From Buchnera aphidicola (Chaetosiphella stipae setosa) (lineage in GTDB: Bacteria; Pseudomonadota; Gammaproteobacteria; Enterobacterales; Enterobacteriaceae): DNA of 64,000 nucleotides. Under the pieces are notes generated by a model. The model made no database searches. It had not been told where the DNA came from and saw nothing but the letters and a program-made list of their open reading frames with translations. Positions within the stretch are counted from its first letter, which is position 1. Every line of letters starts with the position of its first letter. The DNA is taken from positions 8,106 to 72,105 of the forward strand of contig NZ_OZ060394.1 in NCBI RefSeq assembly GCF_964059095.1, given 5' to 3'. Positions 1-64,000 of the stretch are shown here, one piece after another. The position numbers and the translations under genes are program-made.

Positions 1-2342
<2,342 letters not shown>

Positions 2343-2380
2343 TTATATTTGAACTTTAATTGTTGAATTTTTTATCTAAA

Positions 2381-3481
2381 TTATAGGTATAAAGGTAAAA
2401 TTATATATTTTAATTCTGGTTTATTTGGAACTTCAATTTGTAAGTATTGAATTTTTTCATCTAGAATAAATGTAATAAAATCACATTTTAAAACGTTTAG
2501 AACATCTAGTAAGTAATTTATATTGAGAGATAATTTTAGTGTCTGAGGATATTTATATTCAATATTAAATGTATATTCTGATTTTTCTTCTTGATTATGT
2601 GAAGTGATTTTACATTGATTTTTTTTTAATTTTAAATAAATTCCTTTTGACTGTTCATGCACAAGAATAGATACATGTGATAAAGATTTTTTTAGTTTTT
2701 TAACATTAATTTTAATTTGGTATTTTTTTTCTTTAATTAAGATGTGATCTAAGTTTGGAAAATTATTATTTATTAATTTTGAAGTAAAAATAATATTATT
2801 AATGTGGAATTGAATATAGTTTTTATCATATAAAATTTTTACTAAAATTTTTTCATGATTTATTATTTTCAAGAGTTCTATAACTGATTTTCTAGGTAAA
2901 ATAATGGAAAATTTTGGATATTTTTTAGTATTTTTTTTTTTAAATATTGCCATTCTATGTCCATTAGTTGCAATAGATTTTATATATTTTTTTTTAAATT
3001 CAATAAAAATTCCATTTAAATATGGTCTAATATCTTGTGAAGACATTGAAAAATAAATATATTCTAACATATTTTTTAAAGTTTTTTGTTTTATATAAAA
3101 TTTTCTTTTATATTTTTTTTTTTTAAAATATGGAAATTTTTTTGCGGAAATAGTTAGTAAACAAAATTTGCTTTTTTGAGAAGAAAGATATAATTTTTTT
3201 TTAATTAATTTAACATAAATTAATGATTTTTCAGAAATTATTCTAAATATTTCTAATATTTTTCTTCCCGAAACAGTTATTTTTCCTGGAATACAGCTAT
3301 AATTATTGGAAATTTTATACATTAGTTCAATTTCTGTGTTAGTACTTGTAAGAAAAATATTTTTTTGATCTATTTCAATTAAAATATTTCCTAAAATTTC
3401 ATTAGGATTATTTCTGATTAATAACGAACTAATTTTTTGTAATGGAATAAGAAAATTTTTTTTTTCAATAATAAATTTCAT
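2381..3481 (-). CDS. dnaN: DNA polymerase III sliding clamp (beta subunit)
   Basis: Ring-shaped homodimeric processivity clamp that tethers DNA polymerase III to DNA. The 366 residues equal the usual E. coli length and fall into three clamp repeats (about 1-120, 121-245, 246-366). The C-terminus, ending in LKYIILPLYL, resembles the E. coli end. It lies five bases downstream of dnaA on the same strand, so the two are probably co-transcribed, and it is followed after 68 bases by gyrB with no recF between. Lysine and isoleucine replace many residues, as expected from base-composition bias, but no frame break is visible. Confidence 0.96.
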   Translation of the reverse strand: MKFIIEKKNFLIPLQKISSLLIRNNPNEILGNILIEIDQKNIFLTSTNTEIELMYKISNNYSCIPGKITVSGRKILEIFRIISEKSLIYVKLIKKKLYLSSQKSKFCLLTISAKKFPYFKKKKYKRKFYIKQKTLKNMLEYIYFSMSSQDIRPYLNGIFIEFKKKYIKSIATNGHRMAIFKKKNTKKYPKFSIILPRKSVIELLKIINHEKILVKILYDKNYIQFHINNIIFTSKLINNNFPNLDHILIKEKKYQIKINVKKLKKSLSHVSILVHEQSKGIYLKLKKNQCKITSHNQEEKSEYTFNIEYKYPQTLKLSLNINYLLDVLNVLKCDFITFILDEKIQYLQIEVPNKPELKYIILPLYL

Positions 3482-3486
3482 AATTT

Positions 3487-4788
3487 TTATAAATATATTT
3501 TTTTTAATAAATAATTGTAGTTTTTTTTAATTGTTTTATTGTTTTTATATAATTTATTTATTTTTTTACATGTATATAAAATGGTTGTATGTGTTTTTTT
3601 ATTAAAAAAATTCCCAATTTCTTGTAAACTATGTGTAGTTAATTTTTTAGATAAACTGATAGCTATTTGTCTTGGGATGATAATAGATTTATTTCTTTTG
3701 ATAGATAAAAGTTCGGATAATTTGATATTATAATGTTTTGCAACTATTTTTTGTATTTTTTCAATAGTAATTTTTTTTTTTTTTGTTTTTAAAAAATCTT
3801 TAAGTATTTTTTTAATAGTTTTTGTAGTAATATTTTTATATTTATGAAATAAAAAATATGCTTGAATTTTATTTAAAGTACCTTCAATTTCATGAAAATT
3901 AGATTTCAGATTTTCTGCAATAAAATTGATATTTTTTTTTGATAAATAAATTTTTTTTTCATAAGATTTTTTAACTAAAATATCAATTCTTGTATTTTTT
4001 TTAGGAGTATTGAGACGTATACTTAATCCGCAATCTAATTTTGCTTTTAATCTTTCATTTATTCCTTTTATTTTAGTTGGATAACAATTAGAAGTTATAA
4101 TAATTTGTTTATTTTTTGTCATGAGATCATTCATAGTATGTAAGAATTCTTCTTGTGTTCTTTTTTTATGAGAAAAAAATTGAATATCTTCTATAATTAA
4201 AACATTTGCTGAACGATAGTATTTTTTAAATTTTTCAATAGAGTTATTTTTTAATGATTTCACCATTTTTTGTACAAAATGTTCAGATTGAATATATATT
4301 ATTTTTTTATGTTTTTTTTTTTCTAAAAAATTTTTTATAGCATATGATAAATGAGTTTTTCCTAATCCTGTTTTACCATATAAAAAAAAAGGATTATAAA
4401 AATTTCCTGGATTATTGGCGATTCTATAAGATAATTTGTATGCAAGTTGGTTCGATTTCCCAATAATAAAATTTTTAAATTTATATTTTTCTAAAATATT
4501 TTTAGATTTTTTCTTTGTTAAAAGATTTTTAGATTTTTGTAAATTTTTTTTATTTTTAATTAATTTTAAATTGATTTTTTTTATATGAAAATATTTATTA
4601 ATTAATATTTTTATTGTGTTTAAATATTTTTCTTTAATCCAATGTAAAAAAAAATTATTAGGAACATATAAAAAAAATTTTTTTTTTTTTATTTTTGGTT
4701 TGAGAGGTTGAATCCAAATAGTAAATTCACTAATTGAAAGTTTTTTTTTAAAATAATTTATGATTTTTTTCCATTTTAAAAGAAACAT
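3487..4788 (-). CDS. dnaA: Chromosomal replication initiator DnaA
   Basis: AAA+ ATPase that binds and opens the replication origin. I start at the ATG at 4786-4788 (433 residues), not the in-frame TTG at 4803: a GGAG Shine-Dalgarno lies seven bases upstream of this ATG, and the N-terminus MFLLKWKKI then lines up with the E. coli domain I. Visible are Walker A GKTGLGKT (about 138-145), Walker B LIIEDIQ (about 198-203) and the C-terminal helix-turn-helix with the DnaA signature KKTHTTILYTCKKI. E. coli DnaA is 467 residues, so the linker domain II is shortened. First gene of a dnaA-dnaN-gyrB run, divergent from rpmH. Confidence 0.96.
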   Translation of the reverse strand: MFLLKWKKIINYFKKKLSISEFTIWIQPLKPKIKKKKFFLYVPNNFFLHWIKEKYLNTIKILINKYFHIKKINLKLIKNKKNLQKSKNLLTKKKSKNILEKYKFKNFIIGKSNQLAYKLSYRIANNPGNFYNPFFLYGKTGLGKTHLSYAIKNFLEKKKHKKIIYIQSEHFVQKMVKSLKNNSIEKFKKYYRSANVLIIEDIQFFSHKKRTQEEFLHTMNDLMTKNKQIIITSNCYPTKIKGINERLKAKLDCGLSIRLNTPKKNTRIDILVKKSYEKKIYLSKKNINFIAENLKSNFHEIEGTLNKIQAYFLFHKYKNITTKTIKKILKDFLKTKKKKITIEKIQKIVAKHYNIKLSELLSIKRNKSIIIPRQIAISLSKKLTTHSLQEIGNFFNKKTHTTILYTCKKINKLYKNNKTIKKNYNYLLKKIYL

Positions 4789-5034
4789 TTTATTTCTCCA
4801 CAATAATAAATGTGAATTGTATGACTTTTAAAAAAATATTACATTAAAAATTTTTTATATTTTTAGAAATTTTAATAAAGAATATTATATAATGTTATTA
4901 TATTTAATAAAATTAAAATTGTTTTTTGGTTTTTTCTAGTTTTTTTAATGAAACTTTGAAAAAATAGTTTTGTTTAAAATAAAAATTTAGTAAATATTTT
5001 TTAATAAAAATTTATTTATTTTTGGATATATATT
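4789..5034. other. Divergent dnaA / rpmH intergenic region
   Basis: About 245 bases of A+T-rich sequence between dnaA (leftward) and rpmH (rightward). It must carry promoters for both directions. I looked for 9-mer DnaA boxes (TTATNCACA-like) on both strands and found none convincing, so there is no support for an oriC here. Confidence 0.5.
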
Positions 5035-5178
5035 ATGAAAAGAACTTTTCAACCGTCAATTTTGAAGAGAAATCGTGTTCATGGTTTTAGAGCAAGAATG
5101 TCTACTAAGAATGGTCGTCATATTTTGTCTCGTAGAAGAGCGAAATCTCGATCTTTTTTAACAATTTCTTCTAGGTAA
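5035..5178 (+). CDS. rpmH: 50S ribosomal protein L34
   Basis: Small basic protein of the large ribosomal subunit. The ORF has 47 codons and begins [20 protein letters not shown], continuing with [19 protein letters not shown], nearly identical to E. coli L34 except at the C-terminus. It is first in the rpmH-rnpA-yidC-mnmE run, the order known from E. coli. The upstream purines are weak (GGA a dozen bases before the ATG). Confidence 0.97.
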
Positions 5179-5201
5179 AATAATTAAAAAATAAGTTTAT
5201 T

Positions 5202-5555
5202 GTGAAACAATTTTCTTTTAAAAAAAAATTTAGATTATTAAATAAAAATCAGTATAAAAATGTTTTTCGTAATTCTTATGTAGTTCGTTTTCAAGAAATA
5301 TTGATTTTTGGTCATAAGAATGATCGTAAATATTCAAGATTGGGTATTTCTATTTCAAAAAAAAATATCAAGAAATCTTATAAAAGAAATTATTTAAAAA
5401 GAATTATTAGAGAATTTTTTAGGATGAATAAGGAAAAATTTTTTCGAATGGATTTTGTTGTTTGTATTAAAAAACAGTTTTCTCAAACTAATAAAATTTT
5501 TTTAAAAAAATTAGAGTTTCTGTGGTTTAAGTATTTTTTAAAAAAAAGAAAATAG
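5202..5555 (+). CDS. rnpA: Ribonuclease P protein component
   Basis: Protein cofactor of RNase P, which removes the 5' leader of pre-tRNAs together with the rnpB RNA, also in this window (57121-57500). The 117 residues begin with a GTG start at 5202, matching the E. coli N-terminus; the next in-frame ATG is far inside the fold. The conserved RNR-type RNA-binding stretch reads YKRNYLKRIIRE at about residues 60-71, preceded by SRLGISISKK. It follows rpmH by 23 bases. No good Shine-Dalgarno is seen, suggesting translational coupling to rpmH. yidD, next in E. coli, is absent. Confidence 0.96.
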   Translation: MKQFSFKKKFRLLNKNQYKNVFRNSYVVRFQEILIFGHKNDRKYSRLGISISKKNIKKSYKRNYLKRIIREFFRMNKEKFFRMDFVVCIKKQFSQTNKIFLKKLEFLWFKYFLKKRK

Positions 5556-5710
5556 TTTATTTTATATCAAAAAATTTATTTTTATATATTTTAGATTAAT
5601 TTAAATAAAATTTTTAATTTCAAACACATTAGTATAGTTATTTTTATTGAAAAAATATTATTACATTATTATTTATTAACAAAAAATTTACAAAATCAAA
5701 GAGAAAACAC

Positions 5711-7330
5711 ATGACTTATAGACGTAATTTTTTTATTTTTTCTTTTTTAATGATTTCTTTTTTTTTATGGAATTTATGGGCAAAAAATTGTTCTGAAAAT
5801 ATTAAAAATTATTTTCATAAAAATTCAATTGAAAAGATTTTTAAAGATAAAAAACATAGTCAAAAAAAATTTCAGAAAATAGATTTAGTTTTCAAAAAAT
5901 TTTTTTTTTCAGAAAAAAATTTTTCTAATTTAATAATTAAGAATAGTATACAAAGTAATAAATTATTGCATTTATATAAAAATAAAATACAAGGTTTACA
6001 AAATTTTAGATGTTTGAAAATTTTTTTAAAATATGGACATAATTTACACAATTTTTTATTTAAAAAACATATTAATAGTGAAAAAAGTTTTTTTTTTTTA
6101 AAAAATTTTATTAAAGAAAAAAAATATTTATTTCAAAAGAGAAATAAAAATTTTATTTTTTTACAATGTGGAATTTTAAAGTATTTCAAGGAAAATAAAA
6201 AAGATTGTTTATTAACAAAACAAAAACATGATGTTTTTTTCACGAGTTATGTTGAGAGATTAGAAAAAAAAAATAGTTTAAAAAATGTTTTTAGCGGTTT
6301 TTTCTCTTTCTTTTTAAAAAAAATTTTATATAAAAATTTTAATATATTGAATTTAATTAAAAAAATAAAATTTTTTTTACATGATAGTGGAACACAAAGC
6401 TTAAATATTATAAACAAAATACAATTATTAAAAAAAAATATATTTTATATTTCAATTCAAAATTTTGAGGCTACTATATTTAGTAGTTTTACGAAAAAAA
6501 TAACTGAAAAAAAAATTTTTTTTCTTCCACATTTTTCTTTAAATTTTTTTGTACAAAAATATTGTAATTTACAATTTTTATGTAAAGAATCTTCAACAAG
6601 TTCTTTTATTTTTTTTAAGTCATGGAATAATATTCCAAGAGAAATACACGCGTTTAATAAAGATTTAGATCCTACTACAAATTCCGGTTTTTGGTGGTTT
6701 TTATCTGAACCATTTTTTGAGATATTAAAATTTATTAATAGAATTGTTGGAAATTGGGGTTTTTCTATAATCTTGATGACAATATTAATACGTTTATGTA
6801 TGTATCCTATAACAAAATCTCAATATTTATCTATAGTTCGTTTGAAAAATTTACAGCCTAAAATAGATCATTTAAAGGAAAAATATACAAATGATCAGAT
6901 AAAAATGAGTAAAAAAATTTTAGAAGTATATAAAAAAAATGATGTCTATCCTTTTTCTGGGTTGTTGTCATTAGTTATGCAAATGCCAATTTTTTTAGCA
7001 TTTTATTATACTTTAACTGATGCAAAGGAATTAAAGAATGCACCTTTTATTTTTTGGATTAATGATCTTTCCAGTTATGATCCGTTTTTTATACTTCCGA
7101 TTATCATGGGAATTACTATGATTATGATGCAAAAAATTTCATCTCAAAAAACTTTTAAAGAAATTTGTTCAGGAAATTTACATGAGAAATTTATGTTCTT
7201 TTTACCAGGAATTTTTGCAGCATTTTTTTTATGGTTTCCTTCTGGATTAGTTTTATATTACATTATTAGTAATATCTTTAGTATGATTCAACAAAAATAC
7301 GTTTATGATTCATATAATTTAAAAAATTAA
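5711..7330 (+). CDS. yidC: Membrane protein insertase YidC
   Basis: Inserts and folds inner-membrane proteins, alone or with SecYEG. The 539 residues are close to E. coli's 548. An uncleaved signal anchor lies at about residues 7-24. A long, strongly diverged, lysine/phenylalanine-rich periplasmic region follows to about residue 310. The conserved five-helix insertase core starts near FFEILKFINRIVGNWGFSII and holds the membrane arginine in ILIRLCMYPI. Conservation of the core with erosion of the periplasmic P1 domain fits the family, since only the core is essential. It lies 155 bases after rnpA, where E. coli has yidD. Confidence 0.95.
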   Translation: MTYRRNFFIFSFLMISFFLWNLWAKNCSENIKNYFHKNSIEKIFKDKKHSQKKFQKIDLVFKKFFFSEKNFSNLIIKNSIQSNKLLHLYKNKIQGLQNFRCLKIFLKYGHNLHNFLFKKHINSEKSFFFLKNFIKEKKYLFQKRNKNFIFLQCGILKYFKENKKDCLLTKQKHDVFFTSYVERLEKKNSLKNVFSGFFSFFLKKILYKNFNILNLIKKIKFFLHDSGTQSLNIINKIQLLKKNIFYISIQNFEATIFSSFTKKITEKKIFFLPHFSLNFFVQKYCNLQFLCKESSTSSFIFFKSWNNIPREIHAFNKDLDPTTNSGFWWFLSEPFFEILKFINRIVGNWGFSIILMTILIRLCMYPITKSQYLSIVRLKNLQPKIDHLKEKYTNDQIKMSKKILEVYKKNDVYPFSGLLSLVMQMPIFLAFYYTLTDAKELKNAPFIFWINDLSSYDPFFILPIIMGITMIMMQKISSQKTFKEICSGNLHEKFMFFLPGIFAAFFLWFPSGLVLYYIISNIFSMIQQKYVYDSYNLKN

Positions 7331-7381
7331 TAATATTTTTTAAAATAAATAAAATTTTTATTTAAAAATGATTAAAAATTT

Positions 7382-8780
<1,399 letters not shown>

Positions 8781-8818
8781 AAAAATATTTTTTTTTATAT
8801 ATTTTTTATCAAAAAATA

Positions 8819-8891
8819 TGCCCGAAGGCGGAATTGAACCACCGACACGGGGATTTTCAGTCCCCTGCTCTACCAACTGAGCTATTCGGGC
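8819..8891 (-). tRNA. tRNA-Phe (anticodon GAA)
   Basis: The reverse complement folds as a 73-base cloverleaf: acceptor GCCCGAA paired with TTCGGGC, D arm with AGTTGGTAGA, anticodon loop CTGAAAA giving GAA, T arm with TTCAATT, discriminator A. The three bases after the discriminator read TAT, so CCA is not encoded and must be added by the CCA-adding enzyme. Confidence 0.97.
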
Positions 8892-8983
8892 TTTTATGTA
8901 TAGTAAAGCATTAATTATTATAACTTGTCAATATTTTTTTATTTGAACAATTTTCAAAATTTTTCTTATTTTTATTTTAAAAC

Positions 8984-9012
8984 CTTGAAAGTGAGATTAA
9001 TAGTCCATATAT
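8984..9012 (+). promoter_or_regulatory. Sigma-32 heat-shock promoter of groES-groEL
   Basis: CTTGAAA at 8984-8990, a 14-base spacer, then CCATATAT at 9005-9012. This matches the RpoH promoter consensus (CTTGAAA, 13-15 bases, CCCATnT). It lies about 90 bases before the groES ATG. RpoH is encoded at 14550-15422. No CIRCE element is seen. Confidence 0.85.
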
Positions 9013-9100
9013 CTATTTATAGAATAGATGATTTTATTTAAAATGATTGTATTCAAATATTTAAAAAAATTTCAAAATATTTTCAAGGAGATCTCAGGTA

Positions 9101-9394
9101 ATGAAAATACGCCCTTTACATGATCGTGTTCTTATTAAACGCGAAGAGGTTGAATCAAAATCTGCGGGGGGAATTGTTTTAACAGGTTCAGCAGCTAATA
9201 AATCTAATAGAGGTAAAGTTGTAGCAGTGGGAAATGGAAGAGTTTTAGATAACGGAAAAATAAAAAAATTAGATGTTAAAGTCAATGATCTTGTAATTTT
9301 TAATGAAGGTTATGGAGCAAAAACAGAAAAAATTGATGATGAAGAAGTATTAATTTTAACAGAAAGTGATATTTTAGCAGTTATTGAAAAATAA
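9101..9394 (+). CDS. groS: Co-chaperonin GroES (10 kDa)
   Basis: Heptameric lid of the GroEL folding chamber, in the cytoplasm. The 97 residues match E. coli's length and sequence: [16 protein letters not shown] at the start, the [10 protein letters not shown] mobile loop, and the C-terminal [10 protein letters not shown] strong Shine-Dalgarno (AAGGAG) lies about a dozen bases upstream. The gene is preceded by a sigma-32-type promoter and followed after about 40 bases by groEL, as in the usual groE operon. Base composition is visibly less A+T-rich than the neighbours, as expected for one of the most highly expressed Buchnera operons. Confidence 0.98.
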
Positions 9395-11080
<1,686 letters not shown>

Positions 11081-11130
11081 TTAATTTTTTAAAATATATA
11101 AATTAAACACATTTAAAATATTTTAATTTA

Positions 11131-11173
11131 TTTTTTCCCTTAATTTTTTTATATTAAGGGAAAATATTTTTTT
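11131..11173 (+). terminator. Intrinsic terminator after groEL
   Basis: A perfect 12-bp stem, TTTTCCCTTAAT (11133-11144) with ATTAAGGGAAAA (11153-11164), an 8-base loop, then a T-rich tail. It lies about 50 bases after the groEL stop and before efp. Confidence 0.85.
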
Positions 11174-11211
11174 AGATAAAACTTTTACATTAATTAATTT
11201 ATTACAAAAAT

Positions 11212-11781
11212 ATGGCAAATGATTATTCGATACATTCATTAAAACCTGGATTGAAAGTTATTATTTTAAAAGAACCATGTATTATTAAAAGTAGTTTTTT
11301 TGTAAAACCTGGGAAAGGTCAAGCTTTTACTCGTGTGAAATTTAAAAGTTTTTTATCTGGGAAAACGGTAGAATTAACATTTAAATCTACTGAACGTTTA
11401 AAAAAAGCAAATATTACAGAAATTAATGCATTATATTTGTATAATGATAATTTTTTTTGGTATTTTTTAGATCAAAAAACTTTTGAAGAGATTGCTGTAT
11501 TAAAAAAAATTATTAATACAAAACGTTTTTGGTTAGTTCCGCAATGTAAATGTCGTTTAACAATTTGGAATAAGAAGGTTATTTCAGTAATTGTGAGTAA
11601 TTTTATTAGTTTAAAAGTTGTTCAAACTACACCTGTACTTAAAAAGAATTCTATTAATAATAGTTTAAAAACAGCTATTTTAAAAACTGGTGTTTCAATT
11701 AAAGTTCCTTATTTTATTAAAGTCAATGATTATATAAAAGTGGATACAAGAACATGTAAGTATATTTCTCGAATAAAATAA
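11212..11781 (+). CDS. efp: Translation elongation factor P
   Basis: Binds the ribosomal E site and relieves stalling at polyproline stretches. The 189 residues cover the three beta-barrel domains of the family (E. coli 188). The tip loop VKPGKGQAF holds Lys35, equivalent to the E. coli lysine that EpmA/EpmB beta-lysylate; those modification genes are not in this window. The C-terminal signature VNDYIKVDTRTCKYISR is intact. It is convergent with dnaC, with only 16 bases between the stops. Confidence 0.96.
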   Translation: MANDYSIHSLKPGLKVIILKEPCIIKSSFFVKPGKGQAFTRVKFKSFLSGKTVELTFKSTERLKKANITEINALYLYNDNFFWYFLDQKTFEEIAVLKKIINTKRFWLVPQCKCRLTIWNKKVISVIVSNFISLKVVQTTPVLKKNSINNSLKTAILKTGVSIKVPYFIKVNDYIKVDTRTCKYISRIK

Positions 11782-11797
11782 TTTTTTTAAAAAAAAA

Positions 11798-12544
11798 TTA
11801 TACTTGTAATTTTTTAGCAGACACATTTGCTCGATAACTATTCCAATTAAAATTTAACCATAAGCTTTTTCCTAATTTCATGCGATCTAAAATTCTTTCT
11901 CCTAATAATTTATATAAACTGTTATAATTTAAATTTGATAAAATTCCAGTTGATTTTTTAGAAGCTGAACGTCTATCTATAATTTGATGAATGATAATTT
12001 TTTCATAATTAGATTCTTTTTGAATTCCAATTTCATCAATAATTAATAGATCTACTTTACTTGTTTTATTAATAAAATGTTCTTCAGTAAAATTGTTATT
12101 TTTCTGGAATGTTTTTTTTATTTTTGACATAAGATCTGCAATTGTAATGATTAATATTTTTTTCCCGTGTAAAATTAAATAATTTCCTATTGCTGCAGCT
12201 AAGTGGTTTTTTCCTGTTCCTGGTTTTCCTGAAAAAATAAAATTTGATAATTCATTATTAAAATTTTTTACATATTTTTTAGCAGAACTTAATACTTTCT
12301 CTTGTCCAGAATGAAAAACTTTATAATTTTCAAAAGAACAATTTAGATATAATTCTTTAATTCCAGATTTTTCTAAAGTTTTTTGTATTTTAATCGCTTT
12401 ATTTCTTATTAAAATAGATCTTGAAGATAGAAAACCTTTTTTTTGATTCCATGTTAATAAATCTTTTTCGTTTGTGAATTTAGGTTTAATATGAGAGGGT
12501 ATAATAGATTGTATACGTTTAATTAATTTAATGTTATTTTTCAT
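11798..12544 (-). CDS. dnaC: Replicative helicase loader DnaC
   Basis: AAA+ ATPase that loads the DnaB helicase at the origin. The 248 residues are close to E. coli's 245. The Walker A motif GKPGTGKNH is at about 106-114 and Walker B LLIIDEIG at about 166-173. The N-terminal DnaB-binding segment is present but divergent. No dnaT neighbour remains, so the gene stands alone between efp and rsmD. The C-terminal part NFNWNSYRANV matches the family. Confidence 0.94.
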   Translation of the reverse strand: MKNNIKLIKRIQSIIPSHIKPKFTNEKDLLTWNQKKGFLSSRSILIRNKAIKIQKTLEKSGIKELYLNCSFENYKVFHSGQEKVLSSAKKYVKNFNNELSNFIFSGKPGTGKNHLAAAIGNYLILHGKKILIITIADLMSKIKKTFQKNNNFTEEHFINKTSKVDLLIIDEIGIQKESNYEKIIIHQIIDRRSASKKSTGILSNLNYNSLYKLLGERILDRMKLGKSLWLNFNWNSYRANVSAKKLQV

Positions 12545-12637
12545 AAGTAAAATCCGAATTTTTAATTTAATTTTTTATGATTAAATTTTAATGTCATAAA
12601 GATTAAATTTTTTTATATTTTGATTGTTAAAGATTAA

Positions 12638-13228
12638 TTATTTTTTTAAATAGATTTTATATTCTATTTTTTTTTGTTTTTTACTTTTTTTTAAAATCCA
12701 AGTTTTAGGAATTTCAATTTTTTGTTTAGAAATTTTTTTTTCAATGTAAATAATTGTATTTTTTTTAGTATATTTATTTTTTTCTAATAAAAATATAGTT
12801 TTTTGTAATAATTGAAGACAATTATAAGGAGGATCTAGAAAAATTATATCATAAGTGTTTTCTTTTTTTTTTAACCATTGTAAAGCATTTATATTAATTA
12901 TGTTGATTTCATGGATATTTAATTTTTTTAAATTCTTATACATTTTAAAAAAAATTTTTTTATTAATTTCAAGTGATGTTACTAATTTTGCATATCTTGA
13001 TATAGATTCTATTCCTAATATTCCGCTTCCTGCGAAACAATCTAAACATATTGAATTTTGAATATATTTGTTTAACCAATTAAATAAAGTTTCTCGAATA
13101 AAATTTTTTGTAGGTCTAAGATTTTTAGAATGAATAATATTTATTTTCTGTCTTTTAAGTTTTCCACCAATAATTTTTAAAGTATTTTTTTTAAATTTTT
13201 TTTTTTTATTCATTTTTTTATAATTCAT
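12638..13228 (-). CDS. rsmD: 16S rRNA m2G966 methyltransferase RsmD
   Basis: SAM-dependent methyltransferase acting on G966 of 16S rRNA. The 196 residues contain the SAM-binding glycine motif LDCFAGSGILG (about 62-72) and the catalytic LDPPY (about 131-135). The first residues are lysine-rich, and a second ATG lies five codons inside, so the exact start is uncertain. It is divergent from ftsY, as in E. coli, where rsmD neighbours ftsY-ftsE-ftsX-rpoH. Confidence 0.93.
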   Translation of the reverse strand: MNYKKMNKKKKFKKNTLKIIGGKLKRQKINIIHSKNLRPTKNFIRETLFNWLNKYIQNSICLDCFAGSGILGIESISRYAKLVTSLEINKKIFFKMYKNLKKLNIHEINIININALQWLKKKENTYDIIFLDPPYNCLQLLQKTIFLLEKNKYTKKNTIIYIEKKISKQKIEIPKTWILKKSKKQKKIEYKIYLKK

Positions 13229-13294
13229 GTTTTATGGAAAGATTTTATTACTTATAATAATATTATATAAAAATTTTTAAAAGGTTATTTCTTT

Positions 13295-14359
13295 ATGTCT
13301 AAAGATAATAAAAATTCTTTTTTTTCATTTATAAATAAAATAAATTTTTTTAAAAAAAAAAAACCTCCTTCTGAAGAAAAAAATTCTGTCAATAATCATT
13401 GTCTTAAATATTTAAAAAAAAAAGAAGAAAGTTCTCTTTCAGGTAATCGATTTATAAATTTTTTACAAAAAAAATTTCTAAAGACAAAAGAAAGTTTACA
13501 TTCTGTTTTTAAAAATATTTTTTTTTCTAAAAAAATTGATTCATCTTTTTTTAAAAAATTAGAAGAAAAATTAATTTCTGTAGATGTTAATATAGAAACT
13601 ATACAAAAAATTTTTAATAATATAAAAAATAATTTAAGTGCAGAAGAATTAAAGAATACAAAATTAGTGTTTAAATTTATAAAAAAAGAGATTATAAATA
13701 TTCTGCAAAAAAATCCTAAATTACTTTTTTTAGATTCTAAAATTAAACCTACGATTATTATCTTAGTGGGAGTAAATGGATCAGGAAAAACAACAACTGC
13801 TGTTAAGCTATCCAAATTATATAAAAATTTAAATAAAAAAGTTCTTGTTGCAGCAGCAGATACTTTTAGAGTAGCTGCAATTGAGCAAGTAAAAAATTTA
13901 TGTGAAAATAATAATATACCTGTTATTTTTAAAAAAATTGGATCTGATCCAGCTTCTGTTGTATATGATGCTGTTCAAAAATCTATTTCTAAAAAATTTG
14001 ATGTATTAATTATTGATACAGCAGGTAGATTACAAACAAAAGTTAATTTAATGAATGAAATAAAAAAAATTATACAAGTTATCAAAAAAATTAATGGAGT
14101 TGGTCCTACAGAAATTCTTTTAACTATTGATTCTTGTACTGGACAAAATGCTTTAATTCAAGTAAAAGAATTTAATAAATTTTTAGGAATTACTGGATTA
14201 GTTTTAACAAAACTTGATGGAACAGCAAGAGGAGGAATTGTTTTATCTATATCTGATAAATTTTCTATTCCTATTAGATATGTTACTTCAGGAGAATATA
14301 TTCATGATATTCATTTTTTTGATAGTAAGGATTTTGTTCATTCAATATTCAAATTTTAA
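13295..14359 (+). CDS. ftsY: Signal recognition particle receptor FtsY
   Basis: Membrane-associated GTPase that receives SRP-bound ribosomes and delivers them to the translocon. It has 354 residues against about 497 in E. coli; the missing part is the long acidic A domain, here replaced by a short lysine-rich stretch. The NG domains are intact: G1 GVNGSGKTT (159-167), the ADTFR motif near 189-192, DTAGR (241-245) and TKLDGTARGG near 307-316. ftsE and ftsX, which follow in E. coli, are absent; rpoH comes next after 190 bases. Confidence 0.95.
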   Translation: MSKDNKNSFFSFINKINFFKKKKPPSEEKNSVNNHCLKYLKKKEESSLSGNRFINFLQKKFLKTKESLHSVFKNIFFSKKIDSSFFKKLEEKLISVDVNIETIQKIFNNIKNNLSAEELKNTKLVFKFIKKEIINILQKNPKLLFLDSKIKPTIIILVGVNGSGKTTTAVKLSKLYKNLNKKVLVAAADTFRVAAIEQVKNLCENNNIPVIFKKIGSDPASVVYDAVQKSISKKFDVLIIDTAGRLQTKVNLMNEIKKIIQVIKKINGVGPTEILLTIDSCTGQNALIQVKEFNKFLGITGLVLTKLDGTARGGIVLSISDKFSIPIRYVTSGEYIHDIHFFDSKDFVHSIFKF

Positions 14360-14549
14360 CTATGATAAATTATGCTATATTAATAAATAATTATAAATAT
14401 ATAAATAATTTTTTTTTTATAAAATTATTTATGTAATTATCTATAATTAAATTTTTTTATATATTTTACTATCATTATTTTATAAAATTTTTTAACTGAT
14501 TTTTTATATAAAAATTTTTTAAAATTCATGGGTTAATGTAGGAATAACA

Positions 14550-15422
14550 ATGATTGATAAAATGAAATTTTCATCAATAAAATTTTTAAATGTTTTAAAC
14601 ACTTGTATGAGGACTTCCAATAGTTTTCCTATTTTATCTGCTCGTGATGAAAAAAAACTAGCTAAAAAATTATTTAAAAATGGTGATCTTGAATCTGCTA
14701 AGATTTTGATCTTATCACATTTGCGTTTTGTAATACATATTGCTAAAAATTATTCTGGATATGGGTTACCTCAAGCTGATCTAATCCAGGAAGGAAATAT
14801 TGGCTTAATGAAATCTGTAAAAAAATTTAATCCTTATTTAGGAGTACGGTTAATTTCTTTTGCCATTCATTGGATTAAATCTGAAATTCATGAATATGTT
14901 CTGAGAAATTGGAGAATTGTCAAAGTAGCTACAACTAAATCTCAAAGAAAACTTTTTTTTAATTTACGAAAAACAAAAAAAAAAATGGGATGGTTTAACA
15001 AAAGAGAAATCACTTATGTAGCTCAAAAATTAGGAGTTAAAAATAAAGATGTTATTGAAATGGAATCACGTATGTCTGCTAAAGATGTTTTCTTTCATAA
15101 CTACTCTGAGGATGATGATACTAAAGAGTATCCAAAAAATATATCTTCAATTCCTTTTTTAAAAGATAAATTATCTGATTTTACTTATGGAATAGAAAAA
15201 GATAATTGGAAGAAGCATGCTAAAAATAAGTTAAATTTAGCACTTTCATGTTTGGATAAGCGTAGTAGAGATATTATTTATTCACGTTGGTTAGATAAAA
15301 GTAAAAAAAAAAATACTTTACAAAATATAGCAAAGATTTATGGAATTTCTGCTGAAAGAGTGCGTCAATTAGAGAAGAATGCGATGAAAAAATTGCGTTT
15401 AACAATAGAAAATAATAAATAA
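14550..15422 (+). CDS. rpoH: RNA polymerase heat-shock sigma factor RpoH (sigma-32)
   Basis: Directs RNA polymerase to heat-shock promoters such as the one before groES. The 290 residues align along the whole of E. coli sigma-32 (284). Region 2.1-2.2 reads [21 protein letters not shown], the RpoH-box area contains [19 protein letters not shown], and region 4.2 is [16 protein letters not shown]. The ATG at 14550 has an AGGA about eight bases upstream. I see no supportable RNA thermometer. Only RpoD and RpoH are expected as sigma factors in Buchnera, and both are in this window. Confidence 0.97.
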
Positions 15423-15522
15423 CTTAAAAAAAATTCTATTTTTTATATAAAATATTTATTTTTTATTTGTAATAAATTTTTTATATTAAATATTAAAAAA
15501 ATTTTTAAGAAGAGACAATTTC

Positions 15523-17793
15523 ATGAAAATAGTAAATCATATATTAGGTTTTCCTAGAATAGGTTTTAAAAGAGAGTTAAAATTTGCTCAAGAAGATTAT
15601 TGGAAGAAAAAAATTTCAAAATCTGAATTAAAAAAGATTGGATTCAATATAAGAAAAAAAAATTGGATGATTCAAAAAAAAATGGGTTTACAATTTTTGT
15701 CAGTCGGAGATTTTTCATGGTATGACCATGTATTAACTACAAGTATGATGTTAGGAAATATTCCAGAGAGATTTTTAAATAATAAAAAAATAGATTTAGA
15801 TACATTATTTCATATTGCTAGAGGAGTTTCTGTTGATCGAAAACCTACTTTTCCTTCTGAAATGACAAAATGGTTTAATACAAATTATCATTATATTGTT
15901 CCTGAATTTAGTGAGAATAGTTCATTTCATTTCATATGGAAACAAATATTAGATGAGATAGACGAAGCAAAAATTTATAATCGAGATATTAAACCTATCA
16001 TTTTAGGTCCTATGTCTTATCTTTTTTTAGGAAAATCTAATAACGAAAAATTTGATCGTTTTGATTTACTTCCAAAAATTTTACCTATTTATAAAAAAAT
16101 CTTACAATCTATTTCAAAAAAAAAAATTAGTTGGATACAGATAGATGAACCGATTTTAGCATTAGATTTATCTGATCAATTAAAAAAAAAATTTTTATAT
16201 AGTTATCAATTTTTAAAAAGTAATTTAAAAATATTATTAACTACTTATTTTGGAAGTATTGAGCATAATTTTGATATTATTGATTCGATCCCAATTGATG
16301 GTTTACATATAGATTTAATTTATGGAAATTATAATTTAGAAAAAATTCATCAAAAATTATCTTCAAAAATAGTTTTATCATTGGGAGTTATTAATGGAAG
16401 AAATATTTGGAAAAGTGATCTTGTTAAATATTTTAATTTGATTAATAATTTTAAAAAATATCGTAAGAAAATTTGGATTGGTACATCTTGTTCTTTATTG
16501 CATGTGCCTCTTGATTTAGATCAAGAAGAAAATTTAAATCCTATAGTAAAAAATTACCTTTCTTTTGCTGTGCAAAAATGTTATGAATTATTTTTATTAA
16601 GTGATTCTTTAAATACAAATGATAAGAGTTTATTAGAATCTTGGATTTTACCTTTGCGTTCAAGAATTTATTTCAATAAAATTAAAAATAAAGATATTCG
16701 TAATAAATTATCTAATATTTCAAACAAAGATTATCAAAGAAAAAGTCATTATGATATACGATATGAAAAACAACAAAAGAAATTTCATTTACCAATTTTA
16801 CCGACTACTACTATTGGGTCTTTTCCTCAAACAGAAGAATTGAGATTGTTAAGAGCAAAATTTAAAAAGAAAATTTTGCATAAAAAATTATACGAAGAAA
16901 AAATTTTTAAAATTATTAAAGAAAATATTAAAATTCAAGAGAGTTTAGATCTTGATGTTTTAGTCCATGGTGAACCTGAACGTAATGATATGGTTGAATA
17001 TTTTGCTGAAAATTTAGATGGTTTTGTATTTACAGATTATGGTTGGGTACAGAGTTATGGATCTAGATGTGTGAAGCCTCCAATAATATCGCATGATATT
17101 TCTTATATCAAGTCAATTACTGTGTCTTGGATTAAATATGCACAATCTTTAACTAAAAAACCAGTCAAAGGAATGTTAACTGGACCAGTTACAATATTGT
17201 TATGGTCATTTCCTAGAGAGGATATTTCTCGTAAATTAATAGCTAAACAAATTGCATTAGCATTACGAGAAGAAATATTTGAGTTAGAAAAAAATGATAT
17301 TAACATTATACAAGTAGATGAACCTGCTCTTAGAGAAGGCTTGCCATTAAGAAATTTTGAAAAAGAAAAATATTTAAATTGGGCAGTGAATGCATTTAAA
17401 TTGAGTGTTTCTTCAGTTAAAGATACTACTCAAATACATACTCATATGTGTTATTGTGAATTTAATGATATTATGGATGCAATAGTAAATTTAGATGCAG
17501 ATGTGATCACGATTGAAAATGCAAGATCTAAAATGGAAATACTGAGATTTTTTAAAAATTTTCAATATCCTAATAGTATTGGTCCAGGATTTTATGATAT
17601 TCATTCTCCAAATATACCAACTCAAGAAAATTTTATTCAACTAATTAAAAAATCTATAAAATTAATTTCATCAAAAAGATTATGGATAAATCCAGATTGT
17701 GGATTAAAAACTCGATCTTGGAAAGAAGTAAAAGAATCTTTAAAAAATTTAGTTAATGCAACAAAAAAAGTTCGTTTGTTACAAAAATATTAA
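15523..17793 (+). CDS. metE: Cobalamin-independent methionine synthase MetE
   Basis: Transfers the methyl group of 5-methyltetrahydrofolate to homocysteine, the last step of methionine synthesis. The 756 residues equal the E. coli length closely enough that the zinc ligands fall at identical numbers: His641 and Cys643 in HTHMC, Glu665 in TIENARS and Cys726 in NPDCGLKT. The enzyme therefore looks fully functional. Its methyl donor is made by MetF (32658-33512). No metB or metC lies nearby, so homocysteine must come from elsewhere, in Buchnera presumably from host-derived precursors. Confidence 0.97.
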   Translation: MKIVNHILGFPRIGFKRELKFAQEDYWKKKISKSELKKIGFNIRKKNWMIQKKMGLQFLSVGDFSWYDHVLTTSMMLGNIPERFLNNKKIDLDTLFHIARGVSVDRKPTFPSEMTKWFNTNYHYIVPEFSENSSFHFIWKQILDEIDEAKIYNRDIKPIILGPMSYLFLGKSNNEKFDRFDLLPKILPIYKKILQSISKKKISWIQIDEPILALDLSDQLKKKFLYSYQFLKSNLKILLTTYFGSIEHNFDIIDSIPIDGLHIDLIYGNYNLEKIHQKLSSKIVLSLGVINGRNIWKSDLVKYFNLINNFKKYRKKIWIGTSCSLLHVPLDLDQEENLNPIVKNYLSFAVQKCYELFLLSDSLNTNDKSLLESWILPLRSRIYFNKIKNKDIRNKLSNISNKDYQRKSHYDIRYEKQQKKFHLPILPTTTIGSFPQTEELRLLRAKFKKKILHKKLYEEKIFKIIKENIKIQESLDLDVLVHGEPERNDMVEYFAENLDGFVFTDYGWVQSYGSRCVKPPIISHDISYIKSITVSWIKYAQSLTKKPVKGMLTGPVTILLWSFPREDISRKLIAKQIALALREEIFELEKNDINIIQVDEPALREGLPLRNFEKEKYLNWAVNAFKLSVSSVKDTTQIHTHMCYCEFNDIMDAIVNLDADVITIENARSKMEILRFFKNFQYPNSIGPGFYDIHSPNIPTQENFIQLIKKSIKLISSKRLWINPDCGLKTRSWKEVKESLKNLVNATKKVRLLQKY

Positions 17794-17798
17794 TTAAT

Positions 17799-17834
17799 AA
17801 ATTTTAGCAAAGTAATCTTTGCTAAAATTTTTAT
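17799..17834. terminator. Intrinsic terminator after metE
   Basis: A perfect 14-bp stem, 17799-17812 with 17817-17830, core TTTTAGCAAAG and CTTTGCTAAAA, and a 4-base TAAT loop, six bases after the metE stop. The symmetric A/T flanks could serve both strands. The purH end lies about 110 bases further on, convergent. Confidence 0.85.
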
Positions 17835-17944
17835 AATATATATTTTTGATATCAATATATTTTTTTAAATATGACATATTTATCAAGAATAATTTTTTCG
17901 TTAAATTTTTTTGAATTTTATTAAATATTTTTATAAAAAAATTT

Positions 17945-19477
17945 TTAATGTTTAAAATGTCGAATATGAGTAAAGATCATGGATATATTTTCATGGTTTA
18001 CTGCATTAATTATTTCTTTATCTTTGATAGATCCTCCTGGTTGAATAATACATGATATGTTGTTTTTTTTTGCTTCTTGAATATTGTCTGTAAATGGAAA
18101 AAATGCGTCTGAAGCCATTGTAATATTTTTTTTATGTATATTATTTTCATGCATTTTTATATTTGCATTTTTTATAGAGAAAATTCTACTAGTTTGTCCT
18201 GTACCAATTGCAATAGTAGATTTTTTATATACATAAACTATACCATTAGATTTTACAAATTTCGCTATTTTCCATCCAAAAATCGCATCTTTAATTTCTA
18301 ATTTAGTTGGTTTTTTTTGACTTACTATATTTTCTTTATTGAATTTAAAATTATCATAGTCTTTTTCTTGTATTAAAAATTGATTATTGATGGTTTTAAT
18401 ATCGAATTGTTTATAGAAATTTATTTTTTTATTATTTGTAATTAATATTTTAATATTTTTTTTTTTTTGTAGAAATTTTTGTGAATTAATAGAAATTTTT
18501 GGTGCAATAATTATTTCTACAAATTGATTTTGTATAATTTTTTGTACTATTTTTGATTTTAATTTTTTATTAAATGCAATTATTCCGCCAAAAGCAGATT
18601 CAGGATCGCATAAATAAGCATGATTATATGCTTGTAAAAGATTTTTTTTTGTGGAAGCACCACATGGAGTACCATGTTTAATTATTACACATGAAGGTTT
18701 ATTAAATTGTGTCACACATTCTAATGCAATATTTGCATCTATAATGTTATTATATGAAAGTTTTTTTCCTTGAATTTTTTTAAATATTTGATCTGTTTTT
18801 TTAAAATTATTGTCTATATATAGCGCTGATTTTTGATGAGGATTTTCTCCGTAAATTAAATTTTTTTTTTTTTTTAAAATAATTTTAATTTTTTTCGGAA
18901 ATATTTTTTTTTTATTTATTAAATCATATTTTTTTTTAAAAGTGTGATATATTTTTTTTTCATATTTTGCAGAATATTTAAATGCTTTCATAGCTAATTT
19001 TAGTTTGGATTTTTTAGAAATTTTTTTTTTCTTTAAAATTTTTTCTATAATATATTTATAGTCTTGAATATCTGTAATAACAATGACATTTTTATAATTT
19101 TTTGCTGCTGCTCTAATTAGAGAGGGTCCTCCTATATCTATATATTTTGTATATTTTTTTTTTTGAAACGGATAAAAATTTACTATTACTAAATTAATAG
19201 AAAGAATTTTTTTTTTTTTTATTATTCGAGAGTCTAATATTGGGTGACTTAGTATTCCTGAATATATTTTTGGATGTAAAGTTTTTATTTTTCCATGAAA
19301 CATTTCTTTACATTTTGTATAATCGGATATTTTTGAACAAGGTATCTTGTTTTTTTTTAAAAGTTTTCTTGTTCCTTTGGTTGATAAAATTTTTATTTTA
19401 TTTTGTGTTAAAATTTTAGCTAATTTCAGTATTTTTGATTTATCAAATACGCTGATTAATGCATTTTTTATTTTCAT
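17945..19477 (-). CDS. purH: Bifunctional AICAR transformylase / IMP cyclohydrolase
   Basis: Catalyses the last two steps of IMP synthesis: formylation of AICAR with 10-formyl-THF, then ring closure. The 510 residues (E. coli 529) hold an N-terminal cyclohydrolase domain with KTLHPK (65-70) and a C-terminal transformylase domain with Lys267-His268 in the IIKHGTPCG motif, ending IQPGGSI and IRHFKH. purD, the operon partner in E. coli, is absent. Most de novo purine genes are known to be lost in Buchnera, so the likely substrate is AICAR released by histidine synthesis. Confidence 0.96.
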   Translation of the reverse strand: MKIKNALISVFDKSKILKLAKILTQNKIKILSTKGTRKLLKKNKIPCSKISDYTKCKEMFHGKIKTLHPKIYSGILSHPILDSRIIKKKKILSINLVIVNFYPFQKKKYTKYIDIGGPSLIRAAAKNYKNVIVITDIQDYKYIIEKILKKKKISKKSKLKLAMKAFKYSAKYEKKIYHTFKKKYDLINKKKIFPKKIKIILKKKKNLIYGENPHQKSALYIDNNFKKTDQIFKKIQGKKLSYNNIIDANIALECVTQFNKPSCVIIKHGTPCGASTKKNLLQAYNHAYLCDPESAFGGIIAFNKKLKSKIVQKIIQNQFVEIIIAPKISINSQKFLQKKKNIKILITNNKKINFYKQFDIKTINNQFLIQEKDYDNFKFNKENIVSQKKPTKLEIKDAIFGWKIAKFVKSNGIVYVYKKSTIAIGTGQTSRIFSIKNANIKMHENNIHKKNITMASDAFFPFTDNIQEAKKNNISCIIQPGGSIKDKEIINAVNHENISMIFTHIRHFKH

Positions 19478-19596
19478 ATTTTTTATTTATTGATAATAAC
19501 TATTTAAAAGATTTTAGATTAATTTATATAAAAATATTTTATATTAAATTATAAGGATTTGGTATATAATAAATTTTGTTCATGATTACTTGAGTC

Positions 19597-19623
19597 AGTA
19601 GGGATTAATGTGTTTTCCCTACT
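19597..19623 (-). terminator. Hairpin between hupA and purH, possible terminator
   Basis: AGTAGGGA (19597-19604) pairs with TCCCTACT (19616-19623), an 8-bp stem with an 11-base loop. It lies just after the hupA stop on the minus strand, with G+C-rich pairs that stand out in this background. The minus-strand 3' flank lacks a T-run, so it could instead be a processing or stability element. Confidence 0.5.
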
Positions 19624-19636
19624 AGTATAAAAATTT

Positions 19637-19909
19637 TTATTTAACTGCTTCTTTTAGAGTTTTTCCAGAAATAAAAGAAGGAACTTTGGTTGCTAATATT
19701 TGTATTTCTTGTCCTGTTTTTGGATTTCTACCTGTACGTGCTGATCGTTTGTTAATTTTGAATGTTCCAAATCCAACTAATTGTACGTTTTCTTCTTTTT
19801 TTAGAGATTTTGTAATTTCAGATAATATTAAGTCTAATATATCTTTTGCTTTTATTTTAGAAATAAAAGATTTTTTTGAAACAATGTCTATTAATTGTGA
19901 TTTATTCAT
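19637..19909 (-). CDS. hupA: DNA-binding protein HU-alpha
   Basis: Small basic nucleoid protein that bends DNA as a dimer. I start at the ATG at 19907-19909 (90 residues, the standard length), because an AAGGA lies eight bases before it; the ATG nine bases further upstream overlaps that Shine-Dalgarno. [14 protein letters not shown] begins the protein, and the DNA-binding arm motif [12 protein letters not shown] is intact. hupB is not in the window; one HU copy is usual in Buchnera. It follows rpoC by 122 bases on the same strand and precedes purH. Confidence 0.96.
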
Positions 19910-20031
19910 TATTTTCATCCTTCTTGAATATTATTTTTTTAGAACAATATGATTTTTTTTTAAAATTTTTTTAAATTTTTTATTTAATATTAAATTTTAA
20001 TATTTTTTTAGAATATATTTTTTAAAAATTT

Positions 20032-23000
20032 TTATAAATTATTTGAATTTAATAGTTCTGATAAATTTGCAGAAGCTTTTTCTAAACTCGTTTGTTTTTT
20101 TGAAGATGATTTATTTTTTTTATTTTTATTAAATTTATTTTTTTTGATATTTTTTTTCAATAATCTATCTTGATGATATGAATAACCTGTTCCTGCAGGG
20201 ATTAATCTTCCAACAATAACGTTTTCTTTTAATCCTCTTAGTTCATCTATTTTTCCTGCAACTGCAGATTCTGTTAAGACTCTTGTTGTTTCTTGAAAAG
20301 ACGCTGCAGAAATAAAAGATTCTGTAGCAAGAGAAGCTTTTGTAATTCCTAATAAATCTCTTTCGTAACATATTTTTTTTTTATTATTTTTTTTTAATTT
20401 GATATTAGATATTCTGATGCGAGAATATTCTACTTGTTCTCCGTTTAAAAATTTAGATTCTCCATAATTTGTAATAGTTGCTTTTCTTAACATTTGTCGA
20501 ATAATAACTTCAATGTGTTTATCATTAATTTTCACTCCTTGTAATCGATATACTTCTTGTACTTCATTAATAATATATCTTGTAACAGCTTGAATACCTC
20601 TTAATCTTAAAATATCATGAGGTGATTCTGGACCGTCGGATATCACATCTCCTTTTTCTATTCTTTCTCCTTCAAATACATTCAATTGCCTCCATTTTGG
20701 AATCATTTCTTCATATGAAAATTTTTCATTTATTGGAGTAATTATTAATCTTCTTTTTCCTTTTGTTTCTTTTCCAAAAGATATAATTCCGCTTTTTTCA
20801 GCTAAAATTGCTGGTTCTTTTGGTTTTCTTGCTTCGAATAAATCTGCTACTCTAGGAAGTCCACCAGTAATATCTTTTGTACTAACAGATTCTTGAGGTA
20901 CTTTTGCTAATATATCTCCAGAACTTATTTTTTCTCCATCTTGAACATGAACAATTGTTTTTCCAGGCAAAAAATATTGCGCTGGCATTTGCGTTCCTGG
21001 TATGAAAACATCTTTTTTATCTGATTTTATTATTTTTAAAGCAGGTCTGAGATCTTTTCCTAATGCTGTTCGATTTGAAAGATCTAAAATAATAATTGAT
21101 GATATTCCAGTCATTTCATCAGTTTTTTTTATGATGCTTTGCCCTTCTAACATATCTATAAATTTTATGTATCCGTTAACTTCTGTTATTACAGGAATAG
21201 TATGAGGATCCCATGTAGCTATTATTTCTCCAGAAAAAACTTTTTCATGATTTTTTTTTTCTAGAATTGCTCCGTAAGGAATTTTGTAATTTTCTTGAGT
21301 TCTTCCTATTGAATCAATGATTTTTAGTTCAACATTTCTAGAAGTAATAACTATTTTATCCGAGGAGTTAATAACGAATTTTGAATTATTTAATCTTATA
21401 TTTCCATCATTTTTTGCTCTAATATTAGATTCTGTTGCTGTTCTTGAAGCGGCACCACCAATATGAAACGTTCTCATAGTTAATTGCGTTCCTGGTTCTC
21501 CTATAGATTGCGCTGCAATGACTCCAATCGCTTCTCCTTTTTTTACTAATTCCCCTCTTGCTAAATCTCTTCCATAACAGTATGCACATACACCAAAATT
21601 TGTTTCGCAATGTACAACTGATCTTACTTTAACTTTTTCGATGGAATTTTTTTCTAAAATATTGCAGTATTTTTCATTTAATAATGTATTTTTTTTAATT
21701 AAAATTTTTTTAGAATTTAATTTTAAAATATCTTTTAAAACGACTCTACCAAGAATTCTTTCTATTAATGGTTCTTTAATGTTTCCACCTTCTATGACAG
21801 AAGTCATAGTAATTCCTTTTTTTGTTTTACAATCTTTTTCTGTGACTACTAAATCTTGTGCTACATCTACTAATCTTCGTGTTAAATATCCGGAATTAGC
21901 TGTTTTTAATGCTGTATCAGCTAATCCTTTTCGTGCTCCATGGGTTGAAATAAAGTATTGTAAAACATTTAATCCTTCTCTAAAATTTGCTGTAATTGGT
22001 GTTTCTATAATCGATCCATCTGGTTTAGCCATTAAACCTCGCATTCCTGCAAGTTGACGTATTTGAGCAGCTGAACCTCTAGCTCCTGAATCTGCCATAA
22101 TAAAAATGCTGTTAAAAGAAGTTTGTTTTTTTCTTTCTCCTTTTGTATTTTTAGTTTTTACAGTTGATAAATTTTTCATCATAGATTTTGAAATTTTTTC
22201 ATTTGCTGCTGACCAAATATCTATGACTTTATTATATTTTTCTCCTTTTGTAACTAGTCCTGATTGAAATTGTTCTTGAATATCCAATACTTCTATTTTT
22301 GCATCATTGATAATTTGTGTTTTTTGAAAAGGTATTTCCATATCATCAATCCCTACAGAAGATCCCGAACGTGCAGCATATGAAAATCCTGTATACATAA
22401 TTTGATCTGCAAACAATACTGTTTTTTTAATTCCTAAGATTCTATGACATGTATTAATCATGTAAGAAATAGAATTTTTTTTTAAAGTTTTGTTGATCAT
22501 AGAAAAAGGAAGTCCTTTCGGGACGATATTCCATAAAATAGCTCGTCCTATAGTTGTTTTAATAATTTTTTGATATTTTTTTTGAATTTTTTTTTCTTTT
22601 TTTTCATATTCTGTAATTCTAATTTTTACAATAGAATGTAGTTCTGCTAATCCTAATTGATAAATTTTTTCTGCTTCTTTAGGTCCTGAAAGAAGCATGT
22701 TTTCTCCTTTTCCATTTTTTTTTTCTCGAGTCATATAATATAAACCAAGCACAACATCTTGAGATGGAACAACAATGGGTTCACCATTTGCTGGAGAAAG
22801 TATGTTATTTGTTGACATCATTAAATTTCTTGCTTCAACTTGAGATTCTAGTGTTAGAGGTATATGAACAGCCATTTGATCGCCATCAAAGTCAGCGTTA
22901 TATGCTGCACATACTAAAGGGTGTAATTGAATTGCTTTTCCTTCAATTAGTATAGGTTCAAAAGCTTGTATTCCTAATCTATGTAGAGTAGGTGCTCTAT

Positions 23001-24270
23001 TTAATAAAATAGGATGTTTTTTGATTACTTCATCTAAAATATCCCAGACAATAGGTTCTTCTTTTTCTACCATTTTTTTTGCAGATTTGATTGTATTTGC
23101 TAGGTTTTTTTCTTCTAGTTTTCCATATATAAATGGTTTAAAAAGTTCTAAAGCCATTTTTTTAGGTAATCCACATTGATTTAATTTTAGATAAGGTCCG
23201 ACTGTTATTACAGATCTTCCAGAATAATCTACTCTTTTTCCTAATAAATTTTGACGGAATCTTCCTTGTTTTCCTTTAATCATATCTGCTAATGATTTTA
23301 AAGGTCTTTTATTTGATCCAATAATTGCTCTTCCTCTTCTGCCATTATCTAAAAGAGCGTCTACTGATTCTTGCAACATTCTTTTTTCATTTCTAATGAT
23401 AATATCTGGAGCAGATAGTTCCAATAATCTTTTTAAACGATTATTTCTATTAATTACTCTTCTATATAAATCATTAAGATCAGAGGTTGCAAATCTTCCT
23501 CCATCTAAAGGGACTAGTGGTCTTAAATCTGGAGGTAATATTGGTAAAACAGTTAAAATCATCCATTCAGGTTTATTATTTGATTGTATAAAGGATTCTA
23601 TTAATTTAATTCTTTTTGTGATTTTTTTTTTCTTTGTTTCAGAGTTTGTTTTTTTTAGTTCTTTTCGGATTTTTTTACATTCTTTTTTTAAGTTTATTTT
23701 TTTTAGAAGATTTTGTATTGCTTCAGCTCCCATTTGAGCGATAAATTCATCTCCGTATTTTTCTATGGCTTCAATATTTTGTTCTTCAGTTAAAATTGAT
23801 TTATTTTTTAGTTTTGTCATTCCTTGATCAATAATTACGTATGATTCAAAATATAAGACTCTTTCAATATCTCTTAAAGGCATATCTAAGAGTAAACCAA
23901 TTCTAGATGGTAATGATTTTAAAAACCATATATGTGCTATAGGAGAAGCAAGTTCAATATGACCCATTCTTGAGCGTCTTACTTTACTTTTTGTTACTTC
24001 AACTCCACATTTTTCACATATTACTCCTCTATGTTTTAATCTTTTATATTTTCCACATAAACATTCATAGTCTTTTATTGGACCAAATATTTTTGCACAA
24101 AATAATCCATCTCTTTCAGGTTTAAATGTTCTATAATTTATAGTTTCTGGTTTTTTTACTTCGCCATAAGACCAAGATCTCATTATTTCTGGTGAAGATA
24201 AAGAGATTTTTATTGCATTAAAATCTTCTAAAATATTTTTTGATTTAATAAATTTAAATAATTCTTTCAA
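20032..24270 (-). CDS. rpoC: RNA polymerase beta' subunit
   Basis: Catalytic subunit of RNA polymerase. No ATG fits: the gene opens with tandem TTG codons (24273 and 24270) behind an AGGA. I choose the second, giving 1412 residues and MKELFKFIK, which matches the GTG-initiated E. coli MKDLLKFLK. The first zinc site CLCG...CEKC is near 70-88, the catalytic NADFDGD near 460, and the second zinc site includes [11 protein letters not shown]. The C-terminal tail is lysine/serine-rich. It lies 74 bases after rpoB in the usual operon order. Confidence 0.96.
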
Positions 24271-24344
24271 CAATTTATTCCTGTATTTTTTAATATTTTT
24301 AAAATAAAAATATTATTTATTTAAAATTGATTATTTTATGTTTT

Positions 24345-27300
24345 TTATTTTTCTAATTCTATATTAATACCTAGAGAACGAATTTCTTTTAGAAGAACAT
24401 TAAATGATTCTGGCATTCCAGGTTCCATTTTATGATTTCCATCAACAATATTTTTATACATTTTTGTTCTACCGCTTACATCATCTGATTTTACAGTTAA
24501 CATTTCTTGTAATGTATATGACGCTCCGTATGCTTCTAACGCCCAAACTTCCATTTCTCCGAATCTTTGCCCACCAAATTGCGCTTTTCCTCCTAATGGT
24601 TGTTGCGTAACTAAACTATAAGATCCTGTAGAACGAGCATGCATTTTATCATCAACTAAATGATTTAATTTTAATATATACATATAACCTACAGTGACAG
24701 GTCTTTCAAATTTTTCTCCTGTTCTACCATCAAATAAATCTATTTGGCCGGAACTATGAAAACCAGATAATTTTAAAAGATCTTTGATTTCTTTTTCTTG
24801 TGCCCCGTCAAATACGGGTGTAGATACTGGAATTCCATTTTTATAATTTTGAGCTAAACATAATACTTCTTCATCAGTAAATTTATTTAAATTAACTTTT
24901 TGGCGTTGATTATAACCTATGTCAAAAGTTTTTTGCATAAAAGAACGAAGTTTATGAAATGTTTTATATTTATTTAATATTTTCGTGATTTTGTCTCCTA
25001 TTCCCTTAGCAGCTAATCCTAAATGCGTTTCTAGTATTTGCCCAATATTCATTCTAGAAGGAACACCTAATGGGTTTAAAACAATATCCACTGGTATACC
25101 ATTTTTATCATATGGCATATCTTCTACTGGATTTATTTTTGATATTACTCCTTTATTTCCATGTCTTCCAGCCATTTTATCTCCTGTTTGAACGTATCTT
25201 TTAACGGCTAAGTATACTTTTACAATTTTTAAAATACCTGGAGATAAATCATCACATTTAGTAATTTGTTTTTTTTTGTTGTGTATTTTTTTTTTAAATT
25301 TTTTTTGTAAGTTATTATATTGTATTTTAAATTCATTTAATTGAGTTTGATATTTTTTTTTTAATTTTAAATTAAACCATTTTTTTGGAATCATTTTTTT
25401 AAAATTTTCGTATATCATACCAGATTTTATTAAAAGATTTTTGACTTGTCTTAACAAACCCATTTCGAAAATATTTTTTTGTTCAGATAAATTATTTATC
25501 ATATTTTTTATTTGCATTTCTTCAATTTCTAAAGTTCTTTTATCTTTTTTAATTCCATCTCTTGTAAATATTTGTACATCTATTACTGTTCCAAGAATTC
25601 CATTTGGAACCCTTAAAGAAGTATCTTTGACATCAGATGCTTTTTCGCCAAATATTGCTCGTAAAAGTTTTTCTTCTGGGGTTAATTGAGTTTCTCCTTT
25701 CGGTGTCACTTTTCCAACTAATATATCTCCTCCGTTAACATCTGCTCCAATATATACAATTCCTGATTCATCTAAATTAGATAATGCAGATTCTCCAATA
25801 TTAGGTATATCTGCAGTAATTTCTTCTGTTCCAAGTTTTGTATCTCGAGAAATACATGAAAGTTCTTGAATATGAATACTTGTGAAACGATCTTTTTGTA
25901 CTACTTTTTCAGATATTAATATAGAATCTTCGAAGTTATATCCATTCCATGGCATAAAAGCAACTCTCATATTTTGCCCTAAAGCTAATTCTCCAAGATC
26001 TGTTGCTGGTCCGTCACCTAATACATCACCTTTTTTTATTATATCGTTTAAATATACACATGGATTTTGATTAATACATGTATTTTGGTTAGATCTTTTA
26101 TATTTTATTAAATTATAAATGTCAATTCCTGTATCATTTTTTTTTATCTCGTTTTTATTAACTTTTACAATGATTTGAGAAGCATCAACGTAATGAATTT
26201 TTCCTCCTCTTTTAGCAATTATTGTGATTCCTGAATCGATTGCGACTATTCTTTCCATTCCTGTTCCGACTAATGGTTTCTCTGCTTTTAATAGCGGAAC
26301 AGCTTGTCTTTGCATATTAGCTCCCATTAATGCGCGGTTAGCATCATCATGTTCTAAAAAAGGTATTAAAGACGCACCTACGGAAACTATTTGTTGATTA
26401 GAAATATCCATATAATCAATTTTTTTTTTTTTAAATAAGTTGGATTCTCCTTTATTTCTACATATTACTAGTTTATCAAGGATTTTTTGATTTTGATTAA
26501 CATTCGTATTTGCTTGAGCAATGATAAAGTTTCCTTCTTCAATTGCAGAAAGATATTTTATTTTATTTGTTACATATCCTTTGTGTACTTTTCTATATGG
26601 TGTTTCTAAAAATCCATATATATTTGTTCTTGCATATATTGATAAAGAGTTAATCAAGCCAATATTTGGTCCTTCTGGAGTTTCTATTGGACACACTCTT
26701 CCATAATGTGTAGGATGTACATCTCGTACTTCAAATCCTGCTCTTTCACGAGTTAAACCTCCTATTCCTAAGGCAGATATTCTTCGTTTATGAGTAATTT
26801 CTGATAAAGGATTATTTTGATCCATAAATTGAGAAAGTTGGCTAGAACCAAAAAATTCTTTTACTGCAGCAGAAATAGGTTTTGCATTTATCATATCTTG
26901 AGGCATTAAATTTTCTATATCTCCTGCTGATAATCTTTCTTTGACTGCTCTCTCTACTCTAATTAAACCAATTCTAAACTGATTTTCTGTCATTTCTCCT
27001 ACAGATCTCACTCGTCTATTTCCTAAGTGATCAATATCATCTATTTCTCCTTTTCCGTTTCTTATATAAATTAGTTTTTTTATAACATCAACTATATCTT
27101 TTTTACTCAGTGTATTTTTTCCAGTAATTTTTTTTCTTAATAGAGATCTATTAAATTTCATTCTTCCTACAGAAGATAAATCATATTTTTCTTCCATAAA
27201 AAATAATGATTCAAAAAGTTTTTCAGCTGTTTCTGATGTTGGAGGTTCTCCAGGACGCATCATACGATAAATTTCAATTAGAGCGCTACTTTTATCTGTT

Positions 27301-28364
27301 GTTGTATCAATTTTTAAAGTTTCAGAAATATATGGTCCGTGATCTAAATCGTTAGTAAATATTGTTTTTATAACGTTAATTTGATTTTTTTTTATTTTTT
27401 TTATCTTTTCTTTTGTAAAAATTTCGTTTGCGGAGATGATTAATTTGTTATGTTTATCAAAATAATTTTTTGATGAAATTTTTCCAATTATATATTCTAT
27501 AGGAACTTGAATAGAAGAAATTTTATCTTTTTTGAGTTTTTTTATATGTCTAACAGTGACTCGTTTATTTTTTTTTACATAAATAACATTATTTTTTTTT
27601 ATATCAAATGAAATTGTTTCTCCTCTTAATCTTTTGGGAATGAGTTTCATATATATTTTTGATTTTTTAAATATAAAAATATTCTTTTTAAAGAATATAT
27701 TCAATATTTCTTGGATACTATATCCCAGTGCTTTTAGTAAAATAGTGACAGGAAATTTTTTTCTTCTGTCAATTCTAGCAAATAAGTTATCTTTGGAATC
27801 AAATTCAAAATCTATCCATGATCCGCGATAAGGAATGATTCTAGAATTATATAAAACTTTTCCTGAAGAATGAGATTTTCCTTTATCGCTATCAAAAAAA
27901 ACACCAGGACTTCTGTGTAATTGTGAAACGACAACACGTTCTGTTCCATTAACTACGAAAGTTCCATGTTTTGTCATTAATGGAATTTCACCCATATATA
28001 CTTCTTGCTCTCTAATATCTTTTATTTTTTTATTTAATTCATCTTTGTCGTATATTATTAAACGTAAAGTCACTCTTAATGGAACTGCATACGTTGCTCC
28101 ACGAATATGACAATCCATAACGTTAAAACTTTTTTTTCCTAATCTATATTTTACATATTGTATTTCAGCATTCTCATTATAACTTTTAATAGGAAATACT
28201 GATTTTAATGCTGATTCTATTCCGTTAGAAATATTTTTTTTTATATTGATAAAATTTTTAAATGAATCAATTTGAATAGAAAGTAAATATGGAATTTTTA
28301 ACACTTGAGGATTTTTTCCAAAATCTTTTCTAATTCTTTTCTTTTCTGTATAAGAATATCCCAT
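24345..28364 (-). CDS. rpoB: RNA polymerase beta subunit
   Basis: Large catalytic-core subunit and rifampicin target. The 1339 residues closely match E. coli (1342), from [17 protein letters not shown] to SLGINIELE. The Rif-region motif [13 protein letters not shown] and the downstream HKRRISALG are present, as are [12 protein letters not shown] and [19 protein letters not shown] near the C-terminus. The gap to rplL (143 bases) holds a hairpin at 28446-28482. No frameshift is seen in this long gene despite many A-tracts. Confidence 0.98.
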
Positions 28365-28445
28365 TATATTTCTCTGTTTTTATAAAATTTCTATAAGAAA
28401 ATGTTGAAATTTATTTTTATATTTAAGAATTTTTAAAATTTGTTT

Positions 28446-28482
28446 AAAACCAAGCTTGTGAATTTTCCACTAGCTTAGTTTT
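28446..28482 (-). promoter_or_regulatory. Hairpin in the rplL-rpoB spacer
   Basis: AAAACCAAGC (28446-28455) pairs with GCTTAGTTTT (28473-28482), nine of ten pairs, with an inner GTG/CAC pairing. E. coli has an attenuator and an RNase III processing site in the same spacer. Equivalence is inferred from position and structure only. Confidence 0.5.
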
Positions 28483-28507
28483 AAAAGAGATATCGTTGTA
28501 AATATAT

Positions 28508-28873
28508 TTACTTAACTTCTATTTCTGCTCCAGCTGTTTCTAATGTTTTTTTTAGTGTTTCTACTTCTTCTTTATTTATTTTTTCTTTTAGAATAGTTGG
28601 TGCTGATTCTACAAGATCTTTTGCTTCTTTTAAACCTAAGCTTGTTAGGCTTCTCACTGCTCTAATTACAGATACTTTGTTTTTTCCTATAGATTTAATA
28701 TATAAATCAAATTCTGTTTTTTCTTCTTTTTTTTCAACTTGAGTTGGATTGTTATTAATAGGAATATTAGAGGAGACTTCAAATTTTTTTTCCATTAATT
28801 TTATAAGTTCCATAATTTCTGTAACTGACATTTCTGAAACTTTTTGAATTATATCTTCTTGCGTAATAGACAT
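28508..28873 (-). CDS. rplL: 50S ribosomal protein L7/L12
   Basis: Stalk protein that recruits translation GTPases to the ribosome. The 121 residues equal the E. coli length: an N-terminal dimerization helix region ([20 protein letters not shown]), a flexible hinge, here asparagine/proline/lysine-rich instead of alanine-rich, and the conserved C-terminal domain with KISVIRAVR-like [11 protein letters not shown] and [10 protein letters not shown]. It sits directly after rplJ (36 bases), whose product anchors it to the ribosome. Confidence 0.97.
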
Positions 28874-28909
28874 TTTTTTCTCTTTAGTTTGGATAAAATT
28901 TACTATTTT

Positions 28910-29404
28910 TTATTTTTTTATATTATTTTTTATTGATATTAATATTCGAATTAATTTTCCTATTGCAGATTCTTTTATTGTTATAAGAAGTTTTTGAATA
29001 GCTTCTGGATATGTTGGTATTAAAGCTAATTTTTCTATTTTTTCTGGAGAAATAAATTTTCCTTCAAAGGCTGCTCCTTTTATTTTAAAGTTTTTATTTT
29101 CTTTTGAAAATAAATATAATAGTTTTGCAGCGCTTCCTGGATGTTCAATAGAAAATGCAATTAGAGTAAATTCTTTTAAAGTTTTTTGAAGACATTGAAA
29201 AGATGTGTTTTCAAGACCTTTTTTTAATAAGGTGTTTTTAATAACAGTAATTTTAATTCCATTTTTTCTTGCTTGTTTTCTTAATAAGTTAATTTTGTTA
29301 ACATTTATTTTTTTTGAATTTGCAACAACAGCGGATAATGCATTTTTCGATATTTTATTTATTTTCTCTATAATTTTTTTTTTTTTGAGAGTACTTACAG
29401 ACAT
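28910..29404 (-). CDS. rplJ: 50S ribosomal protein L10
   Basis: Base of the ribosomal stalk; binds 23S rRNA and several L7/L12 dimers. The 164 residues (E. coli 165) include the RNA-binding N-terminus with VANSKKINVNKINLLRKQAR and the FEGKFISPEKIEKLA segment, and end with the L7/L12-binding helix. In E. coli L10 represses its own operon through the rplJ leader. Here a 240-base spacer before the gene carries a hairpin (29566-29610) that could belong to such a leader. Confidence 0.95.
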   Translation of the reverse strand: MSVSTLKKKKIIEKINKISKNALSAVVANSKKINVNKINLLRKQARKNGIKITVIKNTLLKKGLENTSFQCLQKTLKEFTLIAFSIEHPGSAAKLLYLFSKENKNFKIKGAAFEGKFISPEKIEKLALIPTYPEAIQKLLITIKESAIGKLIRILISIKNNIKK

Positions 29405-29565
29405 TTTTACTCCTAGATTTTTTTAAAAAAATCCTTTATAATAATTTTATTATTTTCATATAAAATTAATAAAAATTTTTAAAATTAAAAATTTAGAAGT
29501 TTTTTAATTTTTTTATTCTATAATTAGAATTTTTAAAAAATATTGTGAAGGAAGAAATACAAAAA

Positions 29566-29610
29566 CCTAATTTCTAACTAAGATTTAAAAAAATTAATTA
29601 AGAAACTAGG
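29566..29610 (-). promoter_or_regulatory. Hairpin in the rplJ leader (possible L10 leader or attenuator)
   Basis: On the minus strand CCTAGTTTCT (29601-29610) pairs with AGAAATTAGG (29566-29575) over ten positions including one G-U, followed at once by TTTTTG. It lies in the 240-base rplA-rplJ spacer, where E. coli has the L10 autoregulatory leader. The T-run would also fit an attenuator. Confidence 0.5.
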
Positions 29611-29645
29611 ATATTTATATATAATAAAAATAAAGTTAAAATTTT

Positions 29646-30329
29646 TTATTTTAAACTAGATTTTTTAATTTCTATTGCTTGACTCATTGTAGTTGTTAAA
29701 AATATTTTTTTAAAATACTTTCCTTTCATTTTATGAGGTTTTTGTTTTTTGAGTTCTTTAATAAGGCTTATTAAATTTTCTTTAATTTGTTTGATAGAAA
29801 AATTAATTTTTCCTATTGAGGAGTGTATAATTCCATTTTTTTCATTTTTATATCTTATTTGTCCGTTTTTTATTTTTTTTACTGTTTCGTAGATTTCAGA
29901 GGTAATTGTTCCCATTTTGTGATTTGGCATTAATCCTTTTGGGCCTAAAATAGATCCTAATAAACTGACTTGTTTCATAGATTCTGGGGTAGCAACTACT
30001 ACATGAAATTTAATTGTATTTTTTTTTATTTTTTTTGATAAATCATCCATTCCTATAAATTCAGCTCCTGCTTTTTTAGCTTCTTCTGCTTTTTTTCCAT
30101 TAGCAAATACTGCTACTATCATTTTTTTTCCCGTTCCGTGAGGTAAAACAGTTGAACCTCTAATATTTTGATCTGTCTGTTTTGCATTAATTCCTAGCAT
30201 AATTACTACATCAAAACTTTCAATGAATTTTTTTTTAGATTTTTTTTTTAAAATAGAAATAGCTTTTTCTATTTTTATTTTTTGAAATATTTTTTTTTTA
30301 TCATTTTTTTTTATTTTTTTATTTTTCAT
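29646..30329 (-). CDS. rplA: 50S ribosomal protein L1
   Basis: Binds 23S rRNA at the L1 stalk, which moves with tRNA exit. The 227 residues (E. coli 234) contain [42 protein letters not shown] and the C-terminal [11 protein letters not shown]. The N-terminus is unusually lysine-rich. The start codon overlaps the 3' end of rplK by 11 bases, so translation is probably coupled. In E. coli L1 represses the rplK-rplA mRNA. Confidence 0.96.
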
Positions 30330-30765
30330 ATTTTTCGAAATTTTCTATTTTTAAACCCATAGATTTTGCTGTGCCTATAATTGATTTATTTATCTTTTCT
30401 AATGTTGATCCAGTCATATCTTTTTTTTTAATTTTAGATATTTCTTTTATTTGTGAGTATTTTATACTTCCAACAAATTCTATATTTGGTTTTTTTGATC
30501 CTGATTGTATTCCTGCGTATTTTTTTAGTAATACTGATGCAGGAGGTGTTTTTTGCACAAAAGTAAAAGTTTTATCTGAATATACAGTTATAATAACAGG
30601 TATAGGAATTCCTTTTTCTAAAGATGAAGTTTCTGCATTAAATTTTCTACAAAAATCCATAATGTTTAATCCTTTTTGACCTAATGCTGGACCAATAGGA
30701 GGGCTTGGGTTAGCTTGACCAGCTGGTATTTGAAGTTTTATATATGAGTCAATTTTTTTTGCCAT
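30319..30765 (-). CDS. rplK: 50S ribosomal protein L11
   Basis: Forms the GTPase-associated centre with 23S rRNA. The 148 residues begin [20 protein letters not shown] and contain the proline-rich hinge [17 protein letters not shown] and [20 protein letters not shown]. coli L11 has 142 residues; the extra six at the C-terminus (NFEKYEK) create the 11-base overlap with rplA. It lies 35 bases after nusG. Confidence 0.97.
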
Positions 30766-30800
30766 TTTTTTCTCTTATAAGAAAATGTATTTTGTAAGAT

Positions 30801-31354
30801 TTATAAATTTTTTTCTACTTGGTTAAAATCTAATTCTACAGGTGTAGATCTTCCAAAAATAGATACTGAAACTTTTAATCTATTTTTGTTATAGTCTACT
30901 TCTTCGACAATTCCATTAAAATCTGAAAATGGACCACTATTTACTCGAACGTTTTCTCCAGGTTCAAAAAGTATTTTTGGTCGAGGTTTATCTCCAATTT
31001 TTTTGAGTTTTTTTTGAATTTTTTTAATTTCATTTTTATTAACTGGAAAAGGATTTTCTGAAGAACCGCCTATAAATCCTATAACTTTAGGAATATTTTT
31101 TATTAAATGCCAGTTAAATTCATTCATAATCATTTTAATAAATATGTATCCAGGAAAAAATTTATTTTTACTTTTTGTTCTTTTTCCTTTTTTAATTTCT
31201 ATCACTTCTTCTGATGGAACTAAAATTTCTCCAAACATTTTCCTTCTTTTTTTTTTTTGAAGGTTGTCTTTTATAGATTTAACAACTTTATCTTCATATC
31301 CAGAATAAATTTGTATTGCATACCATTTTTTTTTTTTTGATCTAAAATTTTCAT
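30801..31354 (-). CDS. nusG: Transcription factor NusG, interrupted by an out-of-frame A13 tract
   Basis: Processivity and Rho-linked elongation factor. The ATG at 31352-31354 has AGGA eight bases upstream and reads MKILDQKKK, then runs into 13 A residues (31326-31338 on this strand). After the tract the conserved NusG start [11 protein letters not shown] is one base out of frame. One more A would give a 184-residue protein, and the 30 residues from the tryptophan to FGEILVP match E. coli in spacing exactly. The frame then stays open through the KOW domain ([13 protein letters not shown]) to the stop, crossing a second, in-frame A12 tract. The downstream ATG at 31238 would lose the first 40 residues and has its AGGA only two bases away. 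Slippage at A tracts is known to rescue Buchnera genes. Confidence 0.9.
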
Positions 31355-31365
31355 AGATATTTTCC

Positions 31366-31746
31366 TTAATTTTTAAAGTATGTAATTAAAGATATTGTAT
31401 AAAAAATTATTCCATCTATTCCCCATAATAAAACAGAGATTAGTGAACTAATTATTATAATCATAAATGTTGTATGTAATGTTTCTGTTTTTGTTGGATA
31501 GGAAATATTTTGTATTTCTGATTTTGTATTTTTGAAAGTGGAAATTAAATATGAGAAATTTTTTGCTATAATTGATAAAACAGTACCAATAATGAGAGAT
31601 ATAATTGCTAAATCAGCATATTGAGATTGAATTGATAAAATTTTATATTTTTTGTTTAAAAGTAAGATAAAAATGAAAAAAATATTGATAGAAATTAATA
31701 TTTTTCCTAAGGGTATTCTTTTTGTATAATTAATATTAGATTTCAT
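31366..31746 (-). CDS. secE: Preprotein translocase subunit SecE
   Basis: Essential clamp of the SecYEG channel in the inner membrane. The 126 residues match E. coli's three-helix form (127): helices at about 14-30 and 40-60 and a third near 91-121. The conserved cytoplasmic segment before helix 3 reads [12 protein letters not shown] (E. coli WPTRQETLHTT), followed by [10 protein letters not shown]. The stop codon sits just before the nusG Shine-Dalgarno, giving a tight secE-nusG pair. In E. coli tufB precedes it; here the tRNA-Thr gene does. Confidence 0.95.
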
Positions 31747-31814
31747 TAGAAATCCTAAAATAAGATTTTATAAAATATTAAATTAAAAATTTTTTTAGAA
31801 ATACAGTTTTTATA

Positions 31815-31888
31815 TGCTGATACCCAGATTTGAACTGGGGGTCTCACCCTTACCAAGGGTGCGCTCTAACCAACTAAGCCATACCAGC
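31815..31888 (-). tRNA. tRNA-Thr (anticodon GGT)
   Basis: A 74-base cloverleaf on the minus strand: acceptor GCTGGTA with TATCAGC (one G-U pair), anticodon loop TTGGTAA, T loop TTCAAAT, discriminator A. No CCA follows. It is last of the four-tRNA cluster, corresponding to E. coli thrT. Confidence 0.96.
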
Positions 31889-31922
31889 GCGTGTTTTTTA
31901 TTTTTAAAAAATTTTTAATTTT

Positions 31923-31994
31923 AGCGAACAGTGGGAATTGAACCCACATTCTCAACTTGGAAGGTTGAGGTAATATCCATTATACCATGCTCGC
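31923..31994 (-). tRNA. tRNA-Gly (anticodon TCC)
   Basis: A 72-base cloverleaf on the minus strand: acceptor GCGAGCA with TGTTCGC, anticodon loop CTTCCAA, T arm GTGGG-TTCAATT-CCCAC, discriminator T. No CCA follows. It corresponds to E. coli glyT. Confidence 0.96.
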
Positions 31995-32010
31995 GTATAT
32001 TTATTTTTTT

Positions 32011-32094
32011 TGGTGAGGGAAGGATTCGAACCTTCGAAGTCGTTAAGACGTCAGATTTACAGTCTGCTCCTTTTGGCCGCTCAGGAACCTCACC
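32011..32094 (-). tRNA. tRNA-Tyr (anticodon GTA)
   Basis: An 84-base class II tRNA with a long variable arm: acceptor GGTGAGG with CCTCACC-type pairing, anticodon loop CTGTAAA, T loop TTCGAAT, discriminator A. No CCA follows. It corresponds to E. coli tyrU. Confidence 0.96.
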
Positions 32095-32133
32095 ATTTTT
32101 ATTTTTTAATTTTTTTAAAATATTGAATTTTTT

Positions 32134-32206
<73 letters not shown>

Positions 32207-32657
32207 TTGTATTTTTTTTAGAGATTTTTTTTTTATTTTTTCTTTTTTTTTGAAAATTAGGATATTTTCAAATTAATTTAATATTTTACTTTTTTTTTAA
32301 AAAAAAATCAAATACTTAAAATTAAATTTTTAAAATTTTTTTTCCAAAGATTTTTTTTTTACAATATTATAAAAATAGAAATTTTTTAAAAGGAATACTA
32401 AATAATTTAATTAAAATGTATATTTTAAAACAAAAAAATATTAAAGTGTATTTATATGAATAATTTAATTATATCTATAAATCAAATATCTATTGTTTTA
32501 TTTTTATCAAAATTCATTTTTTCTAAAAAAGTGTCTTCTTTTTTTTCTTTATTTTTCTTTATTTTTTTTATTTTTTTTGAAAAAAAAATTTTTTATAAAT
32601 TTATTTATAGTTTTTAAATATTTTTTTATTTATTTTAAACCTTCTGAAGAGTCAAAT
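32207..32657. other. Gene-poor spacer between the tRNA cluster and metF
   Basis: About 450 bases, very A+T-rich with poly-T stretches. It must hold the promoters of the leftward tRNA-secE block and of metF. A 53-codon open frame (32456-32617) exists, but it is only a run of phenylalanine, isoleucine and lysine codons without family resemblance. E. coli has birA, coaA and murB beyond thrU; nothing recognisable of them remains. Confidence 0.6.
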
Positions 32658-33512
32658 ATGATTTTTTTAAAAAATTTCATTAATATTGATGATATTAATT
32701 TATCGTTTGAATTTTTTCCTCCTTTAGATTCTAGTAAAAATGAAAAATTTTGGAAGGAAATTAAAAGACTTTCTACTTTGCATTCTAAATTTATGTCTGT
32801 TACTTATGGAGCAAATAATGGAAATAAAACTAGAACTTATAATTTTGTGAAAGAATTAAAGTTATATACAAATATAGAATCAGCTCCTCATATTACTTGT
32901 GTACATGAAAATCCAAGAGATTTAAAAAATCTTATTTTAAAATATTTAAATCTTGGTGTGAAGAATATTGTTGCTTTAAGAGGAGATTATTTAAATAAAA
33001 ATAAAGAACCTCAAATGTATGCTTGTGATTTAGTTATTTTATTAAAAAAAATTGCAGATTTTAATATATCTGTAGCTGCGTATCCAGAAGTTCATCCTGA
33101 AGCAAAAAATTCTCAATTTGATTTAATGAATTTAAAAAAGAAAATTGATGCTGGAGCGAATCAAGCAATTACTCAATTTTTTTTCGATATTGAAAATTTT
33201 TTACGGTTTCGGGATAAATGTGTAGGTCTTGGTATTAAAGAGAAAATTATTCCGGGAATATTACCAATTTATGATTTTAATCAGGTATATAAATTTTGTT
33301 TAATATCTAATATATTTGTTCCTATTTGGTTAAAAAAATTATATTTGAAATCTGATAATACTGTCAATAAAAATTATATTATTGGAAGAAATATTGCAAT
33401 TAATATGATACATACTTTATATAAAGAAGGTATACGAGATTTTCATATATATACCTTAAATAAATTAGATTTTATTAATTCTATCTTTGTAAATTTAAAT
33501 ACAATTTTTTAA
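32658..33512 (+). CDS. metF: 5,10-methylenetetrahydrofolate reductase MetF
   Basis: Flavoprotein that reduces methylene-THF to methyl-THF, the methyl donor used by MetE (15523-17793). The open frame extends upstream to 32493, but those 55 codons are low-complexity phenylalanine/lysine. I start at the ATG at 32658, which gives 284 residues (E. coli 296) and puts SFEFFPP near residue 16. Family motifs SVTYGANNGNKTRT, PHITC, NIVALRGDY, SVAAYPEVHPEA and ITQFFFDIENFLRFRD are all present. The substrate- and FAD-binding loops look complete. Confidence 0.94.
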   Translation: MIFLKNFINIDDINLSFEFFPPLDSSKNEKFWKEIKRLSTLHSKFMSVTYGANNGNKTRTYNFVKELKLYTNIESAPHITCVHENPRDLKNLILKYLNLGVKNIVALRGDYLNKNKEPQMYACDLVILLKKIADFNISVAAYPEVHPEAKNSQFDLMNLKKKIDAGANQAITQFFFDIENFLRFRDKCVGLGIKEKIIPGILPIYDFNQVYKFCLISNIFVPIWLKKLYLKSDNTVNKNYIIGRNIAINMIHTLYKEGIRDFHIYTLNKLDFINSIFVNLNTIF

Positions 33513-33693
33513 ATAATTTTATTTGAAAGATCAATTTTTAAAAAAATTCTGATATAATATTTTTAGATAATTTATTTTATATTAAGTAAAATCTTTTATA
33601 AATTTTTTTTAGTTTAATATCGAATCTTTCTAGCTGTAATAACATTTGTAATTTTTATATTATATTTAAAATAAAAAATTTAGGAGTATCATT

Positions 33694-34893
33694 TTGAGTA
33701 AAAAAATTGTTGTTTTAGCTTATTCCGGAGGATTAGATACTTCAGCAATTATTCCTTGGATTAAGGAAAATTATGATTTAAATGTGTTTGCTTTAGTAGT
33801 AGATATTGGACAATCTTTTGAAGATTTACAAGATATTGAAAAAAAAGCAATTAGTTCTGGAGCAATTGGATGTCAAATAATTGATTTAAAAGAAAAGTTT
33901 GTGAATGATTATGTGTATCCATTATTAAAAATTGGAGCATTATATGAAGGTTCATATCTTTTAGGAACTGCGATTGCTAGACCAATAATAGCAAAAGCAC
34001 AAATAGATTTTGCTAAAAAAATTGGTGCAGTGGCATTAGCTCATGGAGCTACTGGGAAAGGAAACGATCAAGTAAGGTTTGAAATGGTTTATGCTTCTTT
34101 AGATTCCAAATTAAAGATTATTTCTCCATGGAGAGAATGGGATTTTAAATCTCGAGAAGATTTATTAAAATATTTAAAAGAAAAAAATATTCCAACAAAC
34201 GCAACTAAAAAGAAAATATATAGTAGAGATGAGAATATTTTTCATATTTCTACTGAAGGTGGAGTATTGGAAGATTTATGGAATAAGGCTAGTAAAGATT
34301 GTTGGGTGTGGACACAAGATGTAGAAAATGCTCCAAATGATCCTGAATATGTTGTTTTAGGAATTCAAAATGGATATGTTAATTCTATTAATAATGTTAA
34401 AAAAAGTCCGTATCAATGTTTAAAACAATTAAATAAAATTGGTTCTATTCATGGTATTGGAAGAATAGATATCGTTGAAAATAGATTAGTTGGTTTAAAA
34501 TCTCGTGGTTGTTATGAAACTCCTGGTGGAACTATTATTTATCAAGCAATTAGAGCTATTGAACAGTTAGTTTTTGATAAAGATTCTATGAAGTGGAAAG
34601 AGAATTTAGCATTAGAAATGTCTCATTTAATTTATGATGGAAAATGGTTTTCACCTATAAGAGAGTCTATTCAATCTGCTTCTAATGTCTTGTCTGAAGT
34701 TGTTACTGGTACTGTGGTTTTAAAGTTATATAAAGGTTCTGTATATGCAGTACAAAAAAAATCAGTTAATTCTTTATATTTACGATCATATTCTACTTTT
34801 AGTGAAGATAATGTATATAAACAATCTGATGCTTCTGGTTTTATTAATTTGTATTCTCTCTCTACGAGAATTCGTTCTATTCAAAAAAAATAA
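33694..34893 (+). CDS. argG: Argininosuccinate synthase
   Basis: Joins citrulline and aspartate using ATP, the penultimate arginine step. The 399 residues start at TTG (33694), with AGGAG seven bases upstream and no nearer ATG. The N-type ATP pyrophosphatase loop SGGLDTS lies at 11-17, and [19 protein letters not shown] [15 protein letters not shown] further on. The length fits the roughly 400-residue form, not the longer E. coli ArgG. It lies 181 bases after metF and about 70 bases before argH; argE, argC and argB are not between. Confidence 0.96.
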
Positions 34894-34961
34894 TTTTTTA
34901 TTTTGTTATAAATAAGATAAAAAATACACGTTATTTAAAAATCTTTATTTTGGAAAATTAT

Positions 34962-36347
34962 ATGTCTCTTTGGGGCGGAAGATTTATTAAAGAACAGAAT
35001 AAATTTTTTAAAGATTTCAACAATTCTTTAAAAATAGATTTTATTTTGTTTAAACAAGATATTAAAGGATCTATAGCTTGGTCTAAGATTCTTTTAAAGA
35101 GTAATATTATTACTTGCGAAGAACAAAAAAAAATAGAAACAGCGTTAAATTTAATTTTTGAAGAAATAAAAAACGATCCGCAGAAGATTTTATTAAGTGA
35201 TAAAGAAGATATACATTCATGGGTTGAATCAAGACTTATTTATATTTTAGGTGATATAGGTAAAAAACTTCATACTGGAAGAAGTAGAAATGATCAAGTC
35301 GCAACAGATTTAAAGTTATGGTGTAAAAAAAAAATTAAAGTTTTAAAAAAAAGAATTATAAAATTTCAAAAAATTTTGCTTGATTTAGCAGAGAAAAATA
35401 TTTCTTCTGTGATTTCAGGATATACTCATTTACAAAGAGCGCAACCGATTCTGTTTTCTCATTGGTTTTTAGCATATTTTGAGATGATGAAACGTGATTT
35501 TTCTCGTCTTCAAGATTGTTTAAAAAGATTAAATATTAGTCCATTAGGTTCTGCTGCTTTAGCGGGTACTGGTTGGAAAATAAATAGAAAAAAATTAGCT
35601 TCTTATATGGGTTTTGAGAAAGCAAGCAAGAATAGTTTAGATAGTGTTTCTGATCGTGATTATGTTGTAGAACTCTTATCTATTGCATCTATTAGTATGA
35701 TGCATTTATCAAGATTTTCTGAAGATTTAATTTTTTTTAATTCTGGTGAATGTAATTTTATTGAATTATCAGATGAAGTAACTTCGGGTTCTTCTTTAAT
35801 GCCTCAAAAAAAAAATCCAGATTCATTAGAATTAATTAGAGGAAAAACTGGAAAAGTTTATGGTTCTTTATTAAATATTTTAGTAATTTTAAAGGGTCTT
35901 CCTTTAGCTTATAATAAAGATATGCAAGAAGATAAAGAGTGTTTATTTACAGCTTTAAATGTTTTGGATGATTGTTTAAAAATGTCTACAATAATTTTGT
36001 TAGGATTAAAAATTAATAATAAAATATGTAGAAAATCAGCTGAAAGAGGATATTCAAATTCTACTGATTTAGCAGATTATTTAGTAAAAAAAGGTATTAG
36101 TTTTAGAAATGCACATGAAATTTCTGGGAAAATTGTTTTGTATGCTATTGATCATAATAAATCTTTGTCCCAACTAAAATTAAGAGTTTTTAGAAAATTT
36201 TGTTCGGTAATTAATGATGATATATATGAAAATATTAGTTTAGAAAGTTGTTTGGATAAAAAAAATTCTTATGGTGGCACTTCTAAAAGACAAGTTTTAA
36301 GTGCTATTGATAAAGCTCAAGAATATATTTTAAAAATAACAAATTAA
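34962..36347 (+). CDS. argH: Argininosuccinate lyase
   Basis: Cleaves argininosuccinate to arginine and fumarate. I start at the ATG at 34962 (461 residues, MSLWGGRF, as in E. coli MALWGGRF), not the in-frame TTG twelve bases upstream, which overlaps the GGA ribosome-binding purines. [14 protein letters not shown] and the flexible catalytic serine loop [12 protein letters not shown] are intact, followed by [10 protein letters not shown]. It probably forms a two-gene unit with argG. Confidence 0.96.
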
Positions 36348-36511
36348 TTTTGAAATGAAAAAATTACATTTTTTTAAAATTTGTATATTTTTATTTTTTT
36401 TCAGAGATTATTATTTTTGTTTATATTTTTATAAATAAAAATATTTTTTTAAAATTAATGCTTTTTTAATGTTATATTAATAATTAATTTATTTTTTATA
36501 AGAGATTTTTA

Positions 36512-36967
36512 ATGTCAGAAGAAAAACAAAAAGAAAAGAAATCTGAAATTCAATTTCAAATTCAAAAAATTTATACAAAAAATGTTTCTTTTAAATCTCC
36601 TAATTCTCCGTATATTTTTAAAGAACAATGGAGTCCGAATATTTCTTGTGATTTAAATAATATATGTAGTAAATTGGAAGATCATGTATTTCATGTTATT
36701 TTAAAAGTTTCTGTAAAAGTAACACTTCAATCGAAGTTAATTTTTAAATGTAAAGTTCATCAATCTGGAATATTTTACATTCAAGGTATGCCTGAAGAAG
36801 AATTAACACGTTGTTTAGGTGCATATTGTCCAAATATTCTTTTTCCTTATGCGCGTGAATGTATTTCTAATTTAACAGTAAAAAGTGGATTTCCTCAATT
36901 AAATTTAGAACCAGTAAATTTTGATGTCGCTCTTAAAAAATCAAAAAATATAGAGAATTCTAAATAA
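36512..36967 (+). CDS. secB: Export chaperone SecB
   Basis: Tetrameric cytosolic chaperone that keeps precursors unfolded and hands them to SecA. The 151 residues (E. coli 155) contain FQIQKIYTKNVSFKSPN, the PYIFKEQWSP substrate-groove segment, and LGAYCPNILFPYARECISNL. The N-terminus is a short charged run. In E. coli gpsA and cysE follow; here a hairpin terminator and the convergent rpoD come next. Confidence 0.95.
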   Translation: MSEEKQKEKKSEIQFQIQKIYTKNVSFKSPNSPYIFKEQWSPNISCDLNNICSKLEDHVFHVILKVSVKVTLQSKLIFKCKVHQSGIFYIQGMPEEELTRCLGAYCPNILFPYARECISNLTVKSGFPQLNLEPVNFDVALKKSKNIENSK

Positions 36968-37022
36968 AAATTTTTTATGTAAGAATATATTTTTTTAAAG
37001 AAATTTTGAATGATTTTATTTT

Positions 37023-37054
37023 GTTAACAATAATCTTATATAATTATTGTTAAC
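37023..37054. terminator. Bidirectional hairpin between secB and rpoD
   Basis: A perfect 12-bp stem, GTTAACAATAAT (37023-37034) with ATTATTGTTAAC (37043-37054), and an 8-base loop, in the 141-base gap between convergent gene ends. T-rich sequence flanks it on both strands, so it can serve both genes. Confidence 0.65.
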
Positions 37055-37108
37055 GATATTTTATTTAAAAATATTAATTTTTTTTTATTTTTTATTTAAA
37101 AAAAAAAG

Positions 37109-38932
37109 TTAATCATCTAAAAAGCTTTTTAAAATTTCTGATCTGCTAGGATGTCTTAATTTTCTTAATGCTTTAGCTTCAATTTGTCGTATTCTTTCTC
37201 TAGTTACATCAAATTGTTTACCTACTTCTTCTAACGTGTGATCTGTATTCATATCAATTCCAAATCTCATACGTAAAACTTTTGCTTCTCTTGGAGTAAG
37301 ACTAGAAAGAATATTATTTGTTGCATTTTTTAAACTTTTTGATGTCGCTGAATCTAAAGGAAGTTCTAAAGAAGTATCTTCAATAAAATCTCCTAAATGA
37401 GAATCTTCATCATCTCCGATAGGGGTTTCCATAGAAATTGGTTCTTTGGCGATCTTAAGAACTTTTCTAATTTTTTCTTCTGAAATAAACATTTTTTCAG
37501 AAAGTTCTTCTGGTGTTGGTTCTCTTCCTATTTTCTGTAAAATTTTTCTTGATATTCTATTTAATTTATTTATTGTTTCTATCATATGTACTGGTATTCG
37601 AATAGTTCTTGCTTGATCAGCAATTGATCGAGTTATTGCTTGTCTAATCCACCATGTAGCGTATGTGGAAAATTTATATCCTCTACGATATTCAAATTTA
37701 TCAACTGCTTTCATTAATCCGATATTTCCTTCTTGGATTAAATCAAGAAATTGTAACCCTCTATTGGTATATTTTTTTGCAATAGAGATGACTAATCTTA
37801 AATTTGCTTCTACCATTTCTTTTTTTGCATATTTTGCTTTATTTTCTCCAAGTACGATTTTTTTATTGATATTTTTAATTTGACTAATAGTTAAATTAAT
37901 TTTTTTTTCAATTTTAATTAATTTGTTTATTCTATATTTTATTATTTTTTCAATTTTTAGTAATTTTTTCTTCCATTTTTGATTCATTTCTTTAATGATT
38001 TCTATCCATTTTTGATTTGTTTCATATTCTAAAAAAAGTTTTATAAATATTTTTTTAGGAATTTTGCATTTTTCTATACATAATTTCATTAAATTTTTTT
38101 CATGTTTTCGAATTTTTTGTACAACATAACGCATATTTTTAATGAGGTAATTGAATTGCTTAGGTGCTAATTTAAATTGTTTAAATATTAAAGATAATTT
38201 TTTAATTTCTTGAATAGAATCTTTATGATTTCTTTTTTTTTTTTTAATTGTATTATGCGTGATAATATATTGTTTTTTTAATTCTAAAAATTTTTTTTGT
38301 GCTAATGTTATATCAATTTCATCTTCATGAGTGTTAATTTGTTCTTCTTGAATAGATTGGATTTTTTTTCTTTCTATCGTATATTTTTTTTTAGTATATT
38401 TTTTTTTATTTTTTGATTTTTTTTGATCTAAAAATCCTATGATAACATCTGAAAGTTTTATTTTTCCAGATTTAATATGATCATATTGTTTTAACAAATA
38501 TGTTATAGATTTAGGATATTCTGAGACTGATGATTGAACTTCTTTTATTCCTTCTTCAATTCTTTTAGCAATTTCTATTTCACCTTCTCTTGTTAATAAT
38601 TCTACTGTGCCCATTTCTCGCATATACATTCTTATTGGATCTGTTGTACGAACCAATTCTGTCTCTACATTTGATAATACTTGTGTAACAGCCTCAACTG
38701 CATCTTCATCAGTATTATTATGATTAGGATTGATAATTAAATCATCAGAATCAGGTACTTTTTCAACGACTTCAATTCCCATGTCATTAATTATTTGAAG
38801 AATATCTTGAATTTGTTCTGAATCAATCATATCTTCTGGTAAATGGTCGTTAATCTCAGAAAAAGTTAAAAATCCTTGCACTTTGCCATGTTTAATAAGC
38901 GATTTTAGCTGTGATTTTTTTTTTTTATCCAT
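37109..38932 (-). CDS. rpoD: RNA polymerase primary sigma factor RpoD (sigma-70)
   Basis: Housekeeping sigma factor. The 607 residues (E. coli 613) contain region 1.1 ([21 protein letters not shown]), region 1.2 ([21 protein letters not shown]), a lysine-rich non-conserved insert, regions 2.1-2.4 ([20 protein letters not shown] and [14 protein letters not shown]) and region 4.2 ([19 protein letters not shown]). It is last in rpsU-dnaG-rpoD, but a 45-T tract and a further T14 lie in the 152-base gap after dnaG. Confidence 0.97.
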
Positions 38933-38983
38933 AAGATAATGTCCATTTTATTAATTTAAATGAGATAGAAATTTTTTTTATTT

Positions 38984-39034
<51 letters not shown>

Positions 39035-39084
39035 AATTTTTTTTTTTTTTAAAAAAATTATTTTTTTATAAAAAACAATAATTT

Positions 39085-40821
39085 TTAAGATTTTTTTATT
39101 TGAAGTATTTTTTTTTTTAAAGACCAAATTTTTATTTTATCTTTTTTTTTAAGATTATTATTTTTCTCCTTAAGAAGTATTTTTTTAATTTTTTTTTTTA
39201 TTTTTTTTATATATAGGTAATTTAGTATTTCTAAAAATGTTTTTTTTACTTTTTTTTGCGAAATCATATTTTCCCAGTTAGAAAAATATTTTAAAATAAA
39301 GTATATTTTCTTGTTTCTATATTCTTCTAATAGTATTCCTGTATTTAATATTTTTTTTTTTTTACATGTTTCTATTATATTTAAAAATATTGGGATTCCT
39401 TTATTTTTGATTTTAGAGATTTTTGGAAGGTTTAATTGCAACTTATGTAATTGAGGATTTTGTACAATCAAACTAATTAAAATTCGCATTAAGCTATATT
39501 TTTTTTTTTTACATATGTGTTTTTTTGTAAATATTTTTTTAAAATTATCATTATTAGATATTCCAATTTTTTTTTTTAATAATTTATATAAAAAAAATTG
39601 ATAAATTTTATTTGGGATCTTATTAATTAAAGACATTGAGTCATAAAAAAAATTTTTTTTACCTTCCACTGTTTTAATATTATGTTTTTTTTTAATTTTT
39701 TTAAAAAAATATTCTGACATATATATTGCATTTTTTATTCTTTTTTTGAAAGATTTTTTTCCTTCTTTTTGTATAATTGAATCTGGATCTTCATTTTTAG
39801 GAAGAAATATAAATTTTAAATATTTTTTTTTATATAAATAAGGTAAAGAGTTTATAAGAGTTTGCCATGATGCTTTTCTTCCAGCTTTATCTCCATCATA
39901 ACAAAATATAATTGTATTAGTCATATTAAACATTTTTTTTAAATGTTCTTTTGTACAAGATGTTCCTAATATTGAAATGACATTTTTAATATTGAATTGT
40001 TTTAAAACAATAACATCAAAATATCCTTCCACTACAATTAAATATTTTAGATTATTTTTTTTTTTTAATTCATACAATCCATATATTTGTTTTTTTTTAT
40101 GAAATATTTTTGTTTCAGGAGAATTGATATATTTTGGAAATTGATTATTGATTTTTAATAGTCTGCCTCCAAAACCATTTATTTTTCCATGTTGATCTCT
40201 GATTGGAAATATAATTCTATTATGAAATCTATCATATTTTTTTCCAGAATAATTTATATTGATCACTCCTGTATTAATTAAATCTTGAGTATTATAATTT
40301 CTAGAAATATTTAAGATTTGTTGTGTTGTTTTTAAATTGGCATATCCTAATAAAAATAAATTGAATATTTTTTTTTTTATTCCTCTTTTTTTAATATAAT
40401 TTAAAATTTTTATAGATTGTTTTTGATTTAAATTTTTATGATATATATAAGATATATTTTTCATTAAATCATATAATTTTTTTTTTTTTCCATATTCTTG
40501 ATATAATTTATAATTATTTTTTTTATACGGAATATATGTATTATTTAATATAGATAATTCTTCTATGCATTCAATAAATGTAAATCCATCATAATGCATT
40601 AAAAAATCAATTGCATTTCCATGCATATTGCATCCAAAACAATGATAAATTTGTTTTTCATTATTTACAATAAAAGAAGGAGTTTTTTCTTCGTGAAAAG
40701 GACACTTTGATTGGTAATTTTTTCCTTTTTTTTTTAGATTAATTTTCGATTTAATTAAATCTACGATATTTGTTTTTGATAGTAATTCATTAATAAAATC
40801 TTTTGGAATGTTTCGCATCAT
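39085..40821 (-). CDS. dnaG: DNA primase DnaG
   Basis: Makes RNA primers at the replication fork. The 578 residues (E. coli 581) have the zinc-binding domain with Cys40, His43, Cys61 and Cys64 (CPFHEEKTPSF and HCFGC), the RNA-polymerase core with GFGGRLL, and TOPRIM motifs VVEGYFDVI and CYDGDKAG. The C-terminal DnaB-interacting domain is present in length but very lysine-rich and divergent. Two ATGs open the frame; the first is used here. It is the middle gene of rpsU-dnaG-rpoD. Confidence 0.95.
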   Translation of the reverse strand: MMRNIPKDFINELLSKTNIVDLIKSKINLKKKGKNYQSKCPFHEEKTPSFIVNNEKQIYHCFGCNMHGNAIDFLMHYDGFTFIECIEELSILNNTYIPYKKNNYKLYQEYGKKKKLYDLMKNISYIYHKNLNQKQSIKILNYIKKRGIKKKIFNLFLLGYANLKTTQQILNISRNYNTQDLINTGVININYSGKKYDRFHNRIIFPIRDQHGKINGFGGRLLKINNQFPKYINSPETKIFHKKKQIYGLYELKKKNNLKYLIVVEGYFDVIVLKQFNIKNVISILGTSCTKEHLKKMFNMTNTIIFCYDGDKAGRKASWQTLINSLPYLYKKKYLKFIFLPKNEDPDSIIQKEGKKSFKKRIKNAIYMSEYFFKKIKKKHNIKTVEGKKNFFYDSMSLINKIPNKIYQFFLYKLLKKKIGISNNDNFKKIFTKKHICKKKKYSLMRILISLIVQNPQLHKLQLNLPKISKIKNKGIPIFLNIIETCKKKKILNTGILLEEYRNKKIYFILKYFSNWENMISQKKVKKTFLEILNYLYIKKIKKKIKKILLKEKNNNLKKKDKIKIWSLKKKILQIKKS

Positions 40822-40858
40822 ATTTTTGAAAAGAATTTTTTAAAAAATAAATAAAATT

Positions 40859-40885
40859 ACCGTTCCTATTTTTAATATGAACGGT
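40859..40885 (-). terminator. Hairpin attenuator between rpsU and dnaG
   Basis: ACCGTTC (40859-40865) pairs with GAACGGT (40879-40885), seven bp with a 13-base loop; on the minus strand it is followed by a T-rich run. E. coli has a partial terminator in the same spacer that lowers dnaG expression relative to rpsU. Confidence 0.6.
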
Positions 40886-40910
40886 TTCATAAATGAAATA
40901 AAAATTTAAA

Positions 40911-41126
40911 TTAATACATACGTTTTCTTTTTAAATTTTCTCTACATAGTTTTTTTGATAATCTTTTTATTGCAGCTGTTTTTGCTCTTTTTCTTGCTGT
41001 AGTAGGTTTTTCATAACATTCTCTTCTACGAATTTCTGATAATATTCCAGCTTTTTCACAAGATCTTTTAAAACGTCTTAAAGCAACGTCAAATGGTTCG
41101 TTTTCTCTAACTTTTATTATTGGCAT
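40911..41126 (-). CDS. rpsU: 30S ribosomal protein S21
   Basis: Small basic protein of the 30S subunit needed for initiation. The 71 residues equal the E. coli length: [20 protein letters not shown] at the start, then the arginine/lysine-rich tail with [16 protein letters not shown]. It leads the rpsU-dnaG-rpoD operon and is divergent from tsaD, as in E. coli. Confidence 0.98.
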
Positions 41127-41241
41127 ATTTTTTCCTGTATTTTTTTTACTTTTTTTTTTATTTTTCTAAATTTACATAGTTTATCAAATTTATCATTTGA
41201 AATCAGTTATAATCAATATTATTTTATAATTTTTAAAAAAT

Positions 41242-42282
41242 ATGAAAATTCTAGGTATTGAAACTTCATGTGATGATACAGGAATTGCCATATATGATGA
41301 TGAAAATGGATTAATTTTTAATGAAAAATTTAATCAATCATTAATACATAATAAATATGGTGGAGTTGTTCCTGAAATAGCTTCTAGAGAACATACATTA
41401 AATATTTCATTTTTAATAGAAAAAATTTCTAAAAATTTAAATATAAATTTTAAAAAAATTAATGCTATTGCGTATACTTGTGGACCTGGATTAATTGGTT
41501 CTTTGTTAGTTGGTGCAACTTTTGGATCCGCATTAGCTTATTCTTTAAATATTCCTACTGTTTTAGTGAATCATTTGGAAGCGCATTTAATCTCTATTAT
41601 GATGGAAAAAAAATGTCCGATCTTTCCTTTTATAGGAATGTTAGTTTCTGGAAAACATACTGAATTAATTTATGCACATAAATTTGGAAAATATAGTCTT
41701 TTAGGTAAAACTCGCGATGATAGCGCTGGAGAAGTATTTGATAAAGTAGCCAAAAATTTAAATTTAAATTATCCTGGTGGGCCGGAAATTGCAAAAATCT
41801 CTAAATTTGGAAATTTTAATAAGTATTTTTTTCCGAGACCAATGTTGAAAACAAATAATTTAGATTTTAGTTTTTCAGGTTTAAAAACTGCAGTAGTAAA
41901 TTTTATTAAAAAGCAATCTATGTTAGATTTTCAATTGATATCTGATGTTGCAAATGCTTTTGAAGAATCTATTACAGATGTTTTAGTAACAAAATGTAAA
42001 CATGCATTGAAAAAAACTCGATTAAAACGTTTAGTAATTTCTGGAGGAGTGAGTGCAAATATTTTATTAAGAAGAAAATTAAGACATATGGTTTCTAAAT
42101 GTAAAGGAGAAATTTTTTTTGTACGTCCTGAATTTTGTACAGATAATGCAGCTATGATAGCTTATTTAGGAATGTTAAAATTTCAATTAAATCAAATTCA
42201 ATCAAATTTAAATATTTACGTTGATCCTAAGTTAAAAATTTATAATTCAAAGATGAATTTGAATTTTATTAGTAATATTTGA
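41242..42282 (+). CDS. tsaD: tRNA N6-threonylcarbamoyladenosine transferase TsaD
   Basis: Transfers threonylcarbamoyl to A37 of ANN-decoding tRNAs with TsaB, TsaE and TsaC. The 346 residues (E. coli 337) begin MKILGIETSCDDTGIAIYD. The metal-binding His111 and His115 sit in NHLEAH, and the ASKHA-fold motifs TCGPGLIGSLLVG, SAGEVFDKVAKNL and ISGGVSANILLR are intact. It is divergent from rpsU. plsY, folB and bacA, which separate tsaD from cca in E. coli, are absent. Confidence 0.96.
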   Translation: MKILGIETSCDDTGIAIYDDENGLIFNEKFNQSLIHNKYGGVVPEIASREHTLNISFLIEKISKNLNINFKKINAIAYTCGPGLIGSLLVGATFGSALAYSLNIPTVLVNHLEAHLISIMMEKKCPIFPFIGMLVSGKHTELIYAHKFGKYSLLGKTRDDSAGEVFDKVAKNLNLNYPGGPEIAKISKFGNFNKYFFPRPMLKTNNLDFSFSGLKTAVVNFIKKQSMLDFQLISDVANAFEESITDVLVTKCKHALKKTRLKRLVISGGVSANILLRRKLRHMVSKCKGEIFFVRPEFCTDNAAMIAYLGMLKFQLNQIQSNLNIYVDPKLKIYNSKMNLNFISNI

Positions 42283-42298
42283 AATATTTTATTTTCGT

Positions 42299-42321
42299 TT
42301 ATAAACTTTACAAGTTTATAA
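42299..42321 (+). terminator. Possible terminator after tsaD
   Basis: TTATAAACTT (42299-42308) pairs with AAGTTTATAA (42312-42321), ten A/T-rich bp around a 3-base loop, 17 bases after the tsaD stop. There is no long T-run, so this is a weak call. Confidence 0.4.
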
Positions 42322-42542
42322 TTAATTATCTAAAAAATTTTTTAAATATAAAAATTTTAATATAATTGTTATAGAATTTTTTTTTAAATTTTTTTTATTA
42401 TGAAAAAATTGAAATGCTTATAGTTTGTAAAGAAAAATTTTTTGTGCTTTAAAAAATATTTTATAATAAATGAATAAAATTTATATCTCAAAATTTTTTT
42501 ATATATTTTGCAAAAAAATAAATAATTTTTTTAGGATGATAA

Positions 42543-43775
42543 ATGAAAGTTTATTTAGTTGGAGGAGCTGTCAGGGATTTTTTATTAAATTTACCTATCA
42601 AAGATCGAGATTGGGTTGTTGTTGGTTCTACTCCTGAAGAATTAATTCAAAAGAAATTCAAACAAGTGGGGAAAGATTTTCCAGTTTTTTTACATCCTAT
42701 AACTTCTGAGGAATATTCTTTAGCAAGAACAGAAAAAAAAAGTGGTGTAGGTTATAAAGGATTTAAAACATATTATTCAAAAAAAGTCACTTTATATGAA
42801 GATTTAATGAGAAGAGATTTAACAATTAATGCGATTGCAAAAGATAAAAATGGAGTGTTAATTGATCCTTTAAATGGAATGAAAGATATTCAATTAGGAT
42901 TATTAAGGCATATTTCTAAAGATTTTCAAGATGATCCGCTAAGAGTATTAAGAGTAGCTAGGTTTTCTGCACAATTATCTCATTTAGGTTTTAGAATTGC
43001 GAAAGAAACAATTTTTTTAATGAAAAATATTGTAAAAAATTGTGAACTGTCTTTTTTAACTTCTCATAGAATATGGAACGAAACAAAAAAAGCTCTTAAT
43101 ACTAAAACACCTCATATGTATTTTTTTGTTTTAAAAAAATGTAATGCGTTATCTGTATTGTTCCCAGAGATTGATTATTTATATAAAATTAATTATTTTT
43201 TATTTAGATATTATAATTTAGGTGAACAATTTTTATTTTCTTTTTCTAATTTTTCAAAAAAAAATTTTTCAGTTGATTTAAGATTTTCTTTTTTTTGTCA
43301 ATTTTTAGTTTATTATAATTTTCTTGTTCAAAAAAATAAATTTTTTTCACATAAAAAAATTTTTAAAGATCATTTAATTAAAAATATGTTATCTAGATTA
43401 GAGATTCCTAATTTTATTCAAAATTTATCGATTATTATTGCAAATAATTATTTTTTTTTACATAACATTTTTTTTGAATCTTCGGAAAAAATTGTTCTTT
43501 TATTTAATCGTATGAATATTTGGAGAAATCCAATAAAAATTTTTAAAATAGGAATTTTAAGTGATTTTTGTATTTTTTTTTCAGAATGTAGATATAATTG
43601 CCGAGAAAAGAAAGTGGGAAATTTTTTAAAAATTGTTTTTTTTATTTTAAGTTCTGTTTCAATACAATTTATTATTAAAAAAGGATTTAAAGGTTTTTTT
43701 ATTAATCAAGAGTTAATTAGAGTAAGAACTATTTTATTAGATATTTATAGATTAAAAATTTTTTTAATTAAATAA
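42543..43775 (+). CDS. cca: CCA-adding enzyme (tRNA nucleotidyltransferase)
   Basis: Adds or repairs the 3' CCA of tRNAs without a template. The 410 residues (E. coli 412) have the nucleotidyltransferase domain: GGAVRD (7-12), catalytic Asp21 and Asp23 in KDRDW, RRDLTINA (90-97) and DPLRVLRVARF (131-141). The second half, the HD phosphohydrolase domain in E. coli, is eroded: where E. coli has VDVRFATLCHDLGK, this protein has VDLRFSFFCQFLVYY, so the His-Asp pair reads Gln253-Phe254. CCA addition should be intact, the phosphatase/phosphodiesterase activity lost. All tRNA genes in the window depend on this enzyme. Confidence 0.95.
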   Translation: MKVYLVGGAVRDFLLNLPIKDRDWVVVGSTPEELIQKKFKQVGKDFPVFLHPITSEEYSLARTEKKSGVGYKGFKTYYSKKVTLYEDLMRRDLTINAIAKDKNGVLIDPLNGMKDIQLGLLRHISKDFQDDPLRVLRVARFSAQLSHLGFRIAKETIFLMKNIVKNCELSFLTSHRIWNETKKALNTKTPHMYFFVLKKCNALSVLFPEIDYLYKINYFLFRYYNLGEQFLFSFSNFSKKNFSVDLRFSFFCQFLVYYNFLVQKNKFFSHKKIFKDHLIKNMLSRLEIPNFIQNLSIIIANNYFFLHNIFFESSEKIVLLFNRMNIWRNPIKIFKIGILSDFCIFFSECRYNCREKKVGNFLKIVFFILSSVSIQFIIKKGFKGFFINQELIRVRTILLDIYRLKIFLIK

Positions 43776-43864
43776 AAATTATTTTTAAATTCAAGATAAA
43801 TATTTCAATAAAATTTTTTTTTACAAAATTTTTATTTTAAAAAATATTTTTTTCTAAAAATATT

Positions 43865-43900
43865 TTTAAACGGCGATTTCACGCCGTTTAAATATTTTTT
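43865..43900. terminator. Bidirectional terminator between cca and crr
   Basis: An 11-bp stem, TTTAAACGGCG (43865-43875) with CGCCGTTTAAA (43882-43892), a 6-base loop, then a T-run on the plus strand; the minus strand also continues with T-rich sequence. It is one of the most G+C-rich hairpins in the window and sits between two convergent genes. Confidence 0.85.
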
Positions 43901-44410
43901 TTATTTTTTTTTAACATACATAATTACATTTTTTCCTGCAACAATTATTTTTCCAATTTTTTTTTCTATAATGTTCATCTTATCTGTATTAGAAATTACC
44001 ACAGGAGTAATAATTGATTTTGCTGTTTTTTTTAATAGTTTTAGGTCTATTTTAATTATTAAATCTCCCTTTTTTACTTTTTGACCTTCTTTTATACAAG
44101 ATTCAAATCCTTTTCCTTTTAATTTTACAGTATCGATTCCAAAATGTACAAAAATTTGTATTCCTTGTTTAGATTCAATTGAAAAAGCATGTAATGTATG
44201 AAAAATTTTTCCTATTTTTCCATCTATAGGTGCAACTATTTTATTTCCGGTAGGATTTATAGCTATTCCATCTCCGACTATTTTTTTTGAAAAAACTATG
44301 TCTGGGACTTTTTTTATTGATATAACATTACCAGAAATTGGAGCAAAAATTTTTATTTTATCATCTAAATGAGCATCTTTTTTTTGAAAAAAATTTGAAA
44401 TAAAGCTCAT
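43901..44410 (-). CDS. crr: PTS glucose-specific enzyme IIA
   Basis: Cytosolic phosphocarrier that takes phosphate from HPr and passes it to the glucose-family permeases. The 169 residues equal E. coli. The phosphorylated histidine is His89 in [13 protein letters not shown], supported by His74 in HTLHAF. It is last in ptsH-ptsI-crr, 28 bases after ptsI. The regulatory partners known in E. coli (adenylate cyclase, lactose permease) are not expected here, so its role is probably only sugar uptake. Confidence 0.96.
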
Positions 44411-44438
44411 TATTTTCTCCTATTGATATTTATTATTT

Positions 44439-46166
44439 TCATAACAGATTATTTTCTTTATTAAATTTTTTAAGTAATTTTTTTATTTTTTTTACTGTAG
44501 ATTGTTGAAGAACTTTTTTAGCTAGTATTTTTGCTTTTTTAAAATTAATTTTTCTAATAATATTTTTAATAATTGGTATAGAGATTGAGCTCATACTTAA
44601 TTCATCTATTCCCATACCTACTAGTAAAGAAATTGCTTTTTCATTACTTGCAAGTTCACCGCATATTCCAGTCCATTTTTTTGCTTTATGTGATTCTTTG
44701 ATTACTTTTTTTATTAAATATAAGACGGAAGGACTCATAGGTTGATATAAATTTGAGATAATTTCATTTCCTCGATCTACAGCTAATGTGTATTGCGTAA
44801 GATCATTAGTTCCAATACTAAAAAAATCAACTTCTTTTGCAAGATGTTTAGAAATTATAGCAGATGAAGGTGTTTCTATCATAACGCCTAATTCTATTTT
44901 CTTATCAAATTTTATTTTATTTTTTTTAAGTTTTATTTTGATTTTATTTAATTCTTGTTTTAAAAAATAAATTTCTTCCATAGATATTATCATTGGAAAC
45001 ATTATTTTAAATTTTCCATAAGCTGAAGCGCGTAGAATAGCTTTAAGTTGATCATGTAAAATTTGAATATTATTAATAGAAACTCTAATTGCTCTCCATC
45101 CAAGAAAGGGATTTTCTTCTGGAGGAAAATTCATGTATGAAAGATTTTTATCTCCTCCAATATCCATTGTTCTAATAATAATATGTTTTCCATGCATTTT
45201 TTTTGCAACTTTTTTGTACGCTTGAAATTGTTCTTCTTCAGATGGTAAGTTATTTCTACCCATGAATAAAAATTCTGTTCTGTAAAGACCAATACATTCA
45301 GCTCCATATTTTTTAGATCCAATAGTGTCTTTGTAATTTCCTATATTTGATCCTATTTTTATTTTTTTTCCGTCTAAAGTAATTGCATGTACTTTCTTTA
45401 GGGAAATTAATTTTTTTTGTTTTTCGAAATATTGTTTCCTAATTATTTTGAATTCTTTAATTTGTTGTTTTGACGGATTTATAATAATTTCATTATCAAT
45501 GCCATTTAATATTATATAGTCGTTATTTTTTATTTTTTCTGTAATATTTCCCATTCCAACTATAGCTGGTATTTCTAAAGATCTAGCCATAATAGATGTA
45601 TGAGATGTTTTTCCTCCTAAATCTGTTGCAAAACCGAGTATTTTTTTAAAATTCATTTGTGCAGTTTGAGATGGAGTTAAATCTTTTGTTATAAGAATTA
45701 CTTTTTTTTGAATATTATTTAAATCAATAATAGGTATTTTTAATATATTTTTTAATAATCTATTTCCTATATCTCTAATATCTATTGCTCTATTTTTTAA
45801 ATATTCATCTTTTAATTTTTCTAATGATGAAATTTGTTCTTGAATTATTTTTTCTACAGCATGATCAGAAGTAATCATTTTTTTTTTAATTAAAGAAATA
45901 ATTTCTTTTTCTAATTCTTCATCTTCTAATATTAATATATGACCTTCAAAGATAGACGATTTTTCTTTTCCAAATTTTTTTTTTGCTTGATTTTGTATTT
46001 CTTTTAGTTGTTTTTTTGATTTTTTTCTTGCTTTAAAAAATTTTTCAATTTCTATATTAATATTCTTTTTAGAGATTTTTTTTACGTTAATGTTTATTTT
46101 TTTTTCTTTAAAAAGGAGGGCTTTTCCAAAAACAATGCCTGGCGATGCTAAAATTCCTGAAATCAT
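44439..46166 (-). CDS. ptsI: PTS enzyme I
   Basis: Starts the sugar phosphotransferase cascade by moving phosphate from PEP to HPr. The 575 residues equal E. coli. The active-site His189 is at the expected position in GGKTSHTSIMARS, followed by LEIPAIVGMG. PEP-binding signatures GLYRTEFLFMGR, RTMDIGGDK and FFSIGTNDLTQYTLAVDR are intact. It lies 96 bases after ptsH. Confidence 0.97.
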   Translation of the reverse strand: MISGILASPGIVFGKALLFKEKKININVKKISKKNINIEIEKFFKARKKSKKQLKEIQNQAKKKFGKEKSSIFEGHILILEDEELEKEIISLIKKKMITSDHAVEKIIQEQISSLEKLKDEYLKNRAIDIRDIGNRLLKNILKIPIIDLNNIQKKVILITKDLTPSQTAQMNFKKILGFATDLGGKTSHTSIMARSLEIPAIVGMGNITEKIKNNDYIILNGIDNEIIINPSKQQIKEFKIIRKQYFEKQKKLISLKKVHAITLDGKKIKIGSNIGNYKDTIGSKKYGAECIGLYRTEFLFMGRNNLPSEEEQFQAYKKVAKKMHGKHIIIRTMDIGGDKNLSYMNFPPEENPFLGWRAIRVSINNIQILHDQLKAILRASAYGKFKIMFPMIISMEEIYFLKQELNKIKIKLKKNKIKFDKKIELGVMIETPSSAIISKHLAKEVDFFSIGTNDLTQYTLAVDRGNEIISNLYQPMSPSVLYLIKKVIKESHKAKKWTGICGELASNEKAISLLVGMGIDELSMSSISIPIIKNIIRKINFKKAKILAKKVLQQSTVKKIKKLLKKFNKENNLL

Positions 46167-46262
46167 GACATTACCTTTGAATAAAATGAATTATAAATGT
46201 TTAATATGTAAATATTTTTGAAAAATTTTATTTATAAAATATTTTTCTAATAAATAAGTTTT

Positions 46263-46520
46263 TTATATGAGTTTTTTCATTAGAGTAGATAATTTTTCGA
46301 TTGCTTTTTTTTCATCTGATCCATTAGCAGATAAAGTTATCTTGCTTCCTTGACTTAACCCTAATGTTTGTAATTTAAATAGACTTTTTGCGTTTGCTGT
46401 TTTACCATTTGAAGTTATTGTAATTTTTGAATTATATTTTTTTGCTTCTTGCACAAGTTGTGCTGCAGGTCTAGTATGTAAACCATTTGGTGAGTTAATA
46501 TATATTTTTTTTTCAAACAT
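46263..46520 (-). CDS. ptsH: PTS phosphocarrier protein HPr
   Basis: Small phosphocarrier between enzyme I and the sugar-specific enzymes II. The 85 residues equal E. coli. His15 is phosphorylated ([10 protein letters not shown]) and Ser46 lies in [12 protein letters not shown]. It is first of ptsH-ptsI-crr. The 298 bases upstream hold no gene; E. coli has cysK there. Confidence 0.97.
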
Positions 46521-46818
46521 GATAGGAATATTCCTTGATTAAAATTATTATCTTTTTAATGCGCTAAATATTAATTAAATAAAAAAAAATTTTATTTAAA
46601 GATTATTTTACAATTTTTTTGTTTCTTTAAAGAAGAAATAAACTTTATATTAACATTAATCTTACAATTCTTATAAAAAAATAAAATATTTTTTCTAGAT
46701 AGATTTTAAAATTTTTTTTACAAAAAAGTTTAGAAATAGAATTGTAGAATAAATATTTTAAGAAAGTTTTTTTTGCAATAATATATAGTTTATTTCAATA
46801 TATTTCTGAAAATTTTAT

Positions 46819-48834
46819 ATGAATAAAATAGAAAAAAAAATTAAGTTATTACAGAAATCTTTAATTTATCATAATTATTTATACTTTTGTTTAGGGAAAC
46901 CTGTTATTTCAGATCATGAATATGATATTTTATTTAATAAATTAAAGTTATTAGAAAAAAAATATAAAAAAATTTATTTTTCTTCTCCTACAAGAACAAT
47001 TGGTTCAAAAATTTTTTCTAAATTATCTTTAAATAAACATTTGACTCCGATGTTGTCATTAGAAAATGTTTTTACAGAAAAGAAATTTTTGAATTTTTAT
47101 ACAAAGATTTTAAAATATAAAAACGAATTTTTAGTAAATTTTGTATGTGAATTAAAATTGGATGGGATTGCTGTTAATTTAATTTATAAAAATGGAGTTT
47201 TAAGAAAGGCATCTACTAGAGGAGACGGAGAAAAGGGAGAAGATATTACACAAAATATTTTTTTTGTAAAATCTATACCTATTAAAATAAATGGAAAAAA
47301 TATTCCTAAATTGATGGAAATTCGTGGGGAAGTGTTAATTTTAAAAAAGGATTTTATAAAATTAAATAAAAAAAATTCTTTTTTAAAAAGAAATAAATTT
47401 TCTAGTGCTCGTAATTTAGCATCTGGATCATTACTTCAGAAGAATTTTTTAAATTTAAAAAATAGAAAATTATTTTTTATTTGTCATGGTTTTGAAGTTT
47501 TTAATTTTTTTTTAGATAATAGTTATTATAATATTCTTCTTAAAATTAAAAAATGGGGGTTTAATATTAGTGAAAAAATTATTTATTCATCATCTATAAA
47601 AAAAATTTTAAAATTTTATTCACAAATAAAAAATGAAAGATTTTTATTAAACTATGATGTAGATGGTATTGTAATTAAAGTAGATGATTTAAAATTAAGA
47701 AAGAAATTAGGTGTAAGATCTCGATCTCCTCGATGGGCTATTGCGTATAAATTTCCTAATCAAGAAAAGAAAACAATTTTAAAAAAAGTCACTTTTCATG
47801 TAGGTAGAACAGGTTCAATTACTCCAGTAGCGCATTTTGTTCCTGTCAAGATTTCTGGAATAACTATTAAGAAAGCTTCTTTACATAATAAATTTTTTTT
47901 AGATAAATTAAATTTACACATTAATGATAGAATTTTTGTTTGTAGAGCTGGAGATGTTATACCTCAAGTTGTCAGAAAAGAAACAATTAATACAAAAAAG
48001 AGATTGATTCGCATACATTTTCCAGAAAAGTGTCCTTCTTGTAGATCTTTTTTAGAGATTACAAGTAAGAGTAAAAAGAATTTTTGTACAAATTATTTTT
48101 TTTGTTTAGAACAAATAAAAAAACGTTTAGTATATTTTTTTTCTAAAACTTCTTTTAAAATAAAAGATTTAGGTCCTAATATTATTAATCAATTAGTAGA
48201 TAAAATGGGATTTCGAAATCCAATAGATTTTTTTGGATTAGATTTTCATACTTTAAATAATTTAAAAAATGTAGGAAAAAAATTTTCTAAAAATATTCTT
48301 ACATCTTTTAAGAAATTCAAATCAATAAATTTAGATAAATTTATTTTATCTTTTGGAATTCATGGAGTAGGACAGGTAGTATCTAAAAAAATTGCAAAAA
48401 ATTTTAAAAATTTAAATAAAATTTTAGATTTAAAAGAAGAAGATCTTATAGAAGTTTGTGGTATAGGAAAAAAAATTACGAAAAATTTTATTAATTTTAT
48501 TCAGAATAAAAATAATAGGAATATTATTTTTAAGTTAATTAATAATTATAATATACATGTAAAATCGTATAAAAAAAAAGATAAAAATAATAAAAAATTT
48601 TCTTTTTTTTTAAACAAAACAATTTTAATTACTGGTGTTTTTAAAGATTTTTCTAGAAAAGTTTTATGTAATAAATTAAAAAATTTAGGAGCTGAAATTA
48701 AAAAAAGTATTTCAAAAAAAGTGAATTTAGTTATTCAAGGTAAAAATCCAGGAAAAAAAATATTTTATGCAAAGAAATTAGGAATAAAAATAATTAAAGA
48801 AAATGATTTTCTAAAAAAAATTTCTAAAAATTAA
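46819..48834 (+). CDS. ligA: NAD-dependent DNA ligase
   Basis: Seals nicks during replication and repair using NAD. The 671 residues equal E. coli. Domain Ia is followed by the adenylation domain with the nucleophile Lys113 in CELKLDG and RGDGEKGEDIT; a four-cysteine zinc site begins CPSCRSF; helix-hairpin-helix repeats contain GIHGVGQVVSKKIA; the C-terminal BRCT domain starts near NKTILITGVF. It is divergent from ptsH, with zipA, cysZ and cysK of the E. coli locus missing. Confidence 0.96.
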   Translation: MNKIEKKIKLLQKSLIYHNYLYFCLGKPVISDHEYDILFNKLKLLEKKYKKIYFSSPTRTIGSKIFSKLSLNKHLTPMLSLENVFTEKKFLNFYTKILKYKNEFLVNFVCELKLDGIAVNLIYKNGVLRKASTRGDGEKGEDITQNIFFVKSIPIKINGKNIPKLMEIRGEVLILKKDFIKLNKKNSFLKRNKFSSARNLASGSLLQKNFLNLKNRKLFFICHGFEVFNFFLDNSYYNILLKIKKWGFNISEKIIYSSSIKKILKFYSQIKNERFLLNYDVDGIVIKVDDLKLRKKLGVRSRSPRWAIAYKFPNQEKKTILKKVTFHVGRTGSITPVAHFVPVKISGITIKKASLHNKFFLDKLNLHINDRIFVCRAGDVIPQVVRKETINTKKRLIRIHFPEKCPSCRSFLEITSKSKKNFCTNYFFCLEQIKKRLVYFFSKTSFKIKDLGPNIINQLVDKMGFRNPIDFFGLDFHTLNNLKNVGKKFSKNILTSFKKFKSINLDKFILSFGIHGVGQVVSKKIAKNFKNLNKILDLKEEDLIEVCGIGKKITKNFINFIQNKNNRNIIFKLINNYNIHVKSYKKKDKNNKKFSFFLNKTILITGVFKDFSRKVLCNKLKNLGAEIKKSISKKVNLVIQGKNPGKKIFYAKKLGIKIIKENDFLKKISKN

Positions 48835-48860
48835 TTTTATATTTTTTTTTAGTTTTTTTT

Positions 48861-48934
48861 TGGGTCGTGCAGGATTTGAACCTGCGACCAATTGATTAAA
48901 AGTCAACTGCTCTACCGAGCTGAGCTAACGACCC
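48861..48934 (-). tRNA. tRNA-Lys (anticodon TTT)
   Basis: A 74-base cloverleaf on the minus strand: acceptor GGGTCGT with ACGACCC, anticodon loop CTTTTAA, T loop TTCAAAT, discriminator A. The next bases are AAA, so CCA is not encoded. It lies 20 bases downstream of tRNA-Val on the same strand. Confidence 0.97.
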
Positions 48935-48954
48935 TCTTCTTTAAAAAAATTTCA

Positions 48955-49027
48955 TGGGTAATGACGGATTTGAACCGCCGACATCCTCCGTGTAAGAGAG
49001 GCGCTCTACCAACTGAGCTAATCACCC
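48955..49027 (-). tRNA. tRNA-Val (anticodon TAC)
   Basis: A 73-base cloverleaf on the minus strand: acceptor GGGTGAT with ATTACCC (one G-U pair), anticodon loop CTTACAC, T loop TTCAAAT, discriminator A. CCA is not encoded. In E. coli valine and lysine tRNA genes also lie beside gltX. Confidence 0.97.
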
Positions 49028-49176
49028 TTTAAAAAATTTATATTTTTATAAAATTTTCTTTATATTAATTTTTAAGAAAAAAATAAGAAAATAATTTTAT
49101 TTAAATTTTTTATTTTTTATTTATTATATAATATTTTTACATAAAAACAAAATTATATTTATTAATAAGAGAAATT

Positions 49177-50589
49177 ATGTTAATTAGAACACGTTTTGCT
49201 CCTAGTCCAACTGGAGAATTACATTTTGGAAATATTCGTACTGCATTATATTCATGGTTATATGCTAAAAAGAATAATGGAGTTTTTATATTAAGAATTG
49301 AAGATACAGATCTTACTAGATCTCATAAAAAATTTTCAACCAATATTATTCAAACATTAAAATGGTTGAAGTTGTATTGGAATGAAGGTCCTTATTTTCA
49401 AAGTCAAAGAATAAGTGATTATAAAAAAATTATTTGTTTTATGTTAAAAGAAGGTTTAGCGTATAAATGTTATTGCGGAAATGAAAAATTAAATTATATA
49501 AAAAAAATTCAATCTTTAAAAGGAGTGAAGAAACAATACAATAGAGCATGTAGAAATTTAAAGCCCAATATTTTTAATTTAAATAAATATGTTGTTAGAT
49601 TTAAAAATCCAATATTTGGAAAAGTGTCTTTTCACGATATTATCAGAGGTAAAATTACTGTAAATAATTCAGAGTTAGACGATTTAATTATTCAAAGAGA
49701 GAATGGTATTCCTACATATAATTTTTGTGTTGTTGTTGATGACATGAATTCTAAAATTACTCATATAATCAGAGGAGAAGATCATATTAATAATACTCCT
49801 CGTCAGATAAATATTTTAAATTCTTTAGGTGCAAAAATTCCAAAATATGCACATTTATCTATGATTTTAAATCATGATAAAAAAATTCTCTCTAAGCGAA
49901 ATAATTTATTAAGTATATTAAAATATAAAAAATTAGGTTATTTGTCTGAAGCAATTTTAAATTATATTGTTCGTTTAGGATGGTCACATGGAAATAAAGA
50001 AATTTTTAGTTTAAAAGAAATGATTAGTTTATTTAATTTTAAATCTATTACAAAATCTTCTAGTATATTTGATATTAAAAAATTGCGATGGATGAATAAA
50101 TATTATATAAATTCTACTAAAAAATCTATAATAAAAGATCTTTTAATAAAAAGTTTTATAAAGAAGAAAATAGATTTTAATAATGGTCCTGTTTTGGATG
50201 ATGTTATTTCTGTTTTTACTCCTCGTTCCGAGACAATTCTTGATTTATTTAATGAAGTTTCTTTTTTTTATCAAGATACTTGGATAAAATTTGATAAAAG
50301 AAAATTTCAAAGTTATTTTAATATCAATTCTGTAGAAATTTTAAAGAGATCTTATGAAGAATTTTTAAAAATTTCTTTATGGGATGTAAAAAAAATTTTT
50401 ATGGTTATAAAAAATTTGTCAAAAAAATTTAATGTATTAATTAAAGATATTATATGTCCGATTAGAATAGCATTAATTGGTAAATTTAGTTCTATTGGAA
50501 TCAATCAGATTATGTTTTTTTTAGGAAAAAAAAGATCTTTAATGAAATTAAAAAATTTTTTAAAATATTATAAAAAAAATTTTTTATAA
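49177..50589 (+). CDS. gltX: Glutamate-tRNA ligase
   Basis: Class I aminoacyl-tRNA synthetase that charges tRNA-Glu. The 470 residues (E. coli 471) show the HIGH-type motif PSPTGELHFGN (9-19), RIEDTDLTRS, and the KMSKS-type loop as KKILSKRNN. Cysteines around KCYCGNE resemble the zinc region of the E. coli enzyme. The C-terminal anticodon-binding domain is lysine-rich but complete in length. It is convergent with fliE. Confidence 0.96.
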   Translation: MLIRTRFAPSPTGELHFGNIRTALYSWLYAKKNNGVFILRIEDTDLTRSHKKFSTNIIQTLKWLKLYWNEGPYFQSQRISDYKKIICFMLKEGLAYKCYCGNEKLNYIKKIQSLKGVKKQYNRACRNLKPNIFNLNKYVVRFKNPIFGKVSFHDIIRGKITVNNSELDDLIIQRENGIPTYNFCVVVDDMNSKITHIIRGEDHINNTPRQINILNSLGAKIPKYAHLSMILNHDKKILSKRNNLLSILKYKKLGYLSEAILNYIVRLGWSHGNKEIFSLKEMISLFNFKSITKSSSIFDIKKLRWMNKYYINSTKKSIIKDLLIKSFIKKKIDFNNGPVLDDVISVFTPRSETILDLFNEVSFFYQDTWIKFDKRKFQSYFNINSVEILKRSYEEFLKISLWDVKKIFMVIKNLSKKFNVLIKDIICPIRIALIGKFSSIGINQIMFFLGKKRSLMKLKNFLKYYKKNFL

Positions 50590-50702
50590 TTTTTTTATAA
50601 ACTTTTATAAAGAAATGTTTAATAAAAAATTTTTTTGAAGAAAATTTTTAATTTTCCAAATAAAAATTTTAATTCAATAATAAAAAAATTATTTTTTAGT
50701 AA

Positions 50703-50737
50703 AATCTTGTACTAAAGACATTTTTTAGTACAAGATT
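50703..50737. terminator. Bidirectional hairpin between gltX and fliE
   Basis: A perfect 14-bp stem, AATCTTGTACTAAA (50703-50716) with TTTAGTACAAGATT (50724-50737), and a 7-base loop, between two convergent genes. The minus-strand 3' side continues TTTTACT. It is the most stable-looking stem in this region. Confidence 0.7.
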
Positions 50738-50758
50738 ATAGGAATTAAATCTTTATTT

Positions 50759-51070
50759 TTATATTTGTATATTCATTATTTCATGATATGTAGAAATTAA
50801 TGTATCTCTTATTTTTTCTAAATTTTTTAAAGAAATATGAGATTTTTGAATATTATCCATGATATTTGTTATATAATTTTCATCATTTTTATTAATATTA
50901 AAGTGGTTTATTTGATGTGAAATAAGATCAACTGTTTTTATTTCCTGTTTTAACGATTTTTTTACATATTCAGAAAACTTATTACAATTTATTTTTTCAT
51001 TATGAATGAATTGATCTTTTAAATAATTGCTCTTTATATTAAAAATATAATGATATTTATTTATATACAT
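50759..51070 (-). CDS. fliE: Flagellar hook-basal body protein FliE
   Basis: Joins the MS ring and export gate to the flagellar rod. The 103 residues match E. coli's 104 at the conserved C-terminal half: KFSEYVKKSLKQ, then NIMDNIQKSHISLKNLEKIRD and LISTYHEIMNI (E. coli LVSAYQEIMSM). The N-terminal half is eroded and lysine/asparagine-rich. It is divergent from fliF, the same arrangement as in E. coli. Confidence 0.88.
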   Translation of the reverse strand: MYINKYHYIFNIKSNYLKDQFIHNEKINCNKFSEYVKKSLKQEIKTVDLISHQINHFNINKNDENYITNIMDNIQKSHISLKNLEKIRDTLISTYHEIMNIQI

Positions 51071-51247
51071 ATATTCCTTTAAAAATAAAAATTTTTATAT
51101 TAATATAAAATTATATCATGATATATTAAAAACTATAAATTTTAAATATACTTGATAATTCTTTTTTAATTTTTTATTTTATTAGAAATAGTTATTTCTA
51201 TAAAATTATATTTTACAATATTTTGACTTAGGTTATTTAAAAAAAAT

Positions 51248-52060
51248 ATGAACAATAATTCTATTAATCATGATAGTAAAAAAAATAAATCGTTTTTTGA
51301 TGATATTTTTTTTTATTTAAAAAAAAATAAATATATATTTATTTTATTTATGTTTTTAAGTGTAATGATGTTATCTTTTTCTTTTTTTTTAGTAAATAAA
51401 AATAGTTATATCATTGTATATAAAAATATATCTTTAAAAAATAATGTTCAAACAGTTATACAAAAATTAATCTCTTTAAAGATTCCTTACAAATATTCTT
51501 TTGAATCAGATTCTTTATCTATTCCTATCAGTAAAATTGAAATATTTTATTCTCATCTTTATGATATAGAATCCGATAGTAACAATCTTCCAGGATTTGA
51601 ATTATTAGATAAAGAAAAATTCGGTATTAGTTCTTTTCTTGAACAAATAAATTATCAAAGAGCGTTAGAAGGTGAGTTGTCTCGTACTATCGAGAAATTA
51701 AATTTTGTCAAGAGTGCTCGAGTACATATTGTTTGCGCAAAAAATACGTCTTTTTTTAATGAAAATAGTCATTCTTCTGCATCTGTTTTTTTAAAAGTTG
51801 ATGAAAAAATTAGTAAAAATTCAAATTTATATCGTGCAATAATTTTTTTATTATCAGCTAGTATTGTAGATTTAAAGAAAGAAAATATTATTATTATTAA
51901 TCAATATGGAGATGTTTTTAGTAGTAACGGACAAATTATAAATAATCAGGAATATTTAAAAAATACTGAAAATATTAATTCTTTTCAGGAAATAAGCAAA
52001 AATAATACAAAAGAAATTATTATTCCAGTTTTAGGTTTTAAAAACAAAGAAATCTTATAG
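51248..52060 (+). CDS. fliF: Flagellar MS-ring protein FliF, N-terminal part only
   Basis: Normally a protein of about 550 residues that forms the MS ring around the export gate. Here the frame ends at a TAG after 270 codons. What remains is well conserved: the first membrane helix (about 28-49), then RBM1/RBM2 with LPGFELLDKEKFGIS, EQINYQRALEGELSRTIE and VKSARVHIV. RBM3, the second membrane helix and the FliG-binding tail are missing, and the next 458 bases show no continuation that I can recognise. It is either an eroding pseudogene or a shortened ring protein that fits the loss of fliG, fliM and fliN. Confidence 0.85.
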   Translation: MNNNSINHDSKKNKSFFDDIFFYLKKNKYIFILFMFLSVMMLSFSFFLVNKNSYIIVYKNISLKNNVQTVIQKLISLKIPYKYSFESDSLSIPISKIEIFYSHLYDIESDSNNLPGFELLDKEKFGISSFLEQINYQRALEGELSRTIEKLNFVKSARVHIVCAKNTSFFNENSHSSASVFLKVDEKISKNSNLYRAIIFLLSASIVDLKKENIIIINQYGDVFSSNGQIINNQEYLKNTENINSFQEISKNNTKEIIIPVLGFKNKEIL

Positions 52061-52518
52061 TTTTTTAATATTTATTCTATCTCTTTTAACAATAAATATA
52101 GATTCATGGATAATAGAAAAATTTTTTTACTCGAAAAAATTTGCATATGAAAGATAATTTATATAAATAATTTTTTTCTTTTTCAATGCTTTAGTATTCA
52201 AAAAAAAATTAATTTTTACAAAATCACTTTATTTGAATAATTTTAAAAAAAACAGTTATATAAATTTTATTTGTAAAAAAATTTTTTAATTTGAAAAAAA
52301 ATAAAGAAAATAAAAAAAAAATAAAAAAAAAATAAAAAAAAATAAAAAAAAAATTAAAGTTTTATTATAAATAATTTTTTGAATTTTTTTATTATCTATC
52401 TATTGAAATAAAAAAATTTTTTAATATTTTTATATTTTTTAAGAGATATAAAAAATATTTTTTTATATAAATTTTACATATTAATTTTAATAAATTACAT
52501 TTTTGAGAAAATATTCTT
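52061..52518. other. Decayed region between truncated fliF and fliP
   Basis: About 458 bases without a supportable gene. In Buchnera strains with a fuller locus, and with E. coli-like order, the fliF 3' half and fliG to fliN would lie here. I see only A/T-rich sequence, with an A-rich near-repeat at 52293-52354 and no recognisable remnant protein. Confidence 0.65.
52293..52354. repeat. A-rich near-tandem repeat (A7-A10 blocks separated by T)
   Basis: About 60 bases made of A-blocks of 7 to 10 residues interrupted by single T residues, plus one G. It looks like slippage-driven expansion in non-coding DNA upstream of fliP. Confidence 0.75.
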
Positions 52519-53256
52519 ATGTATCGCATTTTTTTATATTTTTTTCTTGCTTTTTTCCCTTCGTGTGTTTTTGCTAATGATGTGGATCTAATACATGATA
52601 TTTCAAAAAGTTTCAATTTTTTTGTTTCAGATAAATTTTCATTAAATATTTGTTTTATTATATTTTTTTTAACTGTTTTGCCTGTTTTACTTTTAGTTAT
52701 GACTTGTTTTACCAGGCTTATTATTGTTTTTGGATTATTAAGAAATGCTATGGGTACTCCATATCTTCCGTCTAATCATATTTTAGTTAGTTTATCTTTA
52801 TTTTTAACTTTTTTTGTGATGGAACCAACTTGTAAAAAAATCTATAATACAGCTTATATTCCTTTTTCACAGAAAAAAATAACTATAGATCTTGCTTTTC
52901 AGAAAGGATTTAAACCTTTAAGAGATTTTATGTTAAAACAAACTCATAAAAAGGATTTGTTAGTTTTTACAAAATTAGCGCATATAAAAGAAATTAAGAA
53001 TAATGAAGATATACCAAATCGTGTTCTGATACCTGCTTTTATAATTAGTGAAATACAAACAGCATTTAAAATTGGAGTTACTATTTTTATTCCTTTTTTA
53101 ATTATTGATTTATTAATTTCTAGCGTTTTGATGTCTTTAGGAATGATGATGGTTCCTCCATCTACAATTTCTTTACCATTAAAACTCATTATTTTTGTTA
53201 TATCAGATGGTTGGCAGTTATTAGTGACGTCATTAGTAAATAGTTTTCGTATATAA
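52519..53256 (+). CDS. fliP: Flagellar type III export gate protein FliP
   Basis: Core subunit of the flagellar export gate in the inner membrane (FliP5-FliQ4-FliR1). The 245 residues equal E. coli. A cleavable signal peptide is visible at 1-19 (ending VFA), followed by helices with RLIIVFGLLRNAMGTPYLP, LFLTFFVMEP and, near the C-terminus, IFIPFLIIDLLISSVLMSLG and MMMVPPSTISLP. High conservation points to selection on function. First of fliP-fliQ-fliR. Confidence 0.97.
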   Translation: MYRIFLYFFLAFFPSCVFANDVDLIHDISKSFNFFVSDKFSLNICFIIFFLTVLPVLLLVMTCFTRLIIVFGLLRNAMGTPYLPSNHILVSLSLFLTFFVMEPTCKKIYNTAYIPFSQKKITIDLAFQKGFKPLRDFMLKQTHKKDLLVFTKLAHIKEIKNNEDIPNRVLIPAFIISEIQTAFKIGVTIFIPFLIIDLLISSVLMSLGMMMVPPSTISLPLKLIIFVISDGWQLLVTSLVNSFRI

Positions 53257-53322
53257 TATAAAAAATGATTAAAATAAAATATTTTTATTTTTTTCTTAAC
53301 TTAAAAAATAAAGGTATTTACA

Positions 53323-53592
53323 ATGAATAAAATGTCGTTAGAAAATATTTTTTTTGATGCAATAAAAATTTTATTTTTACTATCTTGTCCTTTATTATTT
53401 TCTATTTTATTTGTTGGATTAATTATTAGCATTTTTCAAGCAGCTACACAAATTAATGAACAAACTTTATCTTTTGTACCAAAAATTATTATAGTTTTTA
53501 TAATTTTGTTTTTTTTTGGTTCTTGGATGATAGATTTATTAGTGAATTATATTCATGATTTATTTAAAAACATAATATATATTATTTATTAG
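53323..53592 (+). CDS. fliQ: Flagellar type III export gate protein FliQ
   Basis: Two-helix membrane subunit of the export gate. The 89 residues equal E. coli. The conserved loop FQAATQINEQTLSFVPKI joins the two hydrophobic helices (about 15-37 and 52-75). It lies 66 bases after fliP and 15 bases before fliR. Confidence 0.95.
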   Translation: MNKMSLENIFFDAIKILFLLSCPLLFSILFVGLIISIFQAATQINEQTLSFVPKIIIVFIILFFFGSWMIDLLVNYIHDLFKNIIYIIY

Positions 53593-53607
53593 TAAAAATA
53601 GATTAAT

Positions 53608-54378
53608 ATGATTAATTTACAGAATTTCATTTCATTAACAAATGCAGTTTTTTTTCCAGCTATAAGAATTTTTTTTATTTTATTCACGTCTTCTTTTTTA
53701 TCTAATTATTTAAATGTTTATATTCAAGTTATTTTATCTATTTTATTTAGTTATGTGATTTTTGAAAATTTCCCAAATCTTATTGATTGTTCTATTTTTT
53801 CTTTTGATGGATTTATAATTTTTCTTCAACAAATTATTATAGGTATGTTTATTGGATTTTGTATAAATTTAATTTTTTCTATTGTTAATGTTGCAGGTGA
53901 GATTTTAGGACTTCAAACAGGTTTATCTTTTTTTAATTTTTTTGATAGTACAAATCGAACAAATTTTCCAGTTATTTCTCGTTTTTTAAATATTTTGTTT
54001 ATTTTTTCTTTTTTATTAATAAATGGGCATTTATGGATCATTACTATTATTGTTAAAAGTTTTGATATTATTCCTATAAGTATAAAATATTTTCATTTTC
54101 ATGTTTTATATTTATTGGTACAATTATTTGGTTTAGTATTTATGTGTGGTTTGCAAATTATATTTCCTTTTATTTTAATTTTGTTATCTATCAATTTAAC
54201 TTTATTTTTTGTAAACAAGTTTTTTCCACAATTATCTATTTTTTCTATTAGTTTTCCTATTATTTCTATTGTAGGAATTTTATTACTATATGTTTTTGCA
54301 TATTATTTTATTTCTTATTTAAGAATTTATTTTGATGAAATGTTTTTTATAATAATTGATCTTTTATCAAACATGTGA
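53608..54378 (+). CDS. fliR: Flagellar type III export gate protein FliR
   Basis: Single-copy subunit closing the FliP-FliQ-FliR helix of the export gate. The 256 residues (E. coli 261) form about six hydrophobic segments. The motif VAGEILGLQTGLSFFNFFD matches the family region VxGExIGxQxGLxFAxxxD. Identity is supported by position after fliQ and by the length. It is convergent with rpmG, with a terminator hairpin between. Confidence 0.93.
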   Translation: MINLQNFISLTNAVFFPAIRIFFILFTSSFLSNYLNVYIQVILSILFSYVIFENFPNLIDCSIFSFDGFIIFLQQIIIGMFIGFCINLIFSIVNVAGEILGLQTGLSFFNFFDSTNRTNFPVISRFLNILFIFSFLLINGHLWIITIIVKSFDIIPISIKYFHFHVLYLLVQLFGLVFMCGLQIIFPFILILLSINLTLFFVNKFFPQLSIFSISFPIISIVGILLLYVFAYYFISYLRIYFDEMFFIIIDLLSNM

Positions 54379-54392
54379 TTAAGTATATTGAT

Positions 54393-54426
54393 ATAGTATA
54401 AAAATATTTTATTATTTTTATACTAT
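54393..54426. terminator. Bidirectional hairpin between fliR and rpmG
   Basis: A perfect 13-bp stem, ATAGTATAAAAAT (54393-54405) with ATTTTTATACTAT (54414-54426), and an 8-base loop, 14 bases after the fliR stop. Convergent genes flank it. Confidence 0.65.
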
Positions 54427-54496
54427 TTATATAAATTTTTGAAAAAAATAAAATTTAATTTTATTACAAGATAATATTTTTTGAAAAAAATACATT

Positions 54497-54664
54497 TTAT
54501 TTTATTTTATATTCTTTATATAAAACTCTTTTTCTTGCAATAGGATCATATTTTTTTAATTCTAGTTTTTTTGTTGTATTTCTTTTATTTTTTGTTGTTG
54601 TATAATAATGTCCTGTTTTTAATGTTGATATTAATTTTATTTTTTCTCGTATTTTTTTAGCCAT
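54497..54664 (-). CDS. rpmG: 50S ribosomal protein L33
   Basis: Small protein of the large subunit near the E site. Translating the minus strand from the ATG at 54662-54664 gives 55 residues, [20 protein letters not shown], then [20 protein letters not shown] and a C-terminus YKEYKIK, the same length as E. coli L33. It is the non-cysteine form. It lies eight bases downstream of rpmB, the usual rpmB-rpmG pair. Confidence 0.97.
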
Positions 54665-54672
54665 TTTTTTCT

Positions 54673-54906
54673 CTATTTATTTTTTTTAAAATTAATTTTT
54701 TCAAGAACTTTTTCAATACTTTTTTTATTGATTATTCTGATTGCTTTAGTAGAAAGTTTTAATTTAATAAATTTTTTTTTTTTAGATATCCAAAATTTAT
54801 GGTTTTTTAAATTAATATTAAATTTTCTTTTTGTAGAATTTAAAGCATGAGATTTTTTATTTCCAGAGAGATTTTTTTTCCCTGTAATTTGACATTTTCT
54901 AGACAT
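54673..54906 (-). CDS. rpmB: 50S ribosomal protein L28
   Basis: Protein of the large subunit. I use the ATG at 54904-54906 (77 residues, [16 protein letters not shown], as in E. coli MSRVCQVTGKRPVTGN), not the in-frame GTG six bases upstream, which overlaps the AAGG Shine-Dalgarno. [15 protein letters not shown] and [15 protein letters not shown] follow. It is co-transcribed with rpmG. Confidence 0.97.
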
Positions 54907-54955
54907 TTTCACCTTCTTTTTTTTCTTTTTTTTTTATGAAATAAATAAGATTTTT

Positions 54956-55501
54956 TTATTTTTTGCTATTTTTATGTTGTTTATATCTGTTTATTGATGA
55001 TATGATTTCTTGTTTTGCAATTTTTTGGTTTTCCCATTTGATAATTTTTGTCCATTTATTTTTTTCTAATTTTTTATAATATTTAAAAAAATGTTCTATT
55101 TTTTTACATAAATTTTTAGAAAGATGTTTTATTTCTTGAGTTTTTGAATATTTTTTACAAACTTTATTAATAGGAACGCATATTATTTTACAATCTAATC
55201 CAGATTCATCTTCCATTTTTAACATTCCTATAGGTCTGCATTCAATAATAGAATATGAAATTAAAGGATAATTGGTAATTACTAAAGCATCTAGAGGATC
55301 TCCATCTAAAGATAAAGTTTGATTAATAAATCCATAATTACATGGATAGAACATTGCTGTAGGAATAATTCTATCTACAAAGAGCATATTATTTTTTTTA
55401 TTGATTTCATATTTTACGGGATATGAATTAGCTGGTATTTCAATAATGATATATAATTTTTCTGGTATTTTTTTTCCGGGTTTTAGTTTTTTTAAATTCA
55501 T
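54956..55501 (-). CDS. ppa: Inorganic pyrophosphatase
   Basis: Hydrolyses pyrophosphate released by biosynthetic reactions. The 181 residues (E. coli 176) carry the metal-binding aspartates Asp66, Asp68 and Asp71 in SLDGDPLDALV, with VIEIPANS-type IIEIPANSYPVKYEI, FYPCNYGFI and RPIGMLKMEDE. It is divergent from pmbA and on the same strand as rpmB-rpmG. Confidence 0.96.
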   Translation of the reverse strand: MNLKKLKPGKKIPEKLYIIIEIPANSYPVKYEINKKNNMLFVDRIIPTAMFYPCNYGFINQTLSLDGDPLDALVITNYPLISYSIIECRPIGMLKMEDESGLDCKIICVPINKVCKKYSKTQEIKHLSKNLCKKIEHFFKYYKKLEKNKWTKIIKWENQKIAKQEIISSINRYKQHKNSKK

Positions 55502-55719
55502 AATTTTATTTGAAAAAATTGATCATAACAAAAATTGTAAATATAATTTTTATTATATGTTTTACAAATTATAATAGCAATTTTAGAATTTTGAAAAAAA
55601 CTTTTTAATAATTTTTTTCATGCTATAAGTTTTTATATTTTTAGTTTTATACTTTTATAAGTAATTTTTAGATAAAAATACTAATAAATGAATTAATATA
55701 AAGAAAGCAGGAGAATCTA

Positions 55720-57069
55720 ATGTATGCAAGAGAAGAGATTTTAAAACAAGAAAAAAATTTAAAAAAAATTATTTTAAATTCTTTGATAGAAATTCAGAAT
55801 CAAGTAGATGATGCACATATATTTATTCAAAAAACGTATAATAATAATATTACAATAAGAAATGGATTAAAAGAGTATATAGAGTTTAATTTTAATATTT
55901 TTTTTTCAATTACAGTATATAAAAAAAACAAAAAAGGAACAGCTTCATCTACAGATTTAAGTCATAAATGTCTTAAAAAAACAATAAATTCAGCTATTGA
56001 AATTTCTAAATACACCGAATCAGATTTAAATTGTTATTTACCTGAATTTGATATTTTATCTTACAAAGTTTTAGATCTTGATTTATTTCATCCATCTTCT
56101 TTAGATTTACAAAATAAAGTGAAATTAGCGTATTTAACTGAGAAATATGCTTTAAATTTTGATAATAAAATTATTAATACTGAGGGTAGTTGTTTTTCAT
56201 CTAGTGATTCTATTATTGCTTTTGGAAATACAAAAGGAATTATTCAAACATATAAATCTAGTAAATATTTTTTATCAGCATGTACAATTGCACAAGAGAA
56301 TAATTCTTTAAAAAAAGAACGAGATTATTATTATTCTATTTCAAGAAAAATAGATAATTTAGAATCTCCAAAATATATTGGAGAAAAATGTTCAAAAAGA
56401 GCTTTATTTCGATTAAATTCTCGAAAAATTTCTACTCAAAAATTACCTGTACTTTTTACTGCGGAAATTTCATCAAGCATTTTTTCTTATTTATCTCATG
56501 CTATTACTGGTGAAAAAGTTTATCAAAAATCTACTTTTTTATTAAATAGTTTAAAACAATCTATTTTTCCACAATGGTTAAATATATTTGAAGATCCTCA
56601 TATAAAAGGAGGATTATATTCATTTCCTTTTGATAATGAAGGAATTTTAACAAAACCTTTATTTATTGTTAAAAATGGAATTTTACAAACTTGGTTGTTA
56701 GATTCTTATTATTCTAGGAAGTTAAATTTACGAAATACAGGTCATTCAGGTGGAACTTATAATTGGATTTTTTTTCAAAAAAATATTTTATCATTTAAAA
56801 GTTTATTAAGAAAAATGAATACTGGAATTGTTGTTACAAGCTTTATGGGGGATGGAGTTAATTTAATTAATGGAGATTTTTCTCGAGGTGTTTCAGGGTA
56901 TTTTATAAAAAACGGAAAATTTATGTATGCAATTAGCGAAATTACTATTTCTGGAAATTTACTCGATATGTATAAAAATATTGTTTGTATGAGTAATGAT
57001 TATGATTGCAGAAAAAAAATACAATCAGGGTCTTTTTTTATATCTGAAATGGTTATTTCTGGAAAATAG
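55720..57069 (+). CDS. pmbA: Metalloprotease-related protein PmbA/TldE
   Basis: Member of the TldD/TldE family; with TldD it degrades or matures small peptides in E. coli, and TldE itself lacks the metal site. The 449 residues (E. coli 450) contain KGTASSTDLS, GLYSFPFDNEGI, HSGGTYNWIF and the C-terminal GVNLINGDFSRGVSGYFIKNG. A good Shine-Dalgarno (AGGAG) precedes the ATG. No tldD is in this window; its role in Buchnera is unclear. Confidence 0.92.
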   Translation: MYAREEILKQEKNLKKIILNSLIEIQNQVDDAHIFIQKTYNNNITIRNGLKEYIEFNFNIFFSITVYKKNKKGTASSTDLSHKCLKKTINSAIEISKYTESDLNCYLPEFDILSYKVLDLDLFHPSSLDLQNKVKLAYLTEKYALNFDNKIINTEGSCFSSSDSIIAFGNTKGIIQTYKSSKYFLSACTIAQENNSLKKERDYYYSISRKIDNLESPKYIGEKCSKRALFRLNSRKISTQKLPVLFTAEISSSIFSYLSHAITGEKVYQKSTFLLNSLKQSIFPQWLNIFEDPHIKGGLYSFPFDNEGILTKPLFIVKNGILQTWLLDSYYSRKLNLRNTGHSGGTYNWIFFQKNILSFKSLLRKMNTGIVVTSFMGDGVNLINGDFSRGVSGYFIKNGKFMYAISEITISGNLLDMYKNIVCMSNDYDCRKKIQSGSFFISEMVISGK

Positions 57070-57120
57070 CGATATTTTTGATAGGCTAAAAATATAAAAA
57101 TTTTTTAATATTTTTTATCT

Positions 57121-57500
57121 TTGAAGTTGACCGATAAGCCGGGTTCTGTTTTAGACAATCATTTATCTGGACTAAATATTACTATTTAGTTCTAGCAGCC
57201 TACCCAGGTTTAAGTACGGACAAATACTATTTTACCTATATTTGGCCTTGCTCCAAGAGGAGTTTACCTAAGCTATAAATTGTTACCAATTTATACGGTG
57301 CGCTTTTACCGCTCCTTTTCACCCTTTCCGGTTATTACATATTCTAATGTAATATTTTGGTGGTTATTTTCTGTGGCACTTTTCGTAGATTTTCATCTCC
57401 CAGACGTTATCTGGCTCTTGTGTCCTATAGAGTCCGGACTTTCCTCTCTTTAAAAGATAATTAATATATAATATTAAAGAGCGATTGTCTGGTCAACTTC
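57121..57500 (-). ncRNA. rnpB: RNase P RNA (M1 RNA)
   Basis: Catalytic RNA of RNase P, partner of RnpA (5202-5555). On the minus strand it begins GAAGTTGACCAGACAATCGC and contains the universal GAGGAAAGTCCGGACTC core and CCACAGAAAAT, and it ends CCCGGCTTATCGGTCAACTTC, all as in E. coli M1 RNA. The length of about 380 bases matches (377). The E. coli CGG-rich P3 arm is replaced by an A/T-rich stem. It lies between convergent pmbA and same-strand rsmI. Confidence 0.95.
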
Positions 57501-57510
57501 ATCTTAAATA

Positions 57511-58374
57511 TTATAATATTTTTTTGTTTTTGTCACTATTTTGTTTTTTTAGCAGATATTTATATAAAAGATTTTTTTTTGTTTTATGTATTTGTGATGT
57601 TAATAATGCAGTTTTTTTTAAAGAAAAATAATTATTTAAAATTTTTAATGTATTTTGTACTTTTAAAGATATTTTATGTTTTTTTTTGTATCCTGAAATG
57701 ATTAGTACGATTTCACCTTTACAAATTATTTTGTTTTTTTTATATTTTTTTAGTAAGTTTGCAATAGTAATATATTTTATTGATTCCCAGTATTTTGTTA
57801 ATTCTCTTGCGATTGTGATTTTTCTATTTTTTCCAAATTCTTTTGATAAGTTTTGAAGAGTTTGTATAATTCTTTGGGAAGATTCAAAAAAAATTATTGT
57901 TCTTTTTTCAAATTTTAAAGATTTTATTTTTTTTTTTCTTTTTATTTTTTGAGAGGGAAGAAATCCTTCGAAACAGAATCTATTTGATGGAATTCCAGAT
58001 GCGCTTAATGCAGTAATAATTGCACAAGCTCCTGGTAACGGAATAACTTTAATTTTTTTTACATGACATTCTCGAATTAATAAAAATCCTGGATCATTTA
58101 TAGTTGGAGTTCCTGCTTCTGATACTAAAGCAATATTTTTTTGATTAATAAGGTCTTGGATAATTTTTTTTAGATTTTCGTATTCATTATGTTGATGTAA
58201 AATAATGATAGGTTTTTTAATATTAAAATTATTTAATAATCTTAGAGTTTTTTTGTAATTTTCAGACGCAATATAATCAATTTTTTTAAGAATTTTTACA
58301 GATCTATAAGTGATATCTAACATATTTCCTATTGGAGTAGATATAATAAAAAGATTTCCATGATTTTTGATCAT
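57511..58374 (-). CDS. rsmI: 16S rRNA C1402 2'-O-methyltransferase RsmI
   Basis: Tetrapyrrole-methylase-fold SAM enzyme that methylates the ribose of C1402 in 16S rRNA. The 287 residues equal the usual length. Motifs: LFIISTPIGNMLDITYR at the N-terminus, SEAGTPTINDPG, IPLPGACAIITALSASGIP and FFESSQRIIQTL. It ends only ten bases before the 5' end of rnpB on the same strand, so the two may share a transcript, and it is divergent from fabB. Confidence 0.95.
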   Translation of the reverse strand: MIKNHGNLFIISTPIGNMLDITYRSVKILKKIDYIASENYKKTLRLLNNFNIKKPIIILHQHNEYENLKKIIQDLINQKNIALVSEAGTPTINDPGFLLIRECHVKKIKVIPLPGACAIITALSASGIPSNRFCFEGFLPSQKIKRKKKIKSLKFEKRTIIFFESSQRIIQTLQNLSKEFGKNRKITIARELTKYWESIKYITIANLLKKYKKNKIICKGEIVLIISGYKKKHKISLKVQNTLKILNNYFSLKKTALLTSQIHKTKKNLLYKYLLKKQNSDKNKKIL

Positions 58375-58467
58375 TTTTTTAAAATTTTTTTATTTTTTTA
58401 AAATTATATCATAATTATGTATTGATATTTTTTGTTTGTTATAAAAATATTTTAAATAGGAAAAATT

Positions 58468-59712
58468 ATGAATAGAGTAGTAGTTACTGGGTTAGGAATA
58501 ATATCAAATATTGGAAAAAATAAAAAAACGGTTTTAAGTTCTTTAAAACATGGAAAATCCGGAATTATTTTTTCAAAAGAAATGAAAAAAATTGGTATGA
58601 AAAGTCATGTTTGGGGAAAGATAAATTTTAATTTTCGTAGAAAATATAGAAAACTTTTCAAGTATATGAATATAGAAACTATATATGCTTATTGTGCTAT
58701 GAAAGATGCTTTGAAAGATTCTTCTTTAAGAAAAGAAGAATATCAAAAAAATGATAAAGTAGGTTTAATTATTGGAACGGGATTCTGTTCAACAAGAAAT
58801 AATACATTAAATATTAAAAATTTTAATTTTTTAAATAAAAATTTTTTTCCAAAAAAAAATAATAATTTAGATATTTATTATTTATTTAAAGTAATGAATT
58901 CGAATATTTCTTCTTGTTTATCTACTCTTTTTAAAATTCATGGAATAAGTTATTCTATTAGTTCTGCATGTGCAACTTCTGCAAATTGTATAGGTCATGC
59001 ATATGAATTAATTAAGTCTGGAAAACAAAATATAATTTTTTCTGGTGGAGCAGAAGCATTAGAATTAAATACTGCGTATTGTTTTGATTTAATTAATGCT
59101 CTTTCAAAAAAATATAATGATTTTCCTAAAAAAGCTTCTCGCGTTTATGATATTGACCGAGATGGTTTTGTTCTTTCAGAAGGAAGCGGAATTTTAGTTT
59201 TAGAAGAATTGAATTCTGCTTTATCAAGAAATGCTCATATATATGGTGAAATTATATCATATAGTTCTAATTCTAATGGAAGCAGTCTTTTTTTTCCTTC
59301 TGAAGAAGGAATATTTAGATGTATAAAAAAATCAATTTTTAAAAAACCTATGAAAATAGATTGTATTAATGTGCATGCTACTTCTACAAAAGTAGGAGAT
59401 ATTGTAGAAATTAATGCTATAAAAAAAGTTTTTAAAAATTCGATATGTCCATTAATTTCTTCTACAAAATCTATGACTGGTCATTCTTTAGGAGCTTCTG
59501 GTGCACATGAAATGATTTTTTTGTTATTAATGTTAGAAAATAATTTTATTGCTCCAAGTATTAATATAAAAACTTTAGATCCTAGAATTCAAAATATTGA
59601 AATTATTACTTCTTATCATGAAATTTATTTAAAAACATGTATGTTAATTAGTTTAGGATTTGGAGGAGTAAATACTGTTTTAATTATAAAAAAATTTTAT
59701 AAAAAAAGATAA
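58468..59712 (+). CDS. fabB: 3-oxoacyl-[acyl-carrier-protein] synthase I
   Basis: Condensing enzyme of fatty acid synthesis. The 414 residues (E. coli 406) carry the Cys-His-His triad: Cys168 in ISSACATSANC, one histidine in INVHATSTKVGD and the other in SMTGHSLGASGAHE. The C-terminal GFGGVNTVLI loop is intact. An extra lysine/asparagine-rich insertion near residues 115-140 accounts for the added length. FabB-type motifs make fabB a better call than fabF. Confidence 0.94.
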   Translation: MNRVVVTGLGIISNIGKNKKTVLSSLKHGKSGIIFSKEMKKIGMKSHVWGKINFNFRRKYRKLFKYMNIETIYAYCAMKDALKDSSLRKEEYQKNDKVGLIIGTGFCSTRNNTLNIKNFNFLNKNFFPKKNNNLDIYYLFKVMNSNISSCLSTLFKIHGISYSISSACATSANCIGHAYELIKSGKQNIIFSGGAEALELNTAYCFDLINALSKKYNDFPKKASRVYDIDRDGFVLSEGSGILVLEELNSALSRNAHIYGEIISYSSNSNGSSLFFPSEEGIFRCIKKSIFKKPMKIDCINVHATSTKVGDIVEINAIKKVFKNSICPLISSTKSMTGHSLGASGAHEMIFLLLMLENNFIAPSINIKTLDPRIQNIEIITSYHEIYLKTCMLISLGFGGVNTVLIIKKFYKKR

Positions 59713-59793
59713 TAATTTGAAAAATATCATTATTAAGATTTTTTTAATATATAATGTTCTTTATAGTATATTTATTCATAGGAGACTTCATTT

Positions 59794-60750
59794 ATGAATC
59801 AATTAGATCAGCTAAAAAGTTATACAAAAGTTGTTATAGATAGTGGTGACATTGAAAATATAGACGAATATCGTCCGCATGATGCAACGACTAATCCTTC
59901 TTTAATTTTAAAAGCAATTAACATGCGGAAGTATAATTATTTATTAAAAGAGTCTATAAATTATGCTCATAAAAACGGAGGAAATAAAAAACAAAAAATT
60001 ATTAATGCTACAGATAAAATTCTTGTAAGTATTGGAGCAAAAATTTTACAGAAAATACCAGGATTTGTATCTAGTGAAGTAGATTCAAGATTATCTTTTA
60101 ATACCGAAGAAAGTATCTTAAAAGCTCATAAAATTATTAATATGTATGAACAAGAATACGGAGTGTCAAGATCAAGAATATTAATAAAATTAGCTGCTAC
60201 ATGGGAATGTATACAAGCTGCAAAATTTTTAGAGAAGGAAGATATTAAATGTAATTTAACTTTATTATTTTCTTTTTCTCAAGCGCGTGCTTGTGCTGAA
60301 GCGAATGTGTTTTTAATATCTCCTTTTGTTGGTAGAATATATGATTGGTATAAATCTAAAAATTTATTAGATTCATATGATGAATTTAATGATCCTGGAG
60401 TAAATTCTGTAAAGAAAATTTATAAATATTATAAAAAAAATTCTTATAATACAATTATTATGGGAGCGAGTTTTAGAAATGTTAAACAAATTTTATCTTT
60501 ATCTGGATGTGATCGTTTAACTATTTCACCTGAGTTATTAAATATTCTTCGGTCTAATAATGATCCAATATCTTGTGAATTGAAAGAACATTCCAACAAT
60601 TATAAAAAACCTATTGATAAATTATCTGAATCTGAATTTAGATGGATGCATAATCAAGATCCAATGGCTGTTGAAAAATTATCTGAAGGAATACGACAGT
60701 TCGGTATAGATCAAAGTTTATTAGAAGAAATTGTTGAAAAAAATTTTTAA
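59794..60750 (+). CDS. talA: Transaldolase
   Basis: Moves a dihydroxyacetone unit between sugar phosphates in the non-oxidative pentose phosphate pathway. The 318 residues fit E. coli TalA (316) and TalB (317). The Schiff-base Lys132 is in LIKLAATWE at the E. coli position, and Asp17 (VVIDSGD) is conserved. [27 protein letters not shown] is intact in shorter form. It precedes tktA by 50 bases, the talA-tkt pairing known from E. coli. Confidence 0.95.
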
Positions 60751-60800
60751 TTTTTATATCAAATAATTTATTTTTGCATTTTATTTATTAAGGGGAAAAT

Positions 60801-62804
60801 ATGTTTTCTGAAAAGAAATTAGCAAATGCTATTCGTGTTTTAAGTATGGATTCTGTTCAATTAGCGAATTCTGGACATCCAGGAATGCCTATGGGAATGG
60901 CAGATATTGCAGAAGTTTTATGGCGTGATTTTTTTAAGCATAATCCAAAAAATCCATTATGGGATAATAGAGATAGATTTATTTTATCTAATGGTCATGG
61001 CTCAATGCTTTTATATAGTTTATTGCATTTAACAGGCTATGATTTAACAATTTCTGATTTAAAGAAATTTAGACAATTAAATTCAAAAACTCCAGGACAT
61101 CCTGAAGTTGGTCAGACTCCAGGAATAGAAACTACAACAGGACCTTTAGGACAAGGAATTGCAGTTGCTGTAGGAATGGCTCTTGCAGAAAGAACTTTAG
61201 GATTACATTTTAATAAACCTGATTATAAAATTGTCGATCATTATACTTGGGTTTTTGCTGGTGACGGTTGTTTAATGGAAGGTATTTCACATGAAGTATG
61301 TTCATTGGCTGGGACTTTACAGTTAGAAAAGTTAATTTTATTTTATGATAAAAATAATATTTCGATAGACGGGAAAATACATAGTTGGTTTTCTGAAAAC
61401 GTTAAAAAAAGGTTTGAATCTTATAATTGGCATGTGATTGATAACATAGATGGACATGATAGGAAGGCTATTTTTAATGCAATTTATGATGCAAAATTGA
61501 TTAAGAAAAAGCCAGTGATTATTATTTTTAATACAGTGATTGGATTTAGTGCACCAAATAAATCTGGTACTGCAGATTCACATGGTTCTCCTTTAGGAGA
61601 AGAAGAAATATTGTTATCTAAAAAAAAATTAAACTGGAAATATAAAAAATTTGAAATACCAAATTTTATTTATAAAGAATGGAATGCTGAAAAAAAAGGG
61701 AAAAAATTAGAAGAAAATTGGAATAAAATGTTTGTAGAATATAAAAAGATGTATCCGAATTTAGCTAATGAATATATGCGTCGTATGAATAAAAAACTTC
61801 CAGAAAATTGGAAGAAAATTACTAATGATTTAATTAAGAAATTAAAGTTTTCTAAAAAAAATATATCTACTAGACAAGCATCACAGGAAATTATTGAATA
61901 TTTTAGTCCTCATATTTTAGAATTTATCGGTGGATCTGCAGATCTTGCTCCAAGTAATTTAACTAAATGGTCTGGTTCAAAGTCAATTAATAAGCATTTT
62001 TCTGGAAACTATATTCATTATGGTGTTCGAGAGTTTGGTATGACTTCTATTGCAAACGGAATTTCTCAACACGGAGGATTTATTCCATATACAGCAACTT
62101 TTTTAATATTTTCAGAATATGCACGGAATGCTGTAAGAATGTCTGCATTAATGAAAACAAGACATATTTTAATTTATACTCATGATTCTATTGGTTTAGG
62201 AGAGGATGGTCCTACACACCAACCTATAGAACAATTAAGTAATTTAAGATCTACTCCAAATATGAGTGTTTGGAGACCTGCTGATTGTTTAGAAACTTTA
62301 TTTGCTTGGAAGTATGCTATAGAAAGAAAAAATGGACCTACTGCATTGATTTTATCTAGACAAAATTTAAATTTTGTTCAAAGATCTAGTAATCAAATTG
62401 AGAATATTAAAAAAGGAGGATATATAATAATTGATAGTTCTGAAAAATTAGATATTATCTTAATATCTACAGGTTCAGAATTAGGATTAGTTATTTTATC
62501 TGCAAAAAAATTAATTCGTTTAGGATATTCAGTTCGTGTTGTTTCTTTACCATCAGTAGATGTTTTTGAAAGTCAAAATTTTTCTTATCAAGAGAGTGTT
62601 TTACCTAAAAAAATTAAAAAAAGAATTGTGGTTGAAGCAAGTTTTTCAGATTACTGGTATAAATATGTTGGTTTAGAAGGAGATATTATTGGGATGAAAA
62701 ATTTTGGTGAATCTGCTCCTGCAAATGATTTATTTAAAAAATTTGGTTTTACTGTGGAAAATATTATTGAAAAATCAATTAATTTAATTAAAAAAAAAAT
62801 ATAA
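60801..62804 (+). CDS. tktA: Transketolase
   Basis: Thiamine-diphosphate enzyme that moves two-carbon units between sugar phosphates; with talA it links glycolysis to ribose and erythrose phosphates. The 667 residues (E. coli 663) include [18 protein letters not shown], the ThDP motif [13 protein letters not shown], and the pyrimidine-binding region with [13 protein letters not shown] clear AGGGGA precedes the ATG. I use tktA; the sequence does not separate tktA from tktB ancestry. Confidence 0.96.
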
Positions 62805-62848
62805 ATGTTAAAAAAAATAAGAAATGATTTTTTTAATACAAGGAAAAT

Positions 62849-63979
62849 ATGCTTAATTCTATTATTAATTTAAGTCAAGATTTAATTAAAATTCCTTCTA
62901 TTAGTCCTTTAGATTTAGGGTGTCAGGATATTCTTTCTGCACGATTAAAAAATATTGGTTTTACTATAGAAAATATTAAAATTAACAATACGAATAATTT
63001 ATGGGCATATCGGGGAACTGGAAAAACTTTAACTTTTGTTGGTCATACAGATGTTGTTCCTGCTGGAAACATTAAAAAATGGAAAACTCCTCCGTTCAAA
63101 CCAACCATGATTAATGGTTATTTATTTGGACGAGGGGCTGCGGATATGAAAGGTTCAATTTCTTCTATGATCATTGCAATTGAAAGTTTTGTAAAAAAAT
63201 ATTCTTCATATGATGGGAGAATTTCTGTTTTATTTACATCAGATGAAGAATCCCGAGCTTATGATGGCACTAAAAAAGTTGTACAAATTTTGAGAAATAG
63301 AAAAGAAAAAATACATTATTGTTTAGTAGGGGAACCTACAAGTAATAAAATTTTGGGTGATTGTATTAAAAATGGAAGACGAGGATCTTTAAGTGCAATA
63401 GTAAAGATTTATGGAATACAAGGACATATTGCATATCCTGAATTTGCAGAGAATCCTATTCATAAATCTTTTCTTTTTATTAAAAATTTATTAAATCTAG
63501 AATTAGATTCGGGAAATTTTTATTTTCAACCCAGTGAATTACAAATTTTTTATATTTCTGCTGGAAATATGAATATTACAAATATGATTCCTAATTTTAT
63601 AAAGATCGGTTTTAATATTCGTTATAATCCTGAAATTAAAAAAGAAGTTATTTGTTCTAAAATTAAATATTTCCTTAAAAAGAATAATTTAAAAAATAAA
63701 ATATCCTGGTTTTTTTCAGGAGATCCTTTTATTACTAGTTCAGGAAAATTATTAAATATTGTGATGGATTCTATTATTAAATATTCTAAAATTTCTCCTA
63801 TTTTATCTACTTCTGGAGGCACATCAGACGGTCGTTTTTTTTCTTTAATGAATTCAGAAATTTTAGAACTTGGACCAGTTAATAAAACTATACATAAGAT
63901 TAATGAATGTGTAAAAATTCAAGATTTATATATATTAAGCAAAATATATAAGAATATTTTAAAAAATCTTTTTCTTTAA
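62849..63979 (+). CDS. dapE: Succinyl-diaminopimelate desuccinylase
   Basis: Zinc enzyme of lysine and meso-diaminopimelate synthesis. The 376 residues equal E. coli (375). Metal ligands: His66 in VGHTDVVPAG, Asp99 in GAADMKG, and Glu133/Glu134 in SDEES, where Glu133 is the catalytic base by homology. STSGGTSDGRF and the C-terminal LGPVNKTIHKINE are intact. Lysine is an essential amino acid for the aphid, and the peptidoglycan precursor also needs this step. It is followed at once by a T-run to the window end. Confidence 0.96.
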   Translation: MLNSIINLSQDLIKIPSISPLDLGCQDILSARLKNIGFTIENIKINNTNNLWAYRGTGKTLTFVGHTDVVPAGNIKKWKTPPFKPTMINGYLFGRGAADMKGSISSMIIAIESFVKKYSSYDGRISVLFTSDEESRAYDGTKKVVQILRNRKEKIHYCLVGEPTSNKILGDCIKNGRRGSLSAIVKIYGIQGHIAYPEFAENPIHKSFLFIKNLLNLELDSGNFYFQPSELQIFYISAGNMNITNMIPNFIKIGFNIRYNPEIKKEVICSKIKYFLKKNNLKNKISWFFSGDPFITSSGKLLNIVMDSIIKYSKISPILSTSGGTSDGRFFSLMNSEILELGPVNKTIHKINECVKIQDLYILSKIYKNILKNLFL

Positions 63980-64000
63980 GTATTTTTTTTTTTTTTTTTT

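Follow-up and report, generated by a model that had tools for sequence, protein, structure and literature searches.

Poly-A frameshifts that are rescued by transcriptional slippage are said to have been described by Tamas et al. in 2008 in cell-wall genes and a histidine gene, and Wernegreen et al. reportedly found in 2010 that old frameshifts are kept in homopolymers of Blochmannia. The nusG gene that we analyze here resembles the Buchnera and Blochmannia cases of Tamas et al. in its setting, an AT-rich insect symbiont, and in its form, a frameshift at a long A run in a gene that is otherwise intact. It differs from them in that its product is a transcription elongation factor. In the earlier symbiont cases 12-50% of transcripts are corrected, according to a passage in a review (PMC5009743). 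The Blochmannia frameshifts are summarised in PMC3017870 as conserved from population to population and from species to species, with no decay of the genes, and frameshifted genes of this kind are counted as intact in a later genome paper on Blochmannia (PMC4389277). The present case lies in another symbiont and another gene, and consists of one offset in ten genomes of one clade. A homopolymer run also yields mixed mRNAs from a single gene in Thermus thermophilus dnaX, as outlined in the review (PMC5009743), although there the genomic frame encodes the long product and slippage gives the short one, the reverse of nusG. The -1 ribosomal frameshift of E. coli dnaX, as outlined in the same source (PMC5009743), is alike in its slippery lysine codons, but nusG is without a consistent downstream structure. 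Slippage rescue is already known from Buchnera and Blochmannia, and frameshifts that are old and shared from Blochmannia; the nusG case adds to these. In the open-access literature that we searched we found no earlier report of a nusG frameshift in Buchnera, and in PMC6260861 nusG appears only in the reference list.

The window is a 64,000-nucleotide stretch of contig NZ_OZ060394.1, from a Buchnera-type genome of 462 kb, and the features of its nusG locus are collected in Table 1. On the minus strand the ATG (31354-31352) is followed by AAAATTTTAGATC, then by the A13 run (31338-31326) and, directly after it, by a conserved TGG codon for tryptophan (31325-31323). From ATG to TGG is a distance of 29 nt, which leaves a remainder of 2, so the ATG is one base out of frame with the NusG body. 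Read in the shifted frame, the protein matches the equivalog profile TIGR00922 with 214.6 bits against a curated cut-off of 135.7, and the match is full-length, beginning at profile position 1 and covering 1-171 of 172. Its residues 1-172 align without gaps to residues 12-183 of 6gov_G, a solved chain named NusG, and it is the only NusG family match in the window genome. The upstream neighbour we take to be secE, from its position and size, and the downstream neighbour is presumably rplK-like. The initial annotation had described a nusG split at the A13 run and one base out of frame, an ATG with a well-spaced AGGA, codons intact from the run to the stop, an E. coli-like spacing from Trp to FGEI, a second tract that is in frame, and a 184-residue NusG once one A is added; our reading of the frames and the gapless alignment bear out all of these.

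Table 1. Features of the nusG locus in the window (window positions; all on the minus strand).
Feature	Position	Strand	Basis or conservation
AGGA Shine-Dalgarno-like site	31363..31366	-	8 nt before the ATG, overlaps the stop of the upstream ORF; direct read
nusG start codon ATG	31352..31354	-	ATGAAAA invariant in 10/10 genomes
A13 run, putative slippage site	31326..31338	-	A11-A13 in 10/10 genomes, last 11 columns invariant
Frame opened by the ATG, 27 residues, then stop	31271..31354	-	reading of frame
NusG body, Trp to stop, shifted frame, 174 aa + stop	30801..31325	-	profile match, chain alignment
Second nusG A run, A12, in frame	31247..31258	-	longest run there varies over 5-15 A among the ten
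Internal in-frame ATG (MFGEI)	31236..31238	-	codon common only to G004 among the ten
Upstream neighbour ORF	31366..31746	-	ORF list
Downstream neighbour ORF	30319..30765	-	ORF list

This arrangement extends well beyond the window genome. A protein search found nusG in all 11 genomes of the genus that were compared, and in ten of them, the window genome included, the ATG lies exactly 29 nt from the TGG and out of frame with it; repetition of the offset in nine of the ten genus-mates is beyond chance. The run is A13 in seven of the ten, A11 in two (G007 and G008) and A12 in one (G010), and the sequence between ATG and TGG is otherwise changed among them, yet the 139-nt alignment of the ten is free of gaps, the final 11 A columns of the run are invariant and the TGG is retained throughout. 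In G001 the ATG frame is already closed by a stop after MKKKN, ahead of the last A run, so the frame shift there must occur in an earlier A11 run. The eleventh genome, G006, has an in-frame nusG with 15 nt from ATG to TGG. A tree of NusG and RplK, built from 34 loci (4 of 38 were omitted), joins the ten out-of-frame genomes in one clade (support 98/94) and puts G006, which has a long branch, beside them, with 97/88 for the eleven together; in a midpoint-rooted tree of RpoB and RpoC from the eleven genomes G006 likewise stands apart. More distant nusG loci numbered at least 105, of which 99 were read by script and 6 were not read, and an in-frame start within 40 codons is present in all 99 readable loci among the matches listed. 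As the alignments and trees read, the frameshifted state is ancestral and shared, a point that the initial annotation overlooked and that moves the question from how damage is repaired to why the offset has been kept.

No in-frame ATG, GTG or TTG was found upstream of the NusG body in any of the ten genomes. An upstream near-cognate start can be rejected as well, because in G003, G004, G007, G009 and G010 the shifted frame is bounded by a stop shortly before the run, and the only codons available ahead of the Trp are 3-6 that encode Ser, Lys, Pro, Thr or Tyr. Counted from the Trp, pN/pS in the shifted frame is 0.145 over codons 1-20, 0.282 over codons 1-30 and 0.217 over codons 31-170, and the other two frames give 0.79 and 1.33 over codons 1-20; by this measure, purifying selection acts on the 20 codons that follow the run. 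Because the offset is shared by ten genomes, without an upstream start and with codons 1-20 under purifying selection, the comparison identifies nusG as an old frameshift that needs recoding, not a recent lesion or an error of sequencing. The claim that full-length NusG requires the reading frame to change at the A run is in this way strongly supported. Poly-A frameshifts are recognized by a run of about 9 or more in a gene that is otherwise intact and under purifying selection, as is found here, and old homopolymer frameshifts by their common descent, which here takes the form of one frameshift in 10 genomes on the single branch described above.

It is likely, on this comparative evidence, that the 29-nt offset is maintained, and it may be so for a benefit. 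Among runs of at least 10, pair comparisons showed a change of length in 32 of 72 cases for non-coding runs and in 42 of 654 for coding runs; these comparisons overlap and are not independent. The non-coding figure leads us to expect that an unconstrained run would vary, whereas the nusG ATG-to-TGG interval shows zero length change across the ten genomes. Of the 82 A-run sites compared in coding sequence, from 32 ortholog groups, the nusG run stands first, tied with an in-frame run in rpoC. Both were scored 9/10 by script, and direct reading puts nusG at 10/10; the scripted count falls short because the G007 ORF starts inside the run. The similar retention of this rpoC run weakens tract conservation as proof of selection, and lysine codons are 95.7% AAA in these genomes regardless. 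The second nusG run offers a contrast within the same gene, its length not being conserved (Table 1).

Homopolymers are prone to sequencing error, and one might suspect that the nusG run was simply misread or misassembled. We give this almost no credence: ten genomes have the same 29-nt offset despite differing sequence and runs of 11, 12 and 13, and these assemblies contain many other coding runs of at least 11 (in the stretches read, 23-44 per genome). Agreement of ten genomes excludes a private mutation or assembly error, and it makes 14 A residues in the genome very unlikely. That nusG is an early pseudogene strikes us as extremely improbable. The frame is broken, and genes have decayed elsewhere in the genus (G001, G002 and the window genome), but the sole stop in the nusG matches is a TAA in G007 that lies directly upstream of the run and outside the NusG body, pN/pS of 0.15-0.28 along the gene is a signal of selection over ten lineages that contradicts decay, and Rho, NusA and GreA are found in 11/11 genomes. 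It is also very unlikely that NusG is made from an alternative start, whether the ATG at 31238 or a near-cognate ATA or ATT at codons 4 and 6 from the Trp. The window does have an in-frame ATG at codon 29 past the Trp (zero-based), and ATA and ATT are present at codons 4 and 6 in 10/10 genomes. However, the first in-frame ATG, GTG or TTG past the Trp falls at codon 29 in two genomes, at codon 34 in three and at codon 64 or later in five, and a downstream start would require neither the TGG kept in 10/10 nor the purifying selection on codons 1-20. The initial annotation had placed the internal ATG correctly, but a start there is not conserved among the ten genomes, and we reject it as the source of NusG.

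We think it quite probable, from the comparative pattern, that a one-base phase change took place in the common ancestor of the ten Buchnera lineages, was kept, and is rescued by slippage of RNA polymerase, and transcriptional slippage that adds one A is the best-supported mechanism. The phase change near the nusG start would have arisen at the poly-A run in this ancestor. RNA polymerase would slip on A11-A13, such that a fraction of transcripts gains one A (or loses two); slipped transcripts would be translated from the normal ATG into full-length NusG, and from unslipped transcripts no more than a 27-residue peptide would be made. Selection would then hold both run and phase, most simply because NusG output is lowered or because rescue is already sufficient. 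One additional A restores the nusG frame in all ten genomes. In the part of a Buchnera transcriptome study that we use, 151 of 157 insertions lie in homopolymers, at a rate that climbs with run length, and they are mostly single bases in A/T runs (PMC5574713); in E. coli lacZ with runs of 7-11 A, a passage of PMC6260861 gives insertions as at least twice as efficient as deletions. Counting against slippage, the same part of the transcriptome study states that frame-restoring transcription errors were not detected (PMC5574713), and according to PMC6260861 the E. coli polymerase favours poly-T, while work cited there has deletions predominating on A11 in vitro. The initial annotation had proposed slippage rescue; the need for a frame change stands, and we infer the mechanism itself, both slippage at the nusG run and its rate, from the literature and the length of the tract. 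It is also possible, although unlikely, that -1 ribosomal frameshifting does the work, perhaps alongside slippage: ribosomes would slide back by one base on AAA codons (A_AAA_AAA) and read the TGG frame from unedited mRNA, which would yield an identical NusG protein. A zero-frame slippery heptamer is present, as AAA AAA AAA AAT (Lys-Lys-Lys-Asn) in nine of the ten genomes and as AAA AAA AAA AAC in G001. Seven A are enough for such sliding, but all ten genomes retain at least 11, more than the heptamer requires. Neither was a consistent downstream stem-loop found in the ten genomes (z between -1.19 and +1.31 for 70 nt against mononucleotide shuffles), nor did we notice an internal Shine-Dalgarno-like stimulator in the alignment of the ten, read by eye.

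Slippage of RNA polymerase at this gene invites a further speculation, which on present sequence comparisons we regard as distinctly improbable: the out-of-frame run may serve as a regulatory device, with NusG affecting the polymerase at its own A run and, together with Rho, what becomes of nusG transcripts that have not slipped. These would be untranslated past at most 27 codons, and the level of NusG would set its own corrected fraction. Such a feedback loop would explain why ten lineages keep the same offset. Matches to Rho, GreA and NusA lie above the cut-off in every one of the eleven genomes, so the machinery for a loop between NusG and Rho exists.

Starts were surveyed for 590 conserved ORFs in 55-69 kb around nusG in the eleven genomes; 103 were flagged and read by hand, and upstream in-frame extensions, TTG or GTG starts and antisense or tRNA-region ORFs were set aside. 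Internal frame changes were scanned for in ORFs of at least 80 aa over the same 55-69 kb, and an extra 93 kb in G000, G007, G009 and G010 was scanned for internal frame changes only. Within the sequence covered, roughly a third of the genome in four species and a seventh in the rest, with scans that were not exhaustive, nusG is the only frameshift found in more than two genomes. Besides nusG there are four otherwise intact homopolymer frameshifts (in G009, G005, G010 and the window genome), and a shift at a long run is therefore not in itself rare. The gene names used for these and the following loci (dnaA, rsmD, CvpA-like, metE-like, rpoC-like and argG-like) are our own presumed assignments. 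A dnaA-like gene has a frame change in G009 alone (C1:6000-25000, 7851-8012), near A14 and A11 runs and conserved on both sides. An rsmD-like gene, the homologue of window positions 12638-13228, has its N-terminal ATG out of frame at A12 in G005 and at A16 in G010; in G009 and the other eight genomes this ATG is in frame. In the window genome a CvpA-like gene outside the window (C1:127000-146000, at about C1:140000) shifts frame at a T10 run, with both parts open and similar to relatives, and the gene directly behind it is interrupted by many stops. Decay of this kind, with many stops, was also seen in G001, where a metE-like gene occupies 20600-21450 of the joined region, and in G002, at 45500-46400 of its joined region, the latter containing an A18 run. 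NusA of the window genome (C1:305000-308000) ends at 359 residues, compared with open frames of 493-511 in the ten genus-mates; stops crowd the region behind it (the window genome and G004 were read), suggesting that the C-terminal part of NusA has decayed in the window lineage. In the window and in several relatives, the rpoC-like (20035-24312) and argG-like (33670-34890) genes lack an ATG close to where they should begin, and TTG is their probable start codon.

What sets nusG apart is its target, an elongation factor of RNA polymerase, and an offset that is constant clade-wide. Throughout a whole symbiont clade, recoding appears to be needed to make a conserved elongation factor. The clade provides a natural, replicated test of whether a frameshift is tolerated damage or a kept control of expression, and nusG would allow polymerase slippage to be studied on the gene of one of the polymerase's own partners.
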